A DNA stretch of 64,000 nucleotides from Deltaproteobacteria bacterium (GTDB lineage Bacteria > Desulfobacterota > Binatia > HRBIN30 > JACQVA1), in NCBI GenBank assembly GCA_016210005.1, contig JACQVA010000256.1:1-64000 (forward strand), read 5' to 3'. Position 1 is the stretch's first letter, and each line of letters opens with the position of its first letter. The notes under the pieces were generated by a model. The model was not told where the DNA came from and searched no databases. It saw only the letters and a program-made list of their open reading frames with translations. The position numbers were made by a program, and so were the translations under genes. Below, one piece after another: positions 1-64,000 of this stretch.

Positions 1-168
1 CGCGCTTCGTAGTAGACCAGCTTGTCAACGCCGTACTTGGCCGAAAAACCCTCCACTACCTTGCTCTAATGCTGCCACACCCGCGTTGCCAGCTGTGAAG
101 TCACCCCAATGTACAGCGTGCCGTTTCGTTTGCTGGCCAGGATGTAAACGCAGAACTAGCTTGTCCGT
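1..168 (-). pseudogene. GIY-YIG nuclease remnant, start lost and in-frame stop
   Basis: Read on the minus strand the remnant gives FCVYILASKRNGTLYIGVTS, the GIY-YIG core (YIL...YIG), then a stop TAG at 66-68 just after VWQH. The same frame then continues with SKVVEGFSAKYGVDK and LVYYEAR. Three lesions are visible by comparison with the copy at 48271-48335. The ATG is ACG (168-166), one base is inserted near residue 4, and a codon has become TAG. GIY-YIG proteins of this small kind (about 90-100 aa) are predicted single-domain endonucleases. This copy cannot make one. The rest of the gene lies before position 1. Confidence 0.8.
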
Positions 169-256
169 AGCGCCAAACGCCAAACTGGATTCCCGCTTTC
201 GCGGGAATGACGGCCATAACACCGAACCACGTTACCCACAAATTTGTCGCGCACCC
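1..256 (-). mobile_element. GIY-YIG-encoding repeat element, copy 1 (cut by window start)
   Basis: About 120 bp (roughly 138-256) is nearly identical to 48306-48439. It differs by a few substitutions, one extra base in this copy and a 16-bp duplication in the other. The shared part includes a perfect hairpin, ATTCCCGC-TTTC-GCGGGAAT, at 189-208. It ends at 244-256 with the inverted-repeat end that reads GGGTGCGCGACAAAT on the minus strand. The left end lies outside the window. The hairpin is the source of the widespread spurious PAKAGIQ/FPRKRESS peptides in database proteins (general knowledge). In this copy the right end overlaps the last codons of the neighbouring methyltransferase. Confidence 0.7.
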
Positions 257-822
257 GGCCGGCGGGCCACCAATCGCCCCAGGTATGTCGGGCCGACTTC
301 GGTCTCCAAGCGGCCCTCTTGCGCCGCCAGGACCTCGAAGTCCTCGAAGTAGCTGAGCAACTCGCCGTGGCGCAGCAGGTGCTCGGGGTTGGTGGGATGG
401 CCGATCAAGCGTTGCTCGATCAGAAAGGTCTCGCAGATCACGATCCCGCCCGGACGCACGGCCCGCTTGAGGGCATCGAACAACGTGCGCTGCAAGTAGC
501 GGATATTCACGGCCGCGGCGTAGTGGTCGCGGGGCAACGGGAATTCCTCCAGGTCGGCCTGCAAGGCGCGCACCGGCAGATGCTCCGCGCGGGCTACGGC
601 CGTCAGGTATTGCAGGCCGGTGAAGGAGATGTCGATGGCGTCGACGGGATGGCCGTGCCGGGCCAGGTAGAGGCTGTTGCGTCCGTCGCCGGCGGCCGCG
701 TCCAGCACCGGCCCGGGCGCGATCAGGTGGCGGAAGGTTTGGAGGAACTGTGACGGCGGATCGGCAGCGTGCCGGCCCCGGCTGCCGTAGCGATGCTCCC
801 AGCGGTCGCGATCGGCGCGCAT
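232..822 (-). CDS. class I SAM-dependent methyltransferase (TehB/UbiE-like)
   Basis: Predicted cytoplasmic methyltransferase of 196 aa, substrate unknown. The SAM-binding glycine motif LDAAAGDGRNS lies near residues 40-50 and the acidic DAIDIS strand follows. The ATG at 822 was chosen because it sits 2 nt after the comF stop, implying translational coupling; longer readings run into comF. The family's usual length is about 190-210 aa. The final residues (GARQICG and the TAA) are encoded by the end of the repeat element, so the native C-terminus has probably been replaced by insertion. The core fold appears complete, so function may survive. Confidence 0.75.
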   Translation of the reverse strand: MRADRDRWEHRYGSRGRHAADPPSQFLQTFRHLIAPGPVLDAAAGDGRNSLYLARHGHPVDAIDISFTGLQYLTAVARAEHLPVRALQADLEEFPLPRDHYAAAVNIRYLQRTLFDALKRAVRPGGIVICETFLIEQRLIGHPTNPEHLLRHGELLSYFEDFEVLAAQEGRLETEVGPTYLGRLVARRPGARQICG

Positions 823-824
823 CG

Positions 825-1550
825 TCAGTGCAGCACCGCGCGCGCGAGCACGAGCACATCTGTATAGACGGCGCCGGCACGCTTGAGGGTGCGGCTGCAC
901 TCGTCGGCAGTGGCGCCGGTGGTGTAGACGTCGTCAATCAAGAGCACCCGGCGGCCGGCAACCCGCCGGTCAGAGCTGACCCGAAATGCGCCGGCGACGT
1001 TGCGTCGGCGCGCGCGCTCATCGAGTTCAACCTGCGGATCGGTGGCGCGCACGCGCTCGAGCGCGAAGGGATCGAGCAGGCACCCGAAACGCCGCGCCAC
1101 CCCGTGGGCCAGCAGCAGCGCCTGATTGAAACCGCGCCAGCGTAACCGGCTCAGGTGCAGCGGCACCGCAATAATCAGGTCGTAGCGGCTGACCTCGAGC
1201 GTGCAATGCCTGATCATCAGCCGGGTCAGCGCCGGCGCCAGACTGACATCGGGGCCGTACTTGTAGCGTTGCAGGGCATGTTTGAAGGGGTCGGTGCGCT
1301 CGTCGTCGGCGGCATAGGTGGCGCAGGCGCGGGCCACTCCGAACGCCGGCCGCCGCCCCAGACAGCGGTGGCACAAGTGATCGGGGCCGCTGCCGGCAAA
1401 GGGATCGCCGCAGATGGAACATAGGGGGGAAGCGGGCGGATGGATTTCCCCTTCACACGCTTCACAGAAAGACGCGGCGGCGCTGGTGCCACCACAGCCG
1501 GGGCACTTCGGCGGATAGAGCAGATCGAGTGCGCGAACCCACCAGGACAC
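825..1550 (-). CDS. comF: ComF family phosphoribosyltransferase-like protein
   Basis: 241 aa. An N-terminal zinc-ribbon region has CPGC (residues 16-19) and further Cys pairs CEAC, CSIC and CHRC within the first 65 residues. A C-terminal type-I PRTase domain carries the PRPP loop VLLIDDVYTTGAT near residues 203-215. ComF proteins are cytoplasmic and linked to natural transformation (with PriA-like helicase steps) in competent bacteria. In other genomes they are kept with no known role. The start is GTG at 1550; no strong ribosome site is visible. It is followed at 2 nt by the methyltransferase, so the two are probably co-transcribed. No other competence genes are in view. Confidence 0.9.
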   Translation of the reverse strand: MSWWVRALDLLYPPKCPGCGGTSAAASFCEACEGEIHPPASPLCSICGDPFAGSGPDHLCHRCLGRRPAFGVARACATYAADDERTDPFKHALQRYKYGPDVSLAPALTRLMIRHCTLEVSRYDLIIAVPLHLSRLRWRGFNQALLLAHGVARRFGCLLDPFALERVRATDPQVELDERARRRNVAGAFRVSSDRRVAGRRVLLIDDVYTTGATADECSRTLKRAGAVYTDVLVLARAVLH

Positions 1551-1588
1551 GCGCGCATGCTACGCACTGACTCCGCCGCGCGCAACTT

Positions 1589-1617
1589 TTGTGATCGGCC
1601 GGCGCACGCGCTAGACT
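1589..1617 (+). promoter_or_regulatory. candidate sigma-70 promoter, possibly for a leaderless mRNA
   Basis: TTGTGA (1589-1594), a 17-bp spacer and TAGACT (1612-1617). Each box matches 4 of 6 consensus bases. The expected transcription start, about 7 nt downstream, falls on the A of the ATG at 1624, so the transcript could lack a 5' leader. No Shine-Dalgarno sequence precedes that ATG. Confidence 0.4.
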
Positions 1618-1623
1618 GCCGCC

Positions 1624-1956
1624 ATGCGGTGTCGCAGCTGCCAACAGACGGCGGGATGGTTGCGCCGGTCGTGCGCTACCTGCGAGCGCCTGGCCGCCGT
1701 CGTGGCGGCCAATCGCGGCCAGGGCCTCAGCCACACGCTCGATCTCCTCATCGCCACCGGCGTACCCGCGGCCCACATCGAGAAGTTCCTTGCGGCCGAG
1801 CCGGATGGCCACGGCAGTATCCGCGATCAAATCGTTGCCGATATGACCAACGAGTTGATGCACGCCCTCGGCCAACCGAGCGCGCAGACCGCCGCTGATG
1901 TGAAACGGGCTCGCACGCGCGGCCAGTGGCATGCTTACGGACAACGCCCGCGCTAG
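1624..1956 (+). CDS. small protein with N-terminal Cys4 zinc ribbon, unknown function
   Basis: 110 aa. It opens with MRCRSCQQ and has CATC at residues 17-20, giving two CxxC pairs that could form a zinc ribbon. A helical, charged body follows with no recognised domain. It is divergent from comF with a 73-nt gap. The frame is favoured over the open antisense frame because of the paired CxxC motifs and because it stays between neighbouring genes. I do not recognise the family. It could be a small nucleic-acid-binding or regulatory protein, but that is only inferred from the ribbon. Confidence 0.55.
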   Translation: MRCRSCQQTAGWLRRSCATCERLAAVVAANRGQGLSHTLDLLIATGVPAAHIEKFLAAEPDGHGSIRDQIVADMTNELMHALGQPSAQTAADVKRARTRGQWHAYGQRPR

Positions 1957-1985
1957 GCGCCGCACCGAGGGATGGGCGACGAACT

Positions 1986-2015
1986 TTGACTGGACGCAAG
2001 CCGGCATATTATACG
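1986..2015 (+). promoter_or_regulatory. candidate sigma-70 promoter for the 59-aa gene and CoA-transferase
   Basis: TTGACT (1986-1991, 5 of 6 consensus) is followed by the AT-rich stretch TATTATACG at 2007-2015. The best box at near-normal spacing is TATACG (2010-2015, 18-bp spacer). The AAGGAG ribosome site at 2025-2030 and the ATG at 2036 follow directly. Confidence 0.55.
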
Positions 2016-2035
2016 TTGAGCACTAAGGAGCGGCC

Positions 2036-2215
2036 ATGAAACGCTTCGTCATTGGTTTCGCGATCGGCATGGGCCTGATGTACTGGTACCTGGAAAACGG
2101 GGAGCGCGTGTTCGGCAATGCCAATTCCTGGATGGAGAAGTCCGCCTCCGGCTATCGGCACGATCGCGTCCACGATGCCGCCAAAGAAGTCGCCGGCGAA
2201 AAGGCCCAGCGCTGA
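2036..2215 (+). CDS. 59-aa single-TM protein coupled to the CoA-transferase
   Basis: 59 aa. Residues 2-18 (KRFVIGFAIGMGLMYWY) form a likely membrane helix, followed by a polar, charged tail. AAGGAG lies 5 nt before the ATG and the promoter-like boxes at 1986-2015 are close, so it looks like a real first gene of an operon. Its TGA overlaps the next ATG (TGATG at 2213-2217), implying translational coupling to the CaiB-type CoA-transferase. I do not recognise a family. A membrane-anchored small partner is possible but unproven. Confidence 0.65.
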   Translation: MKRFVIGFAIGMGLMYWYLENGERVFGNANSWMEKSASGYRHDRVHDAAKEVAGEKAQR

Positions 2216-3405
2216 TGCCCGCAATGGCCCTGGGCGACCTGCGGGTCCTCGATCTGACGCGGGTCATTGCCGGCCCCTTCTGCACCGGCTTGCTGGCAGA
2301 CTTTGGCGCCGAAGTCATCAAGGTCGAGCTTCCCGGCCGTGGTGACGATACCCGTTATGGCTACCCGACGGTGGCAGACGTGCCGGTCGCCTTTCTCGCC
2401 CTCAATCACAACAAGAAAGGCATCACGCTCGACGTGCGCAAGCCCGCCGGGCGTGAGCTGCTGCTCAAGTTGATCGACCGCTGCGATGTCTTGGTCGAAA
2501 ACTTCGCGGCCGGCACGATGGAGAAGTGGGGGCTGGGGTACGAGGTGTTGCGAGCCCGCCACCCGCGCCTGATATACGCGGCCCTGTCCGGCTTCGGCCA
2601 AACCGGCCCCTATGCTCATCGCACCTCCTACGACATCATCGCTCAGGCCATGGGTGGCTTGATGAGCCTGACCGGCTTTCCCGATGGACCACCGACGCGC
2701 GGCGGCGGCGCACTCGGTGATTACATCGGCGGCCTATTCCTTGCCGTCGGTATCCTGACCGCGGTGCATTTTCGCGCCCAGAGCGGGCAGGGGCAGCTGG
2801 TCGATGTCTCGAACATGGATGCCATGTTCACGATCCTCGACAGCTGGCCGACGGTGACCGCGATGACCGGCCGGCTGCCGGCCCGCTTGGGCAATCGCCA
2901 CCCGTTTACCGCACCCTACGACTGCTACCGCGCGACCGACGGCTACGTTGTGATCGGTGTGGCGAATAACCAGCTCTTCCGTACGCTCGTGACGGCCGTA
3001 GGGCGCCCGGAGTTGGGGCAGGATGTACGCTTCAAGTCGCCGCGCGCGCGGTTGGAGCATCACGACGAGATCAACGGCGTCATCGGCGGCTGGGTGGGTT
3101 GCCGCACGGTGGCCGAGGTGATGCGGGTGCTCGGTGCCGCCAACGTGCCCTGTGCACCGGTGATGACGGTCGACCAATTGTTGACCGACCCACAACTCCG
3201 GGCGCGCGACATGGTGGTGCAAGCGCCGCACCCCCAGATCGGACCGGTGACCATGCCGGGCGTCCCGATCAAGCTTTCGGCCTCGCCCGGGGCGGTGCGG
3301 GCGGTGGGGCCCGGGCTTGGCCAAGATAACGAGGCAGTGTACCGTGACTTGCTCGGGTTGTCGGCGGCTGAAATCTCGGCGTTGCAGGCCGAGCAAGTGA
3401 TTTAG
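2215..3405 (+). CDS. CaiB/BaiF family III CoA-transferase
   Basis: 396 aa, normal length for class III CoA-transferases. These move CoA between carboxylic acids through an enzyme-bound aspartyl anhydride. The fold-typical N-terminus (GDLRVLDLTRVIAGPF) and the motif around the catalytic Asp (GGGALGDYIGG, Asp169) are intact. Acid substrates cannot be read from the sequence; members act on carnitine, formate/oxalate, succinate, bile acids or aromatic acids. It follows the 59-aa membrane protein with a 1-nt overlap. A long-chain acyl-CoA synthetase lies 1.6 kb downstream, consistent with organic-acid catabolism. Confidence 0.9.
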   Translation: MPAMALGDLRVLDLTRVIAGPFCTGLLADFGAEVIKVELPGRGDDTRYGYPTVADVPVAFLALNHNKKGITLDVRKPAGRELLLKLIDRCDVLVENFAAGTMEKWGLGYEVLRARHPRLIYAALSGFGQTGPYAHRTSYDIIAQAMGGLMSLTGFPDGPPTRGGGALGDYIGGLFLAVGILTAVHFRAQSGQGQLVDVSNMDAMFTILDSWPTVTAMTGRLPARLGNRHPFTAPYDCYRATDGYVVIGVANNQLFRTLVTAVGRPELGQDVRFKSPRARLEHHDEINGVIGGWVGCRTVAEVMRVLGAANVPCAPVMTVDQLLTDPQLRARDMVVQAPHPQIGPVTMPGVPIKLSASPGAVRAVGPGLGQDNEAVYRDLLGLSAAEISALQAEQVI

Positions 3406-3429
3406 GGCAGAGGGCGCGGGAAACACACT

Positions 3430-3909
3430 ATGGAACTTCCGGTTATCCAACGGCTGAAGAAGGATCTCGCCGAGCTCACCAACGAGCTGAACACAAAGAT
3501 TCCCAAGCTGCTGCAAGAAGCAGCCGCGCACGGCGATCTCAGTGAGAACGCGGAGTACGACGCCGCTAAGCAGCGCCAGGAGTACGTCCGCGCCCGCATC
3601 GCGCAGCTCAACCAGCGTATCCGCGAGCTATCGCTATACAACGTCAGCCAAATCCCCGACGGCGTTGTCGGCTATGGCAGCCGAGTCACGGTCGAGGACA
3701 TCGACGAGGGCGAGGTGCAGGATTTCGAGATTGTGTTTCCCGAAGAGGTCAACGCCGGCGCCGGGCAGATTTCACTGAGTTCACCGCTGGGGCGGGCCCT
3801 GCTCAATCGCACCGCGGGCGATGAAGTGGAAGTGCAGACGCCGCGCGGGAAGAAGACCTACCAGATCGTCACCCTGCGGACCTTTCATCAGCGCGCCGCC
3901 TCCGACTGA
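3430..3909 (+). CDS. greA: transcription elongation factor GreA
   Basis: 159 aa, full length. GreA enters the RNA polymerase secondary channel and stimulates cleavage of backtracked RNA. The N-terminal coiled coil carries the signature HGDLSENAEYDAAKQ (about residues 38-52) with the acidic tip residues. The C-terminal FKBP-like domain ends in LRTFHQRAASD. It starts 24 nt after the CoA-transferase. Its 3' end overlaps the convergent galT-like gene by 22 bp. Confidence 0.95.
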   Translation: MELPVIQRLKKDLAELTNELNTKIPKLLQEAAAHGDLSENAEYDAAKQRQEYVRARIAQLNQRIRELSLYNVSQIPDGVVGYGSRVTVEDIDEGEVQDFEIVFPEEVNAGAGQISLSSPLGRALLNRTAGDEVEVQTPRGKKTYQIVTLRTFHQRAASD

Positions 3910-4910
3910 TCCGGGAGCACGCCGTCGCGCAGGGCGGCGGCAGCGTCTTCGGGGGCGACCGGGTTGAAGTACACCCCGGTGGCCCATTCCATCCCCAACT
4001 CGCCGGCCAGGTGCGGGATCAGCTCCCAGTGCCAGTGAAAGGTTTCGTGCTTGCTGCCGTCAAGCGGGCCGCTGTGGAGCGCCAGGCTGAAGTGTGGATT
4101 GGCAAGCGTGGTGCGCAGCTTACTCATGGTGTCGCGCAACAACGCCGCCAGTGCCGGCAGCTGGCGTTGGCTGATGGCGCCGAAGTCGGCGTGGTGTTGG
4201 CGCGGCAGAATCCAGATCTCGAACGGAAAGCAAGAGGCGTAAGGGGCGAAGGCGACGAAGTCGAGATTGGCCGAGATGACCCGGCTGCCGGCATTCACCT
4301 CGGCCTCCAAACAGTCGCAGAACACGCAGCGTTCCTTGAGCCGATGAAAGAAGTCGGCCGCCGCTAGTTCGTCATCGATGCGCCGCGGCACAAACGGCGT
4401 GGCGACGATGTGGGAATGATTATGAGGGTAGCGGCTGGTCGGTGCCCCGTGATTCTTGACCAGCGCGATCTGGCGAAAGCGCGGGTCGCGGCGCAAGTCG
4501 TTGAAGCGCGTGAGGTAGCTCTCGAGCAAGCGCGTCATCTGTGCCAAGTCGAAGTCGGCCCAGTGCGCGTGGTGGTCGGGAGTATCCACCACCAGCTCGT
4601 GGGCGCCGATGGCACTCATCAAGTCGAATGGCCCGATCCCGCGCCGCTCCAGTTTGCCTTCGATGTGCAGCAGCGGCCGGCGGTCGGGCGTAATGCGGAC
4701 CAGCCAGCCGGTGGGGTTGGCTTCGGTGCGCTCGCCGCGCACGGCGTACAGCTCATTGGGGTTCATGGCCTCGTTGCCGGGGCAGAAAGGGCAGGGGGTT
4801 TCTTCCATCAGCGGCACCGCCGGAGCGCGCCGGCGTACCACATCCGCGCGCCGCTCGGGTGCAACGATAACCCAGCGGCGCATCAACGGATCACGACGTA
4901 GCTCTGACAT
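3888..4910 (-). CDS. galT: GalT-like nucleotidyltransferase with a full HIT triad (paralog 1)
   Basis: 340 aa, GalT family of the HIT superfamily. Zinc-site elements are present: CPFC near residue 40, PDHHAHW near 111, and CVFC near 195. The active-site motif is HNHSH (163-167). The family's usual form is HxHxQ, as in the paralog at 23148-24149 (HSHSQ, same numbering). His in place of Gln gives the HxHxH pattern typical of HIT hydrolases, so this copy may not be a classic hexose-1-P uridylyltransferase. Known: the second His is the covalent nucleophile. Inference: changed specificity or chemistry. It is convergent with greA and divergent from the acyl-CoA synthetase. Confidence 0.8.
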   Translation of the reverse strand: MSELRRDPLMRRWVIVAPERRADVVRRRAPAVPLMEETPCPFCPGNEAMNPNELYAVRGERTEANPTGWLVRITPDRRPLLHIEGKLERRGIGPFDLMSAIGAHELVVDTPDHHAHWADFDLAQMTRLLESYLTRFNDLRRDPRFRQIALVKNHGAPTSRYPHNHSHIVATPFVPRRIDDELAAADFFHRLKERCVFCDCLEAEVNAGSRVISANLDFVAFAPYASCFPFEIWILPRQHHADFGAISQRQLPALAALLRDTMSKLRTTLANPHFSLALHSGPLDGSKHETFHWHWELIPHLAGELGMEWATGVYFNPVAPEDAAAALRDGVLPDQSEAAR

Positions 4911-4987
4911 GGCGGTGCCGGCACCCTTGCGTTAGGACCGTGTGCGGCACTATAGGCGCCCCAGCGCACGGTCGCAATGAGGAATGC

Positions 4988-6793
4988 ATGACCCCGAACA
5001 ACTTAGCTGACATGTTCTTTGCCCAAGCGGCGCGGATGGGTAACCGCCCGCGTTACCGCTACCGCAGCGAAGCCGGGTGGCGTGAGGTCTCGTGGGCGCA
5101 ATGCCGCGAGCGCGTGCAAGACCTTGCCGCGGGCTTGTGCGCGCTCGGCCTGACTCCCGGTGCGACGGTGGCGCTGCTCAGCAGTACGCGCCCGGAGTGG
5201 ACGGAGATCGACTTGGGCATCCTTGCGGCCGGCGGTGTAACCGTTCCCATCTACCCTTCCAACCTCGCGGCCGAGTGCGGCTACATTGTGTGCAACGCCG
5301 AAGCCCGCATCGTTTTCGTCGAGAACGAGAAGCAGCTGGCCAAGATCATCGAGGTGCGCGACCGCGGCTTCGAGCTCGATGGCGTTCGCCATCAAGCAAC
5401 CGTGCGCCACGTTTGCTTGATCGACGGGCCGGGCGGCGGCGATGTGGTGGCGCTTGCGGACCTGATGGCCCGCGGGCGCGCCGAACGCGAGCGCCACCAG
5501 CCGGAATTGCAGCGGCGCCGCGCTGCGCTCGGCCGGGACGCGCTTGCTACCATCGTTTACACCTCGGGAACTACCGGGCCCCCGAAAGGGGTGATGCAGA
5601 CGCACGGGAATCACCTGGCGGCCGTCGAACAGCTAATGCGCCTGGGTTTGATCGCCGAGGGCGAAGTGGACTTCTTCTTCCTGCCGCTGGCCCATTCGTT
5701 CGCGCGCTTGCTGGAATACCTTGGCTTGTACGCCGGCACCGTGACCGCCTTCGCGCGCAGCATCGACACGCTGATCGAGGACGCCGCCGCGGCCCAGCCG
5801 CACGTGATCCCGGCCGTGCCCAGGGTCTATGAGAAGATCTACGCGCGTATTCAGGCTACCCGCAACAGCGCCTCGCCGCGCAAGCGGCGCCTGCTCGATT
5901 GGGCCTTTCAGGTCGGCCGCCGGCATAGCCAATGCCTACAGCAGGGGCGAGCGGTGTCGCCGTTGCTGGCGCTGCAGGTGGCAGTCGCCCATCGCTTGGT
6001 CTTCCGCCGCATCCACGCCTTGCTCGGGGGCCGTCTCAGGTACCTGATCTCTGGCGGTGCCCCGCTGGCGCGCGAGATCGCCGAGTTCTTTCATTCGATC
6101 GGCCTGCTGGTGCTCGAAGGCTACGGCCTCACCGAAACCACACCGATATTAACCGTCAACCGGCCGGGCGCTTTCAAGTTCGGTACCGTCGGCCAAGCCC
6201 TGGACGACGTGGTGCTGCGGATCGCCGAGGACGGCGAGGTGCTCGCCACCGGCCCGAACATCGCCCAGGGCTATTTCAGACGGCCGGAGGCTACCGCGGA
6301 AACGTGGGACGCGCAGGGTTGGTTCCATACCGGCGACATCGGCGAGTTGGACGGTGATGGGTTCTTGCGCATCACCGATCGCAAGAAGGATCTCATCAAG
6401 ACCTCCGGGGGCAAGTACGTGGCACCCCAGACCGTCGAGAACCTGCTGAAGACGCAGCCGCACATCAGTCAAGCCGTCGTCATCGGCGACAACCGCAAGT
6501 ACTGTGTGGCGCTGATAACTCTCGACGCCGAAGAAATCCAAAGCTGGGCCCGGGCGCAGCGGGTGGATCTCCCCGCGCGCGAGCACTGGCCTGCCCATCC
6601 CGAGATCATGGCCTTGATCGATCGCGAAGTGGCTGCGGTCAACCAACAGCTGCCCTCCTACGGCACGATCAAGTATCACCGCATCCTGGCCCACGACTTC
6701 AGCCCCGAGAGCGGCGAGTTGACCCCGAGCTTGAAGGTGAAACGCAAGGTTGTGGCCCAGCGTTATCAGCCGCTGATCGAGGAGATGTACTGA
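4988..6793 (+). CDS. long-chain acyl-CoA synthetase (AMP-forming, FadD15/FAA-type)
   Basis: 601 aa. It activates fatty acids to acyl-CoA through an acyl-adenylate. The P-loop-like AMP-binding motif YTSGTTGPPKGVMQTH lies near residues 188-203, the YGLTET signature near 380, and the C-terminal hinge and lysine region TDRKKDLIKTSGGKYVAP near 463. The start is ATG at 4988, with ATGAGGA 5-11 nt before it; an upstream in-frame codon at 4940 lacks a ribosome site. It probably feeds beta-oxidation or lipid synthesis. It is transcribed divergently from the GalT-like gene. Confidence 0.92.
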   Translation: MTPNNLADMFFAQAARMGNRPRYRYRSEAGWREVSWAQCRERVQDLAAGLCALGLTPGATVALLSSTRPEWTEIDLGILAAGGVTVPIYPSNLAAECGYIVCNAEARIVFVENEKQLAKIIEVRDRGFELDGVRHQATVRHVCLIDGPGGGDVVALADLMARGRAERERHQPELQRRRAALGRDALATIVYTSGTTGPPKGVMQTHGNHLAAVEQLMRLGLIAEGEVDFFFLPLAHSFARLLEYLGLYAGTVTAFARSIDTLIEDAAAAQPHVIPAVPRVYEKIYARIQATRNSASPRKRRLLDWAFQVGRRHSQCLQQGRAVSPLLALQVAVAHRLVFRRIHALLGGRLRYLISGGAPLAREIAEFFHSIGLLVLEGYGLTETTPILTVNRPGAFKFGTVGQALDDVVLRIAEDGEVLATGPNIAQGYFRRPEATAETWDAQGWFHTGDIGELDGDGFLRITDRKKDLIKTSGGKYVAPQTVENLLKTQPHISQAVVIGDNRKYCVALITLDAEEIQSWARAQRVDLPAREHWPAHPEIMALIDREVAAVNQQLPSYGTIKYHRILAHDFSPESGELTPSLKVKRKVVAQRYQPLIEEMY

Positions 6794-6850
6794 GCCCCGG
6801 GGGCGCCGGCGACCGCATCCGTGTGCGAATTCCGCTGAGCTGCGGCGCAC

Positions 6851-6879
6851 TTGCTGCGGCAGTAGGGGTGTGCTACATC
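6851..6879 (+). promoter_or_regulatory. weak candidate promoter for the rimP-nusA-infB operon
   Basis: TTGCTG (6851-6856), 17-bp spacer, TACATC (6874-6879). The boxes match only about 3 of 6 each, but this is the best candidate in the 152-nt gap and it lies upstream of the terminator hairpin at 6907-6934. Confidence 0.25.
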
Positions 6880-6906
6880 CCCCAGCGACATTGAGGGCCG
6901 CTGAGG

Positions 6907-6934
6907 AAAAGTGGGCCGCGCGCCCACTTTTTTT
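6907..6934 (+). terminator. intrinsic terminator immediately upstream of rimP
   Basis: Perfect 10-bp stem AAAAGTGGGC / GCCCACTTTT around the loop CGCGC, extended by further T residues (seven T in all, 6928-6934). It ends 11 nt before the rimP ATG and abuts its ribosome site (TTGGAG). It may end the acyl-CoA synthetase transcript. If transcription of rimP starts upstream, it would act as an attenuator in the operon leader. Confidence 0.8.
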
Positions 6935-6945
6935 GTTTTGGAGAT

Positions 6946-7446
6946 ATGGATAAATCTGTGGCCGAGCGCGTCTGGGCGCTGGCCGAACCCTTAGCGCAAC
7001 AGGAGGGACTGGAGATTGTCGACGCGGAGTTCCGTCGCGAAGGACGGGGGATGGTGCTACGGCTGTACTTGGACCGAGCGGGCGGCGTGGCGCCGGATAG
7101 CCCGCGCGGGATGGGCGTGACGCTGGACGAATTGGCCCGCTTCAGTCGCCAACTGGGAGATGTGCTCGATGTGCACCAAGCCGTACCCGGCAGTTACACG
7201 CTGGAAACCTCGTCGCCGGGGATCGACCGGCGGCTGCGTGTGCCGGCGCAGTTTGCGCGCTACCTCGGTAAGCGCGTGCGCCTGCGCCTGCTCGAGCCGC
7301 TCGCCGGCCGGCGCACGCTGCTGGGGCTGCTGAAGGAAGTCCGCGATGACGGCATCCTCGTCGATGCACAACCGGAGGCGCTATTTGTTCGCTATGCCGA
7401 AATTAGCCAAGCCAATTACGAGCACGAGTTCGGACGCCAACTCTGA
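6946..7446 (+). CDS. rimP: ribosome maturation factor RimP
   Basis: 166 aa. RimP binds the 30S precursor and helps late 16S rRNA maturation. The N-terminal alpha/beta domain and the conserved ETSSPGIDRRLR motif (about residues 86-97) identify it, and an SH3-like C-terminal domain follows. It is the first gene of the classical rimP-nusA-infB-rbfA-truB cluster, which supports the call. The ribosome site TTGGAG is next to a terminator hairpin, so expression may be attenuated. Confidence 0.95.
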   Translation: MDKSVAERVWALAEPLAQQEGLEIVDAEFRREGRGMVLRLYLDRAGGVAPDSPRGMGVTLDELARFSRQLGDVLDVHQAVPGSYTLETSSPGIDRRLRVPAQFARYLGKRVRLRLLEPLAGRRTLLGLLKEVRDDGILVDAQPEALFVRYAEISQANYEHEFGRQL

Positions 7447-7467
7447 GCGTGGCTCACGGAGGGTACC

Positions 7468-8775
7468 ATGCAACCTGAACTCAGCCGAGTGATCGATCAA
7501 GTCAGCAAGGAAAAGAGTATCGACAAGTCGATCGTCATCAGCGCCGTGGAAAACGCGATGCTCTCGGCGGCCAAAAAGGTGCTCAGCGCCGATATCCGCG
7601 TCGAGGCCAAGTACAACCCCGACCTCGGCGAGGTGGAGTTGTTCAAGATCCTCACCGTCGCCGAAACCGTCACCAATCCGGAAACCGAAGTCTCGCTCGA
7701 AGACGCTCGCGCCAATCTCGATCCCGAAGCCAGCGTCGGCGACGAACTGCTCGAAAAGCTCGATCAGCGTTACGGCCGTATCGCCGCCCAGGCCGCGAAA
7801 CAACATCTGATCCAACGCCTGCGCGATGCCGAACGGGACATCATTTACAACGAGTTCAAAGACCGTAAGGGTGAACTGACGCATGCCGGTATCGTGCAGC
7901 GCTTCGAAAAGAAGAACATCATCGTCAATCTCGGCCGCACCGATGCCATCTTGCCGGAGAAGGAACAGATCCCCCGCGAGCGCTATCGCCAGGGCGATCG
8001 CATCCGGGCTTACATCCTCGACGTCGAGATGAGCAGCAAGGGGCCACAGATCATCTTGTCGCGCACCCATCCGGGCTTTCTGGTCAAGTTGTTCGAACAG
8101 GAAGTGCCGGAGATGTACGAAGGCATCGTCGAGGTCAAAGGCGCGGCCCGCGAACCCGGGGGCCGCGCCAAGATCGCCGTGATCTCCAACGATCCCGACG
8201 TCGACCCGGTCGGTGCCTGCGTCGGCATGAAGGGGACGCGCGTGCAGGCGGTGGTACAGGAACTGCGCGGCGAAAAGATCGACATCGTGCACTGGACCCC
8301 GGACCCAGCGGAGTATGTCTGCCGCGGGCTCGCTCCGGCGAAGGTGTCGAAAATCATCATGGACGAGGACGAACACGTCATGGAGGTCATCGTCGCCGAC
8401 GATCAGCTGTCGTTGGCCATCGGTAAGAAGGGCCAGAACGTGCGCTTGGCCTCGCGCCTGAGCGGTTGGAAGCTCGATGTGCGCAGCGAAGCCGAGGCCG
8501 AAGAGGAGGCGCGCAAGGCCCGCGCCGCGCTGACCGCAATTCCGAACCTCGGCGATGTGACGGCAGAACTGCTCTATCAGTACGGCTTCAAGTCCGCTGA
8601 AGAAGTGATCGCCACCGACGAGCAGACCATCGCCGAGATCGACGGCATCGGGCCGGAGAAGGCGCCGATCGTGCTCAAAGCCGTGCGCGCCTACATCGAA
8701 GAACAGCAGCGGCTAGCCGCAGCGGCGGCCGCGGCGGCCGCCGCTGAACCCAAGGGAGAGGACGAGCCCGCGTGA
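7468..8775 (+). CDS. nusA: transcription termination/antitermination protein NusA
   Basis: 435 aa. In order: N-terminal RNAP-binding domain, S1 domain (about 130-200), two KH domains (motifs GACVGMKGTRVQ and LAIGKKGQNVRLA) and one C-terminal helix-hairpin-helix region (IPNLGDVT to DGIGPEKAP). It ends in a ten-Ala tract and a short acidic tail. It modulates pausing, termination and antitermination. A strong ribosome site (CGGAGGG) lies just before the ATG. The stop overlaps the GTG of ylxR. In other bacteria NusA autoregulates its operon, relevant to the hairpin at 6907. Confidence 0.97.
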   Translation: MQPELSRVIDQVSKEKSIDKSIVISAVENAMLSAAKKVLSADIRVEAKYNPDLGEVELFKILTVAETVTNPETEVSLEDARANLDPEASVGDELLEKLDQRYGRIAAQAAKQHLIQRLRDAERDIIYNEFKDRKGELTHAGIVQRFEKKNIIVNLGRTDAILPEKEQIPRERYRQGDRIRAYILDVEMSSKGPQIILSRTHPGFLVKLFEQEVPEMYEGIVEVKGAAREPGGRAKIAVISNDPDVDPVGACVGMKGTRVQAVVQELRGEKIDIVHWTPDPAEYVCRGLAPAKVSKIIMDEDEHVMEVIVADDQLSLAIGKKGQNVRLASRLSGWKLDVRSEAEAEEEARKARAALTAIPNLGDVTAELLYQYGFKSAEEVIATDEQTIAEIDGIGPEKAPIVLKAVRAYIEEQQRLAAAAAAAAAAEPKGEDEPA

Positions 8776-9044
8776 GCAAGTCGCTGCAGCTCCGTACCTG
8801 CCTAGGTTGCGGCCAGCGTGCACCCCAGCCGGAGCTGGTGCGGCTGGCGGCGATGCCGGACGGCGCTATCGCTGCGGATTGGCGCCACCGCCAGCCCGGC
8901 CGGGGCGGCTACCTGCATCAGGAGCGCAGCTGTTGGGAGCGATTCGCGGCGCGCAAGGGGCCGGTGCGCTCGCTGCAACGGTCGATGAGTCGTGCCGAGC
9001 GCCAGCTGCTGGTCGCTCGCCTGCGAGCAGATTCGGAGCTATAG
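8772..9044 (+). CDS. ylxR: YlxR/RnpM family (DUF448) RNA-binding protein
   Basis: 90 aa, starting at a GTG that overlaps the nusA stop (GTGA). The family signature RTCLGCG is at residues 8-14, followed by a basic RNA-binding face (GRGGYLH and the RSLQRSMSR stretch). In Bacillus the homolog modulates RNase P. The usual L7Ae-like ylxQ between ylxR and infB is missing here; infB begins 4 nt after the ylxR stop. Confidence 0.9.
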
Positions 9045-9048
9045 AAGA

Positions 9049-11766
9049 ATGTCCATGGCTGGGAAGCGCATAAGCACGCTGGCGAAAGAGTGGTCGACCG
9101 GCCCACACAAATTCGAGGTGAAGGACTTGCTCGCTCACCTGGAACGGCTCGGCATTCACGGCAAACGGCCGCAGAATTCGCTCAGCGATGAAGAGGTGGA
9201 CCAGTTGCGCGCGGCCTGCTTCGGTGAGAAGCCCGTCATTGCCGTGGGCGAAGAACGCACGGTAACCAGCGACGAGGGCCAAACCAGCGTCGAACGGCGG
9301 GTCAGCACGCGCGTGATCCGACGCCGGGCCGCGCCGGTGCAGCCGGCGCTGCCGGAGGAAGCCCCCGCGGCTCCGGCTGAGCCCCTGATCACCCACGCCG
9401 AAGTTATCGAAACCTTCAGCGAGCCGTTTGCGACCGAGCCGTTCGTGGAGCCCGAGTTGCCGGTTCACATTGAGCCCAGCTTGCCGCCGGTCGCGCCCGC
9501 CCCGACACCGCCGCTGGAATTACGACCGGTGGCACCGGCGCCGCCCGCGGCAGTCGTCAAGCCCGCGCCCAAGCCTGCGCCGCCACCAGTTGCTTCGGCG
9601 AAACCGCAGGCCATGCCGGCGGCCCGAGCCGGTGCCGCCCCGGCTATGCCCGAAGCCCAGCGCGGCCCGCGCGTGCTCGGGCGCATCGATCTCAAGAAGG
9701 CGGAACCGCCCAAACCGGCGCCCCGCGCCGAACGCGAACGGCCGGCGGCGGCGGTGCAGCCTCCGGCCGCGCTCTTCCCGCCCGAGGAGACGGCGGAAGC
9801 GGGCGGCCGCGGGCGCAAGAAGAAACGACGGGTTATTCAGAAACCCGAAACCGCCCCCGAAGTCCTTGGCGGCCGCGATACCCGTTACGGCAAGCTGCCG
9901 CGCAAGAAGCGCGCTCAGCCCGGCAAGGAACAGCGCAAGACGGAAATCACCACTCCCAAGGCGAGTAAGCGGGTGGTGCGCATTTCCGAAATCATCACCG
10001 TTGGTGACCTCGCCAAGGCGATGGGCGTCAAGGCCGGCGAGGTCATCAAGAAGCTGATGGACGCTGGCATGATGGCCACGATCAACCAGGTGCTCGATGC
10101 CGACACCGCCTCCCTGATCGCGACCGAATTCGAGTACAACGTCGAGAACGTGGCCTTCAACGCCGAGTCCGCCATCGAGGTCGATCGCGAAGCCACCACC
10201 GAGGACCTGCCGAAAGTCCCCCGGCCGCCGGTGGTTACCATCATGGGCCACGTTGATCACGGCAAGACCTCGTTGCTGGACCGCATCCGCCAGACCAACG
10301 TCACGGCCCAGGAAGCCGGCGGTATCACGCAACACATCGGCGCCTATAGCGTGGAAGTGCACAACAAGCGGGTGGCCTTCCTCGATACCCCGGGGCACGA
10401 GGCCTTCACCCAGATGCGCGCCCGCGGCGCCAAGGTGACCGACATCGTCATCCTCGTGGTCGCCGCCGATGACGGGGTAATGCCGCAAACGGTCGAGGCG
10501 CTCAATCACGCGCGCGCCGCCGCCGTGCCGGTGATCGTCGCGATCAACAAGATCGACAAGCCCGAGGCCGACCTCGACCGCATTCGCCGCGACCTCGCCA
10601 ACCACGGCTTGGTGCCGGAAGACTGGGGCGGTGACACCGTCTGTGTGCCGGTGTCGGCAAAGACCGGCGACGGCATTCCCCAGCTGCTCGAAATGCTGCT
10701 CTTGCAGGCGGAAATGCTCGAGCTGCAGGCGCCGCTCGAGGCCCTGGCGCGCGGTACCATCGTCGAAGCCAAACTCGATCGCGGCCGTGGACCGGTGGCC
10801 ACCGTGCTGGTGCAGGAAGGCACACTCAAGATCGGCGACCCCTTCGTCTGTGGCGGCGAGTACGGCCGCCTGCGCGCCATGATCGACGACAAGGGCCGCA
10901 AACTCAACAGCGCCGGGCCGTCTACGCCGGTCGAAATCCTCGGCCTCAATGGCGTGCCCGATGCCGGCAACGCCTTCGTGGTGGTCAAGGACGAGGCCAC
11001 CGCCCGACAGGTCGCCGACCACCGCCGGCAAAAGCAGCGCGAGGCCGACCTGGTCAAGAGCGCCAAGGTCTCGCTCGAAGACCTCTACGAACAGATCCAA
11101 CAGGGCGAGGTCAAGGAGCTGCGCGTCGTCATGAAAGCCGACGTCCAAGGCTCGGTCGAGGCCTTGTCGGAGGCGTTGTCGCGGCTGTCGAGCGAGGAAG
11201 TCCGCCTCAATGTCCTGCATGCCTCGGTCGGCGGCATCACCGAGAGTGATGTGTTGCTGGCGTCGGCTTCCAACGCCGTGATCATCGGCTTCAATGTGCG
11301 GCCCGAGAGCAAGGCCGCCGACCTGGCCGAGCGCGAAGGCGTCGATCAGCGCCTCTACACCGTCATTTACAACGCCGTCAACGACGTGCGCGATGCCATG
11401 GAGGGCCTGCTCGAACCGACGTTTCGGGAAAAGACGGTGGGGCGCGCACAAGTGCGCGAGGTCTTCGCTATCCCCAGCATCGGCGCGGTCGCCGGCTGCC
11501 ACGTCAGCGAAGGCAAGCTCACCCGCGGCGCCGCGGCCCGGCTGGTGCGCGACCACGTTGTCGTGCACACCGGCAAGGTGGCGACCTTGCGCCGGTTCAA
11601 GGAGGACGTCCGCGAGGTCCAGTCCGGCTACGAGTGTGGCCTGACGCTCGAGAACTATCAGGATGTGAAAGTCGGCGACGTGGTCGAAGCCTACGAGAGC
11701 GAGGCCGTCACCCGCCGGCTGACGCCGACGGCGGGTCGTGCCGTCGCGGCGGAACGACGCGTCTAG
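9049..11766 (+). CDS. infB: translation initiation factor IF-2
   Basis: 905 aa. IF-2 is the GTPase that delivers initiator tRNA and joins subunits. A short N-terminal helical domain is followed by a long Pro/Ala-rich linker (about residues 90-250), the conserved IF2_N segment ([18 protein letters not shown]) and the G domain with [14 protein letters not shown] and NKID. Domains II-IV complete it. The start is ATG at 9049, with AGAAG upstream and close to the ylxR stop; a longer frame into ylxR is less likely. Low-complexity linkers are normal in GC-rich genomes. Confidence 0.96.
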
Positions 11767-11835
11767 GAGCCTGTCGCATAGACGGCCCGCCGGCCAGCTG
11801 GCCGCCCGGGCGTGAGCCGTGCAGGGTCGATTGCC

Positions 11836-12123
11836 ATGGTGGTTGGCGTTCTCAGACTGACGTTGTTCCTGCCCGAGAACCACTCCCTCAAGGGTAAACG
11901 CGGCGTGATCAAGAAGATCAAGGCGCGCATCGCCAACGAGTTCAACGTCTCGGTGGCCGAGTGTGATGGCCAGGACTTGTGGCAGCGGGCGGTGCTCGGC
12001 GTGGCCCAAGTGGGGCCGGACGCTCCCTATGTGGACGGCACCCTGCGCCAGGTGGTGCGCTTCGTCGAGGAGCTGCACCTCGCCGAAGTGGGGGCCGATG
12101 AGATCGAGGTGTTTCACTGCTGA
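11836..12123 (+). CDS. ylxP: YlxP-like protein (DUF503)
   Basis: 95 aa, the family's usual size. The signature NHSLKGKRGVIKKIKAR is at about residues 17-33. The internal ATG at 11836 is chosen over GTG 11812 because homologs begin at the first beta strand (MVVGVLRL). The function is not firmly known. The gene almost always sits between infB and rbfA, suggesting a role around ribosome biogenesis or translation. A 99-nt gap without a gene separates it from rbfA. Confidence 0.88.
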   Translation: MVVGVLRLTLFLPENHSLKGKRGVIKKIKARIANEFNVSVAECDGQDLWQRAVLGVAQVGPDAPYVDGTLRQVVRFVEELHLAEVGADEIEVFHC

Positions 12124-12222
12124 GCGGGTCAAGCGGCCGAGCTGGCCAGCGCAATCGCGGGTGTTCGCCCGCTTCCCCGCTGGCGACCAGCAACGCTGGA
12201 CCTGCCGACTAGTGGCTTCGCC

Positions 12223-12621
12223 ATGACTGGACATCGCACCGAACGGGTGGCCGACGCACTGCGCGCCGTGATTGCGGAACTGCTGGTGCGCGACATTAAG
12301 GATCCGCGCATTGGCATGGTGACCCTCACCGGCGTCGAAATGAGCCCCGACCTCAAGCACGCCCGGGTCTTCTTCAGCTGCTTGGGTGACGAGGCCGCGC
12401 ACCAGCGCTCATTGGCAGGGCTGCGCAGCGCCAGCGGCTTCATCAAGGCGCAGGCGGCGCGCCGCCTCAAGCTCCGCTTCACCCCTGAGATCACTTTCAT
12501 CTTCGACCCAGCGCTAGAACGAGCCGAGCGCCTGGCGACGTTGTTGCGCCAGGCCGAGCAACCTGACCAGGAGGCCGCCCCCGGCGACCGCGATGATACG
12601 GGCGGTGAGGGGGAAGCATGA
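12223..12621 (+). CDS. rbfA: ribosome-binding factor A
   Basis: 132 aa, single KH-like domain. The family pattern RTERVADALR, KDPRIGMVTLTGVEMSPDL and the C-terminal FDPALERAERL are clear. RbfA assists 30S maturation around 16S rRNA helix 1 and cold adaptation. A short acidic tail is added at the end. The stop overlaps the truB start (ATGA), indicating coupling. Confidence 0.95.
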   Translation: MTGHRTERVADALRAVIAELLVRDIKDPRIGMVTLTGVEMSPDLKHARVFFSCLGDEAAHQRSLAGLRSASGFIKAQAARRLKLRFTPEITFIFDPALERAERLATLLRQAEQPDQEAAPGDRDDTGGEGEA

Positions 12622-13499
12622 TCGACGGTATCTTGCTCGTCGATAAGCCCGAGGGGCTGACCTCGGCTGCCGTCGTTCGCATCGCCAAGCGCAGTTTGCG
12701 GGTTAAGGTGGGGCACCTCGGCACGCTCGACCCGTTTGCCACCGGCCTGTTGCCGCTGTGCCTCGGTGAAGGTACCAAGATCGCCCAATTCCTGGTCGTT
12801 GCCGACAAGGTTTACGACGGCTTTATCCGGCTCGGCAGCGAGACCGATAGCGGGGACCGTACCGGCCGGGTGGTACGCACGGCAGAGGTGCCCGTCTTCG
12901 AGCCGGCGGCACTCGAGGTGCTGGCGCAACGCTTCACCGGCGAGCAACTGCAGACCCCGCCGATGTTCTCCGCGATCAAGCAGGGCGGGGTTCCGCTCTA
13001 CGAACTCGCCCGCGCGGGCACCGAGGTTGAACGCGCGCCCCGCCCGGTGGTGATCCATCGTCTGCAATTGCGGCTGGTGGCGCCCGACCTTCTCGCGCTC
13101 GCGGTCCACTGCTCGAAGGGGACCTACATTCGCGTCTTAGCGCAGGACCTCGGCGTGGCACTGGGCTCGGCCGCTCACCTCGAAGCGCTGCGGCGTACGG
13201 CCTTCGGCGCCTTCAGCCTCGGCGATGCCGTCTCGCTCGCCGACCTCGAAGCCGGGCGGGTAGACAAGCTGATCGGCCTGCGCGCCGCCCTGCGGCACTT
13301 GCGCGAGTTCAGCATCGATGTCGGGCAAGCCCACCGCGCGCGTAGCGGCCAGGCGGCGGCGCTGCGCGACCTGCCGGCGGCCGCGGCGGTGGAAACGGCC
13401 AAGCTGATTGGCCCCGGCGGAGAACTGATCGCGGTGGTGTCAGGGGCGGCGGCCGCCCCGTGGCGCTTTGAACGGGTGTTTGCGCACCAACAAGTCTGA
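12618..13499 (+). CDS. truB: tRNA pseudouridine(55) synthase TruB
   Basis: 293 aa. It converts U55 in the tRNA T-loop to pseudouridine. The catalytic Asp lies in GHLGTLDPFATGLL (about residues 33-46), with the supporting KVYDG and SKGTYIR motifs further on. The start overlaps the rbfA stop by 4 nt. rpsO-pnp, often next in other genomes, do not follow; a glycosyltransferase does. Confidence 0.95.
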   Translation: MIDGILLVDKPEGLTSAAVVRIAKRSLRVKVGHLGTLDPFATGLLPLCLGEGTKIAQFLVVADKVYDGFIRLGSETDSGDRTGRVVRTAEVPVFEPAALEVLAQRFTGEQLQTPPMFSAIKQGGVPLYELARAGTEVERAPRPVVIHRLQLRLVAPDLLALAVHCSKGTYIRVLAQDLGVALGSAAHLEALRRTAFGAFSLGDAVSLADLEAGRVDKLIGLRAALRHLREFSIDVGQAHRARSGQAAALRDLPAAAAVETAKLIGPGGELIAVVSGAAAAPWRFERVFAHQQV

Positions 13500-13528
13500 G
13501 CGCTGGCGGGCGAGGTGCGGGGTTGGCA

Positions 13529-14644
13529 ATGCTGTCCGTTCTGCATGTGGATCCGGAGCGGCGCTGGGGCGGCGGGCAAGTGCACCTGCGCGAGTTGTGC
13601 CGCAAGCTGCGCGAGTTCGGCGTGTCACAAGCGGTTGCCTGCCATCCCGGCGCACCGTTGCATTTGGCGCTCGCGGCCGATGGGTTGGTGACGTTGCCGG
13701 TGCCGATTCGCAACGCCTTCGACGGGCGCGGCCTGTGGCGGCTGCGCCAGGCGCTGCGCGGCGGGTTGTTCCAGGTGGTGCACTTTCACACCGCGCACGC
13801 GCACGCCCTCAGCCCGTGGCTGCCGCGACAGCGGCGGGCGTTCGTGGTCACCCGTCACATGGAGACACCGCCGCGCAGCGCGCTGCTGTTCAATCACGCC
13901 GTCGATGGCGTGATCGCCATCTGCGAAGCGGTGCGCGGTGCGCTGCTGGGCGTGGGCGTCGCCGCCAGCAAAGTGCGGGTGATCTATCTCGGTATCGACC
14001 TGGCGCCACCGGCGGCAGGGGCGGCGGCGCGCCAGGCGCAGCGCCGGGCCTGGGGTGTTAGCGCTGACGAGATCGTGGTCCTGACCGCGGCGGTCTTGGA
14101 GCGCCGCAAGGGGCACCGCTTTCTGATCGAAGCGATCAGCCGACTGCCGCCGCTGCCCGGGCCCCCGGCACGCTTCGTCTTCTGCGGCAGCGGCTCGCAA
14201 CAGCCGGCGCTGGCGGCGCAGGTGCGTGCCGCCGGGCTGGCCGATCGCGTTCTACTTGCCGGGTTTGCCGGTAACATGCCGGAGGTGTTGGCTGCCGCCG
14301 ACCTCTTCGTCTTGCCGTCATTGGCCGAGGGCCTGCCGGTGGTGCTGATGGAGGCGATGGCCGCCAAGCTGCCGGTAATCGCGACCGCGGTGTCGGGCAC
14401 GCCGGAAATCGTTGCCGACGGGGTGAACGGCCGGCTGGTGCCGCCGGCGGATCCGGCGGCGCTGGCGCGGGTGCTGACTGAGCTACTCGCCGACCCGGGC
14501 CGGCGGCTGGCCATCGGCCAACGTGGCCGCGCGCGCGTCGAGCAGCATTTTAGCAGCGAACGCATGGCGCGGGAGTTTCTGGCATACTATGAAGGCCTGC
14601 GCGCGCACCTGAATGAGCGACGCTTGGACGTGAGAGCAAGATGA
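13529..14644 (+). CDS. GT4 family glycosyltransferase
   Basis: 371 aa, GT-B fold. The N-terminal WGGGQVHLREL loop resembles GT4 acceptor domains. The donor-binding EX7E motif is EGLPVVLME near residues 267-275. It starts at ATG 13529 (a TTG two codons earlier is the alternative). Its TGA overlaps the heptose kinase start (ATGA), so both are one translational unit. The LPS-heptose kinase neighbour suggests envelope polysaccharide or LPS assembly on the cytoplasmic side. Donor and acceptor are unknown. Confidence 0.85.
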   Translation: MLSVLHVDPERRWGGGQVHLRELCRKLREFGVSQAVACHPGAPLHLALAADGLVTLPVPIRNAFDGRGLWRLRQALRGGLFQVVHFHTAHAHALSPWLPRQRRAFVVTRHMETPPRSALLFNHAVDGVIAICEAVRGALLGVGVAASKVRVIYLGIDLAPPAAGAAARQAQRRAWGVSADEIVVLTAAVLERRKGHRFLIEAISRLPPLPGPPARFVFCGSGSQQPALAAQVRAAGLADRVLLAGFAGNMPEVLAAADLFVLPSLAEGLPVVLMEAMAAKLPVIATAVSGTPEIVADGVNGRLVPPADPAALARVLTELLADPGRRLAIGQRGRARVEQHFSSERMAREFLAYYEGLRAHLNERRLDVRAR

Positions 14645-15630
14645 TCGGCGCCGACCATGTCGCCCGCTGGCTGCGGAGCTTTGCGAAAGTTCGCGTGCTA
14701 GTGCTCGGTGATCTCATCCTCGACCAGTTCATCTGGGGCCGGGTTGAGCGCATCTCGCCCGAGGCGCCGGTGCCGGTAGTGCAGGTTACCGATGAGTGTT
14801 TTCGGCTCGGCGGGGCCGCCAACGTGGTGCACAATGTGCGCGTGCTCGGCGGGCAAGCGGCCGTCCTGGGGGTGGTGGGAGCGGACGCTGCCGGGCGCCG
14901 GCTGTTGCAGCTGTTGCGCGCGATCGGCGCGAAGGTTGACGGCGCGGTGACGAGCCGGGGCGTGGGCACGACGCGCAAGACGCGCATCGTGGCGCACCAA
15001 CAGCAGGTGGTGCGCCTCGATCGCGACCAGCCGTCGCAGCGCACGGCGGCCGCCGCGGCGCGCTTGGCGCGCGCGTTGCCGCGGCAGGTGGCCGCTGCCG
15101 ATGTGGTGGTGGTCTCCGACTACGGCAAGGGTGTGGTCACCCCGGCGCTGCTGGCGCAACTGGCGGCGCTGCGCCAGCGCCGCGGCTTTGTGCTGGTCAT
15201 CGATCCCAAGAAACAGAACTACGCCCACTACCGCGGGGCCACGCTGCTGACCCCGAACACCGCCGAGGCCAGCCAGGCCGCCGGTGTCGAGATCACGGAC
15301 GCGGCGAGCTTGCAGCGTGCCGGCGCGCTGCTGCTCGAACGCTGGCAGGCCGAGGCCATCTTGATCACTCGGGGTGAGCACGGGATGGCGCTGTTCCAGC
15401 GCGGCGGCCCGGCTCGTCACTTCCCCACCGTCGCCCGTCACGTCTTCGACGTCACCGGTGCCGGTGATACGGTGGTGGCAACCGCGGCCCTGGCCTTGGG
15501 CGCGGGCGCGGCGCTGGAAGAGGCGGCGGTGCTGGCCAATCACGCCGCCGGCATCGTCGTCGGCGAGGTCGGCACTGCCACCGTGTCGCTCGCCGCATTG
15601 CGCGCCGCGTTGCGCCGGGGTGCAGCGTGA
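14641..15630 (+). CDS. rfaE1: D-glycero-beta-D-manno-heptose-7-phosphate kinase (RfaE domain I)
   Basis: 329 aa, PfkB/ribokinase fold. Substrate and ATP signatures are GDLILDQFIWG, the GGAANV loop and DVTGAGDTVVA with the catalytic Asp near residue 277. It phosphorylates heptose-7-P at C1 in ADP-heptose synthesis for LPS core. Only the kinase half is present; the adenylyltransferase (RfaE domain II) must be encoded elsewhere. It overlaps the upstream glycosyltransferase by 4 nt. The call suggests an LPS-bearing outer membrane. Confidence 0.88.
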   Translation: MIGADHVARWLRSFAKVRVLVLGDLILDQFIWGRVERISPEAPVPVVQVTDECFRLGGAANVVHNVRVLGGQAAVLGVVGADAAGRRLLQLLRAIGAKVDGAVTSRGVGTTRKTRIVAHQQQVVRLDRDQPSQRTAAAAARLARALPRQVAAADVVVVSDYGKGVVTPALLAQLAALRQRRGFVLVIDPKKQNYAHYRGATLLTPNTAEASQAAGVEITDAASLQRAGALLLERWQAEAILITRGEHGMALFQRGGPARHFPTVARHVFDVTGAGDTVVATAALALGAGAALEEAAVLANHAAGIVVGEVGTATVSLAALRAALRRGAA

Positions 15631-15649
15631 GCCGTACAGGGAGCTACGC

Positions 15650-16525
15650 ATGCGCAGTATGACAGGGTTCGGACAGGCAACCGTGGAAGGTGACGGCCGC
15701 CGCATCACCGTCGAAGTGCGCTCCGTCAATCAGCGCTTTCTCGACGTCAAGCTGAACATGCCGCGGGAATACGCGCCGTGGGAGAAGGATCTGCGCGCGT
15801 TGGTTCAGGCGGCGGTTGGCCGCGGCAAAGTGGACGTGGCGATCAACCGCAGCGGTAACTCCACCGTCGAGGTCCGCGTCGAAATCAATCAGACCCTGGT
15901 CCGCGCTTACATCGACGGCCTGAGGCAACTGCAAGCGGAATTGGGTCTCGGCGGGCAGATCGATCTGGCGTTGCTGCTGAGCCGGCCGGAGGTGCTGCGG
16001 GTGGTCGAACGCCGGGGTGACCCGGCGCTCGAGATCGCGGCGGTACGCCGCGGACTCGAAGAGGCGTTGCACCGCTTCAACGCCGAACGCGCTCGCGAGG
16101 GCCGCGCGCTTGCGCGTGATCTGCGTCAGCGCCTCAAACACCTGCGCCAGATCGCCACCCGCATGCGCGCGCGCGCTCAGCGCCTGGGCCCGCTGTTGGC
16201 GCGCCGATTACGCCACCGCCTGGCGGAGCTACTCGAAGGCACCCCGGTCTCCGAAGAGCGGCTCCTGCAGGAGGTGGCGATCATGGTTGAGCGCGCCGAC
16301 GTCACCGAGGAGCTGGTTCGCCTCGACAGCCACATGCAGGCGATGGCCACCGCCATCGCCGGGTCTGAGGCGGCCGGCCGGCAGCTCGACTTCCTGTTGC
16401 AGGAGCTTCACCGCGAGATCAACACCATCGCCTCCAAGAGCGCCGACTTGGATATGACCAACCTCAGCCTGGCTGCCCGCGCCGAAACCGAGAAGGTGCG
16501 CGAGCAGGTGCAGAACGTGGAGTAG
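15650..16525 (+). CDS. yicC: YicC family endoribonuclease-like protein
   Basis: 291 aa. The characteristic N-terminus is RSMTGFGQATVE and the C-terminus INTIASKSADLD...KVREQVQNVE. YicC proteins are reported RNA-degradation factors in E. coli and Bacillus. The start is ATG 15650 after GGGAG; the longer open frame upstream is antisense-like shadow of the kinase gene. It is the last gene of the plus-strand run that began at rimP. In many genomes it is followed by gmk and rpoZ; here convergent fabD follows. Confidence 0.9.
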   Translation: MRSMTGFGQATVEGDGRRITVEVRSVNQRFLDVKLNMPREYAPWEKDLRALVQAAVGRGKVDVAINRSGNSTVEVRVEINQTLVRAYIDGLRQLQAELGLGGQIDLALLLSRPEVLRVVERRGDPALEIAAVRRGLEEALHRFNAERAREGRALARDLRQRLKHLRQIATRMRARAQRLGPLLARRLRHRLAELLEGTPVSEERLLQEVAIMVERADVTEELVRLDSHMQAMATAIAGSEAAGRQLDFLLQELHREINTIASKSADLDMTNLSLAARAETEKVREQVQNVE

Positions 16526-16539
16526 TGCGCCGGAGCTTC

Positions 16540-16553
16540 GGGGCGCGCGCCCC
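16540..16553. terminator. GC palindrome between convergent yicC and fabD
   Basis: GGGGCGCGCGCCCC, a perfect 14-nt palindrome in the 36-nt gap between two convergent genes. It could form a bidirectional hairpin, but there is no T-run on either side, so intrinsic termination is uncertain. Confidence 0.3.
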
Positions 16554-16561
16554 GTGTCGCT

Positions 16562-17500
16562 TCAGCCGCTGGCGCCGGCCCCACCGGTCAATGCCGCCCG
16601 GGCGGCCGCCGCCGAGGCTCGGTCATGTACGTTGAAGCGCTTGAGGTTGCGGTCGATGCGGCGGGCAAGGCCGGTGAGCACGTTGCCGGGGCCGACTTCG
16701 ACGACCGCGTGGATGCCCTCGGCGGCAATCATGCGAGTCATCAGCTCGTGCCAGCGGACAGTGCGGCTGACCTGCCGGGCCAGCCCGTCGCGGGCGTCGG
16801 CGCCGGAGCAGATCTTGCGCGCGTCGACGTTGTTGTAGAGCGGCACCCGCAAGTCACGGAAAGTGACGGCGCACAGGTCGGGCAACAGCCGTGCGGCGGC
16901 GGGCTGCATCAGCCGGCAATGAAACGGGGCGCTGACGGGCAATTCGATGGCCTTGGCGCCGGCCGCGGCCGCCGCCGCGCGCACCGCCGCGCGGTCGCCG
17001 GCGATGACGATCTGGCCCGGAGCGTTGAGGTTGGCGATGTCGACGACCCCTTCGCCGACACTCGCCAGGGCGCGCTCAACGGCTGGCAACTCCGCCCCCA
17101 GGAGCGCGAACATCGCCCCCTGTCCTTCCGGCACGGCCTCCTGCATGTAGCGGCCGCGCCGGTGTACCAGCGCGATGGCATCGCGGAAATCGAGGGCCCC
17201 GGCCGCGACCGCGGCGGCGTATTCACCCAAGCTGTGTCCGGCGACGACGGCCGGTTCGAGACCGAGCACGCGATAGGCCGCGATGCTGGCCAACACAATA
17301 GCCGGCTGCGTGTTGGCGGTGCGGCGCAGTTCCGCCTCCGGCCCCTCCAGTACGATGCGTGAGAGCTGGAAGCCGAGCACGTCATCGGCGGTGGCGAACA
17401 ACTCGCGCACTTCGGCGAAATGTTCGTGGAGGTCAGCGGCCATGCCGACCGCTTGCGAACCTTGTCCGGGGAAAATGAACGCAACGCCTGCCAGACCCAT
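16562..17500 (-). CDS. fabD: malonyl-CoA:ACP transacylase
   Basis: 312 aa. It transfers malonyl from CoA to acyl carrier protein for fatty-acid synthesis. The N-terminal FIFPGQGSQAVGM, the catalytic Ser in GHSLGEYAAA (about residue 89) and the His in SAPFHC (about residue 194) are all present, with GQIVIAG between them. FabD commonly sits with fabH/fabG/acpP; here it stands alone, with the hydantoinase-B gene upstream on the same strand after a 264-nt gap. Confidence 0.95.
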   Translation of the reverse strand: MGLAGVAFIFPGQGSQAVGMAADLHEHFAEVRELFATADDVLGFQLSRIVLEGPEAELRRTANTQPAIVLASIAAYRVLGLEPAVVAGHSLGEYAAAVAAGALDFRDAIALVHRRGRYMQEAVPEGQGAMFALLGAELPAVERALASVGEGVVDIANLNAPGQIVIAGDRAAVRAAAAAAGAKAIELPVSAPFHCRLMQPAAARLLPDLCAVTFRDLRVPLYNNVDARKICSGADARDGLARQVSRTVRWHELMTRMIAAEGIHAVVEVGPGNVLTGLARRIDRNLKRFNVHDRASAAAARAALTGGAGASG

Positions 17501-17764
17501 GCACGCTTTCCTACGACGCCCAGCGGGGTTTGCGCAAGGCCAAGCGCGGCCTCGGCGCGCGCTATGCGGACAAAGGGCCGGAGCCCTCGAAGTGGCGGAA
17601 GGAGATGCTCGGTTTCTTCATCGACCCCCGTGATCTCGTCGATGTCCGGTTGCATTTCCCTGACTCCGCGTCTCCGTGTGAGCATGCCGTGTTGAATCGT
17701 TGCCGGCGAACTGATGGCCTTGACCCAGGCGATTCCCGGCGCGGCGACGGTACGCAGAAATCTG
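17501..17764. other. 264-nt gap upstream of fabD with a possible coding relic
   Basis: This must hold the fabD upstream region on the minus strand. On the plus strand a frame reads YDAQRGLRKAKRGLGARY then ADKGPEPSKWRKEMLGFFID and PRDLVDVRLHFPD, a coding-like mix of residues without a good start or ribosome site. It runs on antisense to hydantoinase B. I do not recognise it. It may be the remnant of a small gene or chance. Confidence 0.3.
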
Positions 17765-20041
17765 TCAACGTGCCGCGCCGGTGCGCGACTGCAGCTCCCC
17801 GAGTTGAGCCTCCAACTCGGCAATGCGCAGATCCTTGGGGTCCGGCATGAACACCTCGGTGATGTTGCCCGCCGGCATGCGCTGGCGCAGCGCGCCCTGG
17901 CCAGCATACACCACGGTGTCGTCATCCCACGATCCATAGTACGGGATCTCCATGGGCGGTTCTGCGGTCGCCCACTGCTTGACGAACTCGGCGTACGGCT
18001 GGCCGCGCCGCCGCCGCGCCATGCGCTCGGCCGCGCGCGCAGCGCAGGTGGCGTCCTCGTCCACCACCAGCGTCTCCTGGTCGTACACCACGCAGTAGAT
18101 CGCCCGCGCCGACTCGTGTGAGATCAGTTCCTCGCTCAGATCCTTCATCACCAGTGCCGGCTCCCGCTCCAGCACGTCACCATAGCCGGCGCCGGCGCCC
18201 TGACAGGTCATGTAGATCTCACCCTCGCGCGCCAGCTCGAACGCCATGCCCGCATCCTGGCTGAGGTACTGCCCGCCGGGAATCGGCCGTTCGTTCATCA
18301 GCCGCACGATGTCGAAAGGAAAGGCGGTGCCGTGTTGCGCGAGGTAGTCGAAGACGTTGACGCCCTTGACCTTGGCGACCGGATAAGCCGGGCAACCGTA
18401 GCCGCCGAACAGCGGCGGGGCGGAGCAGAACCACGACCCCGACTGGGCGGTCATGAAGCCCCACATCGCGCTGCCGCGCACTGCCACCATCTGCTCGTAG
18501 CCGAGGCCGCCGCGGTACTTGCCCCAGCCGACGCGGTCGCGCGCCAGCTGCTGGGCGATCAGCCGCACCATCGGCAGCTCTTCCTCGTTCAGCTCCTGCT
18601 CGCCGGTGTCGCACATGTAGCCGAACAGCGGCGAGAGCGCGTGCTCACCGTCGCGGTTCTCGCGTGCCCCTTGGCCGTTGCCGTTGATGTCGGCGCAGAA
18701 GTTGCCGGTGACCTCGAAGTGCTGCGTCAGGCCGCCGTAAACGAAGGTGGCCGGCTGGTTGTACTGCGAGGCAATGATGTTGGTGTAGCGCTTCGGCACG
18801 CTGTAGCAGAACTTCGCCAACGCCAGGCTGAAAAGCGTGATCAGGCGGAATAGCGGCAGCAGACTCATCGCGTTGGGGGCCTCGACCGAGGCATCGATCA
18901 GCGAGTTTGAATCACTGACGAAATCGACCGGCGCGATCACCGCCTGATTGTGCGGCAGGTCCGGCCAGATGTTCTGTAGCAGCGTGGTCAGCAGTGCGAT
19001 CTTCGCCGGCGCGATGACGGCGTTGATGGAGCGGTTGGTAAACTGCGGCGCCGTGCCGCGGAAGTCAGCAGTGATCTGCTCACCTCTGACGGTGAGAGTG
19101 ACGCTGATCTTGATGAGGGCGTTCTCGCGCAGCGTGGAATCCAGCCAGCTGACCGCGCGTACGGTGCCGTCGGGCATCGCCGCGATGCGGCGGCGAACTT
19201 CCGCCTCGGTGTCCTCTAACGTCTGGCGCAACGTGGCGATGAGATACTCCCGGCCGAATTCGGCGCAGATGGCGTGCAGCCGATCGATCAGCCGAATGCA
19301 GGCATGCAGTTTGACCTTGAGGTCCTCGTACTGCAGCTTGGGATCGCGCACCGAGTTCTGCAGGAAGGTGAGCAGGTCACGCTTGATGCGGTAGTGCTCG
19401 ACGATCTTGAAGGGCGGCATCTTGAGCCCTTCGTCCCACTTGCTTTCCGCTTTCGCCGGCATACCGCCGGGCTCGCAGGCGCCGTTTTCTCCCTCGTGAA
19501 TCGTGGACGACACCCAGCCGATCAGCTCGCCATCGGCGAATACGGGCATGATCAGGCTCTGATCGGTGTTGTGGACACCGCCGTAACGGGAATCGTTGTG
19601 AATGAAGCCGTCGCCGTCGCGTACGCCCACCGTCGGCTCGTCGCTCCAATACTGCTTGACGAACTTGAGCGGATAGTGACAGACGCCGGCGAAGCCGACG
19701 ATGCCGCGCGGGCCGATCATGGCCAAGTCGCCGGCGGCGGTGAAGACCGCGGTGACCAGATCGCCCCACTTGGCGCCGGGGGCCGCGCCCATCTGCTCGA
19801 CCATGGTGAAGCTCTCAGAGAGCGCGGCGTCGAGGCGGCCGCGCACCTGCTGCAAACGGTGCGGATCGGGACGGTGCCGCAGAATCGCGTCTTCGGCGGC
19901 GGTGCGCGGCGCGAGGCGATGCTCGCGCATGATCTCCGGGTCGGGGCCGTAGAACAGTTTGTGCGTATCGATAAACGCGCGCAGCAGTTGCTGCTCTTCC
20001 GCACTCAACTCGCTGGGCGGCGCGCCCGGTTCCAGGCTCAT
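17765..20041 (-). CDS. hydantoinase B/oxoprolinase family protein, acetone-carboxylase-alpha-like
   Basis: 758 aa. HyuB-family architecture: an N-terminal half with HNDSRYGGVHNTDQSL and a STIHEGENG segment, and the glycine-rich YNQPATFVYGGLTQHFEV and RGGLGYEQMVAVRGS later. The length exceeds typical HyuB (about 520-600 aa) and is closer to acetone/acetophenone carboxylase alpha subunits (about 750-780 aa). Those enzymes need an ATP-using HyuA-type partner, which is not in this neighbourhood. The only close neighbour is the SDR 9 nt upstream. Substrate is unknown; a role in ketone or hydroxy-acid metabolism is inference. Confidence 0.8.
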   Translation of the reverse strand: MSLEPGAPPSELSAEEQQLLRAFIDTHKLFYGPDPEIMREHRLAPRTAAEDAILRHRPDPHRLQQVRGRLDAALSESFTMVEQMGAAPGAKWGDLVTAVFTAAGDLAMIGPRGIVGFAGVCHYPLKFVKQYWSDEPTVGVRDGDGFIHNDSRYGGVHNTDQSLIMPVFADGELIGWVSSTIHEGENGACEPGGMPAKAESKWDEGLKMPPFKIVEHYRIKRDLLTFLQNSVRDPKLQYEDLKVKLHACIRLIDRLHAICAEFGREYLIATLRQTLEDTEAEVRRRIAAMPDGTVRAVSWLDSTLRENALIKISVTLTVRGEQITADFRGTAPQFTNRSINAVIAPAKIALLTTLLQNIWPDLPHNQAVIAPVDFVSDSNSLIDASVEAPNAMSLLPLFRLITLFSLALAKFCYSVPKRYTNIIASQYNQPATFVYGGLTQHFEVTGNFCADINGNGQGARENRDGEHALSPLFGYMCDTGEQELNEEELPMVRLIAQQLARDRVGWGKYRGGLGYEQMVAVRGSAMWGFMTAQSGSWFCSAPPLFGGYGCPAYPVAKVKGVNVFDYLAQHGTAFPFDIVRLMNERPIPGGQYLSQDAGMAFELAREGEIYMTCQGAGAGYGDVLEREPALVMKDLSEELISHESARAIYCVVYDQETLVVDEDATCAARAAERMARRRRGQPYAEFVKQWATAEPPMEIPYYGSWDDDTVVYAGQGALRQRMPAGNITEVFMPDPKDLRIAELEAQLGELQSRTGAAR

Positions 20042-20050
20042 GGCCGGCCT

Positions 20051-20953
20051 CTAGTCGAGCTCTTGCCCGTCCATGCCGGCGTTCTTGCGCGCTTGCCGCA
20101 CCAAATCGGCCACGATCGGCCCCAGCGTCGTCGGGTCCTCCACCGGTTTGGCGACCGGGCCGCGGTGCCAGCCCTCGGCGATGCCCAGCAGGGTGCCGGT
20201 AGCCTCGAAGACCTTGCCGGTGACGGTGGCCGATTCGGCGCTGGCAAGCCAAGTCACTATCGGTGCGATCCAGCGCGGGTGGAGCGCGGCCTTGGCCGCC
20301 TCGTCGCCGCGTCCCATGGCGAGATCTTCCGTCATCCGCGTCAGCGCCCCGGGAGCGACGGCGTTGACGGTGATGCCATAGCGGCGCAGTTCACGGGCGG
20401 CGATGACGGTGAAGGCGGCAATGCCGGCCTTGGCCGCGCCGTAGTTGGTCTGGCCGGGGTTGCCGTAGATGCCGGATACCGAGGTAGTGTTGATGATGCG
20501 GGCGTCCACTGGCTTGCCGGCTTTAGCCTGATCGCGCCAGTAGGCGGCGGCGAAGTGGGCGGGGGCAAAGGTGCCCTTCAGATGCACCTTGATGACAGCA
20601 TCCCACTCGGCTTCGGTCATGTTGACGAGCATGCGGTCGCGTAGGATGCCGGCGTTGTTCACCAGCACGTCCAGGCGGCCGAAGCTAGTGATGGCTTGCC
20701 GGATCATGCTTTCGGCCCCGGCCCAATCGCTGATGTCATCGCCGTTAGCGGCGGCCTCGCCGCCGGCAGCCTTGATTTCGTCTACCACCTCGCTGGCCGG
20801 CCCCAGCGAGGCGCCGGTGCCGTCGCGGGCCCCACCCAGGTCGTTGACGATCACCCGCGCACCGTGCGCGGCCAGCATCAGTGCGTGCTCGCGGCCGATA
20901 CCGCGCCCGGCGCCGGTGACGATGGCGACTCGCCCTTCGCATAGCTTGCTCAT
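20051..20953 (-). CDS. SDR family oxidoreductase, MFE-2 3-hydroxyacyl-CoA dehydrogenase-like
   Basis: 300 aa. Classical SDR motifs: TGAGRGIG for NAD(P) binding, NNAG, and the Ser-Tyr-Lys catalytic set in TSVSGIYGNPGQTNYGAAKAG (longer stretch around residues 164-184). The VNDLGGARDG segment after the first strand resembles dehydrogenase domains of peroxisomal multifunctional enzyme 2, suggesting acyl-CoA or keto substrates. A very good ribosome site (GAGGAGGG) precedes the ATG. It is followed at 9 nt by the hydantoinase B gene, so the two form an operon. Confidence 0.85.
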   Translation of the reverse strand: MSKLCEGRVAIVTGAGRGIGREHALMLAAHGARVIVNDLGGARDGTGASLGPASEVVDEIKAAGGEAAANGDDISDWAGAESMIRQAITSFGRLDVLVNNAGILRDRMLVNMTEAEWDAVIKVHLKGTFAPAHFAAAYWRDQAKAGKPVDARIINTTSVSGIYGNPGQTNYGAAKAGIAAFTVIAARELRRYGITVNAVAPGALTRMTEDLAMGRGDEAAKAALHPRWIAPIVTWLASAESATVTGKVFEATGTLLGIAEGWHRGPVAKPVEDPTTLGPIVADLVRQARKNAGMDGQELD

Positions 20954-21079
20954 TGAGAACCCTCCTCGCGCTCTGGCTGCCGGACTCGGCGTTGAAGTCC
21001 GGTCTGGACCTGTGGCTTACGCCAGGCTCGCAAGCGAATCAATGCCTTCGCCCTGGAGGCGCGGAGCACGAGAGCGCGG

Positions 21080-21682
21080 CTACTCGATCAACGGGCGTGT
21101 GCTGAACACGCCGCCGTGGTGCTCGACCACGATAATGCCGGCGTTGGCGGTTGCCAACACTTGTTCCCAACACCCGGTGATGTGGGCTTCTATCGCCATG
21201 AGGACGCCGGCGTGAGCCACGACCACGACATCTTGCGCGGGGTAAACGCTGGCCAGGCGCAGCAGGGCCGGCACGACCCGGCGCTGCACGTCGGTGAGCG
21301 CCTCTCCGCCCGGCGGCCGCCATTCCCAGCGCCGCTGCGGGTTGAATGCCGGGTCCTGCAGCGCGACGTCGTAGGGCTGGCCCATCAGTTGTCCCATGTG
21401 CTGCTCGCGCACTTCGGGGTCGATCGACAGTGGCAGGGCGAGCTCGGCGGCAATGATCTCGCCGGTCTCGCGGGCACGGGCATAGGGGCTGGCGACGACG
21501 CGGATCGGGGCGAACTGCGCGTGAATGCGCTCAGCGGCGTTGCGCGCCTGCGCCCGCCCATTGTCGGTCAGCGGCACCTCAGTCGAGTGCGTAAAGCGGC
21601 GGTCGCGATTGCCCTCGCTCTCACCGTGGCGCACCCAAATCAGCCGGCCGGCGCCATCGCCGCTGCGCTGCCTCAGGCTCAT
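21080..21682 (-). CDS. histidine phosphatase family protein (PGM-like)
   Basis: 200 aa. The catalytic RHGESEGN motif is near residues 17-24, ASPYARARET follows, and the second catalytic His is in VVVAHAGVL near 160. These enzymes use a phospho-His intermediate; substrates range from sugar phosphates to nucleotides. The start ATG at 21682 overlaps the glgA stop (ATGA), so the phosphatase is translationally coupled to glycogen synthase. That hints at a sugar-phosphate or ADP-sugar related role. Confidence 0.88.
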   Translation of the reverse strand: MSLRQRSGDGAGRLIWVRHGESEGNRDRRFTHSTEVPLTDNGRAQARNAAERIHAQFAPIRVVASPYARARETGEIIAAELALPLSIDPEVREQHMGQLMGQPYDVALQDPAFNPQRRWEWRPPGGEALTDVQRRVVPALLRLASVYPAQDVVVVAHAGVLMAIEAHITGCWEQVLATANAGIIVVEHHGGVFSTRPLIE

Positions 21683-23124
21683 CGGCCGAGCAACCCGCGG
21701 TAGAGTTGGAGGTACTGCTGGGCGCTGCGCGCCCACGAAAAGTCTGCCGCCATCGCGTTCTGCATCAGTATTCGCCATTGCGCCGGCCGGCGGTAGCAGC
21801 TCAGCGCGCGGCCGAGGCAGTCGAGCAAGGCCGGCACGCTGTAGTCGCTGAACTTGAAGCCGGTGCCGGTGCCGGCCGCCGGTTCGAACTCACTGATGGT
21901 GTCGTCGAGCCCGCCGGTGGCCCGTACCACCGGGATGGTGCCGTAGCGCAGGCTGTAGATCTGGTTGAGCCCGCAAGGCTCGTAGCGCGACGGCATCAGG
22001 AACATGTCGGCCCCGGCTTCGATCTGGTGGGCGATGGTGTTGTCAAAGGCGATCCGCACGCCCACCTGCTTGGCGAAGCGCCGGCCGAGAGCAGCAAGCA
22101 GGTCCTGGTACTGGGCGTCGCCGCTGCCCAGCACCACCAGTTGGAGCTTGCGCCGCAGTAGCACGGGCAGGGCCTCGGCAAGCAGGTCGAAGCCCTTCTG
22201 TGCCGCCAGCCGCGAGACGATGCCGAGCAGCGGTCGCTTGGGTTCAACCGGCAGGCCGAACAGCCGCTGCAGGTCGGCTTTGCAGGCGGCCTTGCCGGCG
22301 AGGTCATTGGCGCTGTAGCGGGCGGCGATATGCGGGTCGTGCTCGGGACTCCACTCGCGGTAGTCAACCCCATTGAGGATCCCGGTCAGCGCCCGGCGGC
22401 GCGCGCGCAGCACGCCAGCGAGTCCGTGGCCGAATTCTTCGGTCTGGATCTCCTCGGCATACTTGCGGGAGACGGTGGTGAGGGCATCGGCGAACACCAT
22501 GCCGGCCTTGAGGTAATTGATCTTGCCATAGAACTCGAGTTGCTCAGGATTGTAGTAACGCCGGTCGAGAATGAGCAAGTGCCAGTCGGCGTTCCAGAAC
22601 AGGCCTTGGTAGGCGAGGTTGTGGATGGTGAGGACGGTCTTGGTGGCGGCCAGCGTGGGATAGCGGGCGGCGTCTGCCCGCAGGAAGGCCGGGGCGAGCG
22701 CGGTCTGCCAGTCGTGACAGTGCAACACCGCGGGTGCGCCCAGGTGTGCGGCAATCGCCAAGACGGCGCGAGCGAAGAAGGCGAAGCGTTCGGCGTTGTC
22801 GAGGAAGTCGCCCGCGGCGGTGCCGTAGAGGCCGTCGCGATCGAAATAGGCATCGGCGCAAGGCAGATACACCGGCACGGCGCCGGCCAGTTTGGTGGTG
22901 AGGATCTCGACGCTGACTTCGCGGTTGCCCACCGGCACGGTGATCGACCAGCCCGCCGGTTGCAGCCCGAAGCGCTCGCGGTTGATCGCGCGATAGGCGG
23001 GTAGGACCACGGTGACGTCGGCACCGGCGGCTTGCAAGACGCCGGGCAGGGCGCCGGCGACATCAGCCAAGCCCCCGGTCTTGGCCAGCGGTACGGCCTC
23101 GGAGGCCGCCATCAGAACCTTCAT
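21679..23124 (-). CDS. glgA: glycogen synthase (ADP-glucose, GT5)
   Basis: 481 aa, standard length. It extends alpha-1,4-glucan from ADP-glucose. The N-terminal KTGGLADVAGALP loop (about residues 15-27, Lys for ADP-glucose) and the C-terminal EPCGLNQIYSLRYG motif are diagnostic. The start ATG at 23124 (MKVLMAASEAVPLAK) matches the family; an upstream extension does not. It follows the second galT gene at 23 nt and is coupled to a phosphatase, making a galT-glgA-phosphatase operon. Confidence 0.95.
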   Translation of the reverse strand: MKVLMAASEAVPLAKTGGLADVAGALPGVLQAAGADVTVVLPAYRAINRERFGLQPAGWSITVPVGNREVSVEILTTKLAGAVPVYLPCADAYFDRDGLYGTAAGDFLDNAERFAFFARAVLAIAAHLGAPAVLHCHDWQTALAPAFLRADAARYPTLAATKTVLTIHNLAYQGLFWNADWHLLILDRRYYNPEQLEFYGKINYLKAGMVFADALTTVSRKYAEEIQTEEFGHGLAGVLRARRRALTGILNGVDYREWSPEHDPHIAARYSANDLAGKAACKADLQRLFGLPVEPKRPLLGIVSRLAAQKGFDLLAEALPVLLRRKLQLVVLGSGDAQYQDLLAALGRRFAKQVGVRIAFDNTIAHQIEAGADMFLMPSRYEPCGLNQIYSLRYGTIPVVRATGGLDDTISEFEPAAGTGTGFKFSDYSVPALLDCLGRALSCYRRPAQWRILMQNAMAADFSWARSAQQYLQLYRGLLGR

Positions 23125-23147
23125 TGTCTGTGGCTGAGCAATCGCGG

Positions 23148-24149
23148 CTACGACTCGCCGGCCTCGCGCAGCGCGCGGGCCGCCTCCTCGGGCGGTGTCG
23201 GGTTGATGTAGAAGCCGGTGCCCCACTCGAAGCCGGCGACCTTGGTCAGCTTGGGGATGATCTCGAGGTGCCAGTGGTAATAGCCGGAGTCGCTGTCTTG
23301 CAGGGGCAGCGAGTGAATCATGTAATTGAACGGCGGCCGGTCGAGCACGCGATTGAGGCGGCGCAAGGCGTCGCGCAGTGCTTGCGCCAAGTGATGGTAC
23401 TCGTACTTGGTAGCGTTCTCGAAGGCCGCACCGTGCTGCTTGGGGAGGATCCAGGTCTCCAACGGAAAGCGCGGCGCAAACGGGCAGACGGTGATAAAGT
23501 CGGCGTTTTCGGCGACCAGGCGCACGCCGCTCTCGGTCTCCTGGCGCACGATGTCACAGAAGACGCAGCGCTCCTTGTATTGGAAGTACTCGCGCGCCCC
23601 TTGCAGCTCCTCGGCGACGTTGAGCGGCACGATCGGCAGGGCGATCAGCTGCGAGTGTGAATGCTCCAGGCTGGCGCCGGCCTCGGCGCCGTGGTTCTTG
23701 AAGATCAGGATGAAGCGGAAGCGCCGGTCCTTGCGCAGGTCGAGGATCCGGTCCCGGTACGCCCACAGCACTTCCTCCACCTGCGCCACCTGCAAGTCGG
23801 CGAGATGGCTATCGTGGTCGGGGGTTTCGATCACCACCTCGTGAGCTCCCAAGCCGTTCATGAGGTCGTACAGGCCCTCGCCGTGGCGGCCGAGTTCGCC
23901 CTCGATGCGCAATGCCGGGAACTTGTTGGGGACCACCCGCACGCTCCAGCCGGCGGTGTCGGGGCCGTTGCCGTTGCTGCGGTAGGCAAGCACCTCCGGC
24001 GGGGTTTCCAGCTCGTGTCCGGCACAAAAGCCGCACGGGCCGCCGCGGCGCGCATCGCCGCCATGGGTGAAATCGTGCGGGCGCTTGCTGCGTTCGGTGG
24101 CAATGATCACCCACCGTCCCATCACCGGGTCTTTGCGAAGCTCGGGCAT
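23148..24149 (-). CDS. galT: galactose-1-phosphate uridylyltransferase family protein (paralog 2)
   Basis: 333 aa. The active-site motif is HSHSQ (163-167), the canonical HxHxQ of GalT-type transferases. Metal-site elements GPCGFCAGH and KERCVFC and the ETPDH motif are intact. The start is ATG at 24149; the frame's TTG two codons earlier is unlikely. It precedes glgA, so it may supply or recycle hexose-1-phosphate for glucan synthesis; ADP-glucose phosphorylase-like activity is an alternative. The paralog at 3888-4910 has His instead of the final Gln. Confidence 0.88.
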   Translation of the reverse strand: MPELRKDPVMGRWVIIATERSKRPHDFTHGGDARRGGPCGFCAGHELETPPEVLAYRSNGNGPDTAGWSVRVVPNKFPALRIEGELGRHGEGLYDLMNGLGAHEVVIETPDHDSHLADLQVAQVEEVLWAYRDRILDLRKDRRFRFILIFKNHGAEAGASLEHSHSQLIALPIVPLNVAEELQGAREYFQYKERCVFCDIVRQETESGVRLVAENADFITVCPFAPRFPLETWILPKQHGAAFENATKYEYHHLAQALRDALRRLNRVLDRPPFNYMIHSLPLQDSDSGYYHWHLEIIPKLTKVAGFEWGTGFYINPTPPEEAARALREAGES

Positions 24150-24278
24150 ACTCAACCAATATTCCGTATCAGGCGCGGGCGAGCAAGCTGTTCTAGGAGA
24201 GCGGACGAAGACGCGGAGCAGCAGCGGTCGGCCCCGCCGCTATCCCGGGAAAGCAGCCGCGGGGGTGTGGACGGCCGA

Positions 24279-26711
24279 TCACGAGGCCGCGGCACGCAGG
24301 CGCTGGCTGCCGGCCTCGCTGTCGCTGGCCTCGAGTGCCAGGGCGAGCACTTCGTCGAGCGTATCGACGAAGTGGAAAGTCATCTCCTTGCGTGCCGACT
24401 CGGGCACATCTTCGAGGTCGGTTTCGTTGCGCTTGGGCAGGATTACGGTGGTGATGCCGGCGCGGCGGGCGCCGAGCACCTTTTCCTTCACGCCGCCGAC
24501 CGGCAGCACCTTGCCGCGCAAGGTGATCTCGCCGGTCATGGCGAGGTCGTGGCGCGCCAGGCGCCCGGTCAGCAGCGAGGCCAGTGCGGTGGCGATCGTC
24601 ACGCCCGCCGACGGCCCGTCCTTGGGCACGGCACCGGCGGGCACGTGGATGTGCAAGTCGAGGTTTTCGAAGAAGTCGGCCGCCAAGCCGTAGCGCTCGG
24701 CGCGGCTGCGGACGTGGCTGAGGGCGGCTTGCGCCGATTCCTTCATCACTTCGCCCAAGTGGCCGGTCAGCGTCAGCCCTTTCTTGCCGGTCATCTTGGT
24801 GGCTTCGATGAAGATGATGTCGCCGCCCATCGGCGTCCACACCAGCCCGACGGCGATGCCCGGTTCGTTGGTGCGCTCGGCGATTTCAGAAAAAAAGCGG
24901 CCGGGGCCGAGCAGCTCGCGGACTCTTTCCGTGGTGATGGTGGCGGGTTCGGTCTTGCCCTCGGTATAAGCCCGCGCGGTCTTGCGGCAGATACTGCCGA
25001 TCTCGCGCTCGAAGTTGCGCAGCCCGGCCTCGCGCGTGTAGTGGCGCACCAGCTGCACCAGCGCCTCGTCGCTGAACGTGATCTGTTCCAGCGCCAGGCC
25101 GTTTTCTTTCACTTGCTTGGGCAGCAAATGGCGGCGGGCGATCTCAAGCTTTTCCTCCTCGGTGTAGCCGAGCAGCTCGATCACCTCCATACGGTCGCGC
25201 AGCGGCGGCGGAATCGGTTCGAGCATATTGGCGGTGGTCACGAACATGACCTTGGAGAGATCAAACGGAACATCGAGGTAGTGATCCTGGAAGGTGTTGT
25301 TCTGCTCGGGATCGAGCACCTCCAACAGGGCCGAGGCCGGATCACCGCGGAAATCAGTCCCCAGCTTGTCGATCTCATCGAGCATGAACAGCGGGTTGTT
25401 GGAGCCGGCGGTGCGCAGGCCCTGAATGATGCGGCCGGGGCGGGAGCCGAGGGAGGTGCGGCGGTGGCCGCGCATCTCGGCTTCGTCACGAATGCCGCCG
25501 AGCGAAAGGCGGATGAACTTGCGGCCGAGGGCACGCGCGATCGACTTGCCGAGCGAGGTCTTGCCGACTCCCGGCGGGCCGACGAAGCAGAGGATTGGCC
25601 CCTTGGAGTCCTGCTTCAACTTGCGCACGGCGAGGAACTCCAAGATGCGGTCCTTGATCTTCTCGAGATCGAAGTGATCTTCATCGAGAATGCCGCGGGC
25701 GTGAACGATCTCGAGGTTGTCGGTGGTCGAGGCACTCCAGGGCAGGTTGACCAGCCACTCGATGTAGGTGCGCACGACAGAGTGTTCGGCCGACTCGGGC
25801 GGGATGATGCGCAAGCGCTCGAGTTCGTTCTCGCAGGCTTTGCGCGCCTCCTCCGGCATATTGGCCTGCTCCATCTTGGCGCGCATCTCCTCGATCTCGG
25901 CCGCACGCGGATCGCCTTCGCCGAGTTCCTTCTGGATCGCGCGCATCTGCTGGCGCAGGTAAAACTCCTTCTGGTTCTTCGACAGCTCCGACTGCACCTG
26001 GGTCTGGATCTTGTGCCCGAGCTCGAGCAGCTCGATCTCGCGGTTCAGGATCGCGGACAGGCGCTCCAGCCGTGCTCGCACCTCGAGGGTGCTGAGCAGC
26101 TCCTGCTTTTCCTCGATCGAAATGTTCAAGTTCGAGGCGATCAGGTCGGTGACCTTGCCCGGGTCCTTGATGTTCATGACCACGACCTGCAGCTCGTCGG
26201 GCAGGTAGGGGATCATGGAGACGAACTTGGCGAACTGGTTGACCATGTGCGCTTGCACCGCCTCCAGCTCCTTGGAGCCGTCGTGCAAGTCGCTGAGGTG
26301 GCGCACACGCGCGCGCATGTACGGGGTCAGCTGTAGGAACTCGGTGGTCTCGATTCGCCGCAGGCCCTGCACCAGAATGCGCACGCTGCCGTCGGGGTAC
26401 TTGAGCATCTTGAGGATGCGTCCGGCAGCTCCGCGGCCGAACAGCCCGGCCGGTTCCGGCGCTTCCTCCTCGGGGTTCTTTTGCGCGATCAGCGCGAGCA
26501 TGCGGTCGCTGGCGAGGGCTTCTTCCACCGCTTGCAGCGAGGGTCCGCGCGAGATCAGCAGGGGCACGATCGCAGATGGGAAGATCGCCACGCCGCGCAA
26601 AGGCAGCACCGGCAACTCCGTCGGCACGGCGATGCCGCTCAGGTCATCCTCGAAGCCGAAGAACCGCTGCTCTTTGATTTCGGTGATTTCCGTCTCTTCG
26701 CTTTCGCTCAT
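24279..26711 (-). CDS. lon: ATP-dependent Lon protease
   Basis: 810 aa, LonA type. An N-terminal substrate-binding LON domain (PVLPLRGVAIFPSAIVPL) and coiled coil precede the AAA+ module with Walker A GPPGVGKTS and Walker B FMLDEIDKL. The protease domain carries catalytic Ser in PKDGPSAGVT and Lys in GGVKEKVLGARRAG. It degrades misfolded and regulatory proteins in the cytoplasm. It diverges from the DUF2203 gene, with promoter-like boxes in the gap. Confidence 0.97.
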   Translation of the reverse strand: MSESEETEITEIKEQRFFGFEDDLSGIAVPTELPVLPLRGVAIFPSAIVPLLISRGPSLQAVEEALASDRMLALIAQKNPEEEAPEPAGLFGRGAAGRILKMLKYPDGSVRILVQGLRRIETTEFLQLTPYMRARVRHLSDLHDGSKELEAVQAHMVNQFAKFVSMIPYLPDELQVVVMNIKDPGKVTDLIASNLNISIEEKQELLSTLEVRARLERLSAILNREIELLELGHKIQTQVQSELSKNQKEFYLRQQMRAIQKELGEGDPRAAEIEEMRAKMEQANMPEEARKACENELERLRIIPPESAEHSVVRTYIEWLVNLPWSASTTDNLEIVHARGILDEDHFDLEKIKDRILEFLAVRKLKQDSKGPILCFVGPPGVGKTSLGKSIARALGRKFIRLSLGGIRDEAEMRGHRRTSLGSRPGRIIQGLRTAGSNNPLFMLDEIDKLGTDFRGDPASALLEVLDPEQNNTFQDHYLDVPFDLSKVMFVTTANMLEPIPPPLRDRMEVIELLGYTEEEKLEIARRHLLPKQVKENGLALEQITFSDEALVQLVRHYTREAGLRNFEREIGSICRKTARAYTEGKTEPATITTERVRELLGPGRFFSEIAERTNEPGIAVGLVWTPMGGDIIFIEATKMTGKKGLTLTGHLGEVMKESAQAALSHVRSRAERYGLAADFFENLDLHIHVPAGAVPKDGPSAGVTIATALASLLTGRLARHDLAMTGEITLRGKVLPVGGVKEKVLGARRAGITTVILPKRNETDLEDVPESARKEMTFHFVDTLDEVLALALEASDSEAGSQRLRAAAS

Positions 26712-26792
26712 GTTCTCACGACTCGGGTTTGGCCGGCGCGGTTACCGGCTCTCGTGCGCGGCGATCCGGCTCTCAGCTTTCGTTGCGGCGTG

Positions 26793-26821
26793 AATCTAGT
26801 ACACACCTGCTATGCGAACAA
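26793..26821 (-). promoter_or_regulatory. candidate promoter for lon
   Basis: On the minus strand: TTGTTC (26821-26816), 17-bp spacer, TAGATT (26798-26793, 4 of 6). The predicted start lies about 75 nt upstream of the lon ATG. No heat-shock (sigma-32) or CIRCE element was recognised. Confidence 0.35.
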
Positions 26822-26909
26822 GGGGGCAGCTTACGGTCGTGAAAGAGCGGCCGAGCCAGTTTGACTTAAGCCAAGTGGGCCGCTAGGGACGAACCACAAC
26901 TGGGCGAGG

Positions 26910-27341
26910 ATGATTGTTGTGGCAGACCGCTTGTTCAGCATCGAGGAAGCCAACGCGCTCATTCCCAAGCTCGAACTGCTGATGGCCCGCTTGCAGCAGA
27001 GTGCCGCGCAGTTGCGCCGCAGTATCGAAGCTCTGGCGGCGGAAACCGGCCGGGCGGCCAACGACCTTAGTGGCAGCGACATCGTCACGCTGCGCCCGGG
27101 ACTGCGGCCGCTGATCGTGGAAATGGAGCAACTGGTCGGCGAGATCGAAGCCTGCGGCGGCGAGTTCAAGGGCTTGGATCTGGGCCTGGTGGATTTTCCC
27201 GCCGAGGTCGATGGTGAAGTGGTGTTGCTGTGCTGGCAGTTCGGCGAGAAGGAAATCGCCTATTGGCACGCGTTGGAGGCGGGCTTCTCCGGCCGCAAGC
27301 CGCTGTCGCGGCAGCGCGATCGACGCAAGTACTTGCAGTAG
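26910..27341 (+). CDS. DUF2203 family protein
   Basis: 143 aa. It opens with DRLFSIEEANALIPKLE, then a coiled-coil-like helix. The family signature FKGLDLGLVDFPAEVDG leads into VVLLCWQFGEKEIAYWH. The function of DUF2203 is unknown. The distribution of charge suggests a soluble cytoplasmic protein. It is followed at 12 nt by a DUF4149 membrane protein and then a HAD hydrolase, all on the same strand, so they may be co-expressed. Confidence 0.85.
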   Translation: MIVVADRLFSIEEANALIPKLELLMARLQQSAAQLRRSIEALAAETGRAANDLSGSDIVTLRPGLRPLIVEMEQLVGEIEACGGEFKGLDLGLVDFPAEVDGEVVLLCWQFGEKEIAYWHALEAGFSGRKPLSRQRDRRKYLQ

Positions 27342-27353
27342 GCTGGTGCGGCA

Positions 27354-27821
27354 GTGGTCTTCGCCGGCGTCAAGGTCATCTATCTGCTTGCCCTGATTGT
27401 GTGGCTGGGTGAAGTCGTGTGCGTGTCATTCGTGGCCGCACCGGCCCTGTTTCGCGTGCTGGCGGTGGCCGACGCCGGGCGGGCGGTGAGCGCGATCTTC
27501 CCGATCTACTACAAGGTGGGCTACGCCTGCGGTGGCTTGCTCTTGGGTAGTGCTTTGATCTTGCGTTCGCTTGCGGGCGGGCGTGCCTGGGCCGTGGTGG
27601 CGGCGCTGGCGGCGCTGATGCTGGCCGCGACCCTATATGCCGGCGTCGTGGTCCAACCGCGGGCCCAGAGCTTGCGCCACCAACTCCACGCCGAGGTTGC
27701 CGCACCGGAGGTCAAGGCGCAATTCGACCGCCTGCACCATTTGGCGGTGCAACTCAATGTCGCCGTGCTGCTCGGGGGCTTGGCGATCGCCGCCATCACG
27801 GCGGTGCAGCTCAAGCCCTAG
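27354..27821 (+). CDS. DUF4149 family four-TM membrane protein
   Basis: 155 aa from GTG 27354. Four hydrophobic helices are visible at about residues 5-28, 50-71, 78-99 and 133-152. The N-terminal FAGVKVIYLLALIVWLGEVV and the PRAQ...RLHHLAVQLN segment before the last helix fit the DUF4149/TMEM205-like pattern. The function is unknown. It lies between DUF2203 and a HAD phosphatase in one orientation. Confidence 0.8.
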   Translation: MVFAGVKVIYLLALIVWLGEVVCVSFVAAPALFRVLAVADAGRAVSAIFPIYYKVGYACGGLLLGSALILRSLAGGRAWAVVAALAALMLAATLYAGVVVQPRAQSLRHQLHAEVAAPEVKAQFDRLHHLAVQLNVAVLLGGLAIAAITAVQLKP

Positions 27822-27843
27822 GTTAACTCGATCTCCCGGTTTG

Positions 27844-28599
27844 ATGTACCGCGCGGTAGTGTTCGACCTCTACGACACGCTGGTGGTGTTCCGGCCGCAA
27901 GTGCCGGCACTCGAGGTGGCGGGCACCCGCTATCGGTCGACCATGGAATGGATGGCCGAGACGGTGGCGCGTGAGTTGCCGGCGGTGGAATTCGGCGACT
28001 TTCTGCGTGCCGTAGCGGAGACCACCACGGAGATCATTCGCGCGCGCCCGCCGGAATACCTCGAAGTGCCGTCGGCCGAGCGATTCCGGCGGGTGTTGCT
28101 GCGCCTGGATTACGGCCGCGCCGACTTGGCCGAGAAGGCCGCCTGTTTGTCGCAGGTGCACATGTGCCACTTGGCGGCCCAGACCGAACTACCCGCGGAA
28201 CACCTCGCCTTGGTGCAGGCCCTGGCGGCGCGCTATCCGCTCGGGCTGGTGTCGAACTTCGATCACGGCCCGACCGCCCGCGCCATCTTGGCCCGCCATC
28301 GACTCACCGATCTATTCCGCAGCATCGTGATCTCCGATGGATTTGGCCGGCGCAAGCCGCACCCGGCGATTTTCGCCGAAGCCTTGCGCCAGCTCGGCGC
28401 CGCCGCGGCCGAGGCGCTGTTCATCGGCGACAGCGCGGTCGACGACGTGGCGGGGGCCAGCGCAGCCGGCATGGCCACGTTGTGGATCAATGCCCGCCGC
28501 GAGCCCTTACCCGACGGCGTGCCGGCGCCGACCCACACCGTCACGCGGCTGGTCGCCGTCGCCGAGATCCTCGGCATCGAACTGCAAGCGCTGAATTGA
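27844..28599 (+). CDS. HAD family hydrolase
   Basis: 251 aa. Haloacid-dehalogenase motifs are in order: DLYDT (motif I nucleophile, about residues 9-13), SNFD (motif II), the Lys in RRKPHP (motif III) and GDSAVDDVAGA (motif IV). The substrate is unknown; phosphoglycolate- or nucleotide-phosphatase-like activity is common in this subgroup. The ATG at 27844 is the first codon after the DUF4149 gene that fits the family N-terminus. The longer open frame reads through the previous gene in another phase and is not used. Confidence 0.85.
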   Translation: MYRAVVFDLYDTLVVFRPQVPALEVAGTRYRSTMEWMAETVARELPAVEFGDFLRAVAETTTEIIRARPPEYLEVPSAERFRRVLLRLDYGRADLAEKAACLSQVHMCHLAAQTELPAEHLALVQALAARYPLGLVSNFDHGPTARAILARHRLTDLFRSIVISDGFGRRKPHPAIFAEALRQLGAAAAEALFIGDSAVDDVAGASAAGMATLWINARREPLPDGVPAPTHTVTRLVAVAEILGIELQALN

Positions 28600-28626
28600 T
28601 CGCAAAAGGGTCCGCCGCGGCGCGGG

Positions 28627-29616
28627 CTACGACACGCGCTCGACCAGTTGATCGATCAGGTCGAGCAGGTTGTCCTTGTAAGCCGAGGGGGGCACGACTT
28701 GCATGGCGGCGCGGGCGCGGTCGGCGTGACTCATGGCCAGGGTGCGAACTTCGTCGAGCACACCGGAACGCCGGATGCGTGCCAGCGCGGCGCTAACATC
28801 GGCGGCGGTCGGCTCCGGCTTTTGGAACAAACGGCGTAACTCGTGGTCACTGCGCATCGCCAGCACCACCGGCAGCGAAGGGTTGCCGTCGCGCAGATCA
28901 ATGCCGACGGGCTTGCCGATGCGCTCCTCGGTGCCGGCGACGTCGAGCAGATCATCGACCATCTGGAAAGCGATGCCGACGGCAAAGCCGCACTCGGCCA
29001 TGCCGGTGACCACGACCTCATCGGCGCCGCCGAGATGTGCCCCCGTGCGCGCCCCTTGTTGAAAGAGCGACGCGGTCTTGCGGTTGATGATCTCCAGGTA
29101 GTCGGCGAACGTCACTGAGGGATTGTGCCGGAAGCGCGCCTGCATGATCTCGCCTTCGGTAAGCGCGACGCAGGCCTCGGCCGCCCAGCTGATGACCTTC
29201 TCGTCGAAGCGGGCACAGAGCTGAAAGGCGCGGCAAAAGAGGAAGTCACCGGCCACCAAGGTGTCGGCAAGGCCATACTTGCGTAACGCCGAATCGTTGC
29301 CGCGGCGGATCTCGCTACCGTCGATGATGTCGTCGTGCAGTAGTGTCGCGGAGTGAATCAGTTCGAGCGCGGCGGCGGCGTCGACGATGTCCGCCAGATT
29401 ACCGCGGCCGCAGGCGCGGAAGACCAACAAGGTGACTGCCGGGCGCACCCGTTTGCCGCCCGAGTCGAGCAGATAATGCGAGATCTCGCTCAGCCGCGGC
29501 TCGCGCGAGCCGATCAACTCCGTCAGCCGCTGCTCGACCCGCTCGAGCTCTTCGCTGATCAACAGGCCGGCGGCTTCGGAGTACTGGCGCGCGGCGCTGG
29601 GGCTGGCGGTGGTCAC
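28627..29616 (-). CDS. polyprenyl diphosphate synthase (IspB-type)
   Basis: 329 aa from GTG 29616. All-trans prenyltransferase with the first Asp-rich motif LLHDDIID (about residues 92-99) and the second FQMVDDLLD (about 217-225), plus GGKRVRP. The bulky residues before the first motif are small (S-A-T), consistent with a long-chain product such as octaprenyl or nonaprenyl for quinones. It is convergent with the HAD gene and divergent from the DUF971-mrp pair. Confidence 0.9.
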   Translation of the reverse strand: MTTASPSAARQYSEAAGLLISEELERVEQRLTELIGSREPRLSEISHYLLDSGGKRVRPAVTLLVFRACGRGNLADIVDAAAALELIHSATLLHDDIIDGSEIRRGNDSALRKYGLADTLVAGDFLFCRAFQLCARFDEKVISWAAEACVALTEGEIMQARFRHNPSVTFADYLEIINRKTASLFQQGARTGAHLGGADEVVVTGMAECGFAVGIAFQMVDDLLDVAGTEERIGKPVGIDLRDGNPSLPVVLAMRSDHELRRLFQKPEPTAADVSAALARIRRSGVLDEVRTLAMSHADRARAAMQVVPPSAYKDNLLDLIDQLVERVS

Positions 29617-29626
29617 GTTTCAATCC

Positions 29627-29654
29627 TTTACACAGGGCGGGTGAGTGTTTGCAA
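29627..29654 (-). promoter_or_regulatory. candidate promoter for the polyprenyl synthase
   Basis: Minus strand: TTGCAA (29654-29649), 16-bp spacer, TGTAAA (29632-29627). Both boxes match 4 of 6. The predicted start is only about 4 nt before the GTG, so the mRNA would be nearly leaderless. Confidence 0.3.
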
Positions 29655-29750
29655 ATAATGACAAATCCTCCGGGGAGTCAACCCCGAGCCCGCACCCAGC
29701 GCGGCTGCCTGCGTTGCTTTTCAGAAGCGGACTGGTAGGGTCATCCGATC

Positions 29751-30104
29751 ATGGCCGGCTCCGAGATTCCCACCGACATCAGGCGCCTGGGCAAGCACGG
29801 CGTCGAGATTGTGTGGCGTGACGGCCACCGCTCCGAGTACACCAACCACGAGCTGCGCCAGCACTGCCCGTGTGCCGCTTGCCGCGCCCGCCCGCAACAT
29901 GCGTTGCCGGTAGTCGGTGCCGGCGGCGCGGAGCTGTTTGCGGTCCAGATCGGCGTTGTCGGCCGCTATGCCATCAGCATTCAGTGGAGTGATGGCCACG
30001 ACACCGGCATTTACAGCTACCGCACGCTGCGCGGACTATGCCCGTGCCCTGCCTGCCGTACGCCCGCGGGCGCGGAGGGCGCGAAGGCGCACCTGCCAGC
30101 ATGA
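29751..30104 (+). CDS. DUF971 domain protein
   Basis: 117 aa. The DUF971 pattern (GHRSEYTNHELRQHCPCAAC ... GHDTGIYSYRTLRGLCPCPAC) is clear, with two CPCxxC pairs. The domain is found fused to Mrp ATPases or to gamma-butyrobetaine hydroxylases and is suspected to bind metal or Fe-S. Here it is separate but its stop overlaps the start of the Mrp-like ATPase (ATGA), implying a joint role in Fe-S cluster handling. Confidence 0.88.
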   Translation: MAGSEIPTDIRRLGKHGVEIVWRDGHRSEYTNHELRQHCPCAACRARPQHALPVVGAGGAELFAVQIGVVGRYAISIQWSDGHDTGIYSYRTLRGLCPCPACRTPAGAEGAKAHLPA

Positions 30105-30940
30105 CCACCAAGGCGCAGCAGAGTCCGAACGAGGAGTTGGGGCCGATTGCCGGCGTGCGCGATATCATCGCCGTCGCCAGCACCAAAGGGGGCGTGGGTA
30201 AGTCCACCGTCGCCGTCAACCTGGCCCTGGCGATGCAGCGGCACGGCAGAACGGTGGGGCTGCTCGACGCCGACGTTTACGGGCCCAGCCTGCCGCTAAT
30301 GCTCGGCGTTTCCGGCCGGCCGCGGATGGCGGACGACAAGCGCATTTTTCCGCTGGAGAAGTACGGCCTGCGGGTGATGTCGCTGGGCTTCTTTCTCGAC
30401 GACTCGTCGCCGGTGATCTGGCGTGGCCCAATGGTAATGGGCCTAGTGCGGCAGTTTCTCAAGGACGTCGAGTGGGGCACGCTCGACATCCTGGTGATCG
30501 ACCTGCCGCCGGGAACCGGCGACACCCAGCTCACTTTGGTCCAGCAAGTTCCCCTGGCCGGGGCGGTGATCGTCACCACGCCACAGGCGGTGGCCTTGCT
30601 CGATGTGCAGCGCGGCATCGCGATGTTCGAGCAGGTCAACACCCCGGTGCTCGGGGTGGTGGAGAACATGAGCTATTACCACTGCCCGAAGTGTGGCCGT
30701 AACGACGAATTATTCGGCGCCGGCGGCGGCGCACGCATTGCGCAGAGCTTCGGGGTGCCGCTGCTGGGCCAGCTCCCGCTCCAGCCGGCTATCCGCGCCA
30801 GCGGTGACGCCGGAACACCTATTGTGGCGGCGGAGCCGCAGGGCGAGGCCGCGATCATCTTCGGCAGTATCGCCGGCCGGGTGCTGGATGCCATCGAGGC
30901 CGCGCGCGGTGAAACCGCCGCCCCACGTATCGTCGGGTAG
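30101..30940 (+). CDS. mrp: Mrp/NBP35 family P-loop ATPase (Fe-S carrier, ApbC)
   Basis: 279 aa. The deviant Walker A STKGGVGKSTVAVNLA (about residues 27-42), LLDADVYGPS, IDLPPGTGDTQLT and the C-terminal CPKC pair (YYHCPKCGRND) identify an Fe-S scaffold/carrier ATPase. The N-terminal DUF59 domain of many Mrp proteins is absent; DUF971 is encoded next door instead. The start ATG 30101 overlaps the DUF971 stop. A ferredoxin gene follows about 100 nt later. Confidence 0.92.
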   Translation: MTTKAQQSPNEELGPIAGVRDIIAVASTKGGVGKSTVAVNLALAMQRHGRTVGLLDADVYGPSLPLMLGVSGRPRMADDKRIFPLEKYGLRVMSLGFFLDDSSPVIWRGPMVMGLVRQFLKDVEWGTLDILVIDLPPGTGDTQLTLVQQVPLAGAVIVTTPQAVALLDVQRGIAMFEQVNTPVLGVVENMSYYHCPKCGRNDELFGAGGGARIAQSFGVPLLGQLPLQPAIRASGDAGTPIVAAEPQGEAAIIFGSIAGRVLDAIEAARGETAAPRIVG

Positions 30941-30981
30941 GCGCGGGGACCATGCGGCTTTGCAGGGCGGGCGCGAGTTCC

Positions 30982-31010
30982 TTGTTCAGCGTGGAGCCAT
31001 GTGGTAGCTT
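30982..31010 (+). promoter_or_regulatory. weak candidate promoter for the ferredoxin gene
   Basis: TTGTTC (30982-30987), 17-bp spacer, TAGCTT (31005-31010). It is followed by a T-run (31019-31025) and a good ribosome site CGGAGG before the ATG at 31047. Confidence 0.3.
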
Positions 31011-31046
31011 CGCGCGACTTTTTTTGTTCAACCGGAGGCTGCGTTA

Positions 31047-31382
31047 ATGTCAACCGTGATCACCGAGGAATGCATCAACTGCGGCGCTTGTGAGCCGGAG
31101 TGCCCGAATACCGCCATCTACGAAGGTGGTGCCCAGTGGGAGTCGGATGGCTCCAGCCACCCAGCGATTAAGGATGACATCTATTACATCGTGCCGGACA
31201 AGTGCACCGAGTGCGTCGGCTTCTTCGATCAGGAGCAGTGCGCCGCGGTGTGCCCGGTGGACTGCTGTGTGCCCGACCCCAACATACCCGAGACCGAAGG
31301 CGTGCTGGTCGAGCGGGCGCGCAAGCTGCATCCCGACAAGGAAATCGGCGCCGATTTTCCCTCGCGCTTTCGCAAAGCCTGA
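31047..31382 (+). CDS. 2[4Fe-4S] ferredoxin (YfhL-like)
   Basis: 111 aa. The first cluster motif is [12 protein letters not shown] (residues 9-20). The second is split by a loop, [20 protein letters not shown], as in YfhL and Allochromatium-type ferredoxins. A C-terminal extension ([16 protein letters not shown]) follows, also usual for this subgroup. It is a soluble low-potential electron carrier, a plausible partner for the 2-oxoacid oxidoreductases at 38945-47956, though not adjacent. Confidence 0.92.
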
Positions 31383-31451
31383 GGCTGAGGCTGCCGGCCT
31401 GGATGCAAGTGGCCGCGCCGTTTCGCGATTGCTGTCGGCCTTGAGGGTTGC

Positions 31452-32225
31452 ATGGAGCTAGCCTCGCGTGCCGGGCTCGCGGCGCTGCTCTTGGTCTTGA
31501 TCCCGGCCTCGGCCCTCACCAGCATCATCTGGTTTGCGCGTCGCCGCCCCGACACCAGCGCGGCCGGCGGGTCGTTGCTGTTGGGCCCGACGCTGCGCGC
31601 CTGGCATTTCGAGAATATGCGTCCTTTCGAGGACGCCTTGGTGCGCCGTCGGGTGCCGCCGGCGTGGCTGTCGTGGGCGCAACTGCTGGTCGGCGTAATC
31701 GTCGGCCTCACCTACGCTCGGGGGTTGATGTTCGATAGTGGCTTGCTGCTAATCCTGGCGGGCACGCTCGATATTCTCGACGGCCGGGTGGCGCGGCGCA
31801 CCAACTCCGGCAGCCGGCGCGGGGCGTTCATGGACTCGGTCATCGATCGCTACGCCGACAGCATCGCCTATCTCGGTATCGCTGTCTACTTCCGCGACTC
31901 GTGGGTGCTGTGGGCGGCAATGTTGGCGCTCGTCGGCGGGGTAATCACCAGTTACACCCGCGCCCGCGCCGAAGGGCTAGGGGCCACCTGCTACGTCGGC
32001 CTGCTGCAGCGGCCGGAGCGCTACGTCCTGCTCGGGCTGGGCTCGGTCTTCAGCTCGTTGGTCGAGCAACTCGCCGGCCATCCGGCGAACTGGCAGCCCA
32101 ACGTGCTGCTCACGGTCGTCATCGTGCTGCTGGCGGGGCTGTCCAACTTCACCGCGGTGCAGCGCGCGCTGCACGTCATGCGGCAACTCGATGGGCCTTT
32201 GCCACCGGGGCCGTCACATGGCTGA
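31452..32225 (+). CDS. CDP-alcohol phosphatidyltransferase family protein
   Basis: 257 aa integral membrane enzyme. The full catalytic signature DxxDGxxARxxxxxxxxGxxxDxxxD is seen as DILDGRVAR, then RRGAFMDSVID. About five or six hydrophobic helices surround it. It transfers a phosphatidyl group from CDP-diacylglycerol (or a similar donor) to an alcohol at the inner membrane. The acceptor is not readable. It overlaps a 58-aa membrane protein by 8 bp, and a flippase-like protein follows, so this is a phospholipid or glycolipid module. Confidence 0.85.
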   Translation: MELASRAGLAALLLVLIPASALTSIIWFARRRPDTSAAGGSLLLGPTLRAWHFENMRPFEDALVRRRVPPAWLSWAQLLVGVIVGLTYARGLMFDSGLLLILAGTLDILDGRVARRTNSGSRRGAFMDSVIDRYADSIAYLGIAVYFRDSWVLWAAMLALVGGVITSYTRARAEGLGATCYVGLLQRPERYVLLGLGSVFSSLVEQLAGHPANWQPNVLLTVVIVLLAGLSNFTAVQRALHVMRQLDGPLPPGPSHG

Positions 32226-32394
32226 GCTCGATGCCAAGGGCCGGCGCGTTCTCGGCTACTTCGTCTTCATGCTCGGGGCCGGGCTGGTGTTGGACAGCTC
32301 GGCTTTGTGGTACGGAGTGCTGGTGATGATTGCCGGCGCCGCTTGCTTTGCCGCGGGGGTAACGACCCGGCCGCCGCCGGGGGATGCCGCGTGA
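32218..32394 (+). CDS. 58-aa two-TM membrane protein
   Basis: 58 aa. Two hydrophobic helices (about residues 12-30 and 31-48) with a short cytosolic start and a Pro-rich end. It is nested between its neighbours: ATG 8 bp inside the CDP-alcohol transferase gene and its stop overlapping the GTG of the next gene (GTGA). The tight overlaps on both sides are the evidence that it is translated. Function unknown. Confidence 0.65.
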   Translation: MAELDAKGRRVLGYFVFMLGAGLVLDSSALWYGVLVMIAGAACFAAGVTTRPPPGDAA

Positions 32395-33389
32395 GCCGCA
32401 CGGTTCGCATCGCTCTGAGCATCGCGATCTCGGCGATCTTCCTGGCCTTCGCCGTGCGCGGGGTGGAGTGGAGCAAGGCGGCCGCGGCTTTGGCCGGGGC
32501 GCATTACATCTACGTCATTCCGATGATCGCGATCACGGTGTGGTCGCTCTACATCCGCGCCCAGCGCTGGCGCGTGTTGCTGCGCCCGGTGGGCAGGCCG
32601 GCCATGCGCACGCTGGTGGCAGCCACCAACATCGGCTTCATGGCCAACATGGTGCTGCCGCTGCGCATGGGCGAGGTGATTCGCCCGGTCTTGCTCAGCC
32701 GCAAAGAGAACGAGCCGCTCGGTGGCATCCTGGCCACCATCGTACTCGAGCGCATCTTCGACATGTTCACGATACTGTTCCTCTTCGGCGTTTCGGCGGC
32801 GGCGGTGACGGTGTCGCCGACGGTAAGCCAGTGGGGTTACCGGCTGTGCGGCCTGGCGCTGGCCATCGGTGCTGCGGTCGCCTTCATCCGCTGGCAGGAG
32901 GCGCTGGCGCTGCGCTTGCTGCAGCTGGGGCTGCGGCCGCTGCCGGCGCGACTGGCCGGTCCGATCGAGCACTTCTTTCGCGGCTTCGTGCAGGCGCTCG
33001 AGATTCTCGATAGCCCCTTGACCTTCGTGCAGTTGCTGGGGTGGTCGCTGTATCTGTGGGTGGTGATCGGCAGTATCTATCTGTGCGGCATCGTGGCCTT
33101 CGATCTCAGCGTGCCGCTGCTGGTGGGCGCGATTGCGGTGACCGCGATCGTCGCCATCGCGGTATCGGCGCCCTCGGCGCCCGGCTACATCGGCGCCTTT
33201 CAGCTCGGTTGCGGGCTATCGCTGGGGATTTTCGGGGTCTCGGAGAGCGACGCCTTCGCTTACTCGATCATCTTGCACGTGACCCAGTTTGTCGGCGTCG
33301 TCGCCGCCGGGCTATACTCGCTGTGGCGGGAGAACATGTCGTTGAGTCAAGTCGAAGCAGTGTCGGAGGCCGAAGGTGCGGCGTCTTGA
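32391..33389 (+). CDS. lysylphosphatidylglycerol synthase TM region/UPF0104 flippase-like protein
   Basis: 332 aa from GTG 32391, with eight or so hydrophobic helices. Family motifs are the NIGFMANMVLPLRMGEVIRP segment, RKENEPLGG then TIVLERIFD, and the SAPSAPGYIGAFQ loop near residue 265. These proteins resemble the membrane domain of MprF and dolichol/undecaprenyl-linked glycosyltransferase helpers. They are thought to flip or bind lipid. The context of a CDP-alcohol transferase supports lipid handling. It overlaps the coaBC start by 14 bp. Confidence 0.85.
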   Translation: MSRTVRIALSIAISAIFLAFAVRGVEWSKAAAALAGAHYIYVIPMIAITVWSLYIRAQRWRVLLRPVGRPAMRTLVAATNIGFMANMVLPLRMGEVIRPVLLSRKENEPLGGILATIVLERIFDMFTILFLFGVSAAAVTVSPTVSQWGYRLCGLALAIGAAVAFIRWQEALALRLLQLGLRPLPARLAGPIEHFFRGFVQALEILDSPLTFVQLLGWSLYLWVVIGSIYLCGIVAFDLSVPLLVGAIAVTAIVAIAVSAPSAPGYIGAFQLGCGLSLGIFGVSESDAFAYSIILHVTQFVGVVAAGLYSLWRENMSLSQVEAVSEAEGAAS

Positions 33390-35205
33390 GCAGCGCACCA
33401 TCGTGCTCGGGCTGAGCGGAGGCATCGCCGGTTACAAGGCGGCTGAGACCGTCCGGTTGCTGGTCAAAGCCGGCGCCGGCGTGCGGGTGGTCATGACCCG
33501 CAACGCGCAGCAGTTCATCACCCCGTTGACGCTGCAAACGCTCAGCGGCCACCCGGTCGCCACCGACACATTTGATCTGACGCAGGAGTCGGAGATCGGT
33601 CACATCAAACTGGCCGACTCGGCGGACGTCGTGGTGGTAGCGCCGGCGACGGCCAACGTGATCGGCAAGCTCGCTCACGGCATCGCCGACGACCTGTTGA
33701 CCACGCTGCTGCTGGCAGTGCGGGCCCCGGTGCTGATCGCGCCGGCCATGAATAACCACATGTACGAGAACACGATCGTGCAGGAGAACTTGGCGCGGCT
33801 GCGCGCCCACGGCTATCGCATCATCGAGCCGGCAGCGGGCTACCTGGCCTGCGGCTATGAAGGCCAGGGCCGCCTCGCCGATCCGGAGGTCATCGTGGCC
33901 GAAGTGGCGCGCGCGCTGACGCCGCCCGAGTTGTCGGGCCAGTGTGTGTTGGTCAGCGCGGGGCCCAATCGCGAGCCCATCGATCCGGTGCGATTCATCT
34001 CCAATCGCTCCACCGGCAAGATGGGCTTTGCGCTGGCCGCGGCCGCGTGGCGGCGCGGCGCTGAGGTCGTGCTGGTTGCCGGTCCAACCAGCCTAACGAC
34101 CCCGCACGGCGTTCGGCGCGTCGACGTCAGCACCGCCGCGGAGATGCAGCGAGCGGTGCTGGACGCCTTCGAGCGCGCCAACGTGGTGCTGATGTCGGCG
34201 GCCGTGGCTGACTACCGCCCGGTGAAAGTGGCCCCCGCCAAGCTCAAGAAGGGAGCCGGCAACTTGCAACTCGAACTGGCGCGCACCGCTGATATCTTGT
34301 CCGACCTCGGGCCGCGTAAAGGTGATCGTATCGTCGTCGGCTTCGCCGCGGAAACCGAGGCCGTGCTCGCCAACGCCCAGCGCAAGTTGCGTGAAAAGGG
34401 CGTGGACTTCATGGTGGCCAACGACGTCTCGCGGGTGGATGCCGGCTTCGCCGTCGATACCAACGCGGTAACGATTGTCGGCTCCGACAACAGCGAGGAG
34501 TTGCCGCTGATGTCCAAGGACGAGGTGGCGGAGGCGATTCTTGATCGCGTGGTGGCGCGGCTGCGCGCGCGGCAGAGCGCGATCTTAACGCCAAGCTCGC
34601 GCGCGCAGTGCTGCTCCAGGGCCATGGGCGAACCCCGCAGTCCCGAGGCCGTCCAGCTGGTCGCCGGCCTGCTGGCGGCTACCCCGGCCTTGCTTGCCGA
34701 GGCGCGAGCGGCGCTGAGCGCAGAGTTCGGCCCGCTCGAGGCCGCCAGCGCGCCCTACCGCTGGAGCGAGAGTTCCTACTACAGCGAGGAGATGGGCGCC
34801 GAGATTTGGCGCCAGTTCGTCAGCTTTGCCGCCTGTGTCGATGCCGGCGACCTGGCCGCGGTTAAGCAGCGCACCAACGCTATGGAGGGGCGCTGGCGCT
34901 CGCCGCAGGGGCGGCGGGTCAACCTCGACCCCGGTTATCTCGCTGATAACAAGCTGGTGCTGGCGTCAACCAAGGACGCCGCCCATCGTATCTATCTGGG
35001 TGGCGGCATTTACGCCGAGGCCACGCTGCACTTCGCCCACGGCTCGTGGCGGCCGTATCCGTACACGTACCGCGATTACGCCGGTGATACGGCGGTCGCC
35101 TTCTTCAATGCCGTGCGGGCGCGCCGGCGGGCGGCGGGCCATGGTGCGGGGCCGGAGCAGCCAGCTGCGCCCGCAACGTCTCAGGACGCAGGACCAAAGC
35201 GCTGA
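33376..35205 (+). CDS. coaBC: CoaBC with C-terminal DUF4416 domain
   Basis: 609 aa. Residues 1-400 are bifunctional phosphopantothenoylcysteine decarboxylase/synthetase: CoaC His in IGHIKLAD, PAMNNHMYEN, and LACGYEG; CoaB VSAGPNREPIDPVRFISN and AAVADYRPV. This makes 4'-phosphopantetheine for CoA. From Met417 (ATG 34624) the frame enters a complete DUF4416 domain: WSESSYYSEEMGAEIWR, then VNLDPGYL and HRIYLGGGIYAEATL. Homologs of each part are normally separate. The junction RQSAILTPSSRAQCCSRAMG looks like a linker, and a TAA sits one frame away, so a 1-nt shift could create or undo the fusion. Confidence 0.85.
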   Translation: MRRLEQRTIVLGLSGGIAGYKAAETVRLLVKAGAGVRVVMTRNAQQFITPLTLQTLSGHPVATDTFDLTQESEIGHIKLADSADVVVVAPATANVIGKLAHGIADDLLTTLLLAVRAPVLIAPAMNNHMYENTIVQENLARLRAHGYRIIEPAAGYLACGYEGQGRLADPEVIVAEVARALTPPELSGQCVLVSAGPNREPIDPVRFISNRSTGKMGFALAAAAWRRGAEVVLVAGPTSLTTPHGVRRVDVSTAAEMQRAVLDAFERANVVLMSAAVADYRPVKVAPAKLKKGAGNLQLELARTADILSDLGPRKGDRIVVGFAAETEAVLANAQRKLREKGVDFMVANDVSRVDAGFAVDTNAVTIVGSDNSEELPLMSKDEVAEAILDRVVARLRARQSAILTPSSRAQCCSRAMGEPRSPEAVQLVAGLLAATPALLAEARAALSAEFGPLEAASAPYRWSESSYYSEEMGAEIWRQFVSFAACVDAGDLAAVKQRTNAMEGRWRSPQGRRVNLDPGYLADNKLVLASTKDAAHRIYLGGGIYAEATLHFAHGSWRPYPYTYRDYAGDTAVAFFNAVRARRRAAGHGAGPEQPAAPATSQDAGPKR

Positions 35206-36040
35206 TCTCGTGGCGCAAGGCGGGCGTGATGCGCCCTTGGTTGAGCAATGATCGCAGCGTGCGGCGAATTCTCATTGCCTGCGCCAGGGCCTGCTTCCCG
35301 GTGGGGTCGCCGCCTTGCGACGCTGACTTCCTGCCGTCATGGAGTAGCTCGACAATACTATCCACGCACAGCTGGTTGTAGATCGGCACCACCGCCGGCG
35401 GTAGGGCGAAACGGGAGCGGGCATCGACTGCCAGCACGACGCGGTGCCACTGCTCGAACCCTTGCCACGCCAACACCGAGTTGAAGATACGTTTGTTGGT
35501 GCGAAAGGAGAACAACGAGCGAGCCACCACCCGCTCGACCAGAGCGTCGCAATGGCGAAAGCGGCCGCGGCGCAGCTCCTGCGCCAGATCGCGCAAGGCC
35601 GGGTCCTGTAGCGAATCGAAGCGGGCCTCCCAGTAAACGTGGCGCAGGGTGCGCGCCGGGTAGCTGACGATCAGTTGCGTCGGCACGAAGTGGTTGTGCG
35701 AATAAACGTCGGCGGCGAGATGCGAGAGGTAGCCGCACGCAAACGCCCGCTCGGCGTCGGAACGGGCGGCCGCCCGCACCTGCCAGCCCACCAGCCACGA
35801 ATGACAGTGGGCCGCCAGGGCGCGGGTGTACTTCTTGACCTGCGTGATGTCGGCGCCGATGCAGCCGTAAAGGTATTCGAGCGGATGCTGCGCCAACAAA
35901 ACTTGAAGGGCGGCAGTGGCGGTGTTAAGGTTCTGCAACACTGTCGACCCGTGAGCCAAGTGCGTAATCGGCCCCCATGCCTGCGCTTCCGAGGGCGCCA
36001 ACAATCCGGCGATAAACACTGTAAGCAGGACTACAGCCAT
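35105..36040 (-). CDS. secreted zinc-dependent phospholipase C/S1-P1-like hydrolase
   Basis: 311 aa. The signal peptide is residues 1-20 (AVVLLTVFIAGLLAPSEA), cut before or after AQA, leaving WGPITHLAHG at or near the mature N-terminus. In this superfamily an N-terminal Trp and the following His bind zinc. The second ligand set HLAADVYSHNHF (about residues 106-117) is clear, with HCHSW earlier. A role in phosphodiester or phospholipid cleavage outside the cytoplasm follows from the family. Its 3' end overlaps the convergent coaBC-DUF4416 by 101 bp, both tails being low-complexity. Confidence 0.8.
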   Translation of the reverse strand: MAVVLLTVFIAGLLAPSEAQAWGPITHLAHGSTVLQNLNTATAALQVLLAQHPLEYLYGCIGADITQVKKYTRALAAHCHSWLVGWQVRAAARSDAERAFACGYLSHLAADVYSHNHFVPTQLIVSYPARTLRHVYWEARFDSLQDPALRDLAQELRRGRFRHCDALVERVVARSLFSFRTNKRIFNSVLAWQGFEQWHRVVLAVDARSRFALPPAVVPIYNQLCVDSIVELLHDGRKSASQGGDPTGKQALAQAMRIRRTLRSLLNQGRITPALRHEISALVLRPETLRAQLAAPAPHHGPPPAGAPARH

Positions 36041-36056
36041 CGCCAGTGAGCGTACT

Positions 36057-36800
36057 ATGGCGACACCGACCCCTCAAGCTGAATTGCTCGCGCTGGTGGC
36101 CAGCATGCGTGCGGCGGTAGAGGAGCTGCGCGCCACCGGGGTGGCGGGCTTTCCGCCGGGCGGTATCACGCCCGCACCGGCAACTCGGAATGAGCCCCCG
36201 ACCATAATGGCCGCGGGCGGCGGCGACCAGGCCACGGACGCCCATCCCTCGCTCGCGGCGCTGCGTGCCGAGATCGGCGACTGCCAGCGCTGCAAGCTGC
36301 ACCAGGGGCGCACCCACCTCGTCTTCGGCGTCGGCAACCCGAACGCCGAGATCATGTTCGTCGGCGAGGGCCCGGGCCAGGACGAAGATCTCCAGGGCGA
36401 GCCGTTTGTCGGGCGAGCGGGCCAACTGCTGACGGAAATCATCACCAAGGGCATGAAGATGCGCCGGGCCGACGTCTACATTGCCAACGTGGTGAAATGC
36501 CGGCCGCCGAACAACCGCAATCCCGAGCCCGAAGAGATCGCCGCCTGCGAGCCCTTCCTGCTCCGGCAGATCGAATGTATCCGGCCACGCGTGCTGGTGG
36601 CGCTGGGGAAGTTTGCGGCGCAGACCCTGCTGCGCGAAACCACCCCCATCACCAGACTGCGCGGCCGCTGGTTCGACTACCATGGCATCAAACTGATGCC
36701 GACTTTTCATCCCGCCTATCTGTTGCGCAACCCCGCGGATAAGAAGCTGGTGTGGGAAGACATCAAGCAGGTGCTAGCCGAGGTCGGAAGGCCGCTGTGA
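36057..36800 (+). CDS. family 4 uracil-DNA glycosylase ([4Fe-4S])
   Basis: 247 aa. It removes uracil from DNA. Motif A is [20 protein letters not shown] (about residues 102-121). Cluster cysteines are CQRC near 76-79, C in [12 protein letters not shown], and C in EIAACEPF. The C-terminal motif is TFHPAYLLR. The first about 65 residues are a Pro/Ala-rich extension not needed for the fold. Family-4 enzymes are typical of thermophiles and many soil or anaerobic bacteria. The stop overlaps the nfeD start (TGATG). Confidence 0.93.
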
Positions 36801-38125
36801 TGCCCCAGCACAGCCGTTCTCTGGTGGCGCGCTATCGCCGCGCAACACGCCTGGCGGGCATGATCGTCATGCTGCAACTGGCGCTGCCGCTGGGTGCCGC
36901 CTCGCGCCACGTCAACCTCATCGAAATCGACGCCGGCATCAACCCGGCCACCGCCGACTTCATCCACGAAGCCATCGACGAGGCTCGCCGTGACGGGGCA
37001 CAGGCACTGATCATTCAACTTGATACCCCCGGCGGTCTGCTCGACTCGACCAAGAGCATCGTCAAGGACATGCTCGGCTCGCCGGTACCGGTGATCGTCT
37101 ACGTTGCCCCCAGCGGCGCCGGCGCGACCTCCGCGGGAGTGTTCGTCACTATGGCGGGAAGCCTGGCCGTGATGGCACCGGGCACTAATATCGGCGCCGC
37201 GCATCCGGTCGGCGGCCAAGGGGAAGACATCGGCGGTGATATGCGCGAGAAGGCGGAGAACTTCGCCGTCTCACTGAGCAAGACCATCGCCCAGCAGCGC
37301 GGCCGCAACGTCGACTGGGCCGAGAAGGCGGTGCGCGAGAGCGTCTCGATCACCGAGCAAGAAGCCCTCACCCTCAAAGTGATTGATCTGATCGCCACCG
37401 ACTTGAACGACCTGCTGCGGCAAGCCGACGGCCGCGAGGTCGACGTCAACAACGCCAAGGCGCGCCTCGAGCTCGCCGGTGCCGAGGTGGCGCGCAAACA
37501 GATGCGGCTGAAGCAGAAGCTGCTCAACATTCTGGCCAACCCCAACGTCGCCTACCTGCTCATGATGGCCGGATTGCTCGGCCTCTACGTCGAATTCACC
37601 CATCCGGGCGTGTTCTTCCCGGGCGTGGCTGGGGCGATTTGCCTGCTGCTGGCGCTCACCGCCTTGCAAGTGCTGCCGATCAATTACAGCGGGTTGGCGC
37701 TGATCTTTCTCGGCGTGGCGATGCTGGTGGCCGAGCTGTTTCTGCCCAGCTTCGGCGTCGTCGGCGTTGGCGGCATGATCGCGTTTGTCATCGGCTCGCT
37801 GCTGCTGTTTGACACCCCGGAATCAAACCTCGCCGTCGACCGCGGCATCATCTTCGCCGCCGCCGCCACGCTCGGGGGCTTCACCATGGTGGTGGGCTTT
37901 CTGGTGGTCCGCTCGCAGCGGCGCAAGCCCGCGCTCGGCCGCGAAGGCCTGGTTGGCGAGGTCGGCGAAGTGCGGCAGCGGCTGGCGCCCAACGGCAAGA
38001 TCTTCGTGCATGGCGAGTATTGGAACGCGACCGCTCACGAGCCGATCGAGGTCGGTGAGCACGTCGAAGTGGTCGCGGTCGATGGCCTGAAGCTGGTGGT
38101 GCGCCGCGCCGCGGCCGCCGGCTGA
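36800..38125 (+). CDS. nfeD: NfeD family membrane serine protease
   Basis: 441 aa, long form. A signal-anchor (about 17-34) precedes a ClpP-like protease domain: [11 protein letters not shown], nucleophile Ser111 in GAGATSAGV and probable base Lys151 in MREKAENF. Four to five TM helices (about 250-370) and a C-terminal OB-fold domain follow. In Pyrococcus the homolog cleaves stomatin's C-terminus. The slipin gene lies 20 nt downstream, the usual NfeD-stomatin pair linked to membrane quality control. The start ATG 36800 is coupled to the UDG stop. Confidence 0.92.
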
Positions 38126-38145
38126 ACTGCGGAAGGAGGCGAGGC

Positions 38146-38904
38146 ATGCTCGGTCCGGTTGCAACCGTCGTCTTGCTGGGGGCAGCTTTTATCCTCAGCG
38201 GCATCAAGATCCTCAGGGAGTACGATCGTGGGGTGATCTTCCGCCTGGGGCGGCTGGTCGATCATCGCGGGCCGGGAATCATCTACGTCATCCCCTTCAT
38301 CGAGCGCATGCAGCGCGTGGACTTGCGCACGGTGACCATGGACATTCCGCCGCAGGACGTGATTACCAAGGACAACGTCTCGGTCAAGGTGAACGCGGTG
38401 CTGTACTTCCGCGTCGTCGATCCCAACAGAGCGGTGGTGGAAGTGGTCGACTACCTGTTCGCCACTTCACAGCTGGCGCAGACCACTCTGCGCAGCGTTT
38501 GCGGCCAGGCCGAACTCGACGAGCTGCTGGCCGAGCGCGAGCGGATCAACGACCGCATCCAGACTATTCTCGACCAGCAGACCGACCCGTGGGGAATCAA
38601 GGTGGTGACGGTCGAGGTCAAGCACATCGACCTGCCGCAGGAGATGCAGCGCGCGATGGCGCGGCAGGCCGAGGCCGAGCGCGAGCGGCGCGCCAAGGTG
38701 ATCAACGCCGAGGGCGAGTTCCAAGCCGCGCAGAAACTCGCCGACGCCTCCGCCATCATCAGCCAACACCCGATGGCGTTGCAGCTGCGCTTCCTGCAGA
38801 CCCTCACCGAGATGGCGGCGGAGAACAACTCGACGACGGTGTTCCCGGTGCCGGTGGATCTCCTCGTCCCGTTTTTCACCAAGGCGGAGAAGGACAAAGG
38901 CTGA
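38146..38904 (+). CDS. slipin (SPFH/stomatin family)
   Basis: 252 aa. One N-terminal membrane helix (about residues 3-20), the SPFH domain ([26 protein letters not shown]), then a charged coiled-coil helix ([19 protein letters not shown]) and a hydrophobic C-terminal segment. It forms oligomeric membrane scaffolds. The ribosome site AAGGAGG is close to the ATG. It is paired with nfeD, its likely protease partner. Confidence 0.93.
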
Positions 38905-38944
38905 GACTGCCGGGGCGCGCACCGCGGGCGCGCTACCACCGGCT

Positions 38945-41900
38945 TCAGGCGGCGCCGCCGTTGAAGGGCTGGGCGCGCGCGACCCACTTGTCGACGTCTT
39001 TTTCCTTGGCGTTGAGCGGTGCCGCCGGATGAATGATGGCCACCGGGCAACGCTCCGCGGCTGTCACCAGCTGTTTGTAGGTGCCGGCCCGCGGGTCCTT
39101 GATGTACGCCTGCTTCTGCGCGTTGTAGGCGAACAGCTTGCTGTTGACGTTGATGCACTCATCGCAAGTGGTGCAGCGCTCGGAGTCGATGTAAGGGCCG
39201 TTGCCGCGCGCCTCGCTGCCGGTCTTTGCTGCACCGTTGGTGCCGGCGGGTGCCACTGGGGCTGTCGCCACCAGGGCGGTGTCCGCGAGTGCCGGGGTCG
39301 GGGCAATGCTCGCCGCTGCCGGCGTAAGGTCGGGCAGCGCTTTGGCCTGCGCCAGCAGCGCGGCGATGGTCTGATTGCCATCGCCGGCTTTCAGCAGGCC
39401 CTGCGCCAAACGCCGCGCGATCTCGCGCGGGTACTGCGCGCGTAAGTTGGCCAACTGATCTTCAAACTGGCGGCGCAGCGCCGCCTCTTTTTCTTCGAAC
39501 TCCGTCTGAATCGCCCCGGCCAGGGCCTCACGAACCGCCGGTGCTAGCTCCAGCCCCGCCATCTGGCGCAACTGCGACCAGAAATGCAGTCGCTCTTCCG
39601 CCAGCCGCACGATCTCCGCCGAGGCCGCCAGCCGGCTCAGCCGGCGCCCCTCGCCGAGCACATAGATGAACGGGGTCAGATGCGCGCGCTGCGGCGGAGC
39701 CAGCTGCAGGTACTCGTGGAATGCCGCCAGCGATTCCGGCGCCGCCTCGCGTGGTAGCGGTTTGAAATGCCGCTTGAACCGCGCTTCGGTGGCGGCCCAG
39801 TCGGCGATGGTGAGCGGCAGCGTCATCGTCTGCTCTGCCCCGTTGTCGTCGACGTAAGCGAGGTCGTACGACGGCCACACGTCATCGAGCGCCGGGTTGC
39901 CGTCGAGACTCAACCGGTCGGCCATCGCCGGACCGCCGTCGGGATCGTAAACCAGGGCCGGAAAGGCGCGGCTTTCCAAGCTCAGCTTGGAAGCCTCGAA
40001 AGCGGCGTCGTCGGCGATGCCGTGCTCGGGCGGGCAGGGCGAATGCAGCACGAAGATCGCCGGCCGCCGCGACTGCAAGCCCTTGAGCACCCCCCCGATC
40101 AAGTGTGACGGGGTCGCTTGCGATGACTGCAGCACAAACACATCCCGGTGCGCGATTGCCAGCAGGCTCAGCTCTTTGCGGACTTCTTCCTTACCGCGTT
40201 GCGCCGATCCGAATGCCGCCATGTCGGAGACCTGGCCGGTATAGCCGCTGGTGCAGGCCTGACCGCCGGTGTTGGAGTAGACCTGGGTGTCGAGCACGAT
40301 CACGCGCGCCGGCTTGCCCGAGGCCAGCAACCGCGACAGGTTTTGGAAGCCGATATCCATCATCGCGCCGTCGCCGCCGACCGCGAAGATCGGCGGGCAC
40401 ATGGCGAATTCCTCGTCGCTGAACTGGCGCCAGTCGAACTTGGTGAACTCGGCCTCGTGCACGCCCTCGCGATACTCGCCGGCCAGCACTGCCTCGGCGC
40501 GGCGTACGGCGATGAAGCCGTCGGCCATCTTACGCATGTGGCCTTCAAACAACCCGATGGCGATCGAGGGCGCGTCTTGGAATAGATGATTGACCCACGG
40601 GAATGGGTACGGGTTGTAAGGGTACGTGCTGCCCCACACCGACGAGCACCCGGTCGAGTTGGCGATGCCGCAGGCGGCGCGGCCCTGGCCGCTGGGGCCT
40701 GCGGCGTAACGCCAGCGTAGATCCTTCAGCTCAGCAATCATGCCGGCGATCTGTGCCAGCGCTGCTCGCTTCGACTGATCGAGCGGAATGGCCACCTCGG
40801 CGCCGGGCGCCGACAGCACCGCGCCCAGGTCGGCACCCGAGGCCAAGATGGTGCGGGCCTTGCCGTCGAGACGAGCGATGAGATCGTCGAGCCGCTCGAT
40901 ATGGCGGGCCACGCGCGGCTGCATCATTGCCGTGACGGCGGCGAGCACCAGGTGGATGGAGGTCTTCTCGCCGCAGCCCATACAGGCGCCGTCGCCGCCG
41001 GCCATGGCGCCGTAGTTCTCCTTCTTGAGCAACAGCGACGGCAGCACGCCGATACCTTCTTCGAGGCTGGCGATGTTGACGTAGCGGTCCGCGGTGTCGG
41101 GCAGATGGCGCCACAGCGCCCAGTTGCGGCGCAGCTTGGCGATCGCGGCCTCGTCTTGCTTGCTGGTGATGAGCGCGCCGTCGGGGCAGACCTCGACGCA
41201 GAGCATGCAGCCCTTGCAGGTGTTGGGGTTGACGGTAATCGAGAGCAGGCCGCCGTTGCCCGCGTGCTTGGACTCCGGGACCTCGAAGAACGGATTGGTC
41301 TTGGCCAGCGGAAAGTCGGCGAGTGTCCCGAGCACGCGTGCAAACTCGCTGTCCAAGTCTGCCCGTTGCGGTGCTTCGGCATGCAGCTCGGGCCCGAGGT
41401 CGCCGTAGGCGAGGGAGAGGATGTCGGCAAAGGTGGTGAACGGCACCGCCTTCATCACCCGCCGGCACTCGCGCGCCAGCTGTGGAACGATGCCGCGCAG
41501 GTTATCGAGCGCGTCACCGTTGGCGGCGGTGGCGATGGCGGCTTCGATCACTTCCTCGACCGTGTTGACGACGCCGGGGATGGCGGTATCGGGGCACTGC
41601 GTCCAGCAGCGGCTACAGCCGGTGCAGCGGGCGGCGATGAATTCCGGCACCTCGAAGCGCACGTCGGTCATGTCACGGATGACCGAGGTGGCTGCCGGCA
41701 TGGCGCTGATCGCGGCGAACGGATCGGCGAGACCATCACTGCCGCCCTGATGCAGCGCGCACACCTGTTCGCAGAAGCGCTGCGCGTTGCCGATGCCTTG
41801 CTGGGCGGCCGGATCGCCAAGAGCCGGCAGGGCAGGGCGGCCGCCGGCGGGCGCGCCGCTCTCGTCCATCGCGGCCGGGTCGAGCGCGCGCACTTGATCG

Positions 41901-43999
41901 AAACCGCGGCGGATCACGCGCAGGTTGTCCTCGACCACGCGTTCGCCCTGATGGCCGAACTTCTTTTTGAGCTGCTTGCGAATACCGTCGAACAGCTTGA
42001 CATCGTCAAGCCCGGCCTCCGCGCTCAGCGGCGCGACGCGGAAGAAGGCGCCCATGAACGCCGCCCCTTGCATGCGATAGCGCAGCTCGGCGTCGGAGGC
42101 TTCCTCGCGCGCGATCTTGAAGGCGTCGAGAAAGAAGACCCGGATCTGCTTCTGGCGGATCTCGCGCCGCGCGCTCGCCGGCAGCAAGTTCCACAGCTCC
42201 ACCTCGGTCCCGTCGCACTGGAGCACGAACACGCCGCCCGGGGCGAGACCGGCCAGGGGATTGGAGTGACGGAAGACGTTGGCGTCGGGTGACAGCACCA
42301 CGTCGACGTGCCGCAGCTCGCAATTCAAGCGGATCGGCTCACGCGCCAAGGTGGCGTAAAAGGTGGTGGGCTGCCCCTTCTTCTCGGAGCCGTACTTCGG
42401 ATTGGCCTGGATATGGAGCCCGAGCAACTCGGCGGCGGTGAGCGCCAGGTTCTTGCCCATGGTGATCGCGCCCCACCCGCCCACCGAGTGGATGCGGATG
42501 GATACCGAGCCCTCGCTGTCGAGCTTGACCTCTTCGGCGCAGCGCAGTGCCAGCTGCGGCAAGTGCGGGTAGCCGGCGAGCAATTGCTGCTGCCATTGCT
42601 CGACCTGCGGCGAGTGCACGTTGGAGCGTACGAAGTCGATACCGAGATAGAACTGCCGGCGCCGGCTACCGCTGTCGAGCATGTTGTCGGCGGCGGCGAC
42701 GATGTCTCCCGGCTGCAGATCACGGCTGCCGAGCCCGAAACAGCCGGAGTAGAAATCCGGCACCTGGTCGCCGGCACAGGCCGCCACACCGGCGTAAGGC
42801 GGCACCCCCTGGGCGCGGCCGTTCTCCAGCGCCTGCCCCATCGCGGCGCGGATCTCGCGCAGCAGCGGCGGGTCGACCGCGAGCGGCTGATCCACCCGTT
42901 CGAGCACGGTCACGCCCCGCTTGCCCCGCAGCAAATGGGTGACGAGGTCGGCGGGGAAGGGACGGAACATGGTGAGGTTGAGCACGCCGAGCTTGAGCTT
43001 GCGGGTGGCGCGCAGGTAGTCACAGACCGCCTCGGCGTTGGTCACCACCGAGCCTTGACCGACAATGACGTAGTCGGCGTCGTCAAGGCGGTAGCCGGCA
43101 ACGCGGGCGTACTGGCGGCCGGTCAGCGTGGCGTACTCGGAGAACGCGCGGTCGGCGAGCGCGGCGATGTGATCGAAGTAGAATGGCCGCTGCGCTGCGA
43201 CTCCTTGCTGATAGCTGTCCTGGTTCTGCACCACGCCCAGTTGCGCCGGGTAATCGAGATTGAACATCTCGGGGATACGGCGCCGCTGCGGGCCGAAAAC
43301 CAGGCGCTGTGCGGGCGTGGGCGTCTCGATCAGGTCCCAGGGCGCGCCGAGGTACTCCTTGACCAGTTCCCGCTCCGGCAGGTTGATCGACTCGATCACG
43401 TGGCTGGTGAGAAAGCCGTCCTGCGCGCAGATCCCGGGATTGAGCGAGAGTTCGGCAATGCGGTGTGCGATCAAGTTGAGATCGGCGACCTCTTGCACGT
43501 TCTTGGCGAAGATTTGAAAGAAGCCGGTGTCGTCAACCGCGTGATAGTCGTCGTGGCCGGCGTGGACGTTGAGGGCGTGCTTGGTCATCGCCCGCGCGGC
43601 CACGTTGAGCACGTAGGTGAGCCGCTTGCCGACCGCGGCATAGAGCGACTCGTGCATGTAAGCGATGCCCTGGCCGCTGGAGAAGTTGGTAGCGCGCAGC
43701 CCGATCATGGACATGCCCGCCGTCACCGCCGCCGCGGCGTGCTCGCCTTCGGGCTCGAAGAAGATCAGCCGCCGTCCGTGCACGTTGGTCTGCCCCGCCG
43801 CCACCGCTGCTGCCCAACCCTCGCCCATTTGCGTCGACGGCGTGATCGGGTAGGCGCCGGCGGCCTCGCCCGCTGCCGTTTCCATCGCCACCACCGCACT
43901 GCTGCCGTCGATGGCCGCGGCTAAACCGGGATACTTGGGCGAGCTGGGCGAATCGGGCGAATTGAGCGCGGTGGTCGTCTTGGGTTTGCGGGGCTTCAT
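38945..43999 (-). CDS. giant pyruvate/2-oxoacid:ferredoxin oxidoreductase (NifJ-type) with extra C-terminal ferredoxin
   Basis: 1684 aa. Domains in order: 2-oxoacid-binding N-terminal alpha region (GAYPITPSTQMGE), the gamma domain (HSVGGWGAITMGKN), a two-cluster ferredoxin domain (CTGCSRCWTQCP near 791, CKGCMLCVEVCP near 928) and the TPP domain (CMGCGEK near 1005, GDGAMMDIGFQN near 1215, YSNTGGQ). Normal NifJ is about 1170-1200 aa. The extra C-terminal part has charged, coiled-coil-like helices, an Ala/Pro linker and a single-cluster motif CTTCDECI...CPVAIIHP near 1610. It oxidatively decarboxylates a 2-oxoacid to acyl-CoA with ferredoxin reduction. The start ATG 43999 is chosen (GGAG 8 nt before it) over GTG 44008. 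Confidence 0.88.
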   Translation of the reverse strand: MKPRKPKTTTALNSPDSPSSPKYPGLAAAIDGSSAVVAMETAAGEAAGAYPITPSTQMGEGWAAAVAAGQTNVHGRRLIFFEPEGEHAAAAVTAGMSMIGLRATNFSSGQGIAYMHESLYAAVGKRLTYVLNVAARAMTKHALNVHAGHDDYHAVDDTGFFQIFAKNVQEVADLNLIAHRIAELSLNPGICAQDGFLTSHVIESINLPERELVKEYLGAPWDLIETPTPAQRLVFGPQRRRIPEMFNLDYPAQLGVVQNQDSYQQGVAAQRPFYFDHIAALADRAFSEYATLTGRQYARVAGYRLDDADYVIVGQGSVVTNAEAVCDYLRATRKLKLGVLNLTMFRPFPADLVTHLLRGKRGVTVLERVDQPLAVDPPLLREIRAAMGQALENGRAQGVPPYAGVAACAGDQVPDFYSGCFGLGSRDLQPGDIVAAADNMLDSGSRRRQFYLGIDFVRSNVHSPQVEQWQQQLLAGYPHLPQLALRCAEEVKLDSEGSVSIRIHSVGGWGAITMGKNLALTAAELLGLHIQANPKYGSEKKGQPTTFYATLAREPIRLNCELRHVDVVLSPDANVFRHSNPLAGLAPGGVFVLQCDGTEVELWNLLPASARREIRQKQIRVFFLDAFKIAREEASDAELRYRMQGAAFMGAFFRVAPLSAEAGLDDVKLFDGIRKQLKKKFGHQGERVVEDNLRVIRRGFDQVRALDPAAMDESGAPAGGRPALPALGDPAAQQGIGNAQRFCEQVCALHQGGSDGLADPFAAISAMPAATSVIRDMTDVRFEVPEFIAARCTGCSRCWTQCPDTAIPGVVNTVEEVIEAAIATAANGDALDNLRGIVPQLARECRRVMKAVPFTTFADILSLAYGDLGPELHAEAPQRADLDSEFARVLGTLADFPLAKTNPFFEVPESKHAGNGGLLSITVNPNTCKGCMLCVEVCPDGALITSKQDEAAIAKLRRNWALWRHLPDTADRYVNIASLEEGIGVLPSLLLKKENYGAMAGGDGACMGCGEKTSIHLVLAAVTAMMQPRVARHIERLDDLIARLDGKARTILASGADLGAVLSAPGAEVAIPLDQSKRAALAQIAGMIAELKDLRWRYAAGPSGQGRAACGIANSTGCSSVWGSTYPYNPYPFPWVNHLFQDAPSIAIGLFEGHMRKMADGFIAVRRAEAVLAGEYREGVHEAEFTKFDWRQFSDEEFAMCPPIFAVGGDGAMMDIGFQNLSRLLASGKPARVIVLDTQVYSNTGGQACTSGYTGQVSDMAAFGSAQRGKEEVRKELSLLAIAHRDVFVLQSSQATPSHLIGGVLKGLQSRRPAIFVLHSPCPPEHGIADDAAFEASKLSLESRAFPALVYDPDGGPAMADRLSLDGNPALDDVWPSYDLAYVDDNGAEQTMTLPLTIADWAATEARFKRHFKPLPREAAPESLAAFHEYLQLAPPQRAHLTPFIYVLGEGRRLSRLAASAEIVRLAEERLHFWSQLRQMAGLELAPAVREALAGAIQTEFEEKEAALRRQFEDQLANLRAQYPREIARRLAQGLLKAGDGNQTIAALLAQAKALPDLTPAAASIAPTPALADTALVATAPVAPAGTNGAAKTGSEARGNGPYIDSERCTTCDECINVNSKLFAYNAQKQAYIKDPRAGTYKQLVTAAERCPVAIIHPAAPLNAKEKDVDKWVARAQPFNGGAA

Positions 44000-44097
44000 G
44001 CGCGGCACTCCGTAGCCAGGAGATCGAACGGATTAGACTGATTCCCGGACTGGGGCCGCGAGAGCTCGTCTGATCCGGCGGTTGACATCACTCTAAG

Positions 44098-45093
44098 TTA
44101 CTCGATTCCGGCCTGGTTGATGAGCCAGTTCGCCAGTCTCTCAACGGCCTCGGGCCCGGCCGGGGCGGCGGCGGCTGCGGTTGCCGCCGGCTGGTCCGCG
44201 GCTGGTGCCGCCGCCAGCGCGCGCAGCTGATCCAGCTCGGCCGCTTGCTGGGCGGCGCTGAAGCCGCCGAGGGCTTTGAGCGGCCGCGTTTGCGGCAGCG
44301 AACTGACCGCCAGGCGCTGCCACAACTGTTGCCCGCCGCGGGGGTCGTGGATGAACTGCGCCGTGCCCTCGGGCACCAGCGCCGCCACCGCCGGCCCGTT
44401 ACATGCCGCCAAGCGCCGCAGGCATTCCGAGTCGGTGCTCTGGGCCACCAGGACATCCGGCGTGATCAGCCGCACCAGCGCTGCCGGCGGGCACTCGCCG
44501 CGCACCACCAGCACGAACTTCTGGCCGCCGTCGAGGAACTCTGCCAGTCCGCCGACGTACAGGTCGGCGCCGTCGACGTGCACCACCAGCGGCGGCGCCA
44601 GCAACCGCTGGGCCTTGTTCCAACTCCTGAAGGGCAAGGCATCGAGTGATCTTAGGCGCTCAGGGTCGGGCCCCGGCTGGCTCTTTGCCAGTTCCACTAC
44701 GCGGGTAGCGGCAAACACGCGGCCGATCTGTTCGAGCGCCCGCGCCACGGTGTCGCGCAGGCAGCCGGCCGGCGGCACATTGGCCACGAACAGCTCGGCG
44801 CCGAGCGCGCTCAGCTCCTCCAAGGTTTGCAGCGCCCGCTCGACCGCCTCGATCAAGACCGGCTCGACGCTGCGGGTCTCGGCGAAGACCTGGGCGAAGC
44901 GGTCGACATTGATCCGCTCGGCGGCAAACGCGCCCAGTTCCGCCCCCAAGCGCAGCGCGTGCCCGTCGTGCGGCGAATGGGCGGCGACGTGGCGCTGCAC
45001 CTGCTCCACGGCGGTGGCCAGCGCGGCGCGAAAGGATCCCGTGGCTGCGCTCAGGGCGGTGAGCGCAGCTTGAATTCGAGCGTCAGACAGCAT
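44098..45093 (-). CDS. unknown 331-aa protein of the 2-oxoacid oxidoreductase operon
   Basis: 331 aa, soluble, Ala-rich. The N-terminal half is helical with acidic stretches (AVEQVQRHVAAHS, SVEPVLIEAVERALQTLEEL). The middle has beta-rich hydrophobic segments (PLVVHVDGADLYVGGLAEFL, FVLVVRGECPPAALVRLITP). A QPAATAAAAAPAGPEA linker leads to a terminal helix. I do not recognise a family and see no cysteine cluster motif. It overlaps korB by 11 bp and lies 98 nt before the giant PFOR, so it is very probably made with them. It may be an assembly or scaffold partner; that is inference from position only. Confidence 0.7.
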   Translation of the reverse strand: MLSDARIQAALTALSAATGSFRAALATAVEQVQRHVAAHSPHDGHALRLGAELGAFAAERINVDRFAQVFAETRSVEPVLIEAVERALQTLEELSALGAELFVANVPPAGCLRDTVARALEQIGRVFAATRVVELAKSQPGPDPERLRSLDALPFRSWNKAQRLLAPPLVVHVDGADLYVGGLAEFLDGGQKFVLVVRGECPPAALVRLITPDVLVAQSTDSECLRRLAACNGPAVAALVPEGTAQFIHDPRGGQQLWQRLAVSSLPQTRPLKALGGFSAAQQAAELDQLRALAAAPAADQPAATAAAAAPAGPEAVERLANWLINQAGIE

Positions 45094-46036
45094 ACCGGTC
45101 TAACTCCGCGTTAAGTTTCCGAACTCGTTCGTCGGCCGTGCAGCTGGCTTGCTGCCGGGTCTCGTTGTAGCGAGGCAAGTCTTGGTTTTGGTACAGCAGG
45201 CCGATCCGAACCGTGTCGCCCTGCTCGGCTAGGCGGCGGGCGCCATCCAAGTCCGCCGGATCGTGCTGCACCCGGCGCCGGTAGAGCCGATCCAATTCGG
45301 GCACGACGATGCCGTTGTCGTGGACCAACAGCTCCACGCGATTGGGGTCGCGCACGAAATCGCTGAACAGATTAGGAGTGAACTGCGGGCAGCGTTGCAG
45401 GACGCGCACGAAGGCAAATCCCGGATGGCGGAAGGCCGCGCTGACGGTGGCGTAAACATGGGCCGGCACCCAATCGGCAGTCTGCGCTACGAACGAAGCG
45501 TTGGTGACACCCAGGGTCGCCGTCAGCGGATTCAAGGGGTTGAGGTAACTGCCGCGGGGCTGCGTGTTGCTGGGTACGCCGTGCGGGCTGGTGGGCGAGG
45601 TCTGGTTTTTGGTTAAGCCGTAAACCTGGTTATCGAGCAGCAAGGCCACCATGCGCACATTGTAACGCGTGGCGTGGATCCAGTGGCCGGCGCCAATCGA
45701 GCAGCAGTCGCCGTCACCCATGACCACGAACACGTGCAGATCAGGGCGGCGCAGCTTCACCCCGGTGGCAAGCGGCAGCGCGCGCCCATGGAGGCCGTGA
45801 AAGCCGTAAGTACTGAGGTAGTGCGGAAACCGGCTCGAACACCCGATGCCGGAGACGAACACGGTGCGCTCGGGCGGTAGCTGCTCGGCACTGAGCAAGC
45901 GCTGGACGGCGGTGAGAACGGCGAAATCGCCGCAGCCCGGGCACCAGCGAGGCACGCAGCCCTCGTAGTCATCGATGTCGAAGCTGCGCTCGTCGTCATC
46001 AAACGCGCTACCGAGCAGTGAACATCCTAATTCCAT
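45083..46036 (-). CDS. korB: 2-oxoacid:ferredoxin oxidoreductase subunit beta
   Basis: 317 aa. TPP-binding beta subunit: RWCPGCGDFAVL at about residues 30-41, the GIGCSSRFP loop, and GDGDCCSIGAGH with the diphosphate/Mg site near 107-118, then LLLDNQVYGLTKNQTSPTS (about 130-148). The family's cluster cysteines (CPGC and later Cys) support a [4Fe-4S] cluster as in two-subunit enzymes. With KorA it oxidises 2-oxoglutarate or a related 2-oxoacid. The ribosome site GGAG lies 8 nt before the ATG; korA ends 24 nt upstream. Confidence 0.93.
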   Translation of the reverse strand: MELGCSLLGSAFDDDERSFDIDDYEGCVPRWCPGCGDFAVLTAVQRLLSAEQLPPERTVFVSGIGCSSRFPHYLSTYGFHGLHGRALPLATGVKLRRPDLHVFVVMGDGDCCSIGAGHWIHATRYNVRMVALLLDNQVYGLTKNQTSPTSPHGVPSNTQPRGSYLNPLNPLTATLGVTNASFVAQTADWVPAHVYATVSAAFRHPGFAFVRVLQRCPQFTPNLFSDFVRDPNRVELLVHDNGIVVPELDRLYRRRVQHDPADLDGARRLAEQGDTVRIGLLYQNQDLPRYNETRQQASCTADERVRKLNAELDRYAV

Positions 46037-46060
46037 CGTATGACTCCGCTGGCCCGCGTC

Positions 46061-47956
46061 CTAGCGTGCACGTAGTTTGTCGAGAATGGCCTGCCGGATC
46101 ATCGCCGGGCGCAAGGGCTCGCCCGGCACACGCGTCCAGCAGTCCACGTCCACCAAGGTCGCGGCGCGCAGCAGCCAGGCCAACTGGCCGCGGCGGCGGT
46201 TCTCTTCGCTGATGTGCGGCTGGCCGAGTTCGTCGCTGTAGTTGATCTCGACGGTCATGACGGCATTGAAGCGGCTGAAGATGTTCTTCAAGCCCGGCTC
46301 CAGCGGCGAGAGGAAGCGCAGGTGGAGGGCCGAGACCGCGGCGCCCTCGGCGCGGGCGCGATCGACCGCCTCTTCAATCGCCCCCTTGGTGCTGCCCCAG
46401 CCGACCACCAGCAGATCGCCGGTCTCATCGCCGTGCAGCTTGGGCGGGTGCAGCATCTGGCTGAGCGCGGCCAGCTTGCGGCTGCGCATCATGCAGCCGC
46501 GCTGGTGCTCCTCGGGGTTGTAGGCCACCTTGCTGGCCTCGTCGTGGGAAAGGCCGGTGGCGATGAACATGCCGCCGGGTTGTCCCGGAATGAAACGGCG
46601 CGACAAGCCTTGCGCGTCCCACTCGTAGGGGCGCGTTCCCTCCGGCACCGGGCTGAGGTCGGGCGCAGCCGCGGGCCAACGGGTATCGAGTTGGGGCCGC
46701 GGGAACGGCTGCACCCCGGTGGCCAGGTTGGCGTCCGACAGCACCATCACCACGCAGCGAAAGGCCTCGGCGATCCGGCGCGCGGTGATCATGGAATGAA
46801 AGCACTCCTCGATCGTCGCCGGTGCCAGTACCACGTGCGGGGCGTCGCCCGGCTGCCCGAAGATCGCCGCCAGCAGGTCGGATTGCTCGACCTTGGTCGG
46901 CAGTCCCGTGCTCGGACCGCCACGCTGCACGTCGACCAGGACCAAGGGCGTCTCGGTCATCACCGCCAGCCCGATGAACTCGGTCTTCAATGCCAAGCCG
47001 GGGCCGGAGGTGATCGTGAAGGCGACCTTACCGGCATAGGAGGCGCCGATGGCGACGCCGGCAGCGGCGATCTCGTCCTCGGCTTGATGGACCACGCCGC
47101 CGAATTTCTCGAACACGTCCCCGAGGTAATGCGAGGCCGAGGTCGCCGGCGTGATCGGGTACATGGCACACAGGTCCATGCCCGCGGCGATTGCGCCCAG
47201 CGCGATCGCCTGGTTCCCGTTCATCACCACCATGGCGCGCTCCGCCTTGGGGGCGGCCACTTTGATGCGGAAGTCGAGATTCTCTTCGGCCCATTGATGT
47301 CCGAGCTGGAACAGATCGAGGTTGGTTTTGAGCACCGACTCGGCCTTCTTGCGGAACTGCTGAGCGATCTGATCGCGGATCAGATCGAGGTCGCGCCCGT
47401 AGATGCACGCCAGCATGCCGAGGGCGAACATGTTCTTGCCCTTGCGCGGGTTGTCGATCACCGTCAGGCACTGCTCTTCCATCGGCACCGGAACGAGGCG
47501 AAAGCCGCGGCCGCTGATTTCCCGCATCGCCTCGTCCCACTCCTTGCGGATGTCCGGGTCGTCGTGCGTTGCCCACATGTTTTCCAGCAGGATGATCGCA
47601 TCATCGGCCAAGGCGTTGAGGCGAACACGTTGCAGCAGGGCCTGCTCGTTGAAGGCGACGATCAGATCGGCGGCGTCGCCCCAATTGGTCACCGTCCCGG
47701 CGCCGATGCGGATGCGGTTGCCGCTGGCGCTCTGGGGCTGGCGCGGGGGCGGCTGGATTTCGGCGGGGATGATCTCCACCGTCCAGACCCCATTGCCCAT
47801 TTTGGCGGAGACCGTCCCGAAAATCTGGCCGCAGCGCTGTGCGCCTTCGCCGGAGTCGGAGACGATCTCGACCGTGTGACCAGGCAGCTCGAGGAGGTTA
47901 CTAACGACCGCGGTTGGCGCCTCGGGCGCGGCGGTTGCAGCAGCAGTAGTGGTCAT
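46061..47956 (-). CDS. korA: 2-oxoacid:ferredoxin oxidoreductase subunit alpha (gamma-alpha fusion)
   Basis: 631 aa. The N-terminal gamma-like domain (about 1-215; GEGAQRCGQIFGTV) is fused to the alpha domain (MYPITPATSASHYLG near 265, TSGPGLALKTEFIGLAVM, VDVQRGGPSTGLPTKVEQSDL). This is the standard layout of two-subunit Kor enzymes. The C-terminal part (VVGWGSTKGAIEEAVD) completes the fold. It is the first gene of a four-gene minus-strand operon (korA, korB, unknown, PFOR), with a candidate promoter about 100 nt upstream. Confidence 0.94.
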   Translation of the reverse strand: MTTTAAATAAPEAPTAVVSNLLELPGHTVEIVSDSGEGAQRCGQIFGTVSAKMGNGVWTVEIIPAEIQPPPRQPQSASGNRIRIGAGTVTNWGDAADLIVAFNEQALLQRVRLNALADDAIILLENMWATHDDPDIRKEWDEAMREISGRGFRLVPVPMEEQCLTVIDNPRKGKNMFALGMLACIYGRDLDLIRDQIAQQFRKKAESVLKTNLDLFQLGHQWAEENLDFRIKVAAPKAERAMVVMNGNQAIALGAIAAGMDLCAMYPITPATSASHYLGDVFEKFGGVVHQAEDEIAAAGVAIGASYAGKVAFTITSGPGLALKTEFIGLAVMTETPLVLVDVQRGGPSTGLPTKVEQSDLLAAIFGQPGDAPHVVLAPATIEECFHSMITARRIAEAFRCVVMVLSDANLATGVQPFPRPQLDTRWPAAAPDLSPVPEGTRPYEWDAQGLSRRFIPGQPGGMFIATGLSHDEASKVAYNPEEHQRGCMMRSRKLAALSQMLHPPKLHGDETGDLLVVGWGSTKGAIEEAVDRARAEGAAVSALHLRFLSPLEPGLKNIFSRFNAVMTVEINYSDELGQPHISEENRRRGQLAWLLRAATLVDVDCWTRVPGEPLRPAMIRQAILDKLRAR

Positions 47957-48061
47957 GAGTCACCGTCGGCTATTACCTAAACAGGTGGATTCGCTTGATT
48001 CGTGAGGCCGGTCGCAGGGGAACGGCTCCGTGCCTGAAACAGTGACCGTCACGCGCACGGC

Positions 48062-48090
48062 TGTATACATGCCCCTCCCGTCGGATTCAA
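48062..48090 (-). promoter_or_regulatory. candidate promoter of the kor-PFOR operon
   Basis: Minus strand: TTGAAT (48090-48085), 17-bp spacer, TATACA (48067-48062), each 4 of 6. The predicted leader is about 100 nt. The rest of the 303-nt gap between korA and the repeat element (47957-48259) shows no gene. Confidence 0.45.
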
Positions 48091-48250
48091 GCGCAATTAC
48101 CGCCGGTTGCAGGCGCCGGCCGCGGGCAGCGCCGGGCAGCATGACCAAGGTGCAGCAGCTAGGCGAGCGCGTTGAGCTGACCCTTATAGCAGCCAAGACA
48201 TGACGAAAGTCACATCCGTGGACATCTTTGTCAAGCGAAACCGGCGCCGG

Positions 48251-48263
48251 CCTGCGAGCGGGG
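48251..48263 (+). repeat. left direct repeat, probable target-site duplication
   Basis: CCTGCGAGCGGGG, identical to 48438-48450 on the other side of the repeat element. The last bases overlap the inverted-repeat end, so the true duplication is about 7-12 bp. Confidence 0.7.
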
Positions 48264-48439
48264 TGTGCGACAGATCATACACGATCTCGTCATAGAGGTC
48301 TCCGCCAGGATGTAAACGCAGAACTGCTTGTCCATAGCGCCAAACGCCAAACTGGATTCCCGCTTTCGCGGGAATGACGGCCATAACGAATGACGGCCAT
48401 AACGCCGAACCACGTTACCCACAATCTGTCGCGCACCCC
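48260..48439 (-). mobile_element. GIY-YIG repeat element, copy 2 (internally deleted, MITE-like)
   Basis: 180 bp bounded by 16-bp inverted repeats with one mismatch. The left end is GGGGTGTGCGACAGAT (48260-48275) and the right end, read on the minus strand, is GGGGTGCGCGACAGAT (48439-48424). A 13-bp direct repeat flanks it. Inside are the ATTCCCGC hairpin (48356-48375), a 16-bp tandem duplication (48372-48403) and both ends of a GIY-YIG gene joined by deletion. It matches copy 1 at the window start closely. It lies 66 bp before the SDR ATG and may carry or disrupt that gene's promoter. Confidence 0.75.
48271..48335 (-). pseudogene. GIY-YIG nuclease gene with internal deletion
   Basis: From ATG 48335 it reads MDKQFCVYILA, the N-terminus of the same protein as copy 1. 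It then jumps, out of frame, to DLYDEIV (48300-48271), which matches the usual C-terminal DLYDEI ending of small GIY-YIG proteins. By family length about 75-80 codons are missing. A short shared CTGGC-like sequence at the junction would fit deletion between microhomologies. No catalytic core remains. Confidence 0.7.
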
Positions 48440-48450
48440 TGCGAGCGGGG
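48438..48450 (+). repeat. right direct repeat, probable target-site duplication
   Basis: CCTGCGAGCGGGG, exact match to 48251-48263, directly abutting the right inverted repeat of the element. Confidence 0.7.
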
Positions 48451-48505
48451 CTGGGGTCGCTTCGGCGTTGCTTCCGGAGCGCCTTTTTGCGACATGTCGC
48501 ATGCC

Positions 48506-49306
48506 ATGAGCAATCGCCTGCAAGGCAAAGTCGCCATCGTCGTCGGGGCCGGGGCAACCCCCGGGGATTCGCTCGGCAATGGCCGGGCGGTGGCCCTGCT
48601 CTTTGCGCGCCACGGAGCGGCGGTACTGCTGGTCGATCGGGATGCCGAGTCCGCCGCCGCGACCAAGGGCATGATCGACGTTGAAGGCGGCGGGTCGTCT
48701 GTCTTCGTTGCCGATGTAACTCGTGCCGAACTCTGCCAGCAGATGGCGGCCGAATGCATCAAGAGTTACGGCAGAATCGACATTCTCCACAACAACGTCG
48801 GCATCGGCGTCTTGGGCGGGCCAGTGGAGGTCAGCGAAGCCGATTGGGACCTGGTGCTCGACGTGAACCTCAAGTCGGTATTCCTGACCTGCAAGCACGT
48901 TCTCCCGCAGATGGAGCGCCAGAGCAGCGGCGCCATCATCAACATCTCCTCGATTGGGGCGGTACGCTACTCCGACACCTACCCGTTGGCGGCGTACAGC
49001 GCCTCGAAGGGCGGCGTGAACGCGCTCACACGCGCCATCGCCATGCAGTACGCAGCCAAGGGCATTCGTGCCAATGCCATCATGCCCGGGCTGATCCGGA
49101 CACCGATGGCGGTGGACGAGCCGGCCAAGCGCTATGGCCTCGACAAGGAGCAGCTCGCCCGCATGCGCGAGCAGGCCGTCCCGATGAAGCGCATGGGCGA
49201 AGCTTGGGACGTGGCTTACGCAGCGCTCTTCCTGGCCTCGGACGAGGCCAAGTACATCACCGGCGCCGTCCTGCCCGTTGATGGCGGCCTGTCTTGCAAG
49301 GGCTGA
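48506..49306 (+). CDS. SDR family oxidoreductase
   Basis: 266 aa. The cofactor loop is VVGAGATPGDSLGNGRA, an extended variant of TGxxxGxG. NNVG, NISSIGA and the catalytic Tyr-Lys in YSASKGG are in place, with a typical C-terminal GAVLPVDGGLSCKG. It acts in the cytoplasm on an unknown alcohol or ketone. ATG 48506 fits the family N-terminus; ATG 48494 is the alternative, and neither has a strong ribosome site. The repeat element ends 66 nt upstream, so the original promoter may have been separated from the gene. Confidence 0.85.
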   Translation: MSNRLQGKVAIVVGAGATPGDSLGNGRAVALLFARHGAAVLLVDRDAESAAATKGMIDVEGGGSSVFVADVTRAELCQQMAAECIKSYGRIDILHNNVGIGVLGGPVEVSEADWDLVLDVNLKSVFLTCKHVLPQMERQSSGAIINISSIGAVRYSDTYPLAAYSASKGGVNALTRAIAMQYAAKGIRANAIMPGLIRTPMAVDEPAKRYGLDKEQLARMREQAVPMKRMGEAWDVAYAALFLASDEAKYITGAVLPVDGGLSCKG

Positions 49307-49440
49307 CACTGCGGCCGCGAAGATTCGGAACGCTGCTTCCAAGCCGAGCTGCGCTTTCTCGGCATCAACTCGAGCCCTGCCTGGATGTCCCCTGCTGCCG
49401 GCGGGCCGGCCGGCGCGCCGACAACGCTACCCTGCGCGGA

Positions 49441-50238
49441 CTACTGGCCGAGTCCGCGGACGAACTCTCCCACGGTCATCGGCACCATGCGCGTGGACGC
49501 CCAGGCCAGCAGCGGGTCGAGGGCTCGGAGAAACGATGCCCCCGTCCGGAGGGCAAAGATGCGGGGGATGCCGAGGGGGCGGATGTCGACTGCTTCCCAT
49601 GCGTGGAAATACACATGCAGATACGGCGCGCCGAGGCACGCCGCGCCCGCGGCGATTATCCCCGCGCATGGCCCGGCGGTCCGGTACCAGATCCACGACA
49701 CCGGCACGCGGATCAACGGGAGCACGGAGATTGGGATGCGCACCACGCCGGCTTCCCGCCATGGCCGGCGCGGCCAGGTCAGGCCGTTGTAGCGACCGGG
49801 AACCCAGGTCGGGTGCGGTGAAGCGTCATACACGAAGCCGGCGTCGCGCAGCACCGTTGGCGCGCAGGGGCGCAGGCGAGGCGTTCTGACCCCGCGAGCG
49901 GGACGGGCGCTGATCGCCTCGATGACCGCGCGGCTCTCCCGCAGTCGCTCAAGCGCGACCGCGGCGTCCATCGTGCCGTAATCGTCGCTGTGGGCGAGCC
50001 CGTGGACTGCCGCCTCATGCCCGGCCTCGACAATCGCGCGCACTCGCTCGGGCCGCGCCCGCGCAAACGCGGCGGTGATGAAAAAGGTCGCCAGCGTTCC
50101 GTGCCGGGCCAACAACTGCAGGACGTGCCCGGTTCCCTCCTCCGTCACGTCCATCTCGGCGGTCGGACTGAGCGGCCGGCCGCGTTCGGCCGGCCAGTCG
50201 AACTCCTCGATGTCGAACGTCAACAGAAAGGGCTTCAT
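49441..50238 (-). CDS. polysaccharide deacetylase family protein (NodB fold)
   Basis: 265 aa. The NodB-type motif starts MKPFLLTFDIEEFDW, with the catalytic/metal acidic pair. TFFITAAFARARP, then the metal histidines in HEAAVHGLAHSDD, and RTPRLRP follow. The C-terminal YLHVYFHAWEAVDIRP resembles exopolysaccharide-locus (DUF3473-type) deacetylases. No signal peptide is seen. The start ATG 50238 lies 1 nt after the methyltransferase stop. It is the last gene of a coupled operon reaching back to the GT2 fusion at 54299, which suggests glycan or glycolipid tailoring. Confidence 0.85.
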   Translation of the reverse strand: MKPFLLTFDIEEFDWPAERGRPLSPTAEMDVTEEGTGHVLQLLARHGTLATFFITAAFARARPERVRAIVEAGHEAAVHGLAHSDDYGTMDAAVALERLRESRAVIEAISARPARGVRTPRLRPCAPTVLRDAGFVYDASPHPTWVPGRYNGLTWPRRPWREAGVVRIPISVLPLIRVPVSWIWYRTAGPCAGIIAAGAACLGAPYLHVYFHAWEAVDIRPLGIPRIFALRTGASFLRALDPLLAWASTRMVPMTVGEFVRGLGQ

Positions 50239-50239
50239 G

Positions 50240-50860
50240 TTACGCGCTCGCCGGAGCGACCGATGGCGGGCGCCGCTGCGCCACGCACAGCGTCGAGAGC
50301 GAGCCGTCTTGCCACGCGCTGGTCTCAAAGCCGGCGGCGGATAGCAGCGCCGTCACCTCGTTGCGCCGAAAGAGGTGGATGCGGACGCCGTGCGTCCGGT
50401 GGTAGCCGGCGTAAAGCACCCCCAGCCAGTGGCGGCGCGGGAACAGCAACGCCAGGCGTCCCGATGGCTGCACGCAGTCGCCCAGCGAGCGGATGCTTCG
50501 TTCCGGGCTCTCGGCGAACTCGATCACACCGATGCAGAGCACCCAGTCGAATCGGGGCTTGAAGCCCAGACGTTCCATGTCCTGAACGCACGTCACAAAC
50601 CCTCGCCGCTGGCACCGGAGCGCCATCGACCTGCTCATGTCGACGCCGACACCGCGCCCACCGCACGCGGTCACCCAGGCCAGTGTCGTTCCGTCACCAC
50701 AGCCGACGTCGAGAACCAGCGCACCGGGCTCGATATGCACGAGGCGCTGGAGCGCGAGCCGCTCTTGCTGTTGCAGCGCTCCGAGCGGCCACCGTGCCCG
50801 CAGGCGCCCGTAGCCGGGCGCGACGCGTTCAAAGTGCCGAACGACGTTCCGCGCCTCCAT
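50240..50860 (-). CDS. class I SAM-dependent methyltransferase
   Basis: 206 aa. The N-terminal helix VVRHFERVAPGYGRLR and motif I LVLDVGCGDGTTL (about residues 47-59), with VGVDMS as the acidic strand, mark a UbiE-like enzyme. Substrate unknown. Its ATG overlaps the upstream HEAT-repeat stop by 1 nt, and its TAA is 1 nt before the deacetylase ATG. The tight packing implies one function with the glycosyltransferase and deacetylase, perhaps sugar or lipid-carrier methylation (inference). Confidence 0.82.
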   Translation of the reverse strand: MEARNVVRHFERVAPGYGRLRARWPLGALQQQERLALQRLVHIEPGALVLDVGCGDGTTLAWVTACGGRGVGVDMSRSMALRCQRRGFVTCVQDMERLGFKPRFDWVLCIGVIEFAESPERSIRSLGDCVQPSGRLALLFPRRHWLGVLYAGYHRTHGVRIHLFRRNEVTALLSAAGFETSAWQDGSLSTLCVAQRRPPSVAPASA

Positions 50861-51729
50861 CAGCGCTTGGCGGGGGTCGTACGTTCCACGATGGACAAGA
50901 TCGCCGCGGCAGCGGAGGCACGCACCTGGGGGTCCGGGTCGGCGAGAAGCGGCCCGAGCCCATCCACCAACGTTCGATCGGGAATCAGGCCGGCCAGGCG
51001 GATTATGCCGTCGCCTGCGGCGGGCGGGTGGTCATTCAAGCGCCGTCGCACGACGTCCGCAATGCCGCCGTCATGCAGCGCCACCAGCCCACGCACAGCC
51101 TCTTCCTGGACCGTCATGATCGGATCATCGACCGCGCGGTACAGCAGCGCCACTGCCTCCGGACCACCGATCTCCGCCAGGGCTCGGGCGGCGAACGCAC
51201 GGAGGTCCGGGTCCGAGTCGCCGGTGAGCACCGCCCCGAAGCGCTCGGCAAGCGCGCGATCGTTCAGACGGGCAAGTCCCTGCAACGCGCGCAGTCTGAC
51301 CGAACGAAAGGGTGAATCGAGCGCCGCAAGGAACTCCTCACGGCCGCTCTGCGGGTCCAGGCGTGTAAGGAGCTCCAGTGCCAGAGACCGAGCGTAGCGG
51401 TCGTCCGAACGGGCGAGGCGCCGGATGTCGTCCGTCAAGTCCTTCTCTCGCAGCGAGCGTGCGGCGTTGAGTCCGCCCCACTGCAAGTACGAATCGTGGC
51501 TTTCGAGTGACACGGATAGCAGCGTTCGGGCCGTCTCCGCCAGTGCGGCGATGCGCTGTGTCCCGGCCGTGCGGAGCGTGGCGTCGTAGGCTTCGGCGTA
51601 GCGACCGGCCTCGATCAGCGCCCGTACGGAGTCCTGTTGCGCTTCGGCCAGGCCAGGCAACGGCTTCGCCACCAAGTCGAGCACGAGCAGAGTCAGTATC
51701 GCCCCGCGGTGCAATGATCCGTGTGTCAT
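50860..51729 (-). CDS. secreted HEAT-repeat protein
   Basis: 289 aa from ATG 51729. A hydrophobic signal segment (ILTLLVLDLVAKPLPG, ending near AEA at about residue 30) precedes helical HEAT/PBS-lyase-like repeats. Examples are DSPFRSVRLRALQGLARL, SDPDLRAFAARALAEIGG and DPIMTVQEEAVRGLVAL. It is probably a periplasmic or membrane-associated protein-binding scaffold. Both ends overlap neighbours (ATGA with the GT2 fusion, 1 nt with the methyltransferase). Function unknown. Confidence 0.8.
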   Translation of the reverse strand: MTHGSLHRGAILTLLVLDLVAKPLPGLAEAQQDSVRALIEAGRYAEAYDATLRTAGTQRIAALAETARTLLSVSLESHDSYLQWGGLNAARSLREKDLTDDIRRLARSDDRYARSLALELLTRLDPQSGREEFLAALDSPFRSVRLRALQGLARLNDRALAERFGAVLTGDSDPDLRAFAARALAEIGGPEAVALLYRAVDDPIMTVQEEAVRGLVALHDGGIADVVRRRLNDHPPAAGDGIIRLAGLIPDRTLVDGLGPLLADPDPQVRASAAAAILSIVERTTPAKR

Positions 51730-54299
51730 GATGGACTCCCTGGCCGGCAACCAGTTTGGGCGGTGCACCGATAGATGATCAGCTGCCGCACGCCTTCCTC
51801 CTCCCGCACCTCCCGTTCCACGCCCGGAAACCGCTCGGTGATCGCCAGTCCGACCCGGCGGAAATCCGGGGTCAAGACAAAGGCCGCATCACGGGCCAAG
51901 TGATCCGGCAGGTCCGCCTCGGAAAACCCGCTCACCGCCCGAGTCTCAGCGCTGAAAAAGCGAAAGATCGGGGAGTCCGCCAACAGGAATGGGCCGGTGT
52001 AGAAGTAGTAGTCGTACTGGTTTCCCAGTCGCCGGAGCACGGCCAACACGTCCCACTCGCGCGACATGACGCGCATGCGGCCGACGAATTGCTGGTAGCC
52101 GATGAGGTCGAAGCCTGCGGATTGCGCCACCAACAACAGGTAACCAATGAGGACGAACTCCGTGCGCCGGGGCAGTCTGAGCCGCTCCGCCACGTGTGCC
52201 GCCCGCTCGATCGCAGCCGCAGCAAGGATGTACGGGACTGGAACCAGGATCAGCAGCCGCGTGTATGACGGCGGATCGATGATCACCACACTGCCCAACA
52301 GCACACCAAGTCCGGCCCAGAGCAGGACGAAGAGGTGGCGGGGCTCGCGCCATCCCACGATGGCGACGCCCAGCCCGATGCCGGCGAGCAGAGCGGTCAG
52401 CGGTGACAACAGCGGCTGCTGGGTGCCGTACTGCGTGCTGCTGTCGCCGCGGGTGACAAAACCGGCTATCGTGCGCTTGAACTGCTCCCACAACACCGCC
52501 CCGGCACTGGTTGTCCCGAGCGTTGCTTCGACGTGCGGCTGACTCTCCTCCGCGAATACAAAGACAGATGCGGTTCGATCCCGTTCGAGCAGTTCCGGAT
52601 GCTTGAGGTACGTCATCAGCAACGGCGATGCGGCGATCACGAAGCCGCAGAGGTAGTACGCAGTCATACGGGCTCCGGCGCGGCGGTCTCGGATCAGTTG
52701 GGTCAGCAGGAACGCGCCCGCCACGACCGCCACGATGCGACCTGCGGTGTAGGTGTAGAGGGCGAGACCCGAGACAATGCCTGCCGCCGTGAGCCAGACT
52801 CTGCGCTGATGCCTGACGCCGACCACGAGGAACGCAAACGCCGTCAGCTCGCAGAACAGCGCCTGAATGTTCCACAGACCGATTCGACTGAAGTGAATGG
52901 CTCCATGAGAGGCGGCATACAGCCCCGTTACGGCCATCGCCGCGCGAGTGCCCCACCAGGCCCGCACGAGGAAGTACAATGGTACGATGCTGGCGGCCCC
53001 GAGTATGGCTGACGGCAACCGCAGCCCCACGGCCGATGCCCCGGTCAACCACAGGCTGGCCGCATACGGCACGAAGCTCACATACATGGTGTCGTACCAG
53101 GGCGAGAAACCAAAGACGTTTGGCACCTCTCCGCGCAAGAGCGCCAAGCCCAACAGGCCGCATTCGGCGCTGTCGCCGTGGACCATGGGCGGCACGTCAC
53201 CGAGCCGGATCAGGCGCAGCATCGCACCCACCAACAGCACGCCGGCGAAGCCGGCGCCTTCGGCCACGCTCCCGAAGAGCCGCAGGCGTGGCTGGGGCCG
53301 CTGCAAATCGAGCCGCCACACCAGACCCGCGAGCGCGACCAAAGCCGTCAACCAACTGACTGCGGCTACGGCGCCGCTGCGCAGGACCAGCCGCGCCAGA
53401 AACAGTGCAATGAGCGCAAGCCCACAGGTCGTCAGCAACACTGCTCGAGCGGCCTCAGACTGCATGCCGGCGAGCAGGGATATCCGAGTCTGCCCGCGCC
53501 AGGTGTCGAGCACCGTGCCCCATTGCTCGAACCCGCCCCTGACAAACCGGAGCCGAATCTGCGCGATATCGCGGACGCCCCTGATCATGTCTCGGACGAA
53601 CCGCACCGTGCTCGGTTCGCTCTCTTGGCGATACAACACCGGCACCTGTACGACTCCCAGGCCGAGACGAGTAGCCCGAAAGAGCACCGCCAGGTCGAAG
53701 CTGAACCCGCGCGGCAGCCATCCGCGGAACAGCTTGTCGGCGGCGGTCGCGGTGAAGCCCTTGAGACCAGCCTGGCTATCCGTGATGCCCGGCAGCAGCA
53801 CCATGCGCACGATCCAGTTGAACAGCCGCCCGGCGACATACCGCAGGTAGAAGTAGGTGAAGAACGACGGCGTCAGCAGCACGCGTGACGATGGATGCGG
53901 CCGCGAGGCGATCGCAACATCGGCACCGGCCGTCAGGGCCGCGCAGAGCCGCTCAATCTCGGAAGGGGGATAGGCGAGGTCGGCATCCAGAAAGACACGG
54001 TAACGACCGCGGGCAGCGTGCATCCCTCTCGCAATGGCGGCCCCCTTGCCGGCGTTGCGCTCGTTGCGCAGCAGTTGTACCGGGATGGGTACCGCAGTCA
54101 GCGCCTGCCGCAGCAGCGCCGGCGTGGTGTCCGTGCTGCCATCATCGACGATAATGAGCTCGACCGGCTGATCGCGGGCTGCCAGATGGGTGATCAGCGC
54201 GTGGATCGTTTCGTAGACGAACGCGTCCCCGTTATAGACGGGGACGACGACCGACAGCTCCGGAGGTTCTGCTGGTGTAACCACCGCACCCATACCCAT
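51726..54299 (-). CDS. GT2 glycosyltransferase fused to a GT39/PMT-like membrane glycosyltransferase
   Basis: 857 aa. Residues about 10-245 are a DPM1/GT2 domain (VVVPVYNGD, DDGSTD, DADLAYP, then NAGKGAAI). The remainder is a polytopic membrane region of about a dozen helices. Its first extracytoplasmic loop, VPPMVHGDSAECGLLGLALL, has the acidic motif of GT39/ArnT-type enzymes that use polyprenyl-phosphate sugars. The two halves could make and use the same polyprenyl-P-sugar. ATG 54299 (preceded by GAGGCGG) is preferred to a TTG at 54344. It is the first gene of the operon ending in the deacetylase. Confidence 0.85.
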   Translation of the reverse strand: MGMGAVVTPAEPPELSVVVPVYNGDAFVYETIHALITHLAARDQPVELIIVDDGSTDTTPALLRQALTAVPIPVQLLRNERNAGKGAAIARGMHAARGRYRVFLDADLAYPPSEIERLCAALTAGADVAIASRPHPSSRVLLTPSFFTYFYLRYVAGRLFNWIVRMVLLPGITDSQAGLKGFTATAADKLFRGWLPRGFSFDLAVLFRATRLGLGVVQVPVLYRQESEPSTVRFVRDMIRGVRDIAQIRLRFVRGGFEQWGTVLDTWRGQTRISLLAGMQSEAARAVLLTTCGLALIALFLARLVLRSGAVAAVSWLTALVALAGLVWRLDLQRPQPRLRLFGSVAEGAGFAGVLLVGAMLRLIRLGDVPPMVHGDSAECGLLGLALLRGEVPNVFGFSPWYDTMYVSFVPYAASLWLTGASAVGLRLPSAILGAASIVPLYFLVRAWWGTRAAMAVTGLYAASHGAIHFSRIGLWNIQALFCELTAFAFLVVGVRHQRRVWLTAAGIVSGLALYTYTAGRIVAVVAGAFLLTQLIRDRRAGARMTAYYLCGFVIAASPLLMTYLKHPELLERDRTASVFVFAEESQPHVEATLGTTSAGAVLWEQFKRTIAGFVTRGDSSTQYGTQQPLLSPLTALLAGIGLGVAIVGWREPRHLFVLLWAGLGVLLGSVVIIDPPSYTRLLILVPVPYILAAAAIERAAHVAERLRLPRRTEFVLIGYLLLVAQSAGFDLIGYQQFVGRMRVMSREWDVLAVLRRLGNQYDYYFYTGPFLLADSPIFRFFSAETRAVSGFSEADLPDHLARDAAFVLTPDFRRVGLAITERFPGVEREVREEEGVRQLIIYRCTAQTGCRPGSPS

Positions 54300-54428
54300 A
54301 ACGTCGCCGCCGCCTCGCGGCCATAACGTCGGATCGTGACCCAAAAGTCAACAAGTCAGAAATCACTGGCCGCATCGACGCAAAGCACATCGCCGTCGCG
54401 CACAGGGATCATTCAGCGCGACGCCCGG

Positions 54429-54457
54429 TTGCGGTGCCGTGTTGTGCCCCGTATAGT
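54429..54457 (+). promoter_or_regulatory. candidate sigma-70 promoter of the trehalose operon
   Basis: TTGCGG (54429-54434), exact 17-bp spacer, TATAGT (54452-54457, 5 of 6). The predicted start is about 26 nt before the ATG at 54490, with CGGAG between them. Confidence 0.5.
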
Positions 54458-54489
54458 CGGAGCTAGTCGCGTTGTTCGGAGCCATCAGC

Positions 54490-54636
54490 ATGGCCGAGAT
54501 GAGAACTGACGAAATCGAGCAGGTGCCCGAAGGGCTGCGCGCCTGGGCGCGCGAGACCTTGCGGAAGAGCGTGGAGACGCCGGGCAGCGTGCTGAGTCAG
54601 ATTACCCAGCGCCGCGGTCTGGAGGCCGCGCGATGA
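54490..54636 (+). CDS. 48-aa ORF coupled to otsB
   Basis: 48 aa, soluble and charged (MAEMRTDEIEQVPEGLRAWA at the start, QITQRRGLEAAR at the end). CGGAG precedes the ATG and its TGA overlaps the otsB ATG (ATGA at 54633-54636). It may be a true small protein or a leader peptide whose translation opens the otsB start. No family recognised. Confidence 0.5.
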   Translation: MAEMRTDEIEQVPEGLRAWARETLRKSVETPGSVLSQITQRRGLEAAR

Positions 54637-55457
54637 GTCCCCCGCACCTGCGGGAGGTCGAACGCGACGTGTTGCGGCGCATCGCCGGCGCTCCCGGCGT
54701 GTTCTGTCTTCTTGACTACGACGGTACGCTCGCGTGGCTCGCGCCCACACCCGCCGATGCCGTGCCCCTCCCTGGGGTCGTTGCGCTCTTGAGCGAGCTG
54801 ACCGAGTTGGCCGGCGTGCAGGTCGCGTTGGTGAGCGGCCGGCCAGTCAGCGATCTGCGGCGCGCCCTCGACGTGCCCGGTGTGTACTACATCGGCATTC
54901 ACGGCCTTGAAATCAGACTCCCCGATGGCCGGTGCGAAGCGCGTGAAGACCTCGCTGCGATCCGGTCCGCCTTGGCCGACCTCAAGCGTGAGTTGAGCGC
55001 GACCGCGGGAACCCGCCCCGGTATTCTTTTGGAAGACAAGGGCGTGGCGTTGGCGTGTCATTATCGGCTGGCATCCGCCGCAGACAAGGCGGCGGCGCAA
55101 GCTGCGGTGGCAGAGCTGGTCACCAGCTACCGGCAGCGGGGAGTGCCCATCGCGATCCTGCGCGGTCACGAGGTCAGCGAGATGTGTCCTGCGCACGTCA
55201 ACAAGGGCACGGCGGTCAAAGCAGTGCTGGCGCAGCATGGATGTGGAGCGCTGCCGATGTACATCGGCGATGACCGCACCGACGAAGAGGTCTTTCGTCT
55301 CCTGCCGCCGGATGCGATCACCATTCGAGTCGGCCCGGCGAGTGAGCCGACGCTGGCGCGCTACCGACTGGACAGCCCCGAGGACGTGCGGCAGTTCCTC
55401 CGCGCCGTGCGTGAATGCCGCGTGCGAACGAGTGTGGGCCACCCACGGGCGTGTTGA
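54633..55457 (+). CDS. otsB: trehalose-6-phosphate phosphatase
   Basis: 274 aa, HAD superfamily. Motif I LLDYDGTLAWLAP is near residues 26-38, VSGRP follows, and motif IV YIGDDRTDEEVF is near 209-220. It converts trehalose-6-phosphate to trehalose in the cytoplasm. It is coupled to the upstream 48-aa ORF and followed at 7 nt by a DUF5752 gene. OtsA is encoded downstream in the same operon. Confidence 0.93.
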   Translation: MSPPHLREVERDVLRRIAGAPGVFCLLDYDGTLAWLAPTPADAVPLPGVVALLSELTELAGVQVALVSGRPVSDLRRALDVPGVYYIGIHGLEIRLPDGRCEAREDLAAIRSALADLKRELSATAGTRPGILLEDKGVALACHYRLASAADKAAAQAAVAELVTSYRQRGVPIAILRGHEVSEMCPAHVNKGTAVKAVLAQHGCGALPMYIGDDRTDEEVFRLLPPDAITIRVGPASEPTLARYRLDSPEDVRQFLRAVRECRVRTSVGHPRAC

Positions 55458-55464
55458 AGGAACT

Positions 55465-56136
55465 ATGGCGACCGGCAACGCGAAACAGCCGTTCCACTTT
55501 TACTCCAGTCTCGACCTCACGCTCCTGACCAACCGGCGTGCGCGCGACCTGGCGGAGCTGCTCGCTCACCTTCGGGAGGTACCGGGTTCGGTGATCTACT
55601 ACCACACCCATCATTTCCTCGTGCAGCATCAGTACCTCTCACCCGAGCCTCCCAACGACGTCGCGTACTGGGTCACCAACGTCTTGCAAGAAGATCGTCT
55701 CGGCGAGCAGCTCGCGGCGATCGACCTCGTCCAGTTTCGCACCATCCGTGCGCTGCGGGAGCGGCTCATCGCCGTCATCGAAGCGTACCTCAACGAACGC
55801 CGGGAGCTGCGCACCGCCCCGGAGGGCGAGGAGTTTCATTTCCGTGAGGCGGCGTCGTTCGTCCTGCCCACGCGCCACGTGGCGAACGACCTGCGCGAGT
55901 TTGCCGACTGTATGGAGCAGATCGGCTTCGGGTCGCTGGCCTATCACTTCTTCGATGCGCGCCTGCGCCTCGAACGTGGCGAGAACGACTTCTCGGAATG
56001 GCTCGTGAAAGCACTGGGTGAGCACGAGTTGGCCAGGGCAATCGTTCGACTCGACCCGTACACGTACACGCTCGACGGCTTGCGCAAAGAGGTCGTGCGC
56101 TTGGTGCGCGCGCGGCTCGGGGAGGCCGCCGCATGA
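55465..56136 (+). CDS. DUF5752 family protein of the trehalose operon
   Basis: 223 aa. It contains KQPFHFYSSLDLTLLTNRRA at the start and the conserved-looking VIYYHTHHFLVQHQYLSPEP and PPNDVAYWV segments, all near the N-terminus. It is soluble and helical. The family's function is unknown, but I recall it next to TreT-type glycosyltransferases in archaea and bacteria. Its stop overlaps the treT start (ATGA). A regulatory or partner role in trehalose synthesis is inferred from that coupling. AAGGA precedes the ATG. Confidence 0.75.
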   Translation: MATGNAKQPFHFYSSLDLTLLTNRRARDLAELLAHLREVPGSVIYYHTHHFLVQHQYLSPEPPNDVAYWVTNVLQEDRLGEQLAAIDLVQFRTIRALRERLIAVIEAYLNERRELRTAPEGEEFHFREAASFVLPTRHVANDLREFADCMEQIGFGSLAYHFFDARLRLERGENDFSEWLVKALGEHELARAIVRLDPYTYTLDGLRKEVVRLVRARLGEAAA

Positions 56137-57356
56137 GCATGCTCGACGGGTATGAGGAGTTCGTCGGGCGCGGCACGATCGATGAGTTGCGGCTGCTGGG
56201 CCAGCATCTGGGCCGGCGGCGCGTGCTCACGATCAACTCGACCGCCGTCGGCGGCGGTGTGGCCGAGATCCTCAGCCGGCTCGTCCCGTTGTCCCGCGAG
56301 CTGGGTGTGGACGTTCACTGGGAGGTCATCAAGGGAGGCGAGGATTTCTTCAGTGTCACCAAGCGCATGCACAACGCCCTGCACGGAAAGCCCGAGGTGT
56401 TGACCGCGCACGATCACGATGTCTTCCGCGAGACGACGAGGCGCAACCTCGCGGACATGGATCTCGACGCCGATATTGTCTTCGTCCACGATCCGCAGCC
56501 AGCCGGGTTGATTGAGGCGCGGCGCCGGGGGCATTGGGCCTGGCGCTGTCACATCGATCTCTCGGCACCGCAGGCCGATGTCTGGCGGTTCTTAGCCGAC
56601 TACGTCGCCCGTTACGACGCCGCGGTCTTCTCAGCGCCGCAGTTCGCAGCCAACCTGAAGGTGCCCCAGGTGATGATCACCCCGTCGATCGACCCCCTGA
56701 GCGACAAGAATCGCGAGCTGAGCGGGCGCGAGATCGATGACGTGTTCGAGCGGTTGCGCGTGCCGCGCGACAAGCCGATTGTGACCCAGGTATCGCGGTT
56801 TGATCGGCTGAAGGATCCCGTCGGGGTGATTGCGGCCTTCCGGATGGTGCGCCCGTACAACGACTGCCGCTTGGTCCTGGCCGGTGGCAGCGCAACCGAC
56901 GATCCTGAGGGCTTGGAGGTGCTGGCCGCCGTGCACCAGGCTGCCAATGGTGATCCGGACATCCACGTCCTTGAACTTCCGCCCACCGCCAACATCGAGA
57001 TCAACGCCATTCAGCGCGGCTCGAGCGTGGTGCTGCAAAAGTCGTTGAAGGAGGGGTTCGGGCTCACGGTCAGCGAGGCGCTGTGGAAAGGCAAGCCGGT
57101 CATCGCCGGCGCCGTCGGCGGCATTCCGCTGCAGATCACGCACAAGTACAGCGGCATCCTCACGCACACGGTCGAAGGGAGCGCGTTCTGGATCAAGCAA
57201 CTGCTGAACGCGCCCGACTTCGCGCGGCGGCTGGGAGCGAACGGCCGCGAGCACGTGCGCACCAACTTTCTGCTCACCCGCCACCTGCGCGATTATCTGC
57301 TGCTCTTCCTCTTCCTCGACCACCGTGACGAGCGGGTGATCCGCTTGAGTCGATGA
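56133..57356 (+). CDS. treT: trehalose glycosyltransferring synthase (TreT-like, GT4)
   Basis: 407 aa. The N-terminal VLTINSTAVGGGVAEILSRL is typical of TreT, with VFVHDPQPAGL and HIDLSAPQ further on. Donor-side motifs VSRFDRLKDP and the EX7E-like EGFGLTVSE are present. TreT makes trehalose from an NDP-glucose and glucose, reversibly in some organisms. Family members also include trehalose-phosphorylase-like enzymes, so exact chemistry is not certain. It overlaps the DUF5752 gene, and the OtsA gene starts 6 nt after its stop. Confidence 0.88.
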   Translation: MSMLDGYEEFVGRGTIDELRLLGQHLGRRRVLTINSTAVGGGVAEILSRLVPLSRELGVDVHWEVIKGGEDFFSVTKRMHNALHGKPEVLTAHDHDVFRETTRRNLADMDLDADIVFVHDPQPAGLIEARRRGHWAWRCHIDLSAPQADVWRFLADYVARYDAAVFSAPQFAANLKVPQVMITPSIDPLSDKNRELSGREIDDVFERLRVPRDKPIVTQVSRFDRLKDPVGVIAAFRMVRPYNDCRLVLAGGSATDDPEGLEVLAAVHQAANGDPDIHVLELPPTANIEINAIQRGSSVVLQKSLKEGFGLTVSEALWKGKPVIAGAVGGIPLQITHKYSGILTHTVEGSAFWIKQLLNAPDFARRLGANGREHVRTNFLLTRHLRDYLLLFLFLDHRDERVIRLSR

Positions 57357-57362
57357 GGCACA

Positions 57363-59603
57363 ATGCTCCGCCCGACGATCCGGTTCGTTATTGCCCTGAT
57401 TCTCGGCCTCGCCATCTTGACGTGGGTGGCGTCGGTGGTCGTCTACCGGACGACGCGCGGCTGGTTCGAAAAGGACGTCAGTTCGCGGGCCGAGCTTGCG
57501 GTCGGCGGGGCGCGGCACGGGCTGCTGTCGCACTGGAAAAGGGAAGACGGCGATGCCCTACATGCTCTGCTGACGGAACTGACACGCGACGAGCGCATAT
57601 TGGCGGCCGCCGCATGCGCGCAGGATCTTTCGCCGCTAGTGACCACCGGGGAGTTTCCGGAACAGTTCGGCTGCCGCATCGTGGGAGCCCACGTTCGCCA
57701 GTCCGCTGGGGCGACAACCGCGTGGGTGCCCTGGAAGACCGTCGCGTCGCTTCCCGGAGGCACGGTGCACGTGAGCGGCGTTCCCTTGCTCGATCAGGAG
57801 GAGGGGGTGGGCTTCGTGGTGCTCGTGCACGACTTGAGCTTCATCGAGCGGCGGGAGGCCACCGTGCGCTGGTTCCTGCTTGTCGCCTTCGGCTTCCTGG
57901 CGGCGGCCGCCTCGGCGATCACCATCTTTGCCGCTCGCGTGTCGTGGCGCGAGTGGAGCGACCAAATCCAGCGGGTGTTGAAGGGCGAGACCCAGCGGCC
58001 GGAGTTCCAGCCGCTTCTGCAAGACGTCCGTGATCTCGTCGAACGAATCGGCGCCGAGCGGCAGGCGGACAGCGAGGCGGGTCTCTGGACGCCGCAGCGC
58101 CTCCGGCAAACGCTGAATCGGTATCTTCACGGTGAGAAAGTCGTCATCGTCGCGAACCGCGAGCCGTACGTTCATGAACGTGCGCCGGATGGATCTGTGA
58201 CTGTCCTGCACCCCGCCAGCGGCCTGGTGACGGCGCTGGAGCCGATCATGCGCGCGTGCTCCGGGGTGTGGATCGCTCATGGGAGCGGCTCCGCCGACCG
58301 GGAGACGGCGGATGCGAAGGGGCACCTGCGCGTCCCGCCGGGTGAGGAGTCCTACGTGATCCGGCGGGTGTGGCTCTCCGTCGAAGAGGAACAGGGGTAC
58401 TACTACGGATTCGCCAACGAAGGCCTCTGGCCCCTATGTCACATTGCGCATGCCCGGCCGATCTTTCGCAGCGAGGATTGGAAGCACTATCAAACGGTCA
58501 ACCAGAAGTTTGCCGATGCAGTCCGCGAGGAGGTGGACATCGAGGACCCGATCGTGCTGGTTCAGGACTACCACTTCGCACTGGCGCCGCGCTTGATCCG
58601 CGAGCGGATGCCCCGGGCGACCGTCATCAGCTTCTGGCACATTCCATGGCCCAACCCGGAGCGGTTCGGCATCTGTCCCTGGCGGCACGAGCTGTTGGCC
58701 GGGCTGCTGGGCAGCAGCATCGTTGGATTCCACACGCGCTTCCATTGCAACAATTTCGTCGATGCGATCGACCGCTATTTGGAGGCGCGCATCGATCGCG
58801 AACAGCAGGCGGTGGTGCAGCACGGACACACCACGCTCATTCGTCCGTACCCGATCTCGACAGAATGGCCGGTGCATTGGCTGGAAGCGCTTCCCTCGGT
58901 GTCGGAGTGCCGCAGGAGCGTGTTCGCGGAGCTCAGTCTTCCCGCGGATGCGCTCCTCGGCGTGGGAGTGGACCGCCTCGACTACACGAAGGGAGTCGAG
59001 GAACGCCTTCTTGCAGTGGAGCGGCTGCTGGAGCGCTTTCCGGCTTTCCGCGGACGCTTCACCTTCGCGCAGTTGGCGGCTCCCAGTCGGACGCAGATCG
59101 ACCGATACCGCGAGTTGAATGAGAGCGTCGAGAGGATCGCCGGCGGGATAAACAAGCGCTTCGGCGGGGAAACATACCGGCCGATCGTGCTCCTGCGAAC
59201 GCATCACGAGCCGCCGACGGTGTTCACGTACTACCGGGCAGCGGACCTCTGCTACGTGAGCAGCCTGCACGACGGCATGAACCTGGTGGCCAAAGAGTTT
59301 GTCGCGGCGCGGGACGATGAGCGCGGCGTACTCGTACTGAGCCAGTTCACGGGCGCGGCGCGCGAGCTGACGGAGGCGCTGATAGTCAACCCCTACGACC
59401 TGGATGAAGCGGCGTCCGCGCTGGCGGCTGCTCTCGGGATGCCCGCAGAGGAGCAGGGCGCCCGCATGCGATCGATGCGTGCCTACGTCTCCGAGTTCAA
59501 CGTGTACCGGTGGGCAGGAAGAATGCTGGTGGAGGCGGCGCGGCTCCGCGAGCGGGAGCGGCTGACAGGCCGGCTGGCCCAGCCGGAGGATGTGCGCCAT
59601 TAG
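57363..59603 (+). CDS. otsA: membrane-anchored trehalose-6-phosphate synthase with N-terminal sensor-like module
   Basis: 746 aa; normal OtsA is about 460-500 aa. Residues 7-29 and 168-190 are membrane helices enclosing a domain of about 135 residues expected outside the cytoplasm. A charged linker of about 60 residues ([22 protein letters not shown]-like in position) leads to the GT20 domain: [10 protein letters not shown] near 261, [32 protein letters not shown] near 426, and [15 protein letters not shown] near 539 with the donor-binding Arg and Lys. It makes trehalose-6-P from UDP- or ADP-glucose and glucose-6-P. The extra module could couple synthesis to an outside signal such as osmotic stress (inference). 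Confidence 0.88.
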
Positions 59604-59673
59604 CCTGCTTGATTGCCTGAGGTGCACGCTCGGAAATCCTGGATTCCGTCCCCGGGCGCGGTACACTGGCGGC

Positions 59674-60360
59674 GTGATAACGCAAGTCGATGGCAACATT
59701 TGGATCGCAGACGGGTCGAGCGTCCCGTTCCTCCGCGTTCCGTACCCGACCCGCATGACCGTGGTTCGACTGTCTGGCGTGAGCCTGTGGATTTGTTCGC
59801 CCATACAGCTCGACGACCACCTCAGGGTCGCGATCAACGCACTGGGTCCAGTTCGCCATCTCGTGTCGCCGAACAAGTTCCATCACCTCTTTCTGGACGA
59901 ATGGATCCGAACCTGGCCCGAAGCGAAGCTCTACGCCTCGCCCGGTCTGGCAAGGCGCCGTCGTGACCTGTCGTTCGACGCGGGACTGGGTGACCAACCC
60001 GATGCAGCCTGGACAGCCGACCTCGATCAGGTGATCTTCCACGGCAGCTTCGTCATGGACGAAGTCGTCTTCTTCCACCGCGCTTCCCAGACCGCGATCA
60101 TCACCGATCTCGTGCAGCGGTTCGATCCTACAACCCTGCGGGGTTGGCGGCGCGTGGTCATGACGTTGGACGGGATGGTTGGTCCCAACGGCAGTACGCC
60201 GCGTGAGTGGCGCCTCTCATTCTGGAACCGGGCCGCCGCGCGCCGAGCAAAGCGGAAGGTGCTCGATTGGAACCCGCGGCGCGTGATCATTGCGCACGGC
60301 GAATGGATACACGAGGACGGACGCGCGGTGCTCGAACGCGCGCTGGCCTGGATCGGTTGA
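59674..60360 (+). CDS. DUF4336 family protein (metallo-hydrolase-like fold)
   Basis: 228 aa from GTG 59674. The DUF4336 pattern includes DGNIWIADGS, HHLFLDEW, KLYASPGLARRRRDL and HGSFVMDEVVFFHR, then IIAHGEWI near the end. These proteins resemble beta-lactamase-fold hydrolases lacking some metal ligands; function unknown. An earlier ATG in frame (59590) lies inside the otsA end and is less likely. A TACACT box 6 nt before the GTG could give a leaderless mRNA, but no -35 is evident. Confidence 0.7.
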   Translation: MITQVDGNIWIADGSSVPFLRVPYPTRMTVVRLSGVSLWICSPIQLDDHLRVAINALGPVRHLVSPNKFHHLFLDEWIRTWPEAKLYASPGLARRRRDLSFDAGLGDQPDAAWTADLDQVIFHGSFVMDEVVFFHRASQTAIITDLVQRFDPTTLRGWRRVVMTLDGMVGPNGSTPREWRLSFWNRAAARRAKRKVLDWNPRRVIIAHGEWIHEDGRAVLERALAWIG

Positions 60361-60502
60361 ACCAACCGGGCGGGGTGCTGTCTTGATTTGACGGCGCAGG
60401 AGGAAAGCCCGTCCCGAGGCCGCGCTCCACTCGGCTGGCATTGCAAGGACCGCTGCGGCACATCTTCTCCTGATCGCCGGGCACATACGGGAAACCCTCA
60501 AC

Positions 60503-60510
60503 GAAGGAGG
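60503..60510 (+). promoter_or_regulatory. strong ribosome-binding site deciding the mscS start
   Basis: GAAGGAGG, 6 nt before ATG 60517. It fixes this ATG over the upstream in-frame codon at 60388 and the downstream Met at 60553. The 156-nt gap before mscS otherwise shows no gene. Confidence 0.75.
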
Positions 60511-60516
60511 ATCGCT

Positions 60517-62316
60517 ATGGGTTCTGTACGCCATTACGGGTCAAGAGCTGACATGAAGCGATGGTGGGTGCACTGCCTCGCGTTGAGCGCGTGTTTTGCG
60601 GTAGCGCTGCTCCCCGCCAGCGCCCAGGAGACGCCGGGCGCGAAACCGGGCGTCGATACGCTTGGCCGCGACAACCCACGGGGGGCCATGCGCGGCTACC
60701 TCGAAGCCTGCCGCGCCGGCGACTACGAACGCGCCGCTACGTATCTGGACCTGAGCGGCCTGCCGCCAGCGGCGCGCACCTCACGTGGGCCGGTGCTGGC
60801 GCGCCAGCTGAAGGTCGCTCTCGACCGAACCCTGTGGGTGGAGCTGGACAAGTTGAGTGACGCACCGGAAGGCGAGCGCGACGACGGCTTGCCAGCCCGG
60901 CGGGACGTGGTCGGCACAATCGACACAGCAAAGGGAGTGGTGCCGATGTTCCTGGAGCGGGCGAAAGCGGAGGGCGATACGCTGATCTGGAAGATAGCGC
61001 CGGCAACGATCGCGCAGATTCCTGCGCTCCACCAAGAGTTCGGTTACGGCGTGGTGGGCGAATATCTGCCGCCGATGTTTTTCCAGATCCAGTTTCTGGA
61101 GGTCCAGCTGTGGCAGTGGATCGGCCTTCTCGCTCTGGTCGCGGTCGCGGCCGTTGTCTCATGGATCGCCACCGTGATCATTGTGCGGCTCGCGCGCCCG
61201 GTTGTGGTTCGTATGTGCACAGGTTGGGACGATCGGGCACTGCGGCTGGCGGCGGGGCCGCTCCGTTTGATCATCGCCGTCACCGTGTTCTCCGCCGGCA
61301 CGTACACGCTCGGCCTGGCAGTTCCGGTGCAGGCGTTCATCGCTGCGCTGGAAAAGGCCCTGACGATTGTTGCGGTGACGTGGCTACTCGTGCGGGTCGT
61401 GGCGGTTGCCGCGCACACCGTAGAGGAGCGGTTGGTGGCACGCGGTCAGACCGTGGCTATGTCCATCGTGCCGTTGGGCCGGCGGACGGTGCAGGTGCTG
61501 GTGCTTGCCTTGGCGACGCTCGCGGTGTTGCAGAACCTTGGCATCAACGTCACCGGCATTCTCGCCGGGCTGGGGATTGGTGGGTTAGCGGTCGCTCTGG
61601 CGGCCCAGAAAACGGTGGAGAACCTCTTCGGTGGCGTCACCCTCATCGCGGATCAGCCGGTGCACGTCGGCGACTTCTGCCGCTTTGGCGACAAGATCGG
61701 GACGGTCGAGGAGGTCGGGCTACGCTCAACCCGCGTGCGGACGCTCGACCGGACCGTGGTGACGATTCCGAACGCGGAGTTCGCCGGCATGCAGCTCGAG
61801 AACTTCGCCAGGCGCGATCGTATCTGGTTCCGCACCACGATCGGGCTGCGCTACGAGACGACACCCGACCAGCTGCGGTACGTACTCGTCGAGCTGAAGA
61901 AACTTCTTGTGGCCCATCCCAAGGTACATCCCGATCCCGCGCGGGTGCGCTTCGTCGGCTTTGGCGCCTACTCGCTCGATCTCGAGATCTTCGCTTACGT
62001 GCTCACCACCGACATCAACGAGTACCTCGCCATACAGGAGGATCTTCTGCTGCGCATCATGGATATCGTTGCCGCGAGCGGCGCTGGCTTCGCCTTCCCT
62101 TCCCAGACGATCTACACGGGAACGGACACCGGTCTCGACGCCGAACGCAGCCGCGCCGCCGAGGCCCAGGTGGGCGCGTGGCGCGAACAGAACGCTCTGG
62201 GTCTCCCCCACTTCGCGCCGGAGCAGCTTGCACGCCTTGCCGGTACGTTGGACTATCCGCCGCGCGGATCCGCCATTGGGGCTCATTACGCTCGCGCTGC
62301 ACGAGATGCCCGCTGA
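60517..62316 (+). CDS. MscS family mechanosensitive ion channel with N-terminal periplasmic domain
   Basis: 599 aa. A signal peptide (core ALSACFAVALLPASA, cut near residue 37) leads to a periplasmic domain of about 150 residues. Four or five TM helices follow. The pore helix is GILAGLGIGGLAVALAAQKT, near residues 348-367, and the beta domain continues with FGGVTLIADQPVHVGDF, VRTLDRTVVTIPNAEFAG. These are classical MscS signatures. Such channels release solutes during osmotic downshift. Its place after the trehalose genes fits osmotic control. Confidence 0.93.
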   Translation: MGSVRHYGSRADMKRWWVHCLALSACFAVALLPASAQETPGAKPGVDTLGRDNPRGAMRGYLEACRAGDYERAATYLDLSGLPPAARTSRGPVLARQLKVALDRTLWVELDKLSDAPEGERDDGLPARRDVVGTIDTAKGVVPMFLERAKAEGDTLIWKIAPATIAQIPALHQEFGYGVVGEYLPPMFFQIQFLEVQLWQWIGLLALVAVAAVVSWIATVIIVRLARPVVVRMCTGWDDRALRLAAGPLRLIIAVTVFSAGTYTLGLAVPVQAFIAALEKALTIVAVTWLLVRVVAVAAHTVEERLVARGQTVAMSIVPLGRRTVQVLVLALATLAVLQNLGINVTGILAGLGIGGLAVALAAQKTVENLFGGVTLIADQPVHVGDFCRFGDKIGTVEEVGLRSTRVRTLDRTVVTIPNAEFAGMQLENFARRDRIWFRTTIGLRYETTPDQLRYVLVELKKLLVAHPKVHPDPARVRFVGFGAYSLDLEIFAYVLTTDINEYLAIQEDLLLRIMDIVAASGAGFAFPSQTIYTGTDTGLDAERSRAAEAQVGAWREQNALGLPHFAPEQLARLAGTLDYPPRGSAIGAHYARAARDAR

Positions 62317-62597
62317 GCTGCGGCTGCGCATACTTCTAGAAGCCGCGCGCGTGTGCAAGGGCGACAGCCGGGTCGTCGCCATCGAGCACGGCCGGCCCCC
62401 GACCTTCGCCACCTGGATGCTGCGCTACCTGTGGTGGTTCACCTGGGTCCCCGGTAACCCGGAATCAGCCACGACGAGGGATCTCCAGCAACGCGGGGCT
62501 GGACGCCGAGATGCGTTCGGCCGGTCTCGAGGTCGTTGAACGGCATGGCACGCGCTGGAATTGGATCGAGAGTTTCGTAGGAAACCCTCGTTCCTGA
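62277..62597 (+). pseudogene. C-terminal fragment of a SAM methyltransferase, frameshifted
   Basis: Reads LITLALHEMPAELRLRILLE, a UbiE-type post-motif segment, then RVVAIEHGRPPTFATWMLRY and NPESATTRDLQQRG. Dropping one G from the GGGG run at 62495-62498 restores LDAEMRSAGLEVVERHGT to a TGA at 62595-62597. The N-terminal half with the SAM motif is missing; the start overlaps the mscS 3' end. The fragment is a relic left by deletion. Confidence 0.75.
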
Positions 62598-62610
62598 TCT
62601 TTTTGCACTG

Positions 62611-62813
62611 GGTCGCTCCGGCTCTCCGCGCCGCCTATGCCATGGTCGGACGCCTGACCGAGGCCCTGACACTGCTCGACGAGCGAGTCATGGAGCGGGA
62701 CGCCTCCATGAACGTCATGTCCCGGAACACCCTCACGATCGCGTGCCTCGCCGAGACCCACCTGCCGGCGGGCCACATGGAGGACGCAACCGACCGTGCC
62801 GCGCGGGCCGGCC
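62611..62813 (+). pseudogene. TPR-protein fragment
   Basis: The plus-strand frame reads RAAYAMVGRLTEALTLLDER, then NTLTIACLAETHLPAGHMED and ATDRAARAGL. This pattern (A-Y-x2-x-G-R-x2-EA) is the tetratricopeptide consensus, as in the C-terminal parts of large cyclase/AAA-type regulators. No start or ribosome site is present, and the frame then runs antisense into the next gene. A truncated relic is the simplest reading. Confidence 0.5.
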
Positions 62814-64000
62814 TTACAGCGGTATGTGGCGGAGTAGCACCAGGTCGCCCAATCGCCCCATCTCGACTGCGCCGGCTTCGAGCAGGACCGCCGCGCGCTC
62901 GGCCGGCACCAGGCCGGCGCGTGGAAACGCCTCCGGATCCAGCAGACGCCGCTCCAGCTCGTCGGCTTCGAAGAAACGAAAGGGTCGTCCACCATAGAAG
63001 ATCAAGGTTGGGTGCTCCTCGGTCGCTCCGACAAAAGGCTCTTCCAGCAGCGTCTCACTGATCACGCTTCCGAGGACACGGAAGGACTCGAAAGCCTCCT
63101 CGGTCTCGATGACGGAGCGCCGCGCTGCGGGCGCGGCGACGAGCGCAGCGATGGCGAGACCGCTCAAGGCCGCCGGATGTATGAGCCGTGCGCGCGCACG
63201 CAGCCCGGAGCCGAGGAAACCCAGCGCCATCCCGCCCGCCACCGCCAGCATCGGCAGTGCCGGAAGACAATACCAGGGCAGCCGGGTGCGTACCGCCGTC
63301 GCTGCGGCCATGACGAGAACCGCCGCGAGAAACCAAGGGGCCAGCGCCGCGCGCCGCTGGCGGCCGGTAAGCGCGGCCAGCGCGACTGCCGCGGTCGCTC
63401 CAACAACCCACGATCCGCCGCCGGTCCACAGCGCCCACATGGGATACCACCATGGGGCAGCATGGCCCTCGATCGGCTCGATGGCGCGGCTCCAGATCTC
63501 GCGTCCGAAATGAACTGCCAAGAAACCCGTGCCTTCCGTCGCAAGCTGCAACGCGTACCACGGCAGGGCAAAAGCGATGGCGCCAAACGCGGCGTATAAG
63601 GTATCCCTCTGCCTCGCCCTGTCGCGAATTGACGCAAGAAACGCCGCCGCGGGAGCGAGAAGGCCGAGCGGTCCCTTGGCAAGGATCGCGAGTCCCACCA
63701 CTATGGCGACGCCGAGCCGCCGGCGGTGCCAGCCTGCCTCAGTGCCGAATCGGGCAAGCGCAACCATGGTCAGGAATATAGCGAGGGAATCCGTGCATGC
63801 CCGCCGCCCGCCCCGTTCGATGAACAGCGTGGATCCGAGCAGGCATGCCGTGGTGGCGAGGGCTGCCGGCAGACCAGCTCGCTGGGCCACCACCGCGCCG
63901 GCCACGGCAGCGGTGCCCACGCCGGCCAGCGCGGACGGTGCGCGAACCCCCGTCTCGTTCACGCCGAATGTTCCGTAGGCGAGAGCCATTGACCAGAACA
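62814..64000 (-). CDS. GT39/ArnT-like membrane glycosyltransferase, 5' end beyond the window
   Basis: At least 395 codons, open to the window edge; the true start lies beyond position 64000 (upstream codons read FWSMALAYGTFGVNE, typical of the second conserved block). About eight to ten hydrophobic helices, with RAPSALAGVGT and ILAKGPLGLLAPA, and the WYxLP-type GTRLPWYCLPALP variant, resemble ArnT/GT39 enzymes. These move sugars from polyprenyl phosphate to lipid A, protein or glycan outside the membrane. The C-terminal soluble domain (FYGGRPFRFFEADE) matches the ArnT-like layout. Confidence 0.85.
   Translation of the reverse strand, partial: FWSMALAYGTFGVNETGVRAPSALAGVGTAAVAGAVVAQRAGLPAALATTACLLGSTLFIERGGRRACTDSLAIFLTMVALARFGTEAGWHRRRLGVAIVVGLAILAKGPLGLLAPAAAFLASIRDRARQRDTLYAAFGAIAFALPWYALQLATEGTGFLAVHFGREIWSRAIEPIEGHAAPWWYPMWALWTGGGSWVVGATAAVALAALTGRQRRAALAPWFLAAVLVMAAATAVRTRLPWYCLPALPMLAVAGGMALGFLGSGLRARARLIHPAALSGLAIAALVAAPAARRSVIETEEAFESFRVLGSVISETLLEEPFVGATEEHPTLIFYGGRPFRFFEADELERRLLDPEAFPRAGLVPAERAAVLLEAGAVEMGRLGDLVLLRHIPL

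Follow-up and report, generated by a model that had tools for sequence, protein, structure and literature searches.

A GIY-YIG-bearing repeat in an uncultured Binatia genome as a probable deleted copy of a non-autonomous ISKra4-type element

The 178-bp element and its surroundings

The window, i.e., the whole stretch of 64,000 nucleotides of a Deltaproteobacteria bacterium (contig JACQVA010000256.1) that was analyzed, carries at positions 48261-48438 a 178-bp element bounded by the inverted ends GGGTGTGCGAC.../...GTCGCGCACCC. Its limits follow from comparing it with the 27 other complete copies and from a 9-bp target duplication. The features of this locus, together with those of a second copy at the start of the contig, are as follows.

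48261..48438, no strand: whole element, probably an internally deleted copy of an ISKra4-type MITE family (comparison with 27 complete copies and target duplication)
48252..48260, no strand: target-site duplication, left copy, CTGCGAGCG (flank comparison)
48439..48447, no strand: target-site duplication, right copy, CTGCGAGCG (flank comparison)
48261..48275, plus strand: left terminal inverted repeat, outer 15 bp only (GGGTGTGCGACAGAT), the inner half of full copies being deleted (comparison with copies)
48411..48438, minus strand: complete right terminal inverted repeat (CACGTTACCCACAATCTGTCGCGCACCC), lacking one base of the family sequence (comparison with copies)
48304..48335, minus strand: 5′ end of the GIY-YIG gene, ATG at 48335-48333, MDKQFCVYILA (sequence and family comparison)
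48279..48302, minus strand: 3′ end of the GIY-YIG gene (DLYDEIV region), without its stop codon and with the middle of the gene deleted (comparison with gene ends of other copies)
48356..48375, no strand: hairpin with an 8-bp stem, ATTCCCGC-TTTC-GCGGGAAT, dRS3-like (ATTCCC-N8-GGGAAT), part of the GIY-YIG module (exact pattern search)
48372..48403, plus strand: local tandem duplication, 2 x 16-bp GAATGACGGCCATAAC (repeat scan)
48229..48234, minus strand: TTGACA, -35-like box lying 26 bp beyond the left end and directed toward an oxidoreductase-like gene (flank scan; putative promoter with a weak -10 box)
1..256, no strand: second copy in the window (L048), cut by the contig start, with a GIY-YIG fragment, a hairpin at 189-208 and a right end at 229-256 (pattern and profile search)

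A preliminary description of this DNA had delimited a 180-bp unit with 16-bp inverted ends, flanked by a 13-bp perfect direct repeat. A repeat scan of the window recovered the inverted pair with its single mismatch (48260-48275 / 48424-48439) as well as the direct repeat around 48251 and 48438. The pair is therefore real, and it is the boundaries that were one base off, as copy-to-copy alignment shifts them to give 178 bp. Likewise, the duplication exists but its true length is 9 bp (CTGCGAGCG), the rest of the 13-bp repeat being matches where the terminal C and GGG of the element agree with its flanks. As had been described, the unit retains both ends of a GIY-YIG gene, which lie on the minus strand, and the internal 8-bp-stem hairpin is exact, a pattern for which 0.05 sites are expected per window and two were found (the other at 189). 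Small duplications adjoining the hairpin, like the two GAATGACGGCCATAAC units here, also occur in several other copies. Outside the left end, the gene faced by the exact TTGACA (offset 26) is 2-oxoacid:ferredoxin oxidoreductase-like and starts at 47956 on the minus strand.

A multicopy family and its passenger genes

The source assembly (G000) amounts to 5.9 Mb in 268 contigs and is 97.6% complete. The end pattern has 273 matches in this genome, against 0-1 for a reversed control pattern; 1.46 Mb (fetched stretches and the window) were examined copy by copy, and the remaining three quarters of the genome by pattern and profile only. Within the 1.46 Mb lie 139 candidate ends. The 28 complete copies all measure 90-630 bp, and the family, whose ends are 28-30 bp long, comprises about 136 or more elements in this one genome. 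All 28 complete copies are too short to hold an ISKra4 transposase gene, so that the transposase is absent between the ends, as in MITEs and mobile insertion cassettes. The MITE-like deleted derivatives proposed in the preliminary description are borne out, and the longer GIY-YIG units of about 400-450 bp that it predicted were found as forms of 430-460 bp (ends GGGGTGTGCGACAAATCTGTGGGTAACGTG / CACGTTACCCACAAATTTGTCGCGCACCCC). The longest GIY-YIG version (488 bp) encloses a hairpin, the gene and a second hairpin between its ends; most long copies are without the 3′ part of the gene and the second hairpin. A solo end was also observed at L064 1495-1530 (G000:C12:144349), followed by unrelated sequence and with no partner end within 1.5 kb.

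A 9-bp duplication matching at seven or more of nine positions flanks 16 of the 28 complete copies (10 perfect, 6 with 7-8 of 9), whereas the flanks of different copies reach 7/9 in 4 of 756 control comparisons. Exact flank matching peaks at length 9 only, no other length being enriched. Inverted ends combined with a flank duplication of at least 8/9 define 12 elements in 1.46 Mb against none with any of six shuffled end patterns, which, with the 273 ends, bears out the earlier suggestion of a true transposition product. The other 12 complete copies have no duplication (at most 3 of 9 flank positions match); we assume that these may reflect misassembly at repeats or recombination between copies, and 77 of 128 ends run into the end of a contig or stretch. 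Element size was considered as a reason for the missing duplications and had no significant effect (Fisher 0.43). Joining the empty sites restored no coding frame convincingly, which lends no support to gene-splitting insertions.

Two types of passenger genes were identified between family ends. The first is the GIY-YIG gene, for which the Pfam profile has 47 matches in the genome, mostly fragments, and whose consensus protein retains the GIY-YIG domain. Among 76 distinct fragments, dN/dS is about 1.05 and silent, replacement and stop changes amount to 23/74/3%, against 24/71/5% expected without selection, both being rough counts against a hand-built consensus that ignore shared ancestry; the same 76 fragments hold 21 frame-breaking gaps, and one of them spans the gene. 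From these sequence comparisons, the GIY-YIG copies look like a neutrally evolving, decaying passenger and not like an engine. The second passenger is carried by a 630-bp element (L188, G000:C13:12259-12888) with the same ends and a perfect duplication, CTCCCGCTC, in which a GxxExxY / PDDEXK_3 gene (E 2.6e-40) takes the place of the GIY-YIG gene. The same ends also bound gene-free palindromic elements of about 240 bp in two Acidobacteria gp11 assemblies, several of them with 9-bp duplications, e.g., CTGCTGACC and TATAAGAAC. One element of the Acidobacteria genome G423 (L160 1097-1526; 430 bp, perfect 9-bp duplication CTGCTGACC) contains extra sequence with CCCTCTCC/GGAGAGGG-type repeats inside the usual palindromic content. 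Conservation of the nuclease across mobile copies is thus not what is seen, given L188 and the Acidobacteria elements without GIY-YIG and the dN/dS of about 1.05.

These contents bear directly on the idea of the preliminary description that the GIY-YIG nuclease could be the mobilizing enzyme, in which case it would cleave both the ends and the target, and deleted derivatives would be moved in trans. In favor of such a role, GIY-YIG is the sole gene in most long copies and the consensus protein keeps its domain; however, elements without this gene have the same ends and 9-bp duplications (L188, the Acidobacteria elements and the G555 insertion sequence described below), the family ends are attached to ISKra4 transposase genes, and relatives of the nuclease in Neisseria, Azospirillum, Shinella, Photobacterium, and Aeromonas are devoid of family ends beside them (at least 6 mismatches of 22). 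Because the same ends and duplications bound other contents and the nuclease copies are neutral, it is very improbable that the nuclease mobilizes the element, an idea largely refuted by L188 and G555.

Insertion sites and the link to ISKra4 transposases

Family ends were found next to ISKra4 genes in two lineages. On the one hand, a search of the Acidobacteria gp11 phylum uncovered in G555 an insertion sequence with ends GGGTGTGCGACAAATTTGTGGGT.. that are near-identical to the MITE ends, part of an ISKra4 transposase (NF033572, 5.6e-38), a DUF6788 partner (1.7e-28) and a target duplication, CAGGGGCAC, read across two contigs; a complete ISKra4 transposase of 436 aa lies between related ends in the same genome (L300). 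On the other hand, same-class relatives hold ISKra4 genes (L337, L334, and L315) with ends just beyond them that match the MITE ends at 25/27 positions, where the chance minimum is 9 mismatches per 3 kb. The source genome itself has one complete ISKra4 element (C12:9810-11646, 1837 bp, 308 bits) with a perfect duplication, GGTTGCTAG, and with ends that have diverged from the MITE ends (GGGCGCACGACAGG..). No ISKra4 copy with exactly the MITE ends was found in this genome, and a multi-copy transposase donor may be absent from the binned assembly.

Prokaryotic Mutator-like elements have inverted ends of 18-39 bp and target duplications of 8-9 bp (PMC3942029). The 28-30 bp ends shared with ISKra4 insertion sequences and the 9-bp duplications reported here fall within both ranges, which also hold for ISKra4-type (p-MULT 4) elements. 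The exact end core has three matches in GTDB contigs, two of which lead to the Acidobacteria elements; within the same family, order and class, a single isolated match turned up, with 2 mismatches and no partner end, and 395 sampled genomes of the phylum gave, with 3 mismatches allowed, scattered single matches at about chance level. Viral contigs gave no match and plasmids short, chance-like matches only, and no close relative carrying these loci was found.

The insertion sites provide a second line of evidence. Of 128 flanks, 18 have TTGACA (one mismatch at most) at offset 26-27, where chance would give about 0.7 (Poisson 2e-19); the background is 0.36 per offset and the peak was picked after scanning all positions, making this a post-hoc p, yet 74 positions cannot yield 1e-19. 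As many as 12.5% of flanks, but 0.5% of random stretches, contain promoter-like pairs. All 18 boxes are at the same type of end, namely that farther from the start of the gene (18/74 vs 0/51, Fisher 4e-5), so that insertions are oriented, with the -35 box 26-27 bp from one end only, although the two ends are nearly symmetric. For the Acidobacteria elements the offset peaks at 16-17 (8/42 flanks, p 2e-7), and for the resident complete ISKra4 element the box is at offset 17. TnGBS/ISLre2 and several ISKra4 elements are reported to insert upstream of sigma-A promoters at a constant distance of 13-17 bp (PMC3942029). The family likewise inserts upstream of sigma-A/70 promoters, at 26-27 bp instead of the published 13-17 bp. 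Compared with the 16-17 bp of the Acidobacteria elements and the 17 bp of the resident ISKra4, the offset is greater by roughly one turn of the helix, which suggests that promoter recognition by the transposase takes place on the same helical face but one turn further out.

Considering that its ends are common to ISKra4 insertion sequences and that its insertions are oriented and spaced from promoters, the unit in the window is in all likelihood a non-autonomous ISKra4-type element (MITE or mobile insertion cassette) that has undergone an internal deletion and carries a GIY-YIG-plus-hairpin passenger, and an ISKra4 transposase very probably moves the family. An ISKra4-family transposase (a Mutator-like DDE enzyme), presumably supplied in trans, would recognize the 28-30 bp ends and insert the element with a 9-bp duplication, preferentially in one orientation and leaving 26-27 bp between one end and the -35 box of a sigma-70 promoter. 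Caught between the ends, the GIY-YIG gene and its flanking hairpins would form a module that hitchhikes and decays, and internal deletions like that of the window copy would arise repeatedly. We infer that an ISKra4 copy is, or formerly was, active in the source genome.

Another transposase family with similar ends, such as IS256, could in principle mobilize the element, IS256 having similar ends and 8-9 bp duplications. Both IS256 and ISKra4 are placed among the Mutator-like families, yet insertions are reported to be random for IS256 and close to promoters for ISKra4, the latter fitting the insertions found here (PMC3942029). Moreover, the IS256 transposase profile (PF00872) has no match in the source genome and the ends occur on ISKra4 genes, which together make IS256 a highly improbable source of mobility.

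The hairpin module and the place of the family among known systems

A Neisseria gonorrhoeae locus, which we take to be a member of the Ssn (GIY-YIG single-strand nuclease) family, shares 59% identity with the GIY-YIG protein over 97% of the query, and annotated GIY-YIG homologues, this locus included, adjoin hairpins of the ATTCCC-N8-GGGAAT type. On an Azospirillum lipoferum plasmid (NC_016623.1 255506-255799; L308 1501-1794), the GIY-YIG gene sits between sufB and sufC with ATCCCCGC-type hairpin pairs on both sides. A second repeat family of the source genome bears the ATTCCC-N8-GGGAAT hairpin in different surroundings (CTACTATGGCCGAAAGTCTTG...), often at contig ends (L199 8750 and 13150; L183 14085; L244 14686; L213 53). 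The hairpin is a module of its own, since it is also present in this other family.

That the copies are scattered palindromic (REP/dRS3-like) repeats with incidental inverted ends, spread by recombination or a REP-associated transposase, is the least probable reading of all and can be set aside: the hairpin is indeed a dRS3-like palindrome shared with another repeat family, but the copies have precise 28-30 bp ends and 9-bp duplications in common, and a family end is found no more than 600 bp away from 84 of 103 hairpins, the opposite of copies that share the hairpin without the inverted ends, an outcome that the earlier description had named as speaking against its reading.

The non-autonomous ISKra4-type element resembles the ISKra4 group of p-MULT 4 (PMC3942029) in ends that start with GGG and measure 28-30 bp, in its 9-bp duplication, in insertion upstream of promoters and in ends that are also found on ISKra4 elements; it differs in being without a transposase, in its distance to the -35 box (26-27 vs 13-17 bp) and in having the promoter on one side only. 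With bacterial MITEs and mobile insertion cassettes it has in common a small size, a high copy number, inverted ends with a duplication, no transposase and, sometimes, a passenger gene, whereas the passenger here is a small hairpin-flanked nuclease gene (GIY-YIG) or a PD-(D/E)XK gene, in about 136 or more copies per genome. Neisseria-type modules have a homologous nuclease with ATTCCC-N8-GGGAAT-type hairpins alongside but no ISKra4 ends; here the module is enclosed in such ends and decaying. The preliminary description had taken this for an unfamiliar type of element; its ends and insertion-site rule resemble those of ISKra4. The kind of mobile element is already known; its passenger, copy number and altered distance to the promoter are new. 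No publication on a GIY-YIG-carrying MITE was found in the literature searched.

The family accounts for a heavy repeat load and many contig breaks in an uncultured genome, and it ties non-autonomous elements of two lineages to one DDE transposase family. It is also conceivable, if improbable, that the GIY-YIG nuclease, made from a single intact master copy, nicks its own hairpins while DNA is replicated or taken up and thereby raises the rate of transposition or recombination of ISKra4-ended elements; if true, a nuclease that cuts hairpins would be acting as helper to a transposase that seeks out promoters. The family also illustrates how a nuclease gene with hairpins on either side could be spread by a transposase to which it is unrelated.
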